Assembly (NCBI GenBank): GCA_021806885.1
Contig: JAKAPT010000009.1
Location: forward strand, 1-36,345
Direction of reading: 5' to 3'
DNA length: 36,345 bases
From: a bacterium
GTDB lineage: Bacteria > SZUA-79 > Acidulodesulfobacterales > Acidulodesulfobacteraceae
Below are positions 1 to 36,345 of the stretch, piece after piece (within the stretch, counting starts at the first letter, position 1; each line of letters starts with the position of its first letter). The position numbers were made by a program, and so were the translations under genes. The notes beneath the pieces were generated by a model. It did not search any database, was not told where the DNA came from, and was given only the letters and a program-made list of their open reading frames with translations.

Positions 1-2
1 CA

Positions 3-1058
3 TCCCTGAACGGCTTTCTCTACGGCTTCGGCATTCCCTCGCACCTTTTCAACCTGAAGTTAGGCCAGGTAACCACGGCTTCGCCTTATTTCTACAGGCA
101 GGCTCCCTTCTACATCCCCGGAGGCCCCATTATAAACGGACAGGGACTCGCGGTAGGCTTTGACGGAGAGGCGGGCGTTCTCATACACTCCCGCGACGCG
201 GGCTTCGCCCTCTACGGAACGCCGGGATACCACCTGTGGTACAAGGTGACGGTTACGAACGACGCGGGGACGTGCAATTATTATTATGCCCCGTGCGGAG
301 GACCTTATCCTCCCTTAGATTATGCCTCCGGCGTAGGCACGGCCAGCGGCGGAGGTAATAAGGTCTCCAACGCCATAGAGTATTCCTACCAGCTAAAGGA
401 ATACATGCCTACCTCCATGGGCCAGCTCGAGTTCGGATACTACGGAGCTACCGTGGCGGAACCCCTTACGTTTGAAACCAATTATGAAATATCTGGCGGG
501 GGTTCCTGGACCGACCGCGTGACGGTTAACGGCGTGGACGCAGACCTCGCGAACAACGTTTATGAGCTCGGCGCGACCTACATGGTCCAGAGCGATTCTA
601 ACCCGTACAACAACCCGTCGAGCGGAAGTACCCTTATAGGAACTGATCCATTCGCCTATGTTTACGGTACCTCTAACGGCTATTCCACCTTCGAGGCATA
701 CGCCCGCTACATCCTTCCCGTCATGAACAACGGGATAATGCTTTCCGCCGATTACGCCCAGTACTCCTGGACGCACAAGGATGAGCAGGAAGCATTTATA
801 TATGATGGAACTACTGGCGCCCAATATTGTAATTCTCTTGCTGCATGGAATAATAGTCTTTATACGCCTGACTCCGGATTGTATCAATATGGGGTATACA
901 CAAACAATCAGGGTTATTGCGGCGAGGGCATAAAGGACGCGGTTGCTCTTCAAGCCACAATCAACCTGGCCCTGAACGCGCATCTATACCTCGCGTACCT
1001 GTGGACAAATAAAGACCAGGACAATACGTTCGGAACCGGTCTCGACTTCGCGTTCTGA
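3..1058 (+). CDS. Outer-membrane beta-barrel (porin-like) protein, 5'-truncated
   Basis: The reading frame is open from base 3 of the window to a TGA at 1056-1058, so the gene begins upstream and only about 351 C-terminal residues are visible. The GTG at 246 is an internal valine codon, not a start. The protein alternates short polar and aromatic stretches, is very rich in Tyr, Gly, Asn and Thr, has no long hydrophobic helix, and ends in LDFAF with a C-terminal Phe. These are usual features of outer-membrane beta-barrels inserted by the Bam complex. I do not recognise a specific family. Four or more cysteines (around CNYYYAPC, QYCN and GYCGE) are unusual for a porin. Codon use is clearly GC-richer than in the following genes, which could mean high expression or transfer. 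A strong terminator follows. Confidence 0.7.
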   Translation, partial: SLNGFLYGFGIPSHLFNLKLGQVTTASPYFYRQAPFYIPGGPIINGQGLAVGFDGEAGVLIHSRDAGFALYGTPGYHLWYKVTVTNDAGTCNYYYAPCGGPYPPLDYASGVGTASGGGNKVSNAIEYSYQLKEYMPTSMGQLEFGYYGATVAEPLTFETNYEISGGGSWTDRVTVNGVDADLANNVYELGATYMVQSDSNPYNNPSSGSTLIGTDPFAYVYGTSNGYSTFEAYARYILPVMNNGIMLSADYAQYSWTHKDEQEAFIYDGTTGAQYCNSLAAWNNSLYTPDSGLYQYGVYTNNQGYCGEGIKDAVALQATINLALNAHLYLAYLWTNKDQDNTFGTGLDFAF

Positions 1059-1113
1059 TTTATCGGGCCTGCGAAGCTAACAAACAGATTTATTCAGATT
1101 AAACCTGCATACC

Positions 1114-1140
1114 GGCGGGGGCCTCAAGCTCCCGCCTTTT
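1114..1140 (+). terminator. Rho-independent terminator of the porin-like gene
   Basis: GGCGGGGGC (1114-1122) pairs with GCTCCCGCC (1128-1136), giving nine base pairs including one G-U, around a 5-nt loop and followed by TTTT. It lies about 55 bp after the stop codon of the porin-like gene. Confidence 0.85.
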
Positions 1141-1217
1141 ATCCGGGCTTCGCCGACATCGTTTCTAAATTGCCAGGGCAGGAGGGCTACTTATGCTTGA
1201 CAGGGCTGCGCGGCCGG

Positions 1218-1245
1218 TTGCCAATTTGAAAATATGTAATATAAT
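1218..1245 (+). promoter_or_regulatory. Putative sigma70-type promoter of the NDUFA9-like gene
   Basis: TTGCCA (1218-1223), a 16-bp spacer and TATAAT (1240-1245) form a near-consensus promoter. The expected start of transcription near 1252 leaves a leader of about 37 nt before the ATG at 1289. The assignment is from sequence only. Confidence 0.65.
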
Positions 1246-1288
1246 TTAAGACAATATACATAATTTACATTAATTTCAGAGAAATAAA

Positions 1289-2194
1289 ATGAAGGTTTTT
1301 ATCGCAGGCGGCACGGGGTTTGTAGGTTCTTACGTATCGAAAAAAATAAAAGATTCAGGGGCTTCCGTAACGCTCCTTGAGCGTAAAAAAGAAAAAATTT
1401 CAAACCTTAAAGATAATGGGTTTGAAGTTTTCGAGGGAAGCCTCGATGATAAAAAGCCCCTTGACGAATTCCTCTCTTCCGCTAAATTTGACGCGATAAT
1501 TAATTTAATCGGGATAATCAAGTCCGCCCCCGATTTTTCCTTTCATAAAGTCCACGTGGAATACATTTCCATATTATTGGACCTTGCCAGGAAAAACAAT
1601 ATCGAAAGATTTGTCCATATGAGCGCCCTTGGAGCCTCCGAGAGCGATTCCGAATATTTTAATACAAAATTCCTCGGCCAGACGCTTGTCGAAAATTCCG
1701 GATTAAAATGGACCGTTTTTAAGCCCTCCCTGATTTTTGGAGATAACGCGGGCTTTTTTGACGATATGATAAGTCTTGTTAAATCCAAGCCGGTCATTCC
1801 GGTAATTGGAACGGGGGAGACAAAATTTGCCCCCGTAGATGTTTCCTCGGTGGCCGCCGCATATAACCATTCTTTGTATAACGAAAAAACAATCCGCAGG
1901 GAGTTTGAGCTCTGTGGGCCTGAAATTTACACCTTTGAAGAAATGATAGATCTTGTGATGGAAATAAGCCCGCCCAAAAAATTAAAGATCCATGTTCCCT
2001 CATTCCTTGCCGAAAAATCCTTATCCTTTTTCGAAAAGCTGTCTTTCGCCGCGAATATGCCTGTAACATCCGATCAGATAAAGATGTTAAAATACGATAA
2101 TGTCTGCGGCCCGGCTTCAGGAGAAGCTGTTGAAATTTTTGGGCTCGAACGGGCATCCTTCAAGAAATGGCTCGAAAGTTACGTAAAAAAATAA
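1289..2194 (+). CDS. NAD(P)-dependent epimerase-like protein, complex I NDUFA9 family
   Basis: The 301-aa protein opens with a Rossmann dinucleotide-binding motif (GGTGFVG, residues 7-13) directly after beta strand MKVFIA. It continues with the layout of atypical short-chain dehydrogenases: VHMSALGA near residue 110, and a YFNTKFLGQTLVENSGL segment near residues 125-143 where the lysine sits in the place of the YxxxK catalytic lysine. The later IFGDNAGFFDDM and FAPVDVSSVA segments are typical of the NDUFA9/NmrA-like branch. In that branch the domain usually binds NAD(P)H, and its substrate is unknown in bacteria. The gene is a single transcription unit between two terminators. The ATG at 1289 begins the Rossmann strand, so the start is well placed, although the Shine-Dalgarno is weak. 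Confidence 0.8.
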   Translation: MKVFIAGGTGFVGSYVSKKIKDSGASVTLLERKKEKISNLKDNGFEVFEGSLDDKKPLDEFLSSAKFDAIINLIGIIKSAPDFSFHKVHVEYISILLDLARKNNIERFVHMSALGASESDSEYFNTKFLGQTLVENSGLKWTVFKPSLIFGDNAGFFDDMISLVKSKPVIPVIGTGETKFAPVDVSSVAAAYNHSLYNEKTIRREFELCGPEIYTFEEMIDLVMEISPPKKLKIHVPSFLAEKSLSFFEKLSFAANMPVTSDQIKMLKYDNVCGPASGEAVEIFGLERASFKKWLESYVKK

Positions 2195-2270
2195 TTACCT
2201 TCCGAATCCGATTTTTTGCCTTTTTATCTCCCGGGAACTAAACAAGAAAAGGATGGCGCCTGTTTTTTCA

Positions 2271-2307
2271 AAAAGGGGCGGGAATTTAATTTCGGGCCCT
2301 TTTTTTA
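2271..2307 (+). terminator. Putative terminator before the dcw cluster
   Basis: AAAAGGG pairs with CCCTTTT across an imperfect stem containing an inner GGAAT/ATTTC helix, and is followed by a long T-rich tract. The stem has two G-G mismatches, so it is weaker than the 1114 terminator. It would end transcription from the NDUFA9-like gene before the mraZ promoter. Confidence 0.55.
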
Positions 2308-2325
2308 TTTTTTTTATTTTACCGC

Positions 2326-2354
2326 TTGACATTTAATAATATTGCTAATATTAT
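2326..2354 (+). promoter_or_regulatory. Main dcw-cluster promoter (Pmra)
   Basis: A perfect TTGACA (2326-2331), a 17-bp spacer and TATTAT (2349-2354) lie ahead of mraZ. The predicted start is near 2361, giving a leader of about 60 nt. It is the best sigma70-like promoter in the window and probably drives most of the 18-kb cluster. Confidence 0.85.
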
Positions 2355-2360
2355 TTAATT

Positions 2361-2386
2361 GTGGTAAAAAGTGGTATAAAGTGGTA
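2361..2386 (+). promoter_or_regulatory. MraZ operator: three GTGGTA boxes on a 10-bp pitch
   Basis: GTGGTA occurs at 2361, 2371 and 2381, each one helical turn apart, in the context AAAAGTGGTA/ATAAAGTGGTA. MraZ proteins are known to bind tandem TGG-type direct repeats spaced by about 10 bp just upstream of their own gene and to repress the dcw promoter. Here the boxes start at the predicted transcription start, so binding should block initiation or promoter escape. Confidence 0.85.
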
Positions 2387-2423
2387 ATTAACTAATTATA
2401 TTAAATTTATCATTAAAAATTCC

Positions 2424-2867
2424 ATGTTTAGCGGCAGGTATATTCATTCTTTAGACGACAAGGGAAGAATAAAGCTTCCGCAAAAAATTAAGGAATCTCT
2501 CTCTTCCAGCTACAATAATTCCGCGCTTGTTGTTACAAACCTCGACAAATGCCTTGTGGCTTATCCTGCCGATGAATGGAAGAAACTCGAGGAAAAGGCG
2601 CTAATGCTTCCTTCGATGGAGAAAGACGTCCTTGAGTTTCTAAGATATTTCTTTTCAGGGGCTTTTGAGATAGAGCCCGATAAATCGGACAGGCTGCTCA
2701 TTCCGCAATCCTTAAAAATAAGCGGGAATTTGGAAAAAGAAATTATGATTATCGGAATAATAAACAGGTTTGAGATATGGGACAAAGGATTATGGGAGGA
2801 TAACTTCAAGCAGGCCAGGGCTAATTTCGGCTCTGTTGCCGCCACAATGTCCCGGATCGGCTTTTGA
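2424..2867 (+). CDS. mraZ: Transcriptional regulator MraZ
   Basis: The 147-aa protein is first in a full dcw cluster. It contains two SpoVT-AbrB-like half domains: FSGRYIHSLDDKGRIKLP at residues 2-19, and a second around DKSDRLLIPQSL near residues 89-100. MraZ forms ring-like oligomers that bind tandem repeats and control its own operon; matching GTGGTA repeats lie 38-63 bp upstream of the start. The second half motif reads KSDR where the family usually has a GR pair. There is no clear Shine-Dalgarno before the ATG, suggesting modest translation. Length is normal for the family. Confidence 0.93.
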   Translation: MFSGRYIHSLDDKGRIKLPQKIKESLSSSYNNSALVVTNLDKCLVAYPADEWKKLEEKALMLPSMEKDVLEFLRYFFSGAFEIEPDKSDRLLIPQSLKISGNLEKEIMIIGIINRFEIWDKGLWEDNFKQARANFGSVAATMSRIGF

Positions 2868-2888
2868 AAATAATACAGGGAATCTGCC

Positions 2889-3776
2889 ATGGTTGAAACA
2901 AAACACATCCCTGTTATGCTTGAAGAGGTTTTGGGAGTTCTTAACGTATCGGCCGGAAAGGTTTATATTGACGCTACTGTGGGAGGCGGCGGTTTTTCAA
3001 GGGAGATCTTAAAAAGGTCTTCCCCCGACGGCACGCTGATAGGGTTGGACAGGGACGCGCAGTCTCTTGAAAAGGCGGAAGAGGAACTTGAAAAGGACTT
3101 CGATAAAAAAAGGTTTTATTTATTTCATCTGAACTTCAACAGGATTGATGAAGCTGTAAGGAGCGCCGGTTTTAATGTTGTTGATGGAATAGTTCTCGAC
3201 CTTGGCATAAGCTCCATACAACTTGAAGGGGGAAGGGGATTCAGCTTCAAAGAAGAGGGTTTCCTTGATATGAGAATGGACCGTGATGAGGAAATTACAG
3301 CGTTTAAGATAATAAACGATTATCCTGAGAAAGTGATCGCGGACATACTCTGGAAATACGGCAACGAGAGATTTTCCAGGAGAATTGCGAGGAAGATTGT
3401 TGAATACAGAAAAAAGAAGCCTGTCGAAACTCCCGTTGAATTATCTGAAATAATAAATAAGGCAGTTTTCAGGGGTAAAAAAAATTATAAAATCGACAAT
3501 TCGACAAGAACATTTATGGCCTTAAGAATAGCGGTAAATAAAGAATATGAATCGCTTCAGGGATGCCTTGAAAAAATTAAAGGCATATTGGTAAGTAAGG
3601 GCATTATAGCTATAATTTCCTTTCACTCCGGGGAAGACAGGATTGTTAAGAACTTTTTCAGGAACGATCCGGATTTCAGGCCAGTATTTAAAAAATTGAT
3701 GTACCCCTCGGAAAAAGAGATTAAAATTAACCCCCGCTCAAGAAGCGCGAAATTAAGGGCTTTTTATCATGTATAG
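2889..3776 (+). CDS. rsmH: 16S rRNA m4C1402 N4-methyltransferase RsmH
   Basis: The 295-aa protein is a class I SAM methyltransferase that N4-methylates C1402 in the decoding centre of 16S rRNA. HIPVMLEEVL at residues 5-14 and the SAM-binding YIDATVGGGGFS that follows are diagnostic. So are GLDRD, the VLDLGISSIQL block, RGFSF and LDMRMD, and the C-terminal ISFHSGEDRIVKNFF. In that last motif a Gly replaces the usual Leu of HSLEDR. The end RSAKLRAF is typical. It lies 21 nt after mraZ and its last 8 nt overlap ftsL, so the two are translationally linked, the normal arrangement in dcw clusters. Confidence 0.96.
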   Translation: MVETKHIPVMLEEVLGVLNVSAGKVYIDATVGGGGFSREILKRSSPDGTLIGLDRDAQSLEKAEEELEKDFDKKRFYLFHLNFNRIDEAVRSAGFNVVDGIVLDLGISSIQLEGGRGFSFKEEGFLDMRMDRDEEITAFKIINDYPEKVIADILWKYGNERFSRRIARKIVEYRKKKPVETPVELSEIINKAVFRGKKNYKIDNSTRTFMALRIAVNKEYESLQGCLEKIKGILVSKGIIAIISFHSGEDRIVKNFFRNDPDFRPVFKKLMYPSEKEIKINPRSRSAKLRAFYHV

Positions 3777-4035
3777 AATCAAACCTTTTTTTATTGTATT
3801 AGTCTTGATATTGACAATTCCGGGCATGTTTTATGTTTGGATTATTAATGAAAATTACAAATTAGGAATGGAGATCAGCAGGTTAAGCGTTGTAAAAACG
3901 AAACTGGAACATGAGAATAAGAAGCTTTTGATTCAAAAAACTTCTCTGGAATCGCCGTCGAGGATATGCAAGTATGCTAAAAAGATGGGGTTTGTATATC
4001 CCGAGGAGGGCGAGGTCATCATGGTGCATGATTAA
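3769..4035 (+). CDS. ftsL: Cell division protein FtsL
   Basis: The 88-aa bitopic protein has a short N-terminal cytoplasmic tail, one membrane helix (about residues 7-28, FFIVLVLILTIPGMFYVWII) and a periplasmic coiled coil (about 30-60, rich in Leu, Glu and Lys heptads), then a short tail with YAKKMGFVYPEEGEV. This matches FtsL, which forms the FtsQLB complex and activates FtsWI septal synthesis. FtsL sequences diverge strongly, so the call rests on topology, size and the slot between rsmH and ftsI. The ATG overlaps the last 8 nt of rsmH; the 3' end overlaps the ftsI start. Confidence 0.85.
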   Translation: MYRIKPFFIVLVLILTIPGMFYVWIINENYKLGMEISRLSVVKTKLEHENKKLLIQKTSLESPSRICKYAKKMGFVYPEEGEVIMVHD

Positions 4036-6049
4036 GAAATGGAAAACAACATTAAAGTTCAGGATGTCGATAGGATTTTTCTTTATAGGGTTTTTTGGTT
4101 TTTTATTGTTTATCAGGGCTTTTAACCTCCAGGTAATTGAGTCGGGGAGATTAAAAAAGGACGCCCTCAGACAATTCTATGAAGAAATATATTATACCCC
4201 TAAAAGAGGAAACATTTATTCTTCCAATGGTTCCATATTGGCTACCAGTATAAATATTCCGGGGGTCGCCGTGGATCCTTTAATGGTAAAAAATAAACTG
4301 AAGACCGCCGAAGAACTCTCTAAAATAACCGGCATAAGTTTTGAAAGAATAATAAATATATTGAATCTTCGCAGGCAATTCGCCTGGATTAAAAAAAGGG
4401 TTTCCACCCGGGTTGAAAACTCCGTTGAAAAGCTTGGAATAAGGGGGCTCGTGATCGTTAACCAGCCCGTCAGGTATTTTCCGGACGGATCGTTGCTTTC
4501 CCAGGTTTTGGGGTTCGTGGGGATTGACGATAACGGCCTTTCGGGGCTGGAGTTTAAATATAATAAATACCTGGCCGGGAACAAAAAAGGGCTTAAAATC
4601 CTCCATGACGGCCTGGGACAGTATATACTTTTAAAAGGTTTTGGCCTTAGAAAGGCAACGGAAGGCGATGATATATATTTGACAATAAATAAAAAGCTGC
4701 AGTTTATTACCCAGTATTATCTTGACAAAGAGGCGCAAGCCGCCGATTCGGAAAGCGCGTTTGCGATAATAATGGATCCCAACACCGGGGCTATCCTTGC
4801 GATGGCCGATTATCCCGAATTCGATCCCAATAAATACTGGGAATACCCGGCTAAATTGTGGAGAAACAGGGCCGTTACGGATGACTTTGAGCCCGGTTCG
4901 ACAATGAAACCGTTTGTGGTGGCCGGGGCCCTTAGCGAAGGGCTTGTAAAACCAGACGCCGTGTTTAATTGTTACAATGGTAAGTATCCGATAAAGGGAA
5001 TAGTCGTGCATGACGTCGCCCCGGGATTCGGAAACCTTCAGGTTAGTCAGATAGTAGAGTATTCAAGCAATATAGGCGCCTGCCAGATAGGAATGAAATT
5101 TAACAGGGCCAATCTTTACAACTGGTTTAGGAACTGGGGGTTCGGACAGTCTCCAGGCGGAGGGCTCCTCGGAGAAGCCACCGGCATTGTAAAACCGCTT
5201 AACAGATGGTCAGAGATCGGTCCGTGCGAAATGGCCTTTGGACAGGGGATAAGCGTTACCGGCCTTCAGGAAATAGTGGCTCTTTCGGCGATTGCAAACG
5301 GCGGCTACATGGTGAGGCCGTATATTATAAGAAAAATTGTTGATCCGTATGGAAGAGTTGTTTTCAGGACAAAGGTTAAATATTTAAGAACGGTTATTTC
5401 TCCCCTTGTTGACGCCGAGGTTAAACATATGATGCGTCTCGTCGTAAAAGGAGGGACCGGACAATACGCGAATCTTATAGACTTCCGGGTTTCAGGGAAA
5501 ACCGGAACAAGCCAGATTGTTAATCCAAAGACCGGAAGATATTATTCGGACCTTTATAATGCTTCCTTTATGGGATTTTTCCCCTACGCCCATCCTCGCC
5601 TCGTGATGCTTGTGGTTCAGGAAAAACCCAGAAAAATAAGCTATTACGGCGGAGCGGTAAGCGCCCCTGTCGTAAAGGAGGTGTTTGAAAGCGCGATAAA
5701 CATACTTAATATTTATCCGGGCCAAAACGCTTACAATAAGGAGATCGTGGCGGCAGGCGCGGGCGCCGGAACGGCCGGCCAAAATAACGCAAAAACGCAA
5801 TCCGGAGCGGATACGGCTTCCGGGGGAATGCCCGATCTTACCGGAGAGACAATATATCAGGCCCTCGACTCCCTTAAGGGGCTTAATCTCAAGGTGAGTA
5901 TAAAAGGAAGCGGCTTTTTGTATTATCAGAGCATAAAACCGGGTACATCCCTGGATAATTACAGCGGGAAAGTAATTTATTTAAAATTCAGGTCTAAAAG
6001 ATTGTCCATGTGGATAAACGGGGGTAATTTTTATAAAGAGGCGGCTTAG
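4028..6049 (+). CDS. ftsI: Septal peptidoglycan transpeptidase FtsI (PBP3) with C-terminal PASTA domain
   Basis: A 673-aa class B penicillin-binding protein that crosslinks septal peptidoglycan together with FtsW. One membrane helix spans about residues 14-32, followed by a PBP-dimer domain starting at the TPKRGNIYSSNG segment. The transpeptidase domain has all three active-site motifs: SxxK as STMK with Ser291, SxN as SSN from residue 346, and KTG from Lys491. A PASTA-like domain (MPDLTGETIYQALDSL, from about residue 601) ends the protein, as in SpoVD/PBP2x-type enzymes. I chose the ATG at 4028, which overlaps the ftsL stop by 8 nt and has GAGG upstream at 4012. The upstream ATG at 3974 would add 18 residues that are only an out-of-frame reading of ftsL. 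Confidence 0.95.
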   Translation: MIKKWKTTLKFRMSIGFFFIGFFGFLLFIRAFNLQVIESGRLKKDALRQFYEEIYYTPKRGNIYSSNGSILATSINIPGVAVDPLMVKNKLKTAEELSKITGISFERIINILNLRRQFAWIKKRVSTRVENSVEKLGIRGLVIVNQPVRYFPDGSLLSQVLGFVGIDDNGLSGLEFKYNKYLAGNKKGLKILHDGLGQYILLKGFGLRKATEGDDIYLTINKKLQFITQYYLDKEAQAADSESAFAIIMDPNTGAILAMADYPEFDPNKYWEYPAKLWRNRAVTDDFEPGSTMKPFVVAGALSEGLVKPDAVFNCYNGKYPIKGIVVHDVAPGFGNLQVSQIVEYSSNIGACQIGMKFNRANLYNWFRNWGFGQSPGGGLLGEATGIVKPLNRWSEIGPCEMAFGQGISVTGLQEIVALSAIANGGYMVRPYIIRKIVDPYGRVVFRTKVKYLRTVISPLVDAEVKHMMRLVVKGGTGQYANLIDFRVSGKTGTSQIVNPKTGRYYSDLYNASFMGFFPYAHPRLVMLVVQEKPRKISYYGGAVSAPVVKEVFESAINILNIYPGQNAYNKEIVAAGAGAGTAGQNNAKTQSGADTASGGMPDLTGETIYQALDSLKGLNLKVSIKGSGFLYYQSIKPGTSLDNYSGKVIYLKFRSKRLSMWINGGNFYKEAA

Positions 6050-6060
6050 AAATTTTTACT

Positions 6061-7656
6061 ATGAATATTAAAGAGATATTAGACGAACTAAAAAACGATA
6101 AGGATTTAACCGTAACTTTTTCCGGGAATTCTGATATTGAGGTTAAAGGTATTTCCAATGATTCACGGAAAATAAACAGGGGGTGTCTGTTTGCCGCCAG
6201 AAAGGGGTCCTGCGTGAATTCGAATGAATTCATCCAGGGCGCCATCTATAACGGGGCCGTCGGCGTATTGACCGATGACATCGGCTTTGACCTTAAATTG
6301 AACGCTGCGGGGGCCGCTATTCCGGTTATAAAAACAAATAATGCTTTAAAGGCCTACGCGCTTATTTCAAGGTTGTTTTTTAAAAACCCCGGAAACGAAA
6401 TGACCCTCATAGGAATTACGGGAACGAACGGTAAAACCACGACGACATTTCTTATAAAATCAATTCTTAAGGCTTACGGTTTCGACTCGGGAATCATCGG
6501 AACGATAAATTATGAAATAGGGGAAAAGAGCGTTGTGCCCTCCTCAAATACCACGCCGGACGCTTACGAGTTGAATAAAATGCTAAGGGAAATGAGAAAC
6601 GAAGATATTAAATTCTGCACGATGGAGATTTCGTCTCACAGCCTTGTCCAGGACAGGGTTTACGGGCTTCCCTTAGATGTTGCCATATTTTCTAACCTGA
6701 CGCGCGATCATCTCGATTATCATGAAAATATGGAGGAATATTTCAGGGCAAAAAGAAAGTTATTTTTTGAAATACTGGATAAAAGCACAAAGCCCCGTAA
6801 GTTTGCCGTCATAAATAATGACGACGATTACGGAAAAAGGCTTATCGATGAAATAAAGGCGCGTCTTAACGGTTCCAGAGGCAACGCTCCTTCGTTTAAT
6901 TTATTGACATACGGCCTTGGGAAGGGCAGCGATATATTTGCCGGAGACGTAGAATATCTTAAGGAGGGGTTAAGGATTAATATTAACCTGCCCGGCAAGA
7001 AAAAAATTGAGGTTTTTTCAAATCTCATCGGGGGTTATAATGTATACAACATACTTGCTGCGGTTTCCGCGGCTATCGCAATCGGGGTTCCGGAAAAATT
7101 CATAGAATCGGGAATCTCTAATCTCAAGGAAGTATCGGGAAGGGTTGAAAGGATAAATGTTAAAAATAAAAAGGCGCCGCTTGTCTGCATTGATTACGCT
7201 CACACCGATGACGCGCTCGAAAGGGTTCTTAAGGCGTTGAAAGAGATTACCCGGGGAAGGCTGATAAGTGTTTTTGGCTGCGGGGGAGACCGCGATAAAG
7301 GCAAGAGGCCTCTGATGGGAAAACATTCCTCCGACATCGCCGATATTACCATAATTACTTCCGATAATCCCAGGAACGAAAACCCCTCCCTTATTATAAA
7401 AGAAATAGAAAAAGGCATAGAAAATGCCGATTTCGTCGGTCCAGGAATGATACAAGAGGCGGTCCCGGGCAGGCATGTTTACTTCATAATCGAAGAAAGG
7501 GCAAAGGCGATAAGTATGGCCTTAAGCATATCCGGGGACTCCGATACCGTACTGATTGCGGGGAAAGGGCATGAAGATTACATGATCATAAAAAACAAAA
7601 TTTCTCATTTCAGCGATAAAGAGGAAGTCTTGAAATTTTATGAAGATAGCATATAA
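6061..7656 (+). CDS. murE: UDP-MurNAc-L-Ala-D-Glu:meso-diaminopimelate ligase MurE
   Basis: The 531-aa ATP-dependent Mur ligase adds the third stem residue in the cytoplasm. The ATP-binding P-loop GTNGKTTTT starts at Gly121. The EISSHSL and NLTRDHLDYH segments carry the usual substrate and metal contacts. DNPR at 435-438 is the motif that recognises meso-diaminopimelate rather than lysine, consistent with a Gram-negative wall. GKGHEDY near the C terminus is also typical. It follows ftsI by 11 nt, and its last 17 nt overlap murF. Slightly longer than the usual 490-500 aa. Confidence 0.97.
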   Translation: MNIKEILDELKNDKDLTVTFSGNSDIEVKGISNDSRKINRGCLFAARKGSCVNSNEFIQGAIYNGAVGVLTDDIGFDLKLNAAGAAIPVIKTNNALKAYALISRLFFKNPGNEMTLIGITGTNGKTTTTFLIKSILKAYGFDSGIIGTINYEIGEKSVVPSSNTTPDAYELNKMLREMRNEDIKFCTMEISSHSLVQDRVYGLPLDVAIFSNLTRDHLDYHENMEEYFRAKRKLFFEILDKSTKPRKFAVINNDDDYGKRLIDEIKARLNGSRGNAPSFNLLTYGLGKGSDIFAGDVEYLKEGLRININLPGKKKIEVFSNLIGGYNVYNILAAVSAAIAIGVPEKFIESGISNLKEVSGRVERINVKNKKAPLVCIDYAHTDDALERVLKALKEITRGRLISVFGCGGDRDKGKRPLMGKHSSDIADITIITSDNPRNENPSLIIKEIEKGIENADFVGPGMIQEAVPGRHVYFIIEERAKAISMALSISGDSDTVLIAGKGHEDYMIIKNKISHFSDKEEVLKFYEDSI

Positions 7657-9115
7657 CCTTACGCTTGACAATATAATAGATGCCTGCGGAGGCAGGCTTG
7701 TGACGTCCGGGGACGGGACGAATCCCCTTGTCTTTAACGAAATTTTTACAGACTCAAGGGAAAAATTTTCAAAAAACTCCGTTTTTATTGCCCTGAAAGG
7801 CCGCAACTTCAACGGCGAGGAATTTGTCGGGAAGGCGTTTGAAAACGGCGCCTCCTGCGCCATAGTTTCATGGGATTTCCTGGACAATAGCGATTTGTCT
7901 GATTTTAGCGGTAAAATAATAATCGCGGCCTCTGATACCACGGACGCCCTCGGAGATATCGCGAGGATGTATATTGGCCTTTTTGAAATTAAAAAAAGGA
8001 TATGTATAACCGGGTCCTGCGGAAAAACGACCACAAAGGAAATGGTTTATAAAATATTTTCCGATAAATACGGCCAGGAAAAGGTCTTAAGGAATGAATT
8101 TAATTTCAACAATTTAATAGGAGTTCCTAAAACCATCCTGGGAATCAATAAAAAACATGAATTCCTTATCCTGGAAATCGGCAGCAACAAAAAGGGCGAG
8201 ATTAAAAAGCTCGCAAGTATTATTTCCCCCGACGTCGCGGCAATAACAAATATAGGAAAATCTCATTTGGAGGAATTCAAGGACCTCAAAGGGGTTTTAA
8301 CGGAAAAATTTTCCCTCGCGAAGGAACTAAAAAGAGGGTCGTATCTTATATTAAACAGGGACGATAAAAATCTAAACAAAACCATGGGTTCAATCCCGGG
8401 AGTTAATTTTCTCTCATTTGAAATTAACCCGGGCGATAAGCCTCGCGTCGTCAATAAAGATGCTGATTTGATATGCAGGAAAATAGCGTTTAATGATAAG
8501 AATACTGAACTGGAGATTGAATTTATGGGAGGGGTATTTCCTTCAATGGTAAGATTAAAAGGAATTCACCTGGTGTATGATTATTTGTGCGCCCTTCTTA
8601 TTTCATATGCCTGCGGGATAGATATCGAATTTAGCATAAGCTCCCTTTCGGAATTCGGGCCTCCTTCCGGCAGGATGGAAGAAAAAGAAAGCGCTTCCGG
8701 GGAGTATTTATTAATTAACGATTCGTATAACTCGAACCCCGATTCCCTGAAGGCCGCCCTCGATTCAATAAACACATATTATCCCGACAAAAACAAGATA
8801 CTTGTCCTGGGCGATATGCTCGAACTTGGGTCAGAATCGGAAAACGAACATTATAAGGCGGGGCTGGAGTCGGCTAAAATTGCCGGCCTTATTTTTTACA
8901 AGGGGTATTATTACAACAACTTCCGGGAAGGGCTAAAAGCCGCCGGCTTCGATATGACGAGGCTTTTTTTCTTTGACGACCCGGGACTTTTCAGGGAGAA
9001 ATTCTCGGTTATAGATAAAAATAATTCCGTGGTTTTAATAAAGGCCTCAAGGGGCATAGCCCTTGAAAAATATTTTGATGAATTAGGGGAAGAACATCAT
9101 GTCATATGCGGATAA
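7640..9115 (+). CDS. murF: UDP-MurNAc-tripeptide:D-Ala-D-Ala ligase MurF
   Basis: The 491-aa Mur ligase completes the UDP-MurNAc-pentapeptide by adding D-Ala-D-Ala. The P-loop GSCGKTTTKE starts at Gly125. FNFNNLIGVPKTIL, EIGSNKKGEI, ITNIGKSHLE, NDSYNSNPDS and VLGDMLELG are all MurF signatures. It overlaps murE by 17 nt at its start and mraY by 17 nt at its end, implying coupled translation through three consecutive genes. The D-Ala-D-Ala substrate would come from the ddl gene further down the cluster. Confidence 0.97.
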   Translation: MKIAYNLTLDNIIDACGGRLVTSGDGTNPLVFNEIFTDSREKFSKNSVFIALKGRNFNGEEFVGKAFENGASCAIVSWDFLDNSDLSDFSGKIIIAASDTTDALGDIARMYIGLFEIKKRICITGSCGKTTTKEMVYKIFSDKYGQEKVLRNEFNFNNLIGVPKTILGINKKHEFLILEIGSNKKGEIKKLASIISPDVAAITNIGKSHLEEFKDLKGVLTEKFSLAKELKRGSYLILNRDDKNLNKTMGSIPGVNFLSFEINPGDKPRVVNKDADLICRKIAFNDKNTELEIEFMGGVFPSMVRLKGIHLVYDYLCALLISYACGIDIEFSISSLSEFGPPSGRMEEKESASGEYLLINDSYNSNPDSLKAALDSINTYYPDKNKILVLGDMLELGSESENEHYKAGLESAKIAGLIFYKGYYYNNFREGLKAAGFDMTRLFFFDDPGLFREKFSVIDKNNSVVLIKASRGIALEKYFDELGEEHHVICG

Positions 9116-10154
9116 CAGCGTCTTAACATATATTACGTTCAGGGCTTCTTACGCCATAATTTTGTCTTTGCTCCTTTCCATTATTTTTGGAAAGGCTTTC
9201 ATCCGGATGCTGAAAAAGATGCGGATAAAGCAGGTCATAAGGGAAGACGGGCCAAAATCTCATATAGAAGATAAGAAGAATGTCCCCACGATGGGCGGGT
9301 TACTCATATTATTCAGCGCCGTTATTCCGGTTTTACTGCTTGCCAGGATTTATAGTTTTTATCTTTACATGGGATTATTTACGATTATTGTTTATGGCCT
9401 TATCGGATTCGCGGATGATTATCTTAAACTAAAAGGGAAATCGTCAAAAGGCCTTAAAGGAAAATACAAGTTTATAATCCAGTCGCTTGTCGCCATTTTT
9501 ATTTCAACGATGCTTTATGTTCATGACGGGTCTCTATCAATCATAATAATACCGTTTGTTAAAGAATATTATTTTAGTCTCGGCCCGTATTTTATTTTAT
9601 TTGCCGCTTTTATAATCGTTGGAACCTCCAATGCGGTCAATCTTACTGACGGCCTTGACGGCCTGGCGATAGGCGTTTTTGCCATTGCCATCGCCGGATA
9701 CCTTGTATTTTCTTACGCAAGCTCAAATTATAAATTTGCCGCTTACCTTTCAATCCCATACATACAAAATATAGGGGAAGTCACGATATTGTGCGCCGCC
9801 TTGTTTGGCGCATCCATAGGATTCCTCTGGTTTAACACCTATCCAGCTTCCATTTTTATGGGCGATACGGGTTCAATTTTTCTTGGGGCCGTCCTCGGTT
9901 ATGTTTCTATCGTCTCAAGGCAAGAACTGCTTCTGATAGTAATAGGCTTTGTATACGTGCTCGAGGCGCTAAGCGTGATATTTCAGGTTGGTTCATACAA
10001 GTTCAGAAAAAAAAGGATATTTAAAATGGCCCCCATCCATCATCATTTTGAAATGGAGGGTCTTCCGGAGCCTAAAATCATAACAAGGTTATGGATAATT
10101 TCCCTTATTCTTACGATATTTGCCCTTTCCACCCTAAAATTGAGGATATTCTAA
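9099..10154 (+). CDS. mraY: Phospho-MurNAc-pentapeptide translocase MraY
   Basis: The 351-aa polytopic membrane enzyme transfers phospho-MurNAc-pentapeptide to undecaprenyl phosphate to make lipid I on the inner face of the membrane. The sequence shows about ten hydrophobic segments. Family motifs are present: TMGGLLIL, FADDYLKLKGKSSKGL (catalytic Asp pair), NAVNLTDGLDGLA, FMGDTGS and the HHHFE block near the end (APIHHHFEMEG). The start overlaps the end of murF by 17 nt, and its stop immediately precedes the ATG of murD with no spacer. Confidence 0.97.
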   Translation: MSYADNSVLTYITFRASYAIILSLLLSIIFGKAFIRMLKKMRIKQVIREDGPKSHIEDKKNVPTMGGLLILFSAVIPVLLLARIYSFYLYMGLFTIIVYGLIGFADDYLKLKGKSSKGLKGKYKFIIQSLVAIFISTMLYVHDGSLSIIIIPFVKEYYFSLGPYFILFAAFIIVGTSNAVNLTDGLDGLAIGVFAIAIAGYLVFSYASSNYKFAAYLSIPYIQNIGEVTILCAALFGASIGFLWFNTYPASIFMGDTGSIFLGAVLGYVSIVSRQELLLIVIGFVYVLEALSVIFQVGSYKFRKKRIFKMAPIHHHFEMEGLPEPKIITRLWIISLILTIFALSTLKLRIF

Positions 10155-11564
10155 ATGAAAACGCTTGTGCTCGGATACGGAAAAACGGGAAGGGCGCTTA
10201 CGGAATACATTATTAAGAATAATGTATTTCCGGAAGGAATCGCGGTTTATGATGATAATTTAAAAGAAAAAGATATTAATATTCCGGGCGTTCAATTCTT
10301 TACCGGCAGGAATGACGTCCATGAAATTTCCCTTTGCCTTGCGAGTCCCGGAATCGACAGGGAGCATAAAATATTATCAAAACTCAGAAGTGTGAATATT
10401 CCCGTAATAAGCGAAATAGAATTTGCGTACAATCAACTGGTTTCTAAAGAGAAGGGCAAGACGAAACCCAAAATTTTGGCTATAACGGGGACCAACGGAA
10501 AAACCACGACAACCGCTATATGCAAAGATGCCATAATCAAATCGGGACTGGGCGAAGAAGTATTTGTCGGCGGTAATTTCGGTACCCCGTTTATATCCGG
10601 GGCAGGTCTTTTTAACGGTTTTATCCTCGAAATATCCAGTTTTCAACTTGAATGGATTTATAATTTCAAGCCTGATATTTCCGTTTTGCTCAATGTCGAG
10701 GACGATCATCTGGACAGGTATGAAAATTTCGATGAGTACAGGCTTACCAAGTACAAATTGTTCAAGAATATGGATTATGGCGATGTCTCCATATTGAACT
10801 ATGAAGATTACAATTCAAGGATTCTTAAGGGAGTAATGGGAACAAGGAGCATTCTTTTCGGGTTTGATGAAAATAGATGTGACGCCTTTTACAAGGACGG
10901 CTTTATACATTTAAAATTCAAGGATATCGCCGGGTATGATCTGGAAATATCCCTGGAAAAATTAAAGGATAAAAAACGTTACATTATTGAGGACATGCTT
11001 GCCGCGGCTTCTTCTTTATGTCTTTTTGGAATTTCCCCCGAGCATATAACCTCCGCGTTTAATGAATTCGAACCGTTAAGCCACAGGATTGAATATATTG
11101 GGAGCATAGGAAATATTGAGTTTTATGACGATTCCAAGGCCACCAATCCCGCTGCCGTTATAAGCGCTTTAAAAACGCTTATGGATGATGGCCGCCACCT
11201 TCGGGTTACGGTCAAAAAAGATATAGTACTTATCCTCGGCGGTAAGGATAAGGGGTTTAGTTATGAATCCTTGATAGAGCCGGTAGCCAGCAACGTCAGG
11301 GCGTGCGTTTTGATGGGCGAGACAAAAAATATTTTAATGGAAACACTTAAAGGCCATATCGAATTAATACCGGTAAACGACATGGATGAAGCCGTCAAGG
11401 AATCCTATTTATTCCTTAAAAATAATTACCCCGGTGGTTCCGGGGCGGTTCTTCTTTCCCCCGCTTCTTCGAGTTTCGATATGTTTAAAGACTATAATGA
11501 CAGGGGCGCCGTTTTTTGCAGGTCATTTAAAGCGCTCAAGGCCCGGCAGGATGCATTGATATAA
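10155..11564 (+). CDS. murD: UDP-MurNAc-L-alanine:D-glutamate ligase MurD
   Basis: The 469-aa Mur ligase adds D-Glu to UDP-MurNAc-L-Ala. The N-terminal UDP-binding domain starts with LVLGYGKTGRALTEY. The central domain has ITGTNGKTTTT with the P-loop from Gly112, then VGGNFGTPF, LEISSFQLE and NVEDDHLDRY. The C-terminal domain shows the usual HRIEYIGSIGNIEFYDDSKATNP transition and LILGGKDKG, and ends with LLSPASSSFDMFKDYNDRG. All are diagnostic of MurD. The ATG directly abuts the mraY stop codon, and ftsW follows after 14 nt. Confidence 0.97.
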   Translation: MKTLVLGYGKTGRALTEYIIKNNVFPEGIAVYDDNLKEKDINIPGVQFFTGRNDVHEISLCLASPGIDREHKILSKLRSVNIPVISEIEFAYNQLVSKEKGKTKPKILAITGTNGKTTTTAICKDAIIKSGLGEEVFVGGNFGTPFISGAGLFNGFILEISSFQLEWIYNFKPDISVLLNVEDDHLDRYENFDEYRLTKYKLFKNMDYGDVSILNYEDYNSRILKGVMGTRSILFGFDENRCDAFYKDGFIHLKFKDIAGYDLEISLEKLKDKKRYIIEDMLAAASSLCLFGISPEHITSAFNEFEPLSHRIEYIGSIGNIEFYDDSKATNPAAVISALKTLMDDGRHLRVTVKKDIVLILGGKDKGFSYESLIEPVASNVRACVLMGETKNILMETLKGHIELIPVNDMDEAVKESYLFLKNNYPGGSGAVLLSPASSSFDMFKDYNDRGAVFCRSFKALKARQDALI

Positions 11565-11578
11565 AAGGATAATACTCT

Positions 11579-12709
11579 ATGGAAGGTTACAGCAGGGGAA
11601 TAAGAAGATACGACATATGGTTATTTATAGCCGTATCGACGCTTATATCGCTTGGGTTAATCATGGTATATTCCACGAGCGCGATGGCATCCCTCATAAA
11701 ATATGGCATAAGTTACCATTACGCGTTGAGGCAGTTCCTTTACGTTTTATTTTCCCTTTTCTTCGTATTTATATTCGCAAGGATGGATTATCATGTTCTC
11801 AGGCCTCTTTCGGGGTTCCTGCTTTTCGGAGGCATCTTTTTACTGGCGATGGTTTATGTCCCCCATATAGGCCTGAGCGCGGGAGGCTCAAGAAGATGGT
11901 TGAATTTAAAGATAATAAATATCCAGCCTTCTGAATTCGTAAAAATTATATTTGTCATATACCTAGCTAAATTTTTGGAAAAATACAAGGAAATACTCGA
12001 TAATAATAAATACTCCATTTTATTTGCGTATCCGTTTATGACTATGGCGCTCATAGACGGTTTACTATTGAAACAGCCCGATTTCGGGTCTGCGTCAATA
12101 ATGTTTTTTCTTGCGATTTTGATGCTTTTTGTGGCGGGCATTTCTTTAGCATATCTTTTTTCCGTTCTCGCTGTGGGAAGCATAGGCGCCTATTTTCTTA
12201 TTCTTTCGGTTCCATACCGCAGGGACAGGATACTTGCTTTTTTGCACCCATTCCATGATAAATCCGGAGTGGGTTTTCAGATCATCCAATCCATTTACGC
12301 GTTCGGCAGGGGCGGAATATTCGGGGTCGGGCTCGGGCACGGAAAAGAAAAGCTTATTTTTCTTCCGACGCCTTATTCGGATTTCATATTCTCCTCCGTG
12401 GGTGAAGAGCTGGGGTTAATAGGGGTGGCGGTATTCATTCTTCTATTTTTAATCCTGGCATACAGGGGTTTAAGGATTGCCGTAAACGCGCCGGATTTAT
12501 TTGGAACATTCCTGGCTTACGGCCTTACTTTTCTCATAGTTTTCAGCGCGTTTATAAATATAGGGGTAACTATGGGCGCGCTGCCGACGAAAGGCCTTGC
12601 GCTCCCGCTAATCAGTTACGGAGGCAGCTCAATGCTTGCCTCGTGCATTGCTATCGGCATACTTTTGAATATTTCCTCTCAATCGGAGAAGAAAAAGGAG
12701 TTTGAATGA
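11579..12709 (+). CDS. ftsW: Septal peptidoglycan glycosyltransferase FtsW (SEDS family)
   Basis: The 376-aa polytopic SEDS protein polymerises lipid II at the septum with FtsI. About ten membrane segments are visible. Conserved stretches are MVYSTSA, GGSRRWLNL, IQPSEFVKI, LLKQPDFGSA, a FLHPFHD loop, a GFQIIQSIYAFGRGGIFGVGLG region, PTPYSDFIFS.GEELGL and LPLISYGGSSM. The position between murD and murG is canonical. Its TGA overlaps the murG ATG (ATGA), so translation of the flippase/polymerase and of the lipid II synthase is coupled. Confidence 0.96.
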   Translation: MEGYSRGIRRYDIWLFIAVSTLISLGLIMVYSTSAMASLIKYGISYHYALRQFLYVLFSLFFVFIFARMDYHVLRPLSGFLLFGGIFLLAMVYVPHIGLSAGGSRRWLNLKIINIQPSEFVKIIFVIYLAKFLEKYKEILDNNKYSILFAYPFMTMALIDGLLLKQPDFGSASIMFFLAILMLFVAGISLAYLFSVLAVGSIGAYFLILSVPYRRDRILAFLHPFHDKSGVGFQIIQSIYAFGRGGIFGVGLGHGKEKLIFLPTPYSDFIFSSVGEELGLIGVAVFILLFLILAYRGLRIAVNAPDLFGTFLAYGLTFLIVFSAFINIGVTMGALPTKGLALPLISYGGSSMLASCIAIGILLNISSQSEKKKEFE

Positions 12710-13809
12710 ATCTTGTTATCGCGGGAGGAGGAACCGGGGGCCACTTGTTTCCGGGCATAGCGGTATATGAAAAGCTTATAAGCCGGGAAGGAGAAGTAAA
12801 GGCCTATTTAATTGGAACAAAAAAAGGGATAGAAAATAAACTCAAAAACGATTACGATTTTAAATTTATTCCGATTGATGCCACGGGGTTTATAGGAAAG
12901 AATATTATGAATAAAATGAGGTTCCTTAAGGACTTTTTGAAAACCTTTGCCCAGGTTAGAAGAATTTACAGGGATATAGGGCCGGATTTTGTCCTGGGCC
13001 TCGGGGGTTACGCGTCCTTTATGCCCTTGATCGTCGCGAGGTTAAAGGGAATAAGGAGCGGAGTCATGGAACAGAATATCTCCCCGGGACTTGCGGTTAA
13101 AATCCTTTCCATTCTTGGAGTAACTGTTTTCGCGTCGTTCGAGGAGACGAAAAAATATCTGCCCTTTTCAAACGTGGTCGTTACGGGGAATCCCGTGAGA
13201 GAAAACATCATGGAACAATCCCTCAAAGACGAGGCTACGGGCATGGAACGCTATAAGGACAACTCCCGCAAGGGTTTTTCAATTTTCGTCTTTGGGGGAT
13301 CTCAGGGGGCGGCTTCAATCAATAAAGCTTTCGTAAACATTTTAAAGGAACTGGATGAAGAGATGATAGAAAACATTACCATTTTTCATCAGACAGGGGA
13401 AAAAGATTATAAATTTATTAACGAATTTTACCTTGGAAGCAGGGTAAAAAAATATGAGGTCTTTCCCTTTTCCAGAAATATCGAGGATTATTATTCCCGC
13501 GCGGACCTGGTTGTTTCAAGGGCGGGGGCAGGCACCATCTCCGAGCTTATCGTAATGAGGAAACCCGCGATTTTAATACCATATCCCTTTGCCGCAAATA
13601 ACCATCAGGAAAAAAACGCAAGAATTTTTTCGGAAAAAGGATGTTTTTGGATGGTAAAAGACGATGAAAACCTTCCGGAAATATTATTACAAAATATAAA
13701 AAAAATGTTTTATAATAAGAAGTTAATGTACGATATGTATAATAATATTAAAAAAATTGATTTTAAAGATCCGGCATTAAGCATAGCAAATATAATTTTT
13801 AAATCTTAA
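12706..13809 (+). CDS. murG: UDP-GlcNAc:lipid I GlcNAc transferase MurG
   Basis: The 367-aa GT-B glycosyltransferase makes lipid II on the cytoplasmic membrane face. The N-terminal glycine loop GGGTGGHLFPG lies at residues 7-17, a second Gly-rich loop occurs at FVLGLGGYASF, and FGGSQGAASIN begins the C-terminal domain. The UDP-GlcNAc-binding region VSRAGAGTISELIVMRKPAI and the following PYPFAANNHQEKNA are textbook. It overlaps ftsW by 4 nt; murC begins 25 nt downstream with GGAG before its start. Confidence 0.97.
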   Translation: MNLVIAGGGTGGHLFPGIAVYEKLISREGEVKAYLIGTKKGIENKLKNDYDFKFIPIDATGFIGKNIMNKMRFLKDFLKTFAQVRRIYRDIGPDFVLGLGGYASFMPLIVARLKGIRSGVMEQNISPGLAVKILSILGVTVFASFEETKKYLPFSNVVVTGNPVRENIMEQSLKDEATGMERYKDNSRKGFSIFVFGGSQGAASINKAFVNILKELDEEMIENITIFHQTGEKDYKFINEFYLGSRVKKYEVFPFSRNIEDYYSRADLVVSRAGAGTISELIVMRKPAILIPYPFAANNHQEKNARIFSEKGCFWMVKDDENLPEILLQNIKKMFYNKKLMYDMYNNIKKIDFKDPALSIANIIFKS

Positions 13810-13834
13810 CCACTGATTTATAACGGAGCATAGA

Positions 13835-15304
13835 ATGATAACGAAATTCAGCGGAGCCCACAATGATATTAAAAGGGTTCATCTTATCGGGATAGGCGGT
13901 TCAGGCATGAGCGGTATAGCCGAAGTTCTAATCAACCTTGGGTATTATGTTACCGGCTCGGACGTTGAAAGCAGCCTGACTACCGAAAAGATAAGGTCCA
14001 TGGGGGGCAGAGTCTTTATCGGGCACAGCGCCCAGAATATAAAAGATGCCGAAGTTGTTGTTTATTCGACCGCCATTAAAGACGACAATATCGAGCTTTT
14101 TGAAGCAAAAAACAGAAAACTCACGGTTTTAAGGCGCGCCGATATGCTTTCAGAACTCCTTTCCCTTAAAAAGGGTATTGCCGTCGCGGGCTCCCATGGA
14201 AAAACAACTACCACTTCCATGATATCCGGTATATTTGGAGAGGCCGGTCTTGATCCTACGTTTGTCGTCGGTGGGAAAATATTTGGGATGGGCACGCACT
14301 CCAAGGTTGGAGGAGGAGACTTCATGATTGTGGAGGCGGATGAAAGCGACGGTACTTTTTTAAAATTAAAACCTGAATACTGCGTTACCACCAATATTGA
14401 TTATGAGCATCTTAACTATTATGGCAATATAGATACGCTTAAAGCCTCATTTAGGGAGTTTATCAACAATATTCCATTTTTTGGTTTTGCTACCCTTTGC
14501 GCGGACAACAAACTTCTAAGGTCCATTTTACCGGAGATAAATAAAAAGTATTTTACATACGGGATTGAACAAAAAGCTGACTATTATGCCCTTAATATCA
14601 GTCTTGAAAGAGATTCATCCGTATTCGACGCTTATTCAAAAAATAGCTTTATAGGAAAATTTTCCCTGTCTGTTCCAGGAATACATAATATTCTTAACGC
14701 CCTTGCCGCCATTACTTTATCTGCCGAGCTGGGGATATCCACGGGGCATATCGTTAACGCGCTCAAAGATTTTCATGGGGTCGAAAGGCGGTTTCAGATC
14801 AAAAACGAGGATGAAAGATTGGTAGTAGTCGATGATTACGCGCATCACCCGTCGGAAATTACCGCTACCCTTAATACGGCAAAAATATGGAAAAAAAGGG
14901 TTGTGGCGGTTTTTCAGCCGCACAGGTATTCAAGGATGAAAGAACTTTTAAACGACTTCAAACACTGCCTGAAGATTGCCGATTCGGTTATAATAACCGA
15001 CGTTTATTCTGCGGGTGAAAACAAAATAGAAGAAGCTTCGTCCCTTGTTCTTTCCCAGAAAATCCTTGAAAGCGGCTATAAAGATGTTTACTATATTCCG
15101 GACAGGAAAGATATTTCTCAAAAACTGAAATCAATTTTAAATGGTGGGGAAATAGTGGTGTTTCTTGGAGCGGGTGATATAACAAGGACCTGTGACGAGT
15201 TTGTTGACGGCATAAGAAGAACCCCTGCAAGGGGAACTTTTATGAAAGTAATTGATAACCAGGAGACCTGTCAGCCCCTCATTAACGGAACCGGTTTAAT
15301 TTAA
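13835..15304 (+). CDS. murC: UDP-MurNAc:L-alanine ligase MurC
   Basis: The 489-aa Mur ligase adds the first stem residue, L-Ala. The N-terminal UDP-MurNAc-binding motif is HLIGIGGSGMSGIAEVL, followed by TGSD. The ATP loop AGSHGKTTTT has its Gly at residue 119 and Lys at 123. VEADESDGTFL and TNIDYEHLNYY are the central-domain signatures. VDDYAHHPSEI and VFQPHRYSR lie in the C-terminal domain. A GGAG precedes the ATG. About 20 residues follow the last conserved LGAGD motif, close to the usual length. Confidence 0.97.
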   Translation: MITKFSGAHNDIKRVHLIGIGGSGMSGIAEVLINLGYYVTGSDVESSLTTEKIRSMGGRVFIGHSAQNIKDAEVVVYSTAIKDDNIELFEAKNRKLTVLRRADMLSELLSLKKGIAVAGSHGKTTTTSMISGIFGEAGLDPTFVVGGKIFGMGTHSKVGGGDFMIVEADESDGTFLKLKPEYCVTTNIDYEHLNYYGNIDTLKASFREFINNIPFFGFATLCADNKLLRSILPEINKKYFTYGIEQKADYYALNISLERDSSVFDAYSKNSFIGKFSLSVPGIHNILNALAAITLSAELGISTGHIVNALKDFHGVERRFQIKNEDERLVVVDDYAHHPSEITATLNTAKIWKKRVVAVFQPHRYSRMKELLNDFKHCLKIADSVIITDVYSAGENKIEEASSLVLSQKILESGYKDVYYIPDRKDISQKLKSILNGGEIVVFLGAGDITRTCDEFVDGIRRTPARGTFMKVIDNQETCQPLINGTGLI

Positions 15305-15320
15305 ATTTCTAAATATCGTT

Positions 15321-16259
15321 ATGAATGAGAATAAAGCCGCATTAATAAGAAGCCTTAAGGAAAACAGCATAGAGTTCCTCGAAAACGAGCCCCTAAGGTC
15401 TTATTCTTCCATTAAGGCGGGAGGGATCGCCGATCTTATAATTTTTCCAAGGAACGAAAAGGAGCTTGCCGTAGTCGCGTCCCTTTTTAATAGCCGTTCA
15501 ATTAAATTTTTTGTGACCGGAAAGGGAACGAACACTCTTTTTAAGGGCGAAAGGACTAGAACCCCGATTGTGTCATTCCGGAAAGGGTTCAAGGAATTGA
15601 AAGAGTTGGGAGGCAGGCCAATCACCGGCGGGGATTCCGCGGTTGAATTGAAAGTCGGCTCGGGCGTCCTTCTTTCCCAGGTTTTAAATTATGCCATTAA
15701 AAACACCCTTGGCGGCTGCGAATTTTTCTATGGAATACCCGGCTCTTTTGGAGGCGCTATCAGCATGAATGCCGGCTCTAAAGAAAGCACTATAGGAAGT
15801 ATTATAAAGGGCATCAGGATTTTAACCCAAAACGGTGAAGAGCTGGATATCGACAGGAAAGACATTGAATTTTCTTACAGGAAACTGCGTATCAAGAACA
15901 TGAAGCTTAAATTTTTTATAACCTCATCGACGATACGCCTTTACAGGACGCAAAGAAAAGAGATTTTTGACAAAATCAAGATTTTTAAAGAAAGAAAGTC
16001 GAGCCAACCGCTCGGGGAATATTCACTTGGATGCATTTTTAGAAATCCCCCAGGAATTCCGGCCGGGAAAATAATTGATGAAATAGGGCTTAAGGGGTTA
16101 TTCAGGGGCGGCGCCAGGATTTCGAATAAACATGCCAATTTTATCGTTAACCCTGGAATGGCAAGTTCAAGCGATATTATGGAATTGATCAGGATTATAC
16201 AGGAAAGATCCATGCTCGAGAAGGGCATAAGACTCCGCACAGAAATAAAAATTGTTTAA
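15321..16259 (+). CDS. murB: UDP-N-acetylenolpyruvoylglucosamine reductase MurB
   Basis: The 312-aa FAD enzyme reduces UDP-GlcNAc-enolpyruvate to UDP-MurNAc with NADPH. The FAD-binding part shows YSSIKAGGIADL, GKGTNTLF, and GCEFFYGIPGSFGGAISMNAG. The C-terminal part shows GCIFRNPPGIPAGKIIDEIGLKG and ISNKHANFIVN. Where Escherichia coli MurB has the catalytic Ser in GSxFKNP, this protein has Cys (GCIFRNP), a variant known in other MurB proteins. The YRxS-type motif reads YRKL. Placement between murC and ddl is common outside Enterobacteria. It starts 16 nt after murC. Confidence 0.96.
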   Translation: MNENKAALIRSLKENSIEFLENEPLRSYSSIKAGGIADLIIFPRNEKELAVVASLFNSRSIKFFVTGKGTNTLFKGERTRTPIVSFRKGFKELKELGGRPITGGDSAVELKVGSGVLLSQVLNYAIKNTLGGCEFFYGIPGSFGGAISMNAGSKESTIGSIIKGIRILTQNGEELDIDRKDIEFSYRKLRIKNMKLKFFITSSTIRLYRTQRKEIFDKIKIFKERKSSQPLGEYSLGCIFRNPPGIPAGKIIDEIGLKGLFRGGARISNKHANFIVNPGMASSSDIMELIRIIQERSMLEKGIRLRTEIKIV

Positions 16260-16305
16260 ATTCTGCGGCCAGTAATCCTCTTATTTTTCGGTTTTTTTAT
16301 TTATT

Positions 16306-17238
16306 ATGGAAGAAAATCTAAAAAATTTAAAAATAGGTGTTTTAATGGGCGGAAAATCCGCCGAAAGGGAAATATCTTTAAGGACCGGAAACGCCGTTTT
16401 AAGCGCTCTTAAAACCTCAGGCTATAATGCTATCGGCTTTGATCTCGACGATAGCCTTCACTCCAATTTAAAAAAAATTGACATTTGCTTTGTTGCCCTT
16501 CACGGTACCTACGGAGAGGATGGACGGGTCCAGGGAATCCTGGATTTATATGGGATTCCATATACCGGATCAGGCGTTTGTTCAAGCGCCATTGCCATGG
16601 ATAAATTAAAAACCAGGGCTATATTAGACTATCACGGCATCAAGACCCCGCCCTTTTTGTTTGCGGGTAAAAAGGACAATTTCGAAAACATACTGGAAAA
16701 GCTAAAAGGTATCGAACCGCCCTATTTTATAAAACCGAATTCTTCCGGTTCGAGCTTCGGTTGTTCAATAGTGAATTCATTAAACGAGGACGACTTACTC
16801 ATTGGGTTAAATAATGCATTTGAATATGACGATACAGTATTAATAGAAAAATATTTAAATGGCCGGGAAATACAATTTGCCGTTGCCTTCGGCAATCCGA
16901 TCGGTTGCGTTGAAGTGAGGCCCAGGGATTCCTTTTACTCTTATGAGGCCAAATACACAAAAGGTAAAACGGAATACCTGCTAAATCCCGATTTGACGGG
17001 CGAGGAATACCGCGCGTGCGAAGAGGCCGCGGTTAGAACCCATAAGTACCTGAGTTGCGAGGGGGTTTCAAGGACCGATATCATTCTTGATAAGGACCGC
17101 AATGCTTATGTGTTAGAGATTAATACTCTTCCAGGCCTGACGGAATTGAGCCTTGTTCCAATGATAGCGAAAAACAAAGGCATAAGTTTTACTGAATTAA
17201 TTGAAGATATATTAAAAGATGCGATTGCCAGGAAATAA
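16306..17238 (+). CDS. ddl: D-alanine:D-alanine ligase
   Basis: The 310-aa ATP-grasp ligase makes the D-Ala-D-Ala dipeptide used by MurF. The first domain has VLMGGKSAEREISLRTG. HGTYGEDGRVQGILDLYGIPYTGSG is the substrate-binding stretch, and YFIKPNSSGSSFGCSIV is the ATP-grasp loop. The metal-binding end reads EINTLPGLTELSLVP. There is a 46-nt gap after murB, the largest inside the cluster apart from that before ftsZ, and no clear Shine-Dalgarno. Its last 20 nt overlap ftsQ. Confidence 0.96.
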   Translation: MEENLKNLKIGVLMGGKSAEREISLRTGNAVLSALKTSGYNAIGFDLDDSLHSNLKKIDICFVALHGTYGEDGRVQGILDLYGIPYTGSGVCSSAIAMDKLKTRAILDYHGIKTPPFLFAGKKDNFENILEKLKGIEPPYFIKPNSSGSSFGCSIVNSLNEDDLLIGLNNAFEYDDTVLIEKYLNGREIQFAVAFGNPIGCVEVRPRDSFYSYEAKYTKGKTEYLLNPDLTGEEYRACEEAAVRTHKYLSCEGVSRTDIILDKDRNAYVLEINTLPGLTELSLVPMIAKNKGISFTELIEDILKDAIARK

Positions 17239-18046
17239 AAAAAAAGTAAAAAGTAAATTCGTATTTTATATCTTCATTTTTTTTATTGTTGTTCTTTTAG
17301 CCATAACCGGTTTTTATGGAAATAAGGCATACAATTATTTCTTTTTTAAAAAAAGGATTTTCACGCTTAAAAAAGTAAATATAACCGGGGACGGGATAAC
17401 ATACCGCGAAAAAATAGATATCTTGAAATTATCCGGTCTTTACAAGGGGGAAAACCTTTTAAAAATTGATTTGGCGCGGGTTTCGAGCCTGATAGCCTCA
17501 CTCCGGTGGATTAAGAATGTAACGGTTTACCGCAGTTTTCCCCATACCGTTACGATATATCTGATTAAGAGAAAAATTTTTGGAATTCTGGAGAATGGAA
17601 AAAATATGTATTATATAAGCCCAAGCGGGTTTGTCATAGGGAAGGTTAATTCTAAAGACGGCTATAATTATCCCGTTGTCACGGGGATGATAGATAAAGA
17701 TCCTTCCAGTTATTATACGGATATGAACAGCGCGCTCAATTTTCTTAATATTTCTAACTCGTCCGTTATTTCGGGAGATATTGGCGAGATACATATGGAA
17801 AAAGATGGCGGCATCGTTGTTTATACAAAAGAAGGAGTAATGATAAATTTTGGGAAAAAAGGATACCGGAACAAGCTGGAGGTCTTAAAAAAATTATTTA
17901 ACGAGATAAGCAAGATTCATCTTAAATATAACCAGTATATTAATCTTGAATATAATGGGGAGGCGGTTGTAGCGGTGAACAAAGGTTCAAGGGTTGTTCC
18001 GGCGGATTACAAAAATAAAACTGTTTCCGCGAACGCTTTTAAATAA
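17219..18046 (+). CDS. ftsQ: Cell division protein FtsQ
   Basis: The 275-aa bitopic protein has a basic N terminus (PGNKKKVKSK), one membrane helix at about residues 15-33 and a periplasmic POTRA domain that begins at FTLKKVNITGDG and contains RWIKNVTVYRSFPHTVTIYL, the best-conserved FtsQ stretch. A FtsQ beta domain follows to the C terminus. It recruits FtsL and FtsB to the septum. Its start lies inside the end of ddl (20-nt overlap). The sequence is the most Lys/Tyr-rich and AT-rich of the cluster, as is common for FtsQ. Confidence 0.92.
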   Translation: MRLPGNKKKVKSKFVFYIFIFFIVVLLAITGFYGNKAYNYFFFKKRIFTLKKVNITGDGITYREKIDILKLSGLYKGENLLKIDLARVSSLIASLRWIKNVTVYRSFPHTVTIYLIKRKIFGILENGKNMYYISPSGFVIGKVNSKDGYNYPVVTGMIDKDPSSYYTDMNSALNFLNISNSSVISGDIGEIHMEKDGGIVVYTKEGVMINFGKKGYRNKLEVLKKLFNEISKIHLKYNQYINLEYNGEAVVAVNKGSRVVPADYKNKTVSANAFK

Positions 18047-18067
18047 AAACCGCGTCATGGAGTTAAA

Positions 18068-19297
18068 TTGGAAAAGAACAGCAATATAATCGTAGGACTG
18101 GATATAGGAACCACGAAGGTTTGCGCTATCGTAGCCGAGGTTAAAAACGGCTCGCTCGAGGTGATAGGGGTAGGCACAAGCGCTTCCGGAGGGCTTAAAA
18201 ACGGCGTCGTTATCAATATCGAAACCACCGTGGAATCCATTAATAAGGCGATTGAAGAAGCCGAGCTTATGGCGGGCTGCAATATTCATGAGGCAGTTAT
18301 TGGGATAGCGGGCCCGCACATCAGGGGGGTTAATTCCCGCGGCATTGTGGCCGTAAAAAACAGGGAGGTTACGCAGCAGGACGTGGACAGGGTCGTATCG
18401 GCGGCAAAGACTATATCCATACCTCCGGATAACGAAATTATACATGTTATTCCGCAGGAGTTTATCGTTGATGACCAGGGTGAAATCAGGCAGCCGATAG
18501 GAATGAGCGGCCTAAGACTGGAGTCGAGGATTCATATTGTTACCGCTTCGAGCATAGCGACACAGAATATAATAAAATGCGCGAATAAGGCGGGACTTGA
18601 TGTCTCTGACATAGTGCTCGAGCAGATAGCTTCCAGTGAAGCGATTTTAACCCCCGACGAAAAAGAACTCGGGGTTGCCCTGGTTGATATTGGAGGGGGA
18701 ACCACCGATGTCGCCGTTTTTGCCGAAGGCAATATAAAGCATACTTTTGTCATTCCCAAGGGCGGGCAAAGCGTAACCAGCGATGTGTCGCTTGGAACCA
18801 AAACGGTTCCGAACGACGCGGAAAAAATAAAGGTAAAATTCGGTATAGCGATGGAATCGCTCGCCGGAAAGGATGAAATAATAGAAATCCCTGGTTTTGG
18901 CGGAAGGCCTCCCCGGGCAATTTCAAGGCAGGTTCTTGGAAATATAATAGAACAAAGGATGGCGGAGATTTTCAGCTGGGTAAGAAAAAATATCGAGAAA
19001 AATGGGCTGGAAAACAAGATATTGTCCGGTTATGTTTTGACGGGTGGCGCCGCCCTGATGCCCGGTTGCACCGAGCTTGCCACGGATATTTTTAACGCGC
19101 CCGTAAGGATCGGGTCTCCCCTTGAAATGGGCGGGTTAACCGACGTTATAAATTCTCCCGTCTATTCCACCGGCGTCGGACTTATTAAATATGCTTTTAA
19201 AAACCGGTCAGGCAAGGGGCTTATCAGCAAAGGCGGGCAGAATGTTTTCAGATCCGTTAAAGACAGGTTTTTAAAATTGATGGAGGATTTTTTTTAA
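18068..19297 (+). CDS. ftsA: Cell division protein FtsA (Z-ring membrane anchor)
   Basis: The 409-aa actin-like ATPase tethers FtsZ to the membrane. VGLDIGTTKVCAIVAEV is the phosphate-1 motif, VALVDIGGGTTDVAVF the phosphate-2 motif and GYVLTGGAALMPG the adenosine motif. The 1C domain lies between them. The C-terminal SVKDRFLKLMEDFF is an amphipathic membrane-targeting helix. The start is TTG at 18068 with GGAG at 18059-18062, 5 nt upstream; no ATG occurs in a better place. It follows ftsQ by 21 nt. Confidence 0.96.
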   Translation: MEKNSNIIVGLDIGTTKVCAIVAEVKNGSLEVIGVGTSASGGLKNGVVINIETTVESINKAIEEAELMAGCNIHEAVIGIAGPHIRGVNSRGIVAVKNREVTQQDVDRVVSAAKTISIPPDNEIIHVIPQEFIVDDQGEIRQPIGMSGLRLESRIHIVTASSIATQNIIKCANKAGLDVSDIVLEQIASSEAILTPDEKELGVALVDIGGGTTDVAVFAEGNIKHTFVIPKGGQSVTSDVSLGTKTVPNDAEKIKVKFGIAMESLAGKDEIIEIPGFGGRPPRAISRQVLGNIIEQRMAEIFSWVRKNIEKNGLENKILSGYVLTGGAALMPGCTELATDIFNAPVRIGSPLEMGGLTDVINSPVYSTGVGLIKYAFKNRSGKGLISKGGQNVFRSVKDRFLKLMEDFF

Positions 19298-19321
19298 TTT
19301 AATTTATTTTTGTAATTTACG

Positions 19322-19337
19322 ATACTATTTATAGTAT
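19322..19337. promoter_or_regulatory. Perfect 16-bp inverted repeat upstream of ftsZ
   Basis: ATACTAT (19322-19328) and ATAGTAT (19331-19337) are exact reverse complements separated by TT, in the 69-bp ftsA-ftsZ gap and 30 bp before the ftsZ start codon. A TTGTAA (19310) to TATAAA (19335) pair could form a weak promoter with the palindrome covering the spacer and -10. The repeat could be an operator for an unknown dimeric regulator or a weak mRNA hairpin; function is not shown. Confidence 0.45.
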
Positions 19338-19366
19338 AAATTATACCCGCGGGCGGAGGTGAAACC

Positions 19367-20551
19367 ATGTTTGAATTTGCTGAAGACAATGAATTATCTG
19401 CAAGGATAAAGGTTGTCGGAGTTGGCGGCGGAGGTAGTAACGCCGTTAATACTATGATAAAAGCAGGGTTGTCCGGCGCCGAATTTATCGTCGCTAATAC
19501 CGATGCCCAGGCGCTCAAGGCAAGCGTATCAGGTCTGAAAATTCAGCTTGGCGAAAAAATAACAAAGGGCCTTGGCGCAGGAGCCAATCCTGAAATCGGG
19601 AAACAATCCGCTATAGAAGACAAAGAAAGGATAACCGAAATGCTCGAAGGCGCCGACATGGTTTTTATAACCGCCGGCCTTGGGGGTGGAACGGGAACCG
19701 GGGCGGCCCCCGTCGTTGCGAAGATTGCAAAGGAGGTCGGCGCGCTTACAGTCGCAGTCGTCACGAAGCCCTTCTTTTTTGAAGGAAGCAGGAGAATGAG
19801 ATATGCCGAAGAGGGACTTAATGAACTTAAAGCGGTTGTCGATACCGTAATAACCATTCCCAACCAGAGGCTTCTCGCCGTCGCGGGAAAATCCACGCCC
19901 ATTGTCGAGGCTTTTAAAAAGGTTGACGAGGTTCTTTTGCAGGCCGTGAAAGGAATATCGGACCTTATAAACATTCATGGGCTTGTAAATGTCGATTTTG
20001 CCGATGTAAAAACAATAATGGCGGAGATGGGCATGGCCCTGATGGGAACAGGGCTTGCGGAGGGAGAAAACAGGGCCCTCGAGGCCGCGCAAAAGGCCGT
20101 GTCAAGCCCGCTATTAGAAGATATCAGCATAGAAGGCGCAAGAGGACTGCTCATTAATGTCGCGGGTGGCTCCGACATGACGCTTTTCGAGGTCAACGAG
20201 GCCGCCGAGAAAATAAGAGCCGAGGCGCATCCCGACGCGAACATCATATTTGGCGCGGTTATAGACAATTCCCTGGTTGACAAGATGATGGTTACCGTTA
20301 TTGCCACAGGTTTTGGAAGGGAAGAATCAAATCAAAAGCTTTCGGAGGTGCCAAAGTCCGTAATTGCCAAAGAAAGTCAGGAATTTTTTAACGGTAAGAG
20401 GATCGAGCCTTTTAACATCAAGGGAGTCGATATCAGCCAGATTAAGGATAAGACCGATTACCTCAGCAAATTCCCGGAGGAATATGAAACCGAAGACTAT
20501 GAGGATGAAAAATACGACATTCCTACATTCCTAAGAAAGCAGGCAGACTGA
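19367..20551 (+). CDS. ftsZ: Cell division GTPase FtsZ
   Basis: The 394-aa tubulin homologue forms the Z ring. [15 protein letters not shown] and the tubulin signature [10 protein letters not shown] bind GTP. The synergy-loop region [11 protein letters not shown] carries the catalytic acids. The C-terminal peptide [11 protein letters not shown], which binds FtsA and other partners, is intact after a short acidic linker. The ribosome-binding site is the strongest in the cluster (GGAGGTGA at 19355-19362), consistent with the high FtsZ level cells need. It is last in the dcw run, and a convergent radical-SAM gene ends 12 bp away. Confidence 0.98.
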
Positions 20552-20563
20552 TATTCAAATTAT

Positions 20564-22288
20564 TTAACATATCCCGCACCTTTTGCACCCCTCGAAGCAC
20601 TGGGGTGTTATCTTGAATTCAAGGCCCTTTTTGTACTCTTTGATAAGGTATTTTTTTGTTATACCCTGGTCTATTATATCCCACGGCAAAATCTCACGGG
20701 GATCGAACCTCCTTATGAAGTTTTTTATGTCCAGCCCCAGGCTTGACGCAGTTTTGTCAATCCCTGTCTTGCTTAAATAAGAATTTACGAGGATTTTTAA
20801 TGAAAGCCTGGAGCCCCTGGCAAGAAAGGCCTCCGCATACGCGTCCCTGACCGAATTTATTTTAATGGTTATATTCGGTAGGGATTTAATCTCCCGGGAT
20901 ATATATCTAATCTTCCTCTCAAGAGTATTCCTTCCCTCAAAATTTTCCCACTGAAGGGGGGTCCATGGTTTGGGGACGAAAGGGCTGAAAGCAATAGTCA
21001 GATTTCCTATTCTTTTATTTATTTTCGAGGATGAAACAAATTTTTTCTGCATCAATTTTACAAGCCTTATAGTTTCATCGAGGTCCCTAGCCTCTTCATA
21101 CGGAAGGCCTATCATGAAATATGCCTTTATGTTTAAGATCCCCTTACTGATAATGTCATTGGTTACAGATAAAATCTCTTCGTTATCTATATCTTTATTG
21201 ATTAGTTTTTTAAGCCTCGGAGAGCCGGTTTCAATTCCGAGCGTTATGGTTTTTAAACCGGCTTTCTTAATTAAGTCAAGGTTTTTCTCATCAATGCAAT
21301 CAAGCCTTATGGAAGAAAGGGAAAAGGATTTATCTGTATTTATTGAAAAATCCATAAAATTCCTTATGTTTTTATTGTCCAGGGTGTCAAAACCGACAAA
21401 TCCGGCTTTTTCGCCTTTGTCCATGGCTTTTATAGAACTTAAAACACTTTCGGGGTTGGACTCCCTTAAAGGAAGATATATGTAACCCGCGCCGCAGAAA
21501 CGGCAACCCCTCTTGCATCCCCTTGCCACCTCTATCATCTTAATATCCTTAAGGTCCGAGAATTTTGTGGTTATTACCGAGGATGAAAAAGAAGAACGGG
21601 CCGGGGCCCATCTCCTTTTTATTTTCTGGGGAAATCCGGGTTCAGGATTGATCTCTTTTAAAACATTCTTATCGTTAAAAACGAATTCATAATGAGACGG
21701 CGCGTAAATCCCTCCTATTTTTCCCGCATTGTAAATAATCTCCCTTTTGTTTTTCGCCAGTCCGGAGGCATAATATTTTGAAATATGTTCAAAAAAATCC
21801 GGAAGGATTTCTTCCCCTTCGCCGACGAAAAAAAGGTCAAAAATATCCGCGACAGGTTCGGGATTCAGAAAAGTTATAACTCCCCCGGCAACAAGGATAG
21901 GGAAGGATTCATCCCTATCCCTGGAAAGAAACGGGATCCCGTCAGATTCGAGTATCTTCAGGATATTATAAAAATCATTTTCATAACTTAGCGAAAAAAA
22001 GATAATATCATAACCGGAAATCCTTTTTCTTTCCTCCAAGGAAATTATTCCCCTTGAAATGTCATCCTGCAAGAAAGCCCTGTCGGCCGAGATAAAACCC
22101 GAATCGTTTATCAATTCGTAAACCCTTAAAAATCCCAGATTTGACATGGCAGTATTATAATAATTGGGGAACACTATTACGGATTTTACTTGTGGGTCCC
22201 GGGGCCTTGAAATTGAATTGCGTTCGTGCGATTGGTACTCGTCGTAGAGGCGGCGCACGTCGTTAATTTTTTTTATATTTTCTTTCAT
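20564..22288 (-). CDS. B12-binding-type radical SAM protein, TIGR03960-like
   Basis: The 574-aa protein has an N-terminal B12-binding-like domain (VKSVIVFPNYYNTAMSN, then ILVAGGVITFLNPEPVADIFD and FVGEGEE). A radical SAM core follows, with the Cx3Cx2C iron-sulfur motif at Cys258, Cys262 and Cys265 (ARGCKRGCRFCGAGY). GIETGSPRLKKLINKD fits the SAM-binding region. Four more cysteines close the protein (CFEGCKRCGIC, Cys564, 568, 571 and 574) and may hold a second cluster. This layout matches an uncharacterised family; in many genomes it is next to or fused with a DUF2344 partner, which is not seen here. Substrate unknown. The gene runs against ftsZ and is divergent from the ABC ATPase. Confidence 0.85.
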   Translation of the reverse strand: MKENIKKINDVRRLYDEYQSHERNSISRPRDPQVKSVIVFPNYYNTAMSNLGFLRVYELINDSGFISADRAFLQDDISRGIISLEERKRISGYDIIFFSLSYENDFYNILKILESDGIPFLSRDRDESFPILVAGGVITFLNPEPVADIFDLFFVGEGEEILPDFFEHISKYYASGLAKNKREIIYNAGKIGGIYAPSHYEFVFNDKNVLKEINPEPGFPQKIKRRWAPARSSFSSSVITTKFSDLKDIKMIEVARGCKRGCRFCGAGYIYLPLRESNPESVLSSIKAMDKGEKAGFVGFDTLDNKNIRNFMDFSINTDKSFSLSSIRLDCIDEKNLDLIKKAGLKTITLGIETGSPRLKKLINKDIDNEEILSVTNDIISKGILNIKAYFMIGLPYEEARDLDETIRLVKLMQKKFVSSSKINKRIGNLTIAFSPFVPKPWTPLQWENFEGRNTLERKIRYISREIKSLPNITIKINSVRDAYAEAFLARGSRLSLKILVNSYLSKTGIDKTASSLGLDIKNFIRRFDPREILPWDIIDQGITKKYLIKEYKKGLEFKITPQCFEGCKRCGIC

Positions 22289-22304
22289 TTTTACTCCGTT
22301 TCAT

Positions 22305-22333
22305 TTGGAAATTTCCGTCTCATGCCTTATAAT
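22305..22333 (+). promoter_or_regulatory. Putative promoter of the ABC ATPase
   Basis: TTGGAA (22305-22310), a 17-bp spacer and a perfect TATAAT (22328-22333). The -10 is the left arm of the palindrome at 22322-22347. Expected leader about 39 nt. Confidence 0.6.
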
Positions 22334-22347
22334 ATATTATAAGGCAT
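22322..22347. repeat. Perfect 26-bp palindrome in a divergent promoter region
   Basis: ATGCCTTATAAT (22322-22333), a central AT, then the exact reverse complement ATTATAAGGCAT (22336-22347). Each arm contains TATAAT on its own strand, so the palindrome holds both divergent -10 elements. It lies between the radical SAM gene and the ABC ATPase gene. Confidence 0.9.
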
Positions 22348-22365
22348 TAACTCGTGGTAATACAA
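22336..22365 (-). promoter_or_regulatory. Putative promoter of the radical SAM gene
   Basis: On the minus strand a TTGTAT (22365-22360), an 18-bp spacer and TATAAT (22341-22336) point toward the radical SAM gene. The -35 is weak but the -10 is perfect. The expected leader is about 40 nt. Confidence 0.5.
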
Positions 22366-22378
22366 TAAAGGGAACAAA

Positions 22379-23209
22379 TTGGCAGATAATTTAAATTACG
22401 CTATTTCCGTAGAACGCCTCGTAAAAAAATACAGCGACATTTTTGCTGTAAACGATATATCCTTCAATGTTGAAAAAGGGGAGTTTTTCGCCTTTCTCGG
22501 GCCAAACGGAGCCGGAAAGACCACGACCATTAAGATACTTTGCACTTTAATAAGACAGACGGGCGGAACGGCATATATTAATGGATATAACGTGGCGGTT
22601 GACAGAAAAGAGGTAAGAAAATCCATAGGCCTTGTCTTTCAGGAACCAACGCTTGACAATGAATTAACCGCTTTTGAAAATCTTCTTTTTCATTGCGAGC
22701 TATACGGAATGGAAAAGAAGCTCGCGAAGGGAAGGATTGAATATATCCTTGATATCATAGGGCTATATTCTTACAAAAATAAGCTTGTAAAATATCTCTC
22801 CGGCGGAATGAAAAGGCGGCTTGAGGTCGGGAGGGGCCTTCTTCATTCCCCCGCAGTGCTTTTCCTTGATGAACCTACGGTTGGACTCGATATTCAAACA
22901 AGGATAAATATGTGGAATTTTATAGATTCTTTGAGAAAAGCAGAGAAAACCACAGTTTTTTTGACCACCCATTACATCGAAGAGGCTGAAGGATGTGACA
23001 GGATAGCCATAATAGACAATGGAAAGATAATCGCACAGGACACCCCCGATGAATTAAAAAAACTTATTGAATCTTCTCATGGAGAAATTCCCACGCTTTC
23101 GGATGTTTTTATTTCTCTTGTCGGGAGGCAGGCAAGGGATGAATCCGGGAATTCGATGGATAGGATGAAGGAGATTGGAAGGATTTTAAAGATAAAAAAC
23201 TGGCATTGA
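22379..23209 (+). CDS. ABC transporter ATP-binding protein (DrrA/CcmA-like), without adjacent permease
   Basis: The 276-aa ATPase has Walker A GPNGAGKTT, Q-loop FQEPTLD, signature LSGGMKRRLEVGR, Walker B VLFLDEPTVGLD and the H-loop FLTTHYIEEAE. This set is typical of ABC-2 exporters of the daunorubicin/multidrug type, where the ATPase works with a separate six-helix permease. No permease follows: the next gene is on the other strand. Start is TTG at 22379; the upstream sequence AAAGGGAACAAA offers a modest Shine-Dalgarno. The C terminus is a little shorter than DrrA-type proteins. The substrate cannot be inferred. Confidence 0.9.
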   Translation: MADNLNYAISVERLVKKYSDIFAVNDISFNVEKGEFFAFLGPNGAGKTTTIKILCTLIRQTGGTAYINGYNVAVDRKEVRKSIGLVFQEPTLDNELTAFENLLFHCELYGMEKKLAKGRIEYILDIIGLYSYKNKLVKYLSGGMKRRLEVGRGLLHSPAVLFLDEPTVGLDIQTRINMWNFIDSLRKAEKTTVFLTTHYIEEAEGCDRIAIIDNGKIIAQDTPDELKKLIESSHGEIPTLSDVFISLVGRQARDESGNSMDRMKEIGRILKIKNWH

Positions 23210-23270
23210 TAATTTGGTCTTTGACAGAACGCAGGAAGTTCGAAGGATTTTAAAGCGATTGGCGCTGGGG

Positions 23271-23996
23271 TTAATGCGAAGAGGCGAGGAGTATTAATTT
23301 AGCTGCCGTCTCGAGGACGAGCGTCCACCTCAGGGCATCAAGAGGTGTTTTTCCCCATGCGAAAGAGCCGTGAGATTTGACCATGAAAACCCCATTTCCG
23401 CCAAATATTCCTATTTTCTTGAAATCCGCAAACCCGCGCCCCTTTTTTATATCTTCGGTAAAACTTAGCGGATAGACAGGTATTTGCGGAAAAAAATACC
23501 TCGTCTCGAAATCAAGGGGGGTAATAAAAGTCGTTTCGGGATATTTTGAGCAAACCTCCTCGGCATTTTTAATTTGATTTTTAGTAAATTCGTTATTTCC
23601 CTCCCTCATTATGCTTCTTACCTTTTTATTGCACGAAAGAATACTTAGCGCCGTCGCGCTGGGAGGATGTGAATGAAAAACCGTGGAATCCGGAAAGCTT
23701 TGTAAAATGAACCTGTGAACTTCAATTTCCGAAGAAGGAACGGGACCGATGTGGGGGGCCTCTTTATTGGGCTTATTCCTGACGGAAACCCTCAGGGGAA
23801 CCGTGGTAAAATCTGCATCCTTCAGGTCGATGAGGCTTTTTCCCGCAACGGTAATGAGCATGGTATCCCTTATCCCCATGCTGATATTTCCGCTGTGGGT
23901 GTCTATAAGGTTTTTGTCAAAGGCCATATTACAGACCCGCCTTAAATCCTTGATTTTATGACTGTAATTTTTTGAGCCCGGCATGTTTGATATCAT
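23271..23996 (-). CDS. Class II aldolase/adducin-like protein
   Basis: The 241-aa protein shows the class II aldolase fold markers. DTHSGNIS near residue 33 is the phosphate-binding loop. SSEIEVH carries the catalytic acidic residue, HSHPPSATALS gives the first two metal-binding histidines, and KSHGSFAWGKTPLDAL near the C terminus gives the third. Relatives act on fuculose-, rhamnulose- or methylthioribulose-phosphates, with Zn2+ in the cytoplasm. Nothing here fixes the substrate, and no sugar or methionine-salvage genes are near. ATG codons at 23996 and 23984 are both possible starts, neither with a good Shine-Dalgarno. It is divergent from ssrA. Confidence 0.82.
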   Translation of the reverse strand: MISNMPGSKNYSHKIKDLRRVCNMAFDKNLIDTHSGNISMGIRDTMLITVAGKSLIDLKDADFTTVPLRVSVRNKPNKEAPHIGPVPSSEIEVHRFILQSFPDSTVFHSHPPSATALSILSCNKKVRSIMREGNNEFTKNQIKNAEEVCSKYPETTFITPLDFETRYFFPQIPVYPLSFTEDIKKGRGFADFKKIGIFGGNGVFMVKSHGSFAWGKTPLDALRWTLVLETAAKLILLASSH

Positions 23997-24013
23997 AATA
24001 TAAAAGCATGCCT

Positions 24014-24043
24014 ATTACAAGAAAGATAACCCTTTATTGTTAA
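24014..24043 (-). promoter_or_regulatory. Putative promoter of the class II aldolase gene
   Basis: Minus-strand TTAACA (24043-24038), an 18-bp spacer and TGTAAT (24019-24014), each differing from consensus at one base. Its -35 overlaps the proposed -35 of ssrA on the other strand. Confidence 0.4.
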
Positions 24044-24066
24044 TTCCCGCGCGCTTATGGTATAAT
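24037..24066 (+). promoter_or_regulatory. ssrA: ssrA promoter with extended -10
   Basis: TTGTTA (24037-24042), an 18-bp spacer and TATAAT (24061-24066) preceded by TGG, i.e. an extended -10. The -10 begins 19 bp before the mature tmRNA 5' end. Confidence 0.7.
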
Positions 24067-24079
24067 ATATCCATTGATT

Positions 24080-24438
24080 GGGGGCGTAATGGTTTCGACG
24101 GGGATGTTTAGGGCTTCAGGCTGCATGCCGAGGACGCTTTGTAGGCTCGTTAATCATTCGAAGCATAAATATAATCGCAGATAACTACGATTACGCATTA
24201 GCCGCTTAATCGGCTAACGTCTTTAGGACATCTACCTGCCGGTCCTAAAGGCGACAAGGGCAGGGTATCGCATTTTGACCCCCTTATGTCATAATGCCGA
24301 ACACTTTATGAGGGCGGTCGATAAAAGGTCTTGTTTATTCTTTGCTTTTTGAGGCCGGCTTTTAAAGAATAAACTAAGCATGTAGACGCTTAGGTTTTAT
24401 ATCTTCGGACGCGGGTTCAATTCCCGCCGCCTCCACCA
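24080..24438 (+). ncRNA. ssrA: Transfer-messenger RNA (tmRNA)
   Basis: The 5' end GGGGGCG (24080-24086) pairs with CGCCTCC (24428-24434), followed by A and an encoded CCA (24436-24438). The third pair is G-U, the alanyl-tRNA synthetase identity element. GGTTCAATTCCC forms the T arm. The resume codon is GCA at 24177, after TAATC, and the tag reads ADNYDYALAA with stop TAA at 24207-24209. The YALAA end is the standard ClpXP degron. Pseudoknot-like GC-rich stems follow, for example TACCTGCC with its partner GGCAGGGTA. It rescues stalled ribosomes with SmpB, whose gene follows 57 bp later. Total length 359 nt is normal. Confidence 0.97.
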
Positions 24439-24456
24439 ATTTATTTCCTCCGCGTA

Positions 24457-24485
24457 TTGACTATCTCCTTGTAATTTTATATTAT
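24457..24485 (+). promoter_or_regulatory. smpB: smpB promoter, nearly leaderless
   Basis: TTGACT (24457-24462), a 17-bp spacer and TATTAT (24480-24485). The start of transcription would be about 24491-24493, only 3-5 nt before the smpB ATG at 24496, and there is no Shine-Dalgarno in this AT-rich stretch. Confidence 0.65.
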
Positions 24486-24495
24486 TTTTATAAAT

Positions 24496-24990
24496 ATGGC
24501 GTTTTCCGCACATAGCGGTCAGAGTCCGCAAAAGAAACAGGGATTCAAGATCCTTGCAGACAACAGAAAAGCCTCGTTTTTATACGAGATTTTAGAAAAG
24601 CACGAGGCCGGCATGGTTTTAACCGGACCCGAAATAAAATCCATAAGATCGGGCAGGATTAACCTTTCTGATGGCTACGCGGTCATTAAAAATGGCGAGG
24701 CATTACTTTTAAATGTTCATATAAGCCCCTATGAAAAGGCTTCTTACGAAAACAAGGACCCGCTCCGGTCAAGGGTCTTATTGCTGCATAAAAATGAGAT
24801 TATGCGGCTATTCGGAAAGGTTAAAGAAAAGAACCTCACCCTTGTTCCGTTAAAGATATACCTGAAAAACGGCAGGGCAAAGGTCGAAATAGCGCTGGTA
24901 AAGGGCAAGAAGATTCACGATAAAAGGGAATCCATTAAGGAAAAAGAACAAAAAAGGGAAATCGAAAGGGCTTTTAAAAACAGGAGATAA
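24496..24990 (+). CDS. smpB: tmRNA-binding protein SmpB
   Basis: The 164-aa OB-fold protein binds the tRNA-like domain of tmRNA and brings it to stalled ribosomes. Conserved stretches are LADNRKASFLYEILEKHEAG, GPEIKSIRSGRINLSDGYA, LLNVHISPYEKASYEN, RVLLLHKNEI, and VPLKIYLKNGRAKVEIALVKGKK. The C-terminal helix that enters the mRNA channel is HDKRESIKEKEQKREIERAF, rich in Lys, Arg and Glu. About 18 extra residues precede the conserved core. The gene lies directly after ssrA, so both trans-translation components sit together. Confidence 0.97.
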   Translation: MAFSAHSGQSPQKKQGFKILADNRKASFLYEILEKHEAGMVLTGPEIKSIRSGRINLSDGYAVIKNGEALLLNVHISPYEKASYENKDPLRSRVLLLHKNEIMRLFGKVKEKNLTLVPLKIYLKNGRAKVEIALVKGKKIHDKRESIKEKEQKREIERAFKNRR

Positions 24991-25019
24991 ATTTAACCGG
25001 ATAAGAAGGGGGAACGGAT

Positions 25020-25553
25020 ATGATGATTTTTAGTTCTAATAAAATCAGGTTTATGTATTTTGCTCTAATAATTTTTATTGGTTCTTTGCTTTACGTTCCA
25101 TCCGGATTTGCAGGAACGAGTCACCCAAATGCCCCCGGTTTTAATTTAAAAGTTTTAAACCCCTCCGCATCCGGTTACAAGAGTTTCTCCCTCTCCGCTC
25201 AAAAGGGACACGTTATAATACTTAATTTCTTTGCCACATGGTGTCACTCGTGCAGGAATGAAATACCTTCGATTGTCAGGTTTTATAATTCGTACAAGGC
25301 AAAGGGAGTAATTGTCGTGGGAATTAATGTCAATGACAGTCCGGCCGGAGTCAGTACTTTTTCACGGCTTTACGATATTACTTATCCCGTAGTATATGCT
25401 TCGTCTTCGTTGATTAGCGACTACGGGGACGTAAGCGAAATACCTCAAACTTTTTTCATCTCCCGCTCGGGTAAAATAATGTTCCAGTGGGTTGGCGAGG
25501 TACCGGAAGGGGTGTTAACAGGGGTGGTGAACAGGCTCCTTAGCATGCGTTAA
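25020..25553 (+). CDS. Secreted TlpA/ResA-like thioredoxin-fold protein
   Basis: The 177-aa protein starts with a basic, hydrophobic signal sequence or anchor (residues 1-31, ending SGFAG), then a thioredoxin fold of the AhpC/TSA-Redoxin type. The active site is FFATWCHSCRNEIPS, with Cys75 and Cys78. A cis-proline region is seen at SEIPQTFFIS. TlpA/ResA proteins reduce disulfides in the periplasm, often for cytochrome c maturation, but no cytochrome genes are near. GGGGGAA lies 5-11 nt before the ATG at 25020; the ATG at 25023 is an equally plausible start. Confidence 0.87.
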   Translation: MMIFSSNKIRFMYFALIIFIGSLLYVPSGFAGTSHPNAPGFNLKVLNPSASGYKSFSLSAQKGHVIILNFFATWCHSCRNEIPSIVRFYNSYKAKGVIVVGINVNDSPAGVSTFSRLYDITYPVVYASSSLISDYGDVSEIPQTFFISRSGKIMFQWVGEVPEGVLTGVVNRLLSMR

Positions 25554-25576
25554 TCATCCACGTTTTCAATTTTATA

Positions 25577-25606
25577 TTGCTTTTATCCGGGGGTTTATGG
25601 TAACAT
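25577..25606 (+). promoter_or_regulatory. tRNA-Glu/tRNA-Thr promoter
   Basis: TTGCTT (25577-25582), an 18-bp spacer and TAACAT (25601-25606) preceded by TGG (extended -10). As in ssrA, the -10 begins 19 bp before the RNA 5' end and the local context is TATGGTA. Confidence 0.5.
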
Positions 25607-25619
25607 GTTTATCCTGCTT

Positions 25620-25696
25620 GTCCCCATCGTCTAGCCGGCCCAGGACATCGCCCTTTCACGGCGGCAACACGGGTTCGAATCCCGTTGGGGACGCCA
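25620..25696 (+). tRNA. tRNA-Glu (anticodon TTC)
   Basis: Acceptor GTCCCCA pairs with TGGGGAC, followed by G and an encoded CCA. The anticodon stem TCGCC/GGCGG encloses CTTTCAC with anticodon TTC at 25655-25657. The T arm is ACGGGTTCGAATCCCGT. All arms are intact, 77 nt with CCA. Confidence 0.96.
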
Positions 25697-25699
25697 TTT

Positions 25700-25774
25700 G
25701 CCGGCGTGGCTCAGGGGTAGAGCAGCTGATTCGTAATCAGCGGGTCGTAGGTTCGATTCCTATCGCCGGCTCCA
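25700..25774 (+). tRNA. tRNA-Thr (anticodon CGT)
   Basis: Acceptor GCCGGCG pairs exactly with CGCCGGC, then T and encoded CCA. The anticodon stem GCTGA/TCAGC encloses TTCGTAA with anticodon CGT at 25732-25734. The D arm GGCTCAGGGGTAGAGC and T arm are regular. It lies 3 nt after tRNA-Glu, so the two are co-transcribed. It reads ACG codons. Confidence 0.96.
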
Positions 25775-25816
25775 TATTTAACGCTAGGTTGTTTAATTTT
25801 TTCCTTGATTCCTGTA

Positions 25817-25845
25817 TTGACACTTCCCTCAATATATACTTTAAT
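25817..25845 (+). promoter_or_regulatory. Putative promoter of the SIMPL-domain gene
   Basis: A perfect TTGACA (25817-25822), a 17-bp spacer and TTTAAT (25840-25845). The leader would be about 57 nt. Confidence 0.55.
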
Positions 25846-25908
25846 TAAAAAAGAAATGGCCTGGTTTCTATAACCGCCGAATTTAATTTTTTTCAAGTGG
25901 GGTTTGCC

Positions 25909-26700
25909 ATGAAAAAAGCAATTATTCTTTTTGGTTTTATAATTTTTGGACTTGGGTTGTCAACCCCTTCCGCTATCCTTGCTTCCCCGCAAGGGACGAA
26001 CAATACCCATCCTTCTTACAAAAGAAACAAAAAATTCATCAGGCTCATGAAAATGCTTACCGGAGACGTAACCTCGGTTACGGCGGTGGGAACCGGAACG
26101 GTAAAGGTATTGCCTTCAGGCTCGAGCATTAACGTTTCGGTGGAAGTTTTAGAAAAAACGCACGATGCCGCTTACGAGAGCCTATTAAGAAATGCCGGGA
26201 ACATAACCTCCCACTTTAAGGGGCTGCCTTACTTAAAATCCATGCAAACCGGTTTTGTGGGCATTATGCCGCATAAGATATATAAAGATATGAAGTGGGT
26301 AAAGGACGGGTATGAGGGAACCGAGAATCTTATCGTTAACGTCTCCGGAAACAAAAATACCAATACCGCCCTTTTGTTCCTGCTTAAGCAAAAATACGCA
26401 ATGATAAACAGCGTAACGCCTGTTTTTAACCACCTTAAGAAGTACAAGCTTATGGCTGTAAAGCTTGCCTACCTGGAAGCCCTTTCGAAAGCTAAGGTAA
26501 TTTTTAATTCATTGAAAATAAAATCATTCAAGGTAAGGAAGGTCGAGGTAAGGAACGTCCCGCCGGTATTTCCAATGCCCCGTTTTATGGCTTTAAAGGC
26601 GGCTTCCGTTGGAACGGGGACTTCCGGTTCGCATGTTTACTTCTACAAAAAAGGGAAGGTAGCTTCGGAAGTGTTTATCAAATTGATTCCCAATAATTAG
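25909..26700 (+). CDS. Secreted SIMPL-domain (DUF541) protein
   Basis: I start this 263-aa protein at the ATG 25909, which begins a clean signal peptide (MKKAIILFGF, hydrophobic core, cleavage near AILAS). A GTG at 25897 would add four residues in front and is less likely. The mature part has the SIMPL/DUF541 pattern: VTAVGTGTVKVLPSGSSINVSVEVLEKTHDAAY near its start, and a C-terminal helix LAYLEALSKAKVIFNSLKIKSFKVRKVEV. Such proteins are periplasmic or outer-membrane associated; a few are linked to oxidative stress or to protein-protein contacts, but function is largely unknown. It is a single gene downstream of the tRNA pair. Confidence 0.72.
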   Translation: MKKAIILFGFIIFGLGLSTPSAILASPQGTNNTHPSYKRNKKFIRLMKMLTGDVTSVTAVGTGTVKVLPSGSSINVSVEVLEKTHDAAYESLLRNAGNITSHFKGLPYLKSMQTGFVGIMPHKIYKDMKWVKDGYEGTENLIVNVSGNKNTNTALLFLLKQKYAMINSVTPVFNHLKKYKLMAVKLAYLEALSKAKVIFNSLKIKSFKVRKVEVRNVPPVFPMPRFMALKAASVGTGTSGSHVYFYKKGKVASEVFIKLIPNN

Positions 26701-26849
26701 ACCTGATTTCAAGGAAATTCGCCGCGCTAATACACGGCAGGGCGGCATGTAGCCTGTGCCGCGCGTAACGCTAATCAACTGCAATGCGGATTGGGTGTTT
26801 CTAAGGCGCGGCTGGAAAAATACTGAAAAAAGTATGACGGATTATTAAC

Positions 26850-27413
26850 ATGAAATTGAAGACTTTTCCATTATTTAAGCCATATCTTACGTTTGTCCTC
26901 GATAACAGGTTCCGGGGTCTATTTGATAAAGTAGAGAGCCATCTTAAATTCATGGGCGTTAAACCGGGGATGAGGGTCCTGGAAGTAGGGTGCGCGACCG
27001 GTTTTGTCACCTCGTACCTGTCTAATCTTGTTTCCGGCGATGGCTTCGTCGTATCCATAGACGTCCAGGAGAAAATGATAAAGAAAGCGAAAAGGAAAAG
27101 GGGTTTCCTGAAAAACACGGATTTCAGGACGGAAAGCGCAACCGATATAAAGAGCGTTAAAGACGAAGAAATCGATCTTGTTTTACTGTATTTTTCTTTT
27201 CATGAAATAAGCGGGAAAGAAGACGCCGTCCGGGAATTCTACCGCGTGTTAAAACCGAAGGGTATATTGTCTATTAGGGAACCCAGGGAAGAAGTATTAA
27301 AAAAAAACAGGAATGCCTACTGGGAATATATAGAAAAACATGGCTTTAAACCTGCCTTCGAGGCGGAGAATTGTGATGCCATAAGCTGCTGTTTAAAGTT
27401 CATCAAAGATTAA
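26850..27413 (+). CDS. Class I SAM-dependent methyltransferase
   Basis: The 187-aa protein has the Rossmann-like methyltransferase fold. Motif I is VLEVGCATGFVTSYL near residues 43-57. The acidic ribose-binding residue follows in VSIDVQEKMIKKAKRK. ATDIKSVKDEEIDLVLLYFSFHEI gives motifs II and III, and YRVLKPKGILSIREP follows. It resembles UbiE/arsenite-methyltransferase-like small enzymes. The substrate cannot be told; three Cys near the C terminus (ENCDAISCC) are notable but do not follow the ArsM pattern. No Shine-Dalgarno is visible before the ATG. Confidence 0.82.
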   Translation: MKLKTFPLFKPYLTFVLDNRFRGLFDKVESHLKFMGVKPGMRVLEVGCATGFVTSYLSNLVSGDGFVVSIDVQEKMIKKAKRKRGFLKNTDFRTESATDIKSVKDEEIDLVLLYFSFHEISGKEDAVREFYRVLKPKGILSIREPREEVLKKNRNAYWEYIEKHGFKPAFEAENCDAISCCLKFIKD

Positions 27414-27457
27414 TTTCCGCAAAAATTCTGGTTCCGACTATCGCTTAGGCCGGGATA

Positions 27458-27466
27458 TGGTATACT
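27458..27466 (+). promoter_or_regulatory. sodB: Extended -10 promoter of sodB
   Basis: TGG followed by TATACT (27461-27466), in the same ATGGTAtA context as the ssrA promoter. No good -35 is seen at the normal distance. The expected leader is about 40 nt. Confidence 0.45.
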
Positions 27467-27512
27467 CTTATTAAACAACTAATTTCTTAACCTTAATTAA
27501 AAGGAGTCTGCA

Positions 27513-28118
27513 ATGGAACACAAACTGCCGGAATTGCCATACGCCATGGACGCTCTTCAACCTCATATCTCTAAGGAAACCTTAGAGTATCATTATGGAA
27601 AGCATCATATGGCTTACATCAACAATCTTAATAAACTCATAAAGGGAACGGAATTCGAAAATCTTGGCCTGGAAGATATCATAAGGAAATCTTCAGGCGG
27701 GATTTTTAACAACGCGGCGCAGGTATATAATCACACCTTTTACTGGAACTGCCTTTCCCCGAAGGGCGGAGGCCTTCCTTCCGCAAGCTGCAAGGAAACA
27801 GCCGGCGCCATAGAAAATAAATTCAAATCGTTCGACGAATTTAAAAAAGAATTCAGCCAGGCTGCCGCAACCCTTTTTGGTTCAGGTTGGGTGTGGCTCG
27901 TTAAAAATTCCGATGGCTCCCTTGAAATAATGACTGCAAGCAATGCGGGTAATCCTTTAACCTCCGGAAAGACGTCCCTTCTTACCATAGACGTGTGGGA
28001 GCATGCCTATTATATCGACTATCGCAACGCGAGGCCGACATACATCGAGCATTTCTGGAATATCGTTAACTGGGACTTCGTGGCGAAGAATTTCCACTCC
28101 ACCGAAAATAAAAAATGA
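27513..28118 (+). CDS. sodB: Superoxide dismutase, iron type
   Basis: The 201-aa cytoplasmic enzyme converts superoxide to peroxide and oxygen. The metal ligands are His27 (LEYHYGKHH), His74 (VYNHTFYW), Asp160 and His164 ([12 protein letters not shown]). Gln70 in [13 protein letters not shown] is the active-site glutamine position of Fe-type enzymes, whereas Mn enzymes usually supply it from FGSGWAWLV-like sequence. Here that loop reads [14 protein letters not shown] lies before the ATG. The stop overlaps the start of the next gene (ATGA), so a periplasmic PEBP protein is translated from the same mRNA. Confidence 0.95.
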
Positions 28119-28654
28119 ACCGGAGGACGCCCCGAAACCTCCTTTTTATAGGGGTTATATTTCTTTTTTTATCGGTCGGTTTTGCGGCTAAGGCTTTCGC
28201 GCTGGGATTCTGGACGAACTCGTTCAAGAACCACGGTTTTATCGGTAAAGCGTATACATGCGAAGGGGCCGGGTTTTCCCCCTCGCTTTTTTGGTCCAAA
28301 ATCCCTGAAGGAACCGTATCCCTTTCTATTATAATGAAAGACGTTGATGCCCCCGGCGGTGTTTTTTACCACTGGGTGGTTTACAATATCCCCCCGGGCG
28401 TTAACGGTATCAGAAAGGGGATTTCGCCTTCATATCGTATGCCGGGGGGATTTTTTATTCAGGGGATAAACAGCTTTGGGGACCGGGGATATGGAGGGCC
28501 GTGCCCTCCTCCCGGAGGATACCACAGGTATTTTATAACAATTTACGCCCTGGACGTAAAACTTGATTTAGGAAAAGGAGCTAACGCCTATCAAGTTTTA
28601 AGGGCCATGAGAAGACACATTATTGGCCGCTCATCCATAGAAGGCAGGTTTTAA
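28115..28654 (+). CDS. Periplasmic YbhB/YbcL-family PEBP-like protein
   Basis: The 179-aa protein carries a signal peptide (about residues 1-29, ending AKAFA). The phosphatidylethanolamine-binding protein fold follows, with the ligand-site motifs [21 protein letters not shown] and [21 protein letters not shown]. Length after processing is typical of bacterial YbhB/YbcL proteins. Their biochemical role is unsettled; a kinase-inhibitor function is only by analogy to RKIP. Four-nt overlap with sodB makes the two translationally coupled. The next gene, on the minus strand, ends 3 bp later. Confidence 0.9.
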
Positions 28655-28657
28655 AAT

Positions 28658-29326
28658 TCAAGAGCCACGGTCGTCATTCCGCGTTTTAAGAAGTTCAAAC
28701 GCTTCCTCATCCGAAACGTCATGCCAGTTATTATAAGCCTGCGCAACCGCCCTGAAAAAATCAGGCGTTTCCAGCACGATAACCTCATCTACGAGGGGGG
28801 TTAATTTCGCGACGGTTTCAGCCCCGGCCACCGGGGACGCAATAATTATTTTTCCCGCCCTTTTTCCCCTCAACATCATAACAGCGGCGCGCATGGTAGA
28901 GCCCGCGGCAATGCCGTCGTCAACAAGTATTGCGGTTCTGTTTTCAAGGGGAGGAAGGGGGCTTCCTTTTCTCAGGATGCTTATCCTTCTTTCAATTTCC
29001 TTTCTTTGCCCGTCTATCACGCTCTCAATTGTTTCTTGCTCCAGATAATTATAGATATTTGGGTTTATGTACATGGTTCCGTCCTCCGCTATCGCCCCGA
29101 ATCCTGCCTCCGGCTCATCCGGGAATGGAAGCTTTCTGACAATTATCAGTGAAAAATCAGCGTTGATATATTTTGCCGCTTCGATGCCTACTTCTATTCC
29201 GCCCTTGGGGATCGCGAGGACTATGCAGTTTTTATTTTTGTATTTTTCAAGGGCCTTTCCAAGTTTTCTGCCAGCATCCTTTCTGCTTTCGAACAAATTA
29301 TTCCTCCGCTTTTTACCCGCTAACAA
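28658..29326 (-). CDS. Phosphoribosyltransferase-family protein
   Basis: The 222-aa protein has a type I phosphoribosyltransferase core. [14 protein letters not shown] is the N-terminal pyrophosphate loop, followed by [23 protein letters not shown]. The PRPP-binding signature is [18 protein letters not shown] with two acidic residues, and IASPVAG follows. It matches the family of uncharacterised predicted phosphoribosyltransferases often found beside dienelactone hydrolase or stress genes; the base substrate is unknown. The start at 29326 overlaps the end of wrbA by 14 nt, so the two form an operon. Confidence 0.87.
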
Positions 29327-29915
29327 GCTTTTTGGTTACTATTGCAACATGCCTCCCCTGGAACCTCGCGATGGAAAGTTCTTTCGCGCTGGGCACGCGG
29401 CTGCCGTCGGAAGCCGCTATGGTTCCTGCCCCGTAAGGGCCTCCGCCTGTTACTTCATCCGTATCTGATATCTCCTTGCAGGAATAGGGAACCCCGACGA
29501 TAATCATTCCATGGTGAAGAAGGTTTGAATGGAAAGATGTTATAGTCGTTTCCTGTCCCCCATGCTGGGTTGCCGTGCTTGTAAATACGCTTCCCACCTT
29601 TCCAATAAGGCTGCCTTTTGCCCACAGGCCTCCGGTCCTGTCAAGGAAACTTCTCATTTGCCCGACCATATTCCCGAATCTTGTCGGCGTTCCGAATATT
29701 ATGGCGTCATAATCCGCAAGCTCTCCTGGTTCGGCGATAGGTGACTTCTGGTCGGTTATGGCCCCCATTTTCGCAAGGGCTTCGGGAGACAAGGTCTCGG
29801 GAACGCGTTTTACTATTACCCCTTCTTGCTCAACCCCCCTCGCGCCCTCCGCGACCGCCTCCGCCATTGCCTCTATATGCCCGTAGGTGCTATGATACAG
29901 GACAAGAATCTTCAT
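29313..29915 (-). CDS. wrbA: NAD(P)H:quinone oxidoreductase, WrbA type
   Basis: The 200-aa flavodoxin-like enzyme reduces quinones by two electrons using FMN. The FMN phosphate loop is [14 protein letters not shown] (residues 7-20), the second FMN contact is [19 protein letters not shown], and the third is [24 protein letters not shown] is a WrbA signature. Length is standard. A strong Shine-Dalgarno (AAGGAGGG) precedes the ATG. It lies upstream of the phosphoribosyltransferase in one operon and is divergent from arsB. The enzyme is usually linked to oxidative stress protection. Confidence 0.95.
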
Positions 29916-29930
29916 TGTAAAACCCTCCTT

Positions 29931-29969
29931 TTATAATTTACTTTACCTGCAAATAAGATTATAATTTAC
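29931..29969. repeat. 11-bp direct repeat in the wrbA-arsB intergenic region
   Basis: TTATAATTTAC occurs at 29931-29941 and 29959-29969, on a 28-bp pitch. The second copy lies in the shared -10 region of the divergent promoters. It could be a regulator site, but no function is shown. Confidence 0.6.
29937..29965 (+). promoter_or_regulatory. arsB: Putative arsB promoter
   Basis: TTTACT (29937-29942), a 17-bp spacer and a perfect TATAAT (29960-29965). Expected leader about 45 nt. Confidence 0.5.
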
Positions 29970-29987
29970 AAAAGGTTTTTCTTTGAA
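29958..29987 (-). promoter_or_regulatory. wrbA: Putative wrbA promoter
   Basis: On the minus strand TTCAAA (29987-29982), an 18-bp spacer and TATAAT (29963-29958). The -10 overlaps the arsB -10 within the palindrome ATTATAAT. Confidence 0.45.
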
Positions 29988-30016
29988 CCCTTTGTTAAAT
30001 TATACCACCAATATTT

Positions 30017-31321
30017 ATGGTTCATTACAACCTGTACCTCGTTATTTCCTCGCTGGCTATATTCCTCCTCACCCTTTTTTTAATAGTAAAAAAACCCCGA
30101 AACATAGGCATAGGTTATAGCGCTATTATAGGAGCCGTCCTTGCGCTTTTTTCCCGCGTCGTGACATGGGGGGATTTCGTCAAAGTATGGGGTATTGTAT
30201 GGGACGCGACCTTCACATTCGTTGCCATAATAATAATCTCGATAATACTTGACGAGATAGGGTTTTTTGAATGGGCCGCCCTCCATATAGCAAGATTTGC
30301 CGGCGGCAGCGGCAGGAAAATGTTCGTATTTGTCATACTTCTCGGGGCAGGGGTATCGGCATTTTTCGCAAATGACGGAGCCGCCCTTATTGTAACTCCA
30401 ATAATATACGAAAAAGTAAGGGCCCTTAAATTTAAAAGAAAAAATATCCTTCCGTTCGTGATGGCAGGGGGGTTTATAGCCGATAGTTCAAGTATTCCCT
30501 TTAAGATTTCCAATCTCGTAAACATAGTTTCGGCGGATTACTTTAAAATCGGCTTTTTTACGTATTTCATTCACATGTTTATCCCGTTCATATTTTCCGT
30601 TGGCGCCTCAACCCTGGTTCTCTATATTTTTTTCAGGAAGGATATTCCTTTGAAATACGATGTGGGGCTTTTAAAATTACCTAGGGAGGCTATAAAGGAT
30701 TTAAGGCTCTTCAATTTTTCCTTTTTAATTCTTGCGTTTCTCCTTCTCGGGTATTTTTTAAGCGAATTTCTTAACCTCCCGGTCTCGGTTTTTGCCGTTT
30801 CATTTTCCTTGTTTTTTATCTACCTGGGGCACAGGAGCCCCGCGGTCGATCTGGTATCGGTCATAAAAAACGCCCCATGGAGCATAGTTATATTTTCGCT
30901 CGGGATGTACATGGTTGTTTTTGGGCTTAAGAACGCGGGACTCACTTATCTTCTTGGAAATTTAATTTCTGAATCCTCGAGGTACGGAAGCCCTGGGATT
31001 ATATTTTTTACGGGATATTTAGCGGCCTTTACCTCCTCGGTTATGAACAACATGCCGACGGTCATGATAAATTCCCTCGCGATCCATGCTTCCCACCTTA
31101 AAAGCGTATTGTTAAGGCCTTCCGTTTTTGCCAATGTTATTGGGTGCGACCTTGGCCCCAAGATAACGCCCATAGGTTCGCTTGCCACCCTGTTATGGCT
31201 TCACGTCCTCGAAAAAAAAGGAATAAAAATCGGATGGGGTTATTATTTTAAGGTGGGGATAATTTTGACTATTCCCGTCCTATTTTTTACGCTCCTGGGG
31301 CTGTGGCTGGGACTTTTGTAA
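30017..31321 (+). CDS. arsB: Arsenite efflux pump ArsB
   Basis: The 434-aa polytopic inner-membrane protein (about 12 helices) closely follows ArsB of enterobacteria along its whole length. Matching stretches are IIIISIILDEIGFFEWAALH, SAFFANDGAALIVTPI, VMAGGFIADSSSIPFKISNL, APWSIVIFSLGMYMVVFGL, VMNNMPTVMI and CDLGPKITPIGSLATLLWL. ArsB extrudes arsenite or antimonite, driven by the membrane potential or with an ArsA ATPase. No arsR, arsC or arsA lies in the window, so its control is unclear. The gene is divergent from wrbA. There is no clear Shine-Dalgarno before the ATG. Confidence 0.95.
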   Translation: MVHYNLYLVISSLAIFLLTLFLIVKKPRNIGIGYSAIIGAVLALFSRVVTWGDFVKVWGIVWDATFTFVAIIIISIILDEIGFFEWAALHIARFAGGSGRKMFVFVILLGAGVSAFFANDGAALIVTPIIYEKVRALKFKRKNILPFVMAGGFIADSSSIPFKISNLVNIVSADYFKIGFFTYFIHMFIPFIFSVGASTLVLYIFFRKDIPLKYDVGLLKLPREAIKDLRLFNFSFLILAFLLLGYFLSEFLNLPVSVFAVSFSLFFIYLGHRSPAVDLVSVIKNAPWSIVIFSLGMYMVVFGLKNAGLTYLLGNLISESSRYGSPGIIFFTGYLAAFTSSVMNNMPTVMINSLAIHASHLKSVLLRPSVFANVIGCDLGPKITPIGSLATLLWLHVLEKKGIKIGWGYYFKVGIILTIPVLFFTLLGLWLGLL

Positions 31322-31335
31322 TATAATCAAAATTG

Positions 31336-31353
31336 TACGATAATATTATTGTA
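31336..31353. promoter_or_regulatory. Near-perfect 18-bp palindrome touching the recD2 start codon
   Basis: TACGATAATATTATTGTA has one mismatched pair (G/T). It overlaps the A of the recD2 ATG and follows a TATAAT (31322-31327), so it would sit at the transcription start. It may be an operator or a start-region hairpin; not demonstrated. Confidence 0.4.
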
Positions 31354-33734
31354 TGGAAGGGGAAAATATAACTATAACCGGCGTTATAAAGCGGGTTGTA
31401 TTCAGAAATAACGAAAACGGTTTTTCGATTCTAAATATTTTCTCGGACGGCCGGTCTCTAACCGCCTCCGGTACTTTCTTCGATACCCCCATTCCGCAAT
31501 CAAAGATCACCCTGACAGGAAAGTTCTCCCACCATAAGAAATACGGCCTTCAATTTGCCTTCGAAACATACGAGATTTTTACTCCTGGTTCCAGGACATC
31601 TGTAATCGAATATCTTTCCTCAAGCGTTTTTAAGGGTATAGGAAAGTCGCTCGCATCCGAGATTTATGACTCTTTTAAAGAAGACACTATCGATATAATT
31701 GATAATTTTCCCGAAAGGCTTAAAGATGTAAAAGGGATTGGAAACGCTAAGTTCGAGAGCATTGTAAAGGGCTTGAATGAAAGCAGGGGTTTCAGGAAAG
31801 CGATAATGTTTTTCAAGCCCTATCAGTTCAGCGATTATCAGGTCAAAGTAATTTATGAAAGGTTTAAGGATGCATCCGTAGCCGTCGCAAAAAATAATCC
31901 ATATTTATTCACAGAAATCAGAGGTATCGGTTTTAAAAAAGCGGATATCATGGCGCAAAAACTTGGAATCAAAAAAGACGATGCTCACAGGGTCAAAGAA
32001 GCCTTAATCTACTCCGTCAGGGTTCTATGCGAAAACACGGGAAATTCCTTTGTATACTTGAGGGACATTAAAGTTATTTTTGATGATATTATCGAAGGTT
32101 CGGGAGATTTTGGCAATATGGAAATCAATGGGGGTCCTGCGGCGTTAGGATCTGGTACGGATATTACAGGGGAAATGGATTTAAAACCATTCTTAAATGA
32201 ATTAAAAAATGAGAAAAGGCTTATTTTTGAGATTGAAAACGGCTCAAATCTCGAAAGAATATACCTGCCAGCCTATTATTATGCCGAAACCGGCGCGGCC
32301 AGGGAGATTAACAGGATCGTTTCCGTAAAAATGGATGATAAATTAAATAAAATTATGACCCGTTACAAAGAAAAAAAGGAGGATTTTCTCGTTGAATTAA
32401 CCGCGGAACAAAAATATGCCGTCCTGAACGCTCTTAGCCATAAAATTTCTATAATTTCGGGAGGGCCGGGAACAGGAAAATCTACTGTTATAAAGGAAAT
32501 CGTGGAATTATATTCAGGCCGGAAGGTTGCCCTTTGCTCCCTTTCGGGCAAGGCCACTCAAAGGCTTTCGGATATCCTTGGTAATAATATTTCACCCGGT
32601 GTTTCTATTTCTACTATTCACCGGCTTTTGGGCGCGAGATTTTCCGGAAAAGGGAACGATGGAGAATTGAGGGAGGATTCCGCGTATTTTTCTTATGACG
32701 AGAATAACAGGCTTCCTTTTGACCTTATAATCATAGATGAGATGAGCATGGTTGATATCATGATATTTTACAGGCTTCTCAAGGCCGTAAAGGATGAAAC
32801 CGTCCTTGTGCTGGTGGGGGATGTCAACCAGATACCGTCCGTAAACCCCGGGGACGTCCTCAGGGACATTATATATTCTGATTCCATGGATCCTTACAAG
32901 TTAAAGCCCGTTTTTCCCCTTACTTTTCTGACCAGGGTTTTCAGGCAGGCAGAGGGTGGTCTTATAAATATTAATGCCCAGAACATCCTTAAAAATGAAA
33001 AATTTATATTGTGTAAAAAAGATGAAAACTCATGCGAGTTCAGGATTTTTTATAAAAAAGACTACGATTACAAGGAATCCGGAAAAAAAGCCCTTCTGGA
33101 CGACTTGGAGGGTTTCATAAAAAAAGTCGCGGAAAAAAGAAAAAAGGCAAATAACGGGATTATAAACCCGGCCATGATGAAAGACGTGCAGGTACTTACG
33201 CCCATGAAGAGAGGCGAACTGGGGTATTATAACCTGAATAATATTCTGCAGGATATTATGAATCCGGGGCCCGCCGCCCTTGAGGACTGTTTTAAATGTA
33301 ACGGTATAGAATTCAGATCCGGCGACAGGGTGATTCAGAGAAGGAATAACTATGATACAGATGTTTTCAACGGTGATAGCGGGATTATTATCGAAATCAA
33401 CCATTCCGAAAAAAAAGTTATAATCGATTTTTCCGCTGGCACGGACGGTTCAAAAATAGTGGAATATGGTTTTATCGACACGTATGATAATATTGCGCTT
33501 TCTTACGCCCTTTCAATCCATAAATCGCAGGGAAGCGAGTTCGATAATGTAATCATATTGTTCCATCAATCCCACTATATGATGCTAAAAAAGAACCTTC
33601 TTTATACGGCCGTAACGAGGGGAAAGAAAAACGTCGTAATCTTTGGAACATATAAGGCCTTCGGAATGGCGCTGAATTCCAGGGAGGATTTGAGAAATTC
33701 GGGGTTTAAAGACAGGCTTTACGCGACTAAATAG
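31353..33734 (+). CDS. recD2: ATP-dependent DNA helicase, RecD2-like
   Basis: The 793-aa superfamily 1B helicase has the RecD2 layout. An N-terminal OB-like part (ITGVIKRVVFRNNENGFSIL) is followed by helix-hairpin-helix segments (KGIGKSLASEIYD, KGIGNAKFESIV and RGIGFKKADIMAQKLGI) and a two-domain motor. Walker A is SGGPGTGKST with Lys376. Walker B is LIIIDEMSMVD with Asp462 and Glu463. VGDVNQIPSV is motif III, YALSIHKSQGSEFDNVII motif V and YTAVTRGKKNVVIFG motif VI. RecD2 is a 5'-3' helicase acting in genome maintenance without RecBC. Slightly longer than usual because of a Lys-rich insert near residues 565-600. No nuclease partner is near. Confidence 0.93.
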   Translation: MEGENITITGVIKRVVFRNNENGFSILNIFSDGRSLTASGTFFDTPIPQSKITLTGKFSHHKKYGLQFAFETYEIFTPGSRTSVIEYLSSSVFKGIGKSLASEIYDSFKEDTIDIIDNFPERLKDVKGIGNAKFESIVKGLNESRGFRKAIMFFKPYQFSDYQVKVIYERFKDASVAVAKNNPYLFTEIRGIGFKKADIMAQKLGIKKDDAHRVKEALIYSVRVLCENTGNSFVYLRDIKVIFDDIIEGSGDFGNMEINGGPAALGSGTDITGEMDLKPFLNELKNEKRLIFEIENGSNLERIYLPAYYYAETGAAREINRIVSVKMDDKLNKIMTRYKEKKEDFLVELTAEQKYAVLNALSHKISIISGGPGTGKSTVIKEIVELYSGRKVALCSLSGKATQRLSDILGNNISPGVSISTIHRLLGARFSGKGNDGELREDSAYFSYDENNRLPFDLIIIDEMSMVDIMIFYRLLKAVKDETVLVLVGDVNQIPSVNPGDVLRDIIYSDSMDPYKLKPVFPLTFLTRVFRQAEGGLININAQNILKNEKFILCKKDENSCEFRIFYKKDYDYKESGKKALLDDLEGFIKKVAEKRKKANNGIINPAMMKDVQVLTPMKRGELGYYNLNNILQDIMNPGPAALEDCFKCNGIEFRSGDRVIQRRNNYDTDVFNGDSGIIIEINHSEKKVIIDFSAGTDGSKIVEYGFIDTYDNIALSYALSIHKSQGSEFDNVIILFHQSHYMMLKKNLLYTAVTRGKKNVVIFGTYKAFGMALNSREDLRNSGFKDRLYATK

Positions 33735-33752
33735 TTGTATTAAATTAGCCGA

Positions 33753-33780
33753 TTTACTAAATAAATGAAAAGTATATTAT
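33753..33780 (+). promoter_or_regulatory. Putative promoter of the GGDEF/EAL gene
   Basis: TTTACT (33753-33758), a 16-bp spacer and TATTAT (33775-33780) in an AT-rich gap of 91 bp. A weak call, because the whole gap is AT-rich. Confidence 0.35.
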
Positions 33781-33825
33781 TATAAAATACTTAAATTTGG
33801 ATAAATCTATCTGAATTATTAATCC

Positions 33826-36075
33826 ATGAAAATTGATTTTATTTATAAAATCAGAAAAATTATTCCGGAAAGCGTGGACGAGTTTTATGAAAGTATCCTT
33901 GGACTCGAGTCGTTCCGCCAATTTTTCGATAGTCCCGAAAAATTGGAAAACCAGAGAAAGGCTTTTCTGGGTTTATTCGAAAATATCCTGGACAAATATG
34001 AAATATCTATAAAAGGATTAAAGGCCGATAAAACCTGCTCAAAAATCGAATTTTTCTTAGAAAAAGAAACCTGCCTCCAAAAATATATTAAAAAAGATGA
34101 TTACTTGAGTAATATCTCGCAGAAACTGGGCTCTATTCATTATTCCCTGGGAATCCCCCACCCGGTTTTAATGAGATCATTCGATACGTTTGAAGACATA
34201 ATAATAAAAAACATAGGAAAAGCATACGTATATAGAACTCCCTCAGCTACGCGAGGCGGGAAAATAGACGCAATAAACAATTCCATCCCCTTTATAAAAT
34301 CTTTGTTCGAAGGGTTTAAGAATGGAATATCGAGAATATATTTTTTCTATATTATTAAAGATACCAGGGTCCTTGTGGACAAGTTCAGAGAAATGTTTGG
34401 GAATATTCACCCCAAAAGCCTGAATCTTGCAAATGTAAACCTTCTTATAAAAACCCTGAATGAAATTAAAAGAAACGAATTAGACAAACATAAAAGCATC
34501 GACGAGTGCCCCCAGACAAAATTATTCCAAACCAATGAGTTTAATTCATATTTTCCGGGAAGAGACGAAAAGGAAACCTTGGTAAACCTGCATATCAACA
34601 TACATAAAGCAATCAAAAATCTTAGCTACTACATTAAACAGGAAAATTATAATTATTCCATACAGGTCTTTAATGAATTGTTTCGGCTTTTCCTGATGAT
34701 TTCCGTGTTTATTTATTCCAGGACGACCGGTGAAAGCGTAGACCGGGTTAAAAAGGAACTTATCGAACTAACGGATTATGACAAGCTGACCCACCTCTTT
34801 AACAAAGAAAGATTCCTGAAAGAACTGGATCTTTTAAACAAGGAGGGGCTCAAATTTGTCCTTGTTTATTTAAACATAGATTCCTTTAAAACCATCAATG
34901 AGATTTATGGCTATTCTTTCGGGGATACCGTGCTTGTTAAATTCGGGGGCATATTAAGAGGGATATTCAGGCACGAAGGGGATATGATTTCAAGGTTCGA
35001 CAAGGATGAATTTTTTATCATCGCGAGAAATGTCTGGAATGAGAATATAATTCTTAGAAGGCTCAGGGAAAATTTTGATTCGGAAAAGATAATTCTTAAC
35101 AATATAAATATTTCCCTGAAGGTAAACGGCGGGATAATAAAAAGCGATAAACGATTTTCAAGCAATGAACTTATCGGAATATCATACCAACTTGTCAATA
35201 AATTAAAGGAAATGGGAAGAGGGGCTGACAGCAAAGGTCTGCGCGGTAGCAGTTTTATAGGCTATTCCGGGGCTAAAAAACACTTTTCATTGTATAATAA
35301 AAAAATAGAAAAAAAGGATTTTATTTTAAGGGCCATAGAAGAAGACAGGATCATCCCCGTTTTTCAACCTATTCTTAACTTAAAAAACTTTAATATAGAC
35401 AGGGTTGAGGCACTTATGAGGATAAAAGGCAAGGATGGAAAATTACATCACCCGTATGAATATATCCTTATTGCCGAAGAGTTTGGCCTGATTGAGCATA
35501 TGGATCTTATCATGATAGAAAAATCCCTGAAAATTCTCAAGGATCTTAATAATGAGAAGAAAAGAGTAACTATGGATTTGAACCTTTCGGGGGAAGATAT
35601 TACGATAGTCGATTTTATAAATAAAATTGAAAATATAATAGATAAATATTTGATCGATCCTAAAAATGTAATATTCGAAATAACTGAAACCGCGGCAATC
35701 AAAAATATGGATATTGCCTCAGATTTTATAAACAAATTTAAATCCAAGGGGTTTGAGTTCGCGCTGGACGATTTCGGTATCGGGTTTTCATCCCTTTTTT
35801 ACATGAAGAATTTAAAGGTCGATTACGTAAAGCTCGACGGCTATTTTGTTAAGGATATCATAAAATCGGAAGAAAGCTTCTATCTTCTGTCGTCCCTGAT
35901 ATCAATGGCAAAGGCCTTTAATGCCAAGACAATAGCTGAATTTGTCGAAAGCAAAGAGATTTTGCAAAAATTAAAAAGAATGGATGTGGATTACGCGCAG
36001 GGATTTTTTATCGGGAAACCCTTGCCTGATGTAAAAAAAGGGTTTATAATTCCAAAGAAGGTCAGATTATTATAG
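33826..36075 (+). CDS. Globin-sensor-like, degenerate GGDEF, EAL protein (predicted c-di-GMP phosphodiesterase)
   Basis: The 749-aa protein has three parts. Residues 1-160 look like a globin-coupled sensor: FYESILGLESFRQFFDSPEK, then QKLGSIHYSLGIPHPVLM, where His105 would be the proximal haem ligand. Residues about 160-310 are helical and unassigned. The GGDEF domain (about 325-460) has DYDKLTHLFNKERF and NIDSFKTIN, but the signature reads DKDEF (392-396), lacking both glycines, so cyclase activity is doubtful. The EAL domain (about 500-740) keeps all usual catalytic residues: Glu528 (EAL), Asn of NLSGED, Glu618 and Glu621 (EITE), Asp648 and Asp649 (DDFG), Lys669, Glu705 and Gln725. I infer a haem/gas-controlled phosphodiesterase, possibly activated by GTP bound to the degenerate domain. 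Confidence 0.88.
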   Translation: MKIDFIYKIRKIIPESVDEFYESILGLESFRQFFDSPEKLENQRKAFLGLFENILDKYEISIKGLKADKTCSKIEFFLEKETCLQKYIKKDDYLSNISQKLGSIHYSLGIPHPVLMRSFDTFEDIIIKNIGKAYVYRTPSATRGGKIDAINNSIPFIKSLFEGFKNGISRIYFFYIIKDTRVLVDKFREMFGNIHPKSLNLANVNLLIKTLNEIKRNELDKHKSIDECPQTKLFQTNEFNSYFPGRDEKETLVNLHINIHKAIKNLSYYIKQENYNYSIQVFNELFRLFLMISVFIYSRTTGESVDRVKKELIELTDYDKLTHLFNKERFLKELDLLNKEGLKFVLVYLNIDSFKTINEIYGYSFGDTVLVKFGGILRGIFRHEGDMISRFDKDEFFIIARNVWNENIILRRLRENFDSEKIILNNINISLKVNGGIIKSDKRFSSNELIGISYQLVNKLKEMGRGADSKGLRGSSFIGYSGAKKHFSLYNKKIEKKDFILRAIEEDRIIPVFQPILNLKNFNIDRVEALMRIKGKDGKLHHPYEYILIAEEFGLIEHMDLIMIEKSLKILKDLNNEKKRVTMDLNLSGEDITIVDFINKIENIIDKYLIDPKNVIFEITETAAIKNMDIASDFINKFKSKGFEFALDDFGIGFSSLFYMKNLKVDYVKLDGYFVKDIIKSEESFYLLSSLISMAKAFNAKTIAEFVESKEILQKLKRMDVDYAQGFFIGKPLPDVKKGFIIPKKVRLL

Positions 36076-36086
36076 CCCTTAGGGCT
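36074..36086 (+). other. Small hairpin after the EAL gene stop codon
   Basis: AGCCC-TTA-GGGCT overlaps the TAG stop. No T-run follows, so it is a poor intrinsic terminator. GCCCTTAGGGCTTA differs by one base from GCCCTTCGGGCTTA inside the downstream repeat unit, suggesting a shared origin. Confidence 0.5.
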
Positions 36087-36345
36087 TATTGAGTAAAGGA
36101 CATGGTTGACATAATGGTTTTTAAATGGCGGAGAGAGAGGGATGAGCGTCCTTAAGGACGCTAAAAGCGGCGAACCCTCGGACGCCCTTCGGGCTTAGGG
36201 TTCTCATCCAAATATCCGTTATTGAGTAAAGGACATGGTTGACATAATGGTTTTTAAATGGCGGAGAGAGAGGGATGAGCGTCCTTAAGGACGCTAAAAG
36301 CGGCGAACCCTCGGACGCCCTTCGGGCTTAGGGTTCTCATCCAAA
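36086..36345. repeat. Tandem direct repeat, 133-bp unit (two copies, second cut by the window end)
   Basis: Copy 1 is 36086-36218 and copy 2 is 36219-36345; all 127 shared bases are identical. The bases before the copies differ (C and G), so the identity starts exactly there. Each unit contains TTGACA (36106 in copy 1), a GGAGAGAGAGGGAT stretch, a perfect palindrome AGCGTCCTTAAGGACGCT (36145-36162), and a second stem GAACCCT/AGGGTTC (36172-36178 with 36197-36203) capped by GCCC-TTC-GGGC. GGATGA (36140-36145) pairs with TCATCC (36204-36209), closing a three-way junction. No ORF of note lies inside. On the minus strand it resembles a tRNA-Ser 3' half. Confidence 0.92.
36127..36203 (-). other. 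tRNA-Ser-like 3' half with an insert in the T loop (inside repeat copy 1)
   Basis: Reading the minus strand, a type II variable-arm-like hairpin GCCCGAAGGGC (36094+100 region, 36184-36194) is followed by GTCC. Then comes a T-stem GAGGG with loop start TTCG, about 27 nt of extra sequence containing the AGCGTCC palindrome, the loop end AT, and the 16-mer CCCTCTCTCTCCGCCA. That 16-mer equals a T-stem strand (5), acceptor strand (7), discriminator G and CCA. The acceptor strand TCTCTCC and the G discriminator fit serine tRNAs. No matching 5' half, D arm or anticodon arm is present, so this is not a working tRNA. The same structure recurs in copy 2. Confidence 0.5.

Follow-up and report, generated by a model that had tools for sequence, protein, structure and literature searches.

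The rtT (rttR) repeats behind the tyrosine tRNA gene tyrT of Escherichia coli are a decades-old oddity, long known and poorly understood. Read on the tRNA strand, the tyrTV locus of E. coli K-12 consists of the tRNA tail AATCCTTCCCCCACCACCA, a spacer of ~59 nt, an inverted T-arm (GGGGAAGGATGAGAAGC), the direct T-arm half AAGGTTCG, several hairpins and the tail once more, and its minimum-energy fold includes a P1 helix of 10 pairs. The features that mark RtT include release of a stable RNA from the tRNA transcript and, within the unit, a reading frame for the protamine-like Tpr. In Actinobacillus pleuropneumoniae, Northern analysis detected RNAs of the RtT family at tRNA genes for Asn and Lys (PMC4986893), and in Salmonella the number of rtT repeats varies (PMC2658671). 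The 3'ETS of the glyW-cysT-leuZ tRNA transcript, a trailer with its own function, serves as an sRNA sponge (PMC6191717); it is comparable to the trailer function proposed here for the arrays, but differs in that it is not known as a tandem tRNA-tail repeat.

The DNA analyzed here (the window) is a whole contig of 36,345 bases (G000:C7) from a bacterial MAG, so that its end is also the contig end. The repeat that closes it is very probably a tandem array of tRNA tails rather than a stand-alone element; the identity of the array is secure, and its function is something that we infer. The array is made up of the following parts:

36086-36218, minus strand: repeat unit adjoining the GGDEF-EAL gene, 133 bp (E=5e-65 against itself; 91% identity to an array in the relative G003)
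36219-36345, minus strand: following unit, of which the contig end leaves 127 of 133 bp (k=127 assembly signature)
36086-36125, minus strand: incomplete additional spacer copy closing the array distally; relatives typically have such partial copies at their array ends
36126-36143, minus strand: tRNA-Ser 3' tail copy from T-loop to CCA, ATCCCTCTCTCTCCGCCA, identical to tRNA-Ser tails in relatives
36139-36210, minus strand: three-way-junction module, copy 1 (covariance model R1, 75 bits)
36145-36162, minus strand: P3 hairpin AGCGTCC-TTAA-GGACGCT, at the normal T-loop closing point (TTCG^AATCC)
36184-36194, minus strand: P2 apical hairpin GCCC-GAA-GGGC, with a C(GNA)G loop
36197-36203, minus strand: P2 5' strand GAACCCT, inverted T-arm, pairing with 36172-36178 (AGGGTTC, direct T-arm 5' half)
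36204-36209, minus strand: P1 5' strand GGATGA, part of the inverted T-arm, pairing with 36140-36145 (TCATCC)
36210-36258, minus strand: 49-nt spacer from the tail copy to the three-way junction, its sequence specific to the locus
36259-36276, minus strand: second tRNA-Ser 3' tail copy, identical to tRNA-Ser tails in relatives
36272-36343, minus strand: three-way-junction module, copy 2 (covariance model R1, 75 bits)

The preliminary description of this DNA had reported two identical head-to-tail copies, and the stretches 36086-36212 and 36219-36345 are indeed 100% identical (127/127 nt), with a start-to-start spacing of 133. Its three helices (GGATGA/TCATCC, the GCGTCC-TTAA-GGACGC arm and GAACCCT...AGGGTTC) were all recovered, as was its 10-nt linker (TAAAAGCGGC, 36162-36171), and its statement that no coding sequence explains the repeat holds, no long ORF lying within the units in a listing that covered ORFs of at least 80 aa. 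The outer helix (36140-36145/36204-36209) can be lengthened to GGATGAG/CTCATCC, and the GAACCCT...AGGGTTC arm contains a further apical hairpin, GCCC-TTC-GGGC (36184-36194), that was absent from that account. That account also overlooked that the strand to read is the minus strand, that each unit carries a tRNA-Ser 3' end, and that the array probably belongs to a tRNA gene past the window edge. On the minus strand every unit ends in ATCCCTCTCTCTCCGCCA, the tail from T-loop to CCA, and the ATCC of the P1 3' strand is itself part of this tail copy. The folding z-score of the repeat was -2.66 on the minus strand versus -1.19 on the plus strand, and its folding thus departs from randomness chiefly on the minus strand.

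Each unit is composed of a locus-specific spacer of ~50 nt, an inverted T-arm, a hairpin, a direct T-arm 5' half, a hairpin that replaces the T-loop, and the tail ATCC...CCA. The order of parts is constant, running from one tail through the local spacer, the inverted T-arm (GGATTCGAACCC), the hairpin, the direct T-arm 5' half (GAGGGTTCG) and the hairpin at the T-loop closing point to the next tail. The linker before P3 could often form an alternative hairpin in Ser-type units, CGCT-TTT-AGCG or AAGT-ATTTAA-ACTT, that competes with P3, and the two might act as a switch. In some units (arrays of loci L051, L052 and L095) P3 contains a larger inserted palindrome, TACGTAAGCAGGCGTTTAC...GTGCCTGCTG; a similar palindrome occurs in a tRNA-Arg pseudogene (L138, about 2860-2930), and the palindrome is a separate dispersed repeat.

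The copy number of two is a lower bound, because exact 127-nt identity ending at a contig end is the signature of a k=127 assembly graph loop; the true number at this locus is at least two, and the array presumably continues past the window end. The same signature raises the question of whether the second copy, which is exactly 127 nt long and stops where the contig stops, is merely a graph overlap. We consider this very improbable, since three to four units lie inside a 227-kb contig of the relative G003 and others inside long contigs of further relatives, and the concern touches only the copy number in the window. Contigs of the MAG break within tRNA-Ser arrays at G000:C11:1, at G000:C13:1 and at the end of G000:C7, leaving tRNA loci hidden or split.

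A search of 99 relatives gave matches in most genomes of the family, some of the weaker ones being the tRNA tail itself, with copies spaced ~127-150 bp apart where arrays exist. Related copies were likewise present in the MAG's own genome (contigs C11, C71 and C52), so the element does occur beyond this contig. In relatives, intact tRNA-Ser genes (GCU, UGA, CGA and GGA) lie directly upstream of the arrays and are followed by one to four units, which are identical within nearly all arrays and 67-81% identical between Ser loci. In G003, for example, three identical 138-bp units and then one second-type unit of 130 bp stand behind a tRNA-Ser(GCU) gene, and it is the second-type unit that shares 91% identity with the window unit. 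The tRNA-Ser(GCU) locus adjoins a recD2 homologue in 14 relatives, and the window likewise presents a gene with RecD2 domains (31353-33734), followed by a GGDEF-EAL gene and the array. The GGDEF-EAL gene (33826-36075) separates recD2 from the array here, whereas recD2 is close to the array in relatives. Genes for tRNA-Ser(UGA), (CGA) and (GGA) were found in the MAG assembly and a tRNA-Ser(GCU) gene was not; because of this gap and the recD2 synteny, the missing tRNA-Ser(GCU) gene probably sits just past the window end. Counting against an array behind tRNA-Ser(GCU) is that the gene itself lies outside the assembly, so that the link in this genome is drawn from synteny.

Comparison with E. coli tyrT was made by inspection. 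In both cases tandem, near-identical units stand directly behind a tRNA gene (as seen in relatives of the MAG, and expected from recD2 synteny at the window), and end in a tRNA tail copied from the same T-loop point, which in E. coli is AATCC...CCA, 19 nt. Both have a spacer of about 50-60 nt, an inverted T-arm that pairs with the tail (GGGGAAGGAT/ATCCTTCCCC), a direct T-arm half (AAGGTTCG), and further hairpins inserted before the tail, and they have in common a GGAT-GA-GAA change within the inverted T-arm. They differ in unit length (178 bp in E. coli versus 133 bp in the window), in their hairpins, and in the tRNAs concerned, which is tRNA-Tyr in E. coli versus tRNA-Ser, -Gln, -Asn and -Tyr in the family. 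At its gathering thresholds Rfam returned only tmRNA and tRNAs on the window. The Rfam RtT model (RF00391) matched 0 of 30 family genomes at E<=0.001, with a positive E. coli control, and at E<=1 on ten loci its sole match was the E. coli locus (L160); R1, in turn, did not match at E. coli tyrT. Because each model misses the other's loci, we describe the window array as having an RtT-like architecture, not as a member of RtT; the likeness, seen by eye, is one of plan and possibly not one of common descent. Other weak Rfam matches on the arrays (sX4, Plastid-psbl-rps4) fell below cut-offs and mostly overlapped tRNA or T-arm copies. CRISPR and integron arrays also set tandem units behind a fixed anchor, but they differ in having variable spacers or cassettes, whereas the present units, spacer included, are identical in nearly all arrays. 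A CRISPR array, with identical repeats and different spacers, was rejected on this ground, as was an integron attC cassette, since the junction, read by eye, is GTTCG and not a GTTRRRY/RYYYAAC core.

Shorter units of 90-93 bp were found behind tRNA-Gln, tRNA-Asn and tRNA-Tyr genes, where the motif GATCACGACCGAAGGGAGTC is joined to the tail. The distance from CCA to this motif was 52-55 nt at all loci, and the spacer sequence differed between them. The matches read in four genomes were all tRNA-linked, and among 85,000 genomes 11 of the 12 stretches with the exact motif came from relatives; the remaining match, in a planctomycete (Planctomycetota), had no tRNA nearby and looks like chance within a gene. 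In G003, for which all listed tRNA loci were fetched, arrays stood behind four tRNA-Ser genes, one tRNA-Gln gene (with a longer, 141-bp variant of the unit) and tRNA-Asn, and behind no other tRNA type. The array-bearing tRNAs have the T-loop GGTTCGAATCC in common; some others with this T-loop (Trp, Glu, Arg) are without an array.

The covariance model R1, which represents the Ser-type module, was searched in 386 sampled genomes (30 of the family and 356 others). Within the family it matched 21 of 30 genomes, all from genera g1, g4, g5 and g6, and none of the seven genomes of g2 or the single genome of g3. No credible match was obtained among the 356 genomes outside the family. Three weak matches there (E 0.001-0.004) were rejected: one was without a tRNA, and two were intact tRNA-Ser genes, which match because their antisense T-arm and variable arm together look like the module. 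The element was missing from many individual tRNA-Ser loci as well as from g2 and g3, and it is therefore not essential. The P3 hairpin pattern occurred 33 times in the family, at tRNA-Ser array loci wherever these were read and at a tRNA-Arg-derived pseudogene on contig C71.

That pseudogene (L138, 2860-2990, on G000:C71) derives from tRNA-Arg(ACG) and carries hairpin inserts in its anticodon loop and in its T-loop at CGA^ATC; the functional tRNA-Arg(ACG) gene, on C28, has the same downstream flank. The tRNA-Ser gene copies situated upstream of the functional one have T-loop inserts of ~20 nt, such as GGAACGCAGTCAGCGAAGCTC, and those of the CGA type have inserts in the anticodon arm as well. 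Such copies were seen at L011 2069-2510 (on contig G000:C52 of the MAG), near 1824 on the minus strand of L051, near 1702 of L067 and near 327 of L074, and most of the inserts retain an AGC-GNA-GCT minihairpin across genera.

To what extent the helices are constrained is indicated by the homologous copies. In 32 distinct Ser-type units, 94% of cells were paired in the structure described above, and 50 cells were changed on both sides, versus 18.3+-3.6 in shuffles. The covariation score was 0.225, versus 0.125+-0.007 for shuffles and at most 0.117 for slid versions of the structure. MAFFT had misaligned two P3 types, and pairs recounted on a structure-aware layout gave a score of 0.245 versus 0.123+-0.008. 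Complete pair flips were seen, for example C-G in 17 and G-C in 15 units within the apical hairpin. The signal lies in the cell counts, because pairs with any change on both sides numbered 7, not in excess of shuffles (5.6+-1.1). Units of one locus type share ancestry, which inflates the counts, and these do not represent independent events. Paired positions covary in the homologous copies and do not vary freely, the outcome that the preliminary description had set as a check, and covariation supports the helices as selected structure. Wobble pairs on the tRNA strand were G-T in 24 cases versus A-C in 10, the A-C pairs lying only at the outer helix ends, and this bias points to the tRNA strand as the folded one, whether RNA or DNA.

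An RtT-like tRNA-tail array behind tRNA-Ser(GCU), read from the minus strand, is in our judgment a probable overall explanation of the window repeat. As to what such an array does, we favor a trailer function, with about an even chance that it is correct, and a structured tRNA 3' trailer of unstable copy number is the most likely form. The array would form the 3' trailer of the tRNA transcript, and each unit would fold on the tRNA strand, P1 and P2 locking the surplus copies of T-arm and tail into a closed three-way junction, so that the tRNA 5' half could pair with its own first tail. The trailer might then be set free in pieces of structured RNA, in the manner of E. coli rtT, and the direct repeats would make the copy number unstable, with recombination or slippage keeping the units identical. 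We lean modestly toward an RNA trailer over DNA, since the array immediately follows the tRNA in the same orientation and RtT RNA of the E. coli type has been observed as a transcript.

In DNA hairpins, loops of the C(GNA)G and C(GNNA)G kind have exceptional stability, and GTCA, GATA and GACA are not RNA GNRA loops. Because the apical P2 loops are GNA or GNNA in 31 of 32 units (GAA 21, GTA 4, GTCA 3, GATA 2, GACA 1, with AAA in the one other), versus 1 of 16 background C-closed hairpins in the window and 3 of 18 at the G003 loci, the hairpins could instead act as single-stranded DNA in replication or recombination, driving tandem duplication or targeted insertion at the T-loop, with any transcript incidental. 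The similar AGC-GNA-GCT inserts in anticodon and T-loops of tRNA pseudogenes, and partial end copies that show duplication junctions, fit such a DNA-level element. The P3 loops, however, are not consistently GNA, no enzyme is linked to the repeat, the motifs that were searched for were confined to tRNA genes, and the wobble bias marks one strand, though it would suit single-stranded DNA of that strand equally well; we regard a DNA-level role as a somewhat doubtful possibility. Of the preliminary proposal of a structured RNA or a single-stranded DNA substrate for a transposase or recombinase, selected structure is upheld by the helix covariation and the enzyme substrate finds no support, given that the repeat matched no phage, plasmid or viral contig and its copies remain at tRNA genes. 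A mobile-element origin was rejected on the same lack of matches. The tRNA T-loop is a known target region of integrases, and tandem hairpin units at this point might suggest an integron-like cassette array or an array of attachment sites, but the units hold no long ORF, their spacer is local flank and not cargo, an intact tRNA comes first with altered T-loops after it, and no GTTRRRY core was read by eye at the hairpin, making this reading scarcely credible. Slippage at tRNA genes might also have duplicated the tails, which would then survive as selfish or neutral sequence with no function; this would agree with the patchy presence, the absence from genus g2, the arbitrary partial end copies, the range of one to four units and the identity within arrays. 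Such neutrality is unlikely, since the covariation argues for constraint, the spacer length is fixed at 52-55 nt despite variable sequence, and the same architecture recurs behind tRNA genes of several kinds and, as read by eye, in E. coli.

The architecture of E. coli tyrT is now met in an unrelated bacterial family, behind tRNA-Ser genes of four isoacceptors and behind tRNA-Gln, tRNA-Asn and tRNA-Tyr genes. Tentatively, and as a possibility short of an even chance, we suggest that tRNA-tail arrays may form a general, repeatedly arising bacterial class built by a specific mechanism, in which GNA-loop hairpins are inserted at the T-loop point of GGTTCGAATCC tRNAs (Ser/Gln/Asn/Tyr) and the tail is duplicated, with E. 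coli tyrT as one example of a broader system controlling the maturation of tRNAs or the integrity of their genes. The dozens of diverged units in the family provide comparative power to address the purpose of the structure, the constant T-loop start of the copied tail, and the choice between RNA and single-stranded DNA. In such MAGs, the arrays explain the recurrent assembly break and the missing tRNA genes.

Follow-up and report, generated by a model that had tools for sequence, protein, structure and literature searches.

A probable TLR array at a tRNA-Ser locus, built from the 3′ end and flank of its tRNA

The window analysed here, a stretch of DNA of 36,345 nucleotides, ends in a tandem array that we assign with high confidence to the tRNA-linked repeats (TLRs), which have been known in E. 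coli since 1978 and for which no function is agreed (PMC8144298). The explanation that best covers all observations, which we hold with good confidence, is that these TLRs lie downstream of a putative tRNA-Ser(GCT) gene just past the contig end. In every unit a tRNA 3′ end and its 3′ flank are copied in tandem and joined via a fold-back junction that consists of the reverse complement of the local T arm, a hairpin (X1), the T-arm 5′ strand and a further hairpin (X2) in the T-loop position. This junction allows the copied 3′ end to form part of a T/acceptor-like helix whose CCA-type end is free.

The array in the window and its head gene

The window is the whole of contig G000:C7 from a 1.38-Mb draft genome (82 contigs, 99.6% complete). 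TRF detected a sole array, at 36086-36345, with a period of 133, 2.0 copies and 100% matches. Because the contig stops inside the array, this copy number is a minimum; the window holds at least two units and relatives hold one to four per locus, within the TLR range of one to five. On the minus strand the unit runs from a 49-nt A+T-rich spacer through GGATGAGAACCCT, AAGCCCGAAGGGCGTCCG, AGGGTTCG and CCGCTTTTAGCGTCCTTAAGGACGCTC to ATCCCTCTCTCTCCGCCA (Table 1). Around the break this strand reads TGGATGAGAACCCTAAGCCCGAAGGGCGTCCGAGGGTTCG / CCGCTTTTAGCGTCCTTAAGGACGCTC (27 nt) / AT / CCCTCTCTCTCCGCCA, and GGGTTCG, the 27-nt insert and ATCCCTCTCTCTCCGCCA together make up the 3′ end of a tRNA-Ser with a break in its T loop. 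The segment 36197-36209 pairs both with 36171-36178 and with 36140-36146, as seen in the inverted repeats and the predicted fold.

Table 1. Features of the window array, a probable TLR array, and of its neighbourhood
Feature	Position	Strand	Basis
RecD2-type helicase gene, convergent neighbour of tRNA-Ser(GCT) in relatives	31353..33734	+	Pfam; tblastn
Partial repeat: 40-nt spacer remainder past the last unit	36086..36125	-	Identical to 36219-36258
Complete TLR unit (133 bp), sense strand minus	36126..36258	-	TRF period 133; direct repeats spaced 133
tRNA-Ser 3′ end: ATCCC (T loop/T stem 3′ strand), acceptor 3′ strand, G and CCA	36126..36143	-	Last 18 nt of intact tRNA-Ser(TGA) and (CGA), contig C52
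X2, 27-nt T-loop insert with hairpin P3 AGCGTCC-TTAA-GGACGCT	36144..36170	-	Perfect inverted repeat I2 36145-36162; compensatory changes in relatives
T-arm 5′ strand AGGGTTCG	36171..36178	-	Sequence; alignment A1
Apical hairpin X1 (AAGCCCGAAGGGCGTCCG)	36179..36196	-	Sequence; consensus fold of 29 units
Modified reverse complement of the T arm (GGATGAGAACCCT)	36197..36209	-	Inverted repeats I8 and I11; fold
A+T-rich spacer, putative copy of the flank of the unassembled tRNA-Ser(GCT)	36210..36258	-	Relatives' spacers repeat the 3′ flank of their own tRNA
Second TLR unit, 5′ part (spacer) lost at the contig end	36259..36345	-	Identical to 36126-36212

TLRs are recognised by a final 18-19 bp that match the 3′ end of a tRNA or rRNA gene. 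The 3′ end of the window unit is identical at 18/18 nt to those of tRNA-Ser(TGA) and tRNA-Ser(CGA) of the same genome; a 16-nt match is expected by chance about 6e-4 times (4^-16 x 2.75e6; 1.38 Mb, both strands). A sequence-only reading had described a serine-tRNA-like 3′ half interrupted in the T loop at 36127-36203, and the minus strand indeed reads as it said. Its proposal of a tRNA-derived repeat is correct, the TGA and CGA genes provide the intact tRNA-Ser with the same acceptor arm, and the 16-mer on which it relied is conserved among copies in the window and in relatives. The description of that interval was accurate, but the unit is larger, taking in a T-arm reverse complement at 36197-36209; the T-loop break also stands, with the amendment that the same break recurs downstream of other tRNAs.

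A tRNA gene lies directly upstream of the units in relatives and at other tRNAs of the same genome, and the window contig ends inside the array. The gene heading the window array is most likely a tRNA-Ser(GCT) sitting just past 36345, because RecD2 synteny marks the GCT loci and this isoacceptor was not found in the assembly. The RecD2 gene is convergent toward the array at 9/9 GCT loci with tblastn hits, and tblastn found none at the CGA, TGA and GGA loci tested; the order in the window is RecD2 gene, GGDEF-EAL gene, array. tRNA-Ser(GCT) is the sole Ser isoacceptor for which no gene was found in the window's assembly. The T stem of the window unit is GAGGG, as in GCT and GGA tRNAs, and its acceptor letters differ from those of the genome's own GGA tRNA. 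Several breaks in this assembly apparently result from TLR arrays.

Units at other tRNA genes and in other genomes

Within the window's genome, TLR units follow the three located tRNA-Ser genes as well as Tyr, Asn and Gln tRNAs. Two units of 91-93 bp were found at each of tRNA-Tyr, tRNA-Asn and tRNA-Gln(TTG); they end GATCACGACCG(A/C)AGGGAGTC/ATCC...CCA (the slash before ATCC marks the junction, here and below), each with the 3′ end of its own tRNA. About 30 other tRNA genes, Ser genes aside, had no extra tail within ~1.5 kb or to the contig end, and no TLR was seen downstream of the 5S gene. A Ser-specific element was considered and dropped on the strength of the Tyr, Asn and Gln units and a copy derived from tRNA-Arg(ACG). 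The latter, on contig C71 (2850-2992; L003, L042), is a 3′ half with inserts in the anticodon loop (hairpin-rich) and the T loop; the intact tRNA-Arg(ACG) gene is on another contig, and its flank is repeated at the C71 copy. On contig C52 (8150-9030; L004, L041), whole pseudo-copies of tRNA-Ser(CGA), separated by an assembly gap, stand beside intact tRNA-Ser(TGA) and (CGA); each carries two inserts of 20 nt, alike in kind: GAGCTTCGCTGACTGCGTTC within the T loop and GAGCTACGCTGAACTCCGTT past the anticodon arm. The tRNA-Ser(GGA) array is split over two contig ends, with the tRNA on C13 (78-167) and, on C11 (1-91), a unit whose acceptor letters are the same.

Searching with the pattern GGAGAGNGAGGGATGAGC and one mismatch, we found the T-loop break in 20/30 genomes of the window's family (its own included) and in 3/31 others; a reversed-pattern control gave one match in all. 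TLRs are present in about two thirds or more of this non-enterobacterial family, whose members are MAGs, including two that carry the label Deltaproteobacteria. Scanning GTDB contigs brought in several Sedimenticola strains or MAGs and two further records, named Saccharibacteria and Uhrbacteria respectively. With another pattern we retrieved four more gammaproteobacterial genomes, which have the same plan at Ser, Gln and Tyr tRNAs. Counts from the pattern used for Gammaproteobacteria and relatives, AGGGN{0,14}GAGTCATCC.., are lower bounds because it misses AGGGAGTC.

In the sense orientation, one to four units come immediately after an intact tRNA-Ser in relatives, and this holds for all four isoacceptors. 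Their units end in the last 17-18 nt of the upstream tRNA and repeat its own 3′ flank, and in several genomes the tandem repeat takes in its terminator as well. An intact tRNA-Ser precedes the units in 39/47 distinct cases and tRNA-Gln(TTG) in 8/8, at loci that were mostly pattern-chosen. The units' 3′ ends and the letters of their T stems track the local tRNA, be it Ser, Gln, Asn, Tyr or Lys; likewise, the reverse-complement arm is of CGAG type at GAGGG tRNAs and of CGG type at GGGGG tRNAs in 34/38 units, the others differing in layout. A T-loop intron was dropped as an explanation, since relatives' arrays adjoin an intact gene of the same isoacceptor and their units have no 5′ half.

Some loci depart from this pattern. 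At L130 (3556-3756), a 5′-half tRNA copy with hairpin-rich inserts lies upstream of an intact tRNA-Ser(GCT), and partial copies thus occur on the 5′ side too. At L097 (6367-6660), downstream of tRNA-Ser(TGA), the spacer of the second unit differs from that of the first and is like those at other tRNA-Ser genes; units are, as this spacer indicates, apparently exchanged between loci. In L084, L103, L110 and L042, the loops of some units hold a larger nested hairpin (GTAAGCAGGCGTTTAC..AAAGC..GCTTTTGTG.CTGCTGAAGTG or similar) that resembles a small palindromic element of its own.

Fold of the units and likeness to E. coli TLRs

We aligned 29 family units with MAFFT (alignment A1). The T-arm foldback is kept, with a C-G to U-A exchange that tracks the local tRNA. 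Among the X1 pairs, G-C is flipped to C-G in 11 units; two-sided changes occur in P2 and X1 pairs and at several pairs of the X2 hairpin. Counted by script, P3 (the X2 hairpin) is 93.5% paired over 11 distinct helices versus 75% in shuffled sequences (maximum 88%), related sequences being counted as independent; RNAalifold missed P3 on A1 because MAFFT misregisters two P3 types. Compensatory changes can also arise by quasi-palindrome correction without selection. Compared with shuffles, the window unit has a z of -2.6 to -2.7 on the sense strand and -1.2 on the plus strand; values were -4.4 for a relative with an extended outer stem and -3.4 for an E. coli lysT-type TLR, and a short Gln-type unit folds no better than shuffles (z +0.2). 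In the Gln, Asn and Tyr units, a 20-nt non-tRNA core is 99% identical between loci and the spacers are 40% identical (ungapped).

Earlier work counted 22 TLRs in E. coli K-12, spread over ten loci (Egan & Landy 1978; Rudd 1999; via PMC8144298). The tyrT/V repeats read ...GGGGAAGGATGAGAAGCTTCGAC(T/C)AAGGTTCGA(hairpins)GCTGAGTAATCCTTCCCCCACCACCA; those of lysT/W/Y/Z end ..GAGTC/ATCCTGCACGACCCACCA; and those of lysV and lysQ contain GATTCGAACCTGC, the exact reverse complement of the tRNA-Lys T arm, followed by AGCAGGTTTGAG, hairpins and GAGTC/ATCC. The plan common to E. coli and the window is spacer, reverse-complement T arm, X1, T-arm 5′ strand, X2 at the T-loop position, and the T and acceptor 3′ strand with CCA; nearly all units found share this anatomy. 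A non-tRNA motif (GAAGGG..GAGTC/ATCC, GCTC/ATCC) is likewise common to E. coli, Sedimenticola and the window's family. Because both the plan and the GAGTC/ATCC or GCTC/ATCC junction are shared, E. coli TLRs and the window units are likely of a common nature, leaving aside common descent of the inserts. E. coli TLRs end in the upstream gene's 3′ end, as units do in relatives and at other tRNAs of the window's genome; as in the window, they form tandem units (one to several) with a partial last one, and the tyrT and lys TLRs have the fold-back and T-loop insert, the lys ones ending GAGTC/ATCC. By contrast, the units described here belong to an unrelated family, are associated with Ser, Gln, Asn and Tyr tRNAs and have other inserts (GCTC/ATCC at Ser).

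RtT RNA (Rfam RF00391) is processed from the E. coli tyrT transcript. It has the architecture of the window unit, with GGATGAGAA in the reverse-complement arm, but measures 178 bp versus 133, and the window unit is known from DNA sequence alone. The RtT covariance model, which matched the E. coli tyr and lys TLRs as a positive control, gave no match in the window up to E = 5. An Rfam scan assigned the unit to no known family; its weak plastid-UTR match (E 0.33) is taken as chance. The RrA/RrB/RrF sRNAs of the E. coli rrn operons are likewise of the TLR class; they follow a stable RNA gene and lie between dual terminators, a layout found in other relatives. Unlike the window units, they are 5S rRNA-linked and bind CsrA and Hfq (PMC8144298). 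The rrfB TLR was not recovered by a 16-nt tail search from the annotated 5S end.

Origin, possible function and significance

Units would arise and change in number by local tandem duplication and homologous exchange, with no foreign element moving. Integration often takes place at tRNA genes, and integrating elements are a common source of partial tRNA genes (PMC9897764), which would fit left-over attachment sites of prophages or integrative elements whose interiors were deleted. We consider this highly improbable: the DNA in between is a copy of the host 3′ flank and not foreign, the copies are exact and tandem, and the same fold-back recurs in many lineages. No integrase bounded by tRNA 3′-end repeats was found, no genes lie between units, and among the matches listed none is nearby; the closest integrase domain among them is 4.6 kb from an array, beside tRNA-Pro, and most arrays have none on their contig. 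Repeated attachment sites, which the sequence-only reading had offered, are therefore not supported. Nor are remnants of a T-loop-inserting element, as the units repeat the tRNA's own flank and their letters track the local tRNA. The window array is neither an attachment-site array nor an insertion sequence.

An attC/integron reading was raised by an integron-type integrase gene (TIGR02249 over cut-off) directly past the tRNA-Ser(GCT) and TLR array of a Sedimenticola thiotaurini MAG (L130, 4149-5258). The units would then be recombination sites, empty cassettes whose folded single-strand att, attC-like or CTX-phi attP-like, imitates the T arm. The folded strand does imitate a duplex T arm with one extra hairpin, much as integron attC and CTX-phi attP(+) are imperfect hairpins imitating a duplex recombination site, and the foreign spacer of the second L097 unit is cassette-like. 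However, inspection by eye showed no GTTRRRY box where one is expected in the L130 unit, and no R′/R″ box (GTTRRRY / RYYYAAC) in the window unit. Scores of the integron-integrase model exceeded the cut-off in 3/17 genomes, all Sedimenticola, and fell below it in the ten family genomes tested; the integrase gene beside the L130 array is probably a coincidence for this reason. Unlike integrons, the window's family showed no attC box, gene cassettes or dedicated integrase. With integrase domains at least 4.6 kb from family arrays among the matches listed, and given the model results, we dropped this reading as very unlikely.

The main rival holds that the units are functionless tandem duplications, made when replication slips or switches template at the T-arm hairpin, with the junction and inserts as by-products that quasi-palindrome correction and gene conversion with the tRNA keep alike. 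The variable copy number, the partial last repeats, the whole pseudo-tRNA-Ser copies with inserts (L004, L084) and the inclusion of flank or terminator all fit such an origin. Against it, the layout recurs at different tRNAs in several distant bacterial lineages, the non-tRNA motif is conserved in E. coli, Sedimenticola and the window's family, and the core is conserved where spacers have diverged. In the family, moreover, all four Ser isoacceptors are hit, and most other tRNAs of the window's own genome have no units. We regard functionless duplication as a real possibility that is nevertheless doubtful.

Our tentative preference, at somewhat below an even chance, is that the units may be functional read-through RNA, by analogy with E. 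coli. There, three rRNA-linked TLRs undergo read-through transcription and processing and bind Hfq and CsrA, and the level of their RNAs was measured to follow transcription of the upstream gene (PMC8144298). Acting at the RNA level, a weaker proposal than the duplicative origin, the units would be contained in precursors produced by read-through of the tRNA transcript. Trimming of each unit's 3′ end like that of the tRNA would yield small structured RNAs, and their level might track tRNA transcription as it does at the rRNA-linked TLRs (PMC8144298). A terminator-TLR-terminator layout is found at E. coli lysV and lysQ, in two Sedimenticola MAGs and in the Saccharibacteria and Uhrbacteria records; in the E. 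coli rrn operons this layout makes TLR RNAs by read-through (PMC8144298). Near the window's own array we detected no terminator-like site. The sole starvation phenotype of an E. coli TLR was retracted, and the effects of rrn TLR deletions were modest (PMC8144298). It is possible but unlikely that TLRs make up a class of tRNA-templated fold-back RNAs widespread among bacteria, with each RNA built from its own tRNA's T arm, in which a conserved tRNA-processing or tRNA-sensing factor recognises GAAGGG..GAGTC/ATCC (or GCTC/ATCC) and tRNA transcription is read out as small RNA.

The window array belongs to a known, poorly understood class; a detailed study of E. coli and other Enterobacterales describes TLRs as having no known function (PMC8144298). 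Relative to the open-access literature, what is new is how widely TLRs are spread taxonomically, how wide a range of tRNAs carries them in a single genome, and an explicit building rule, although non-enterobacterial TLRs may be reported elsewhere. TLR arrays would explain assembly breaks and missing tRNA-Ser genes in such MAGs. The window's family, Sedimenticola, other Gammaproteobacteria and candidate-phylum bacteria provide independent lineages for asking what is constrained. An unexplained E. coli repeat thereby becomes a testable comparative problem, in which core can be set against spacer and the local T-arm match and the terminator-TLR-terminator layout can be followed.
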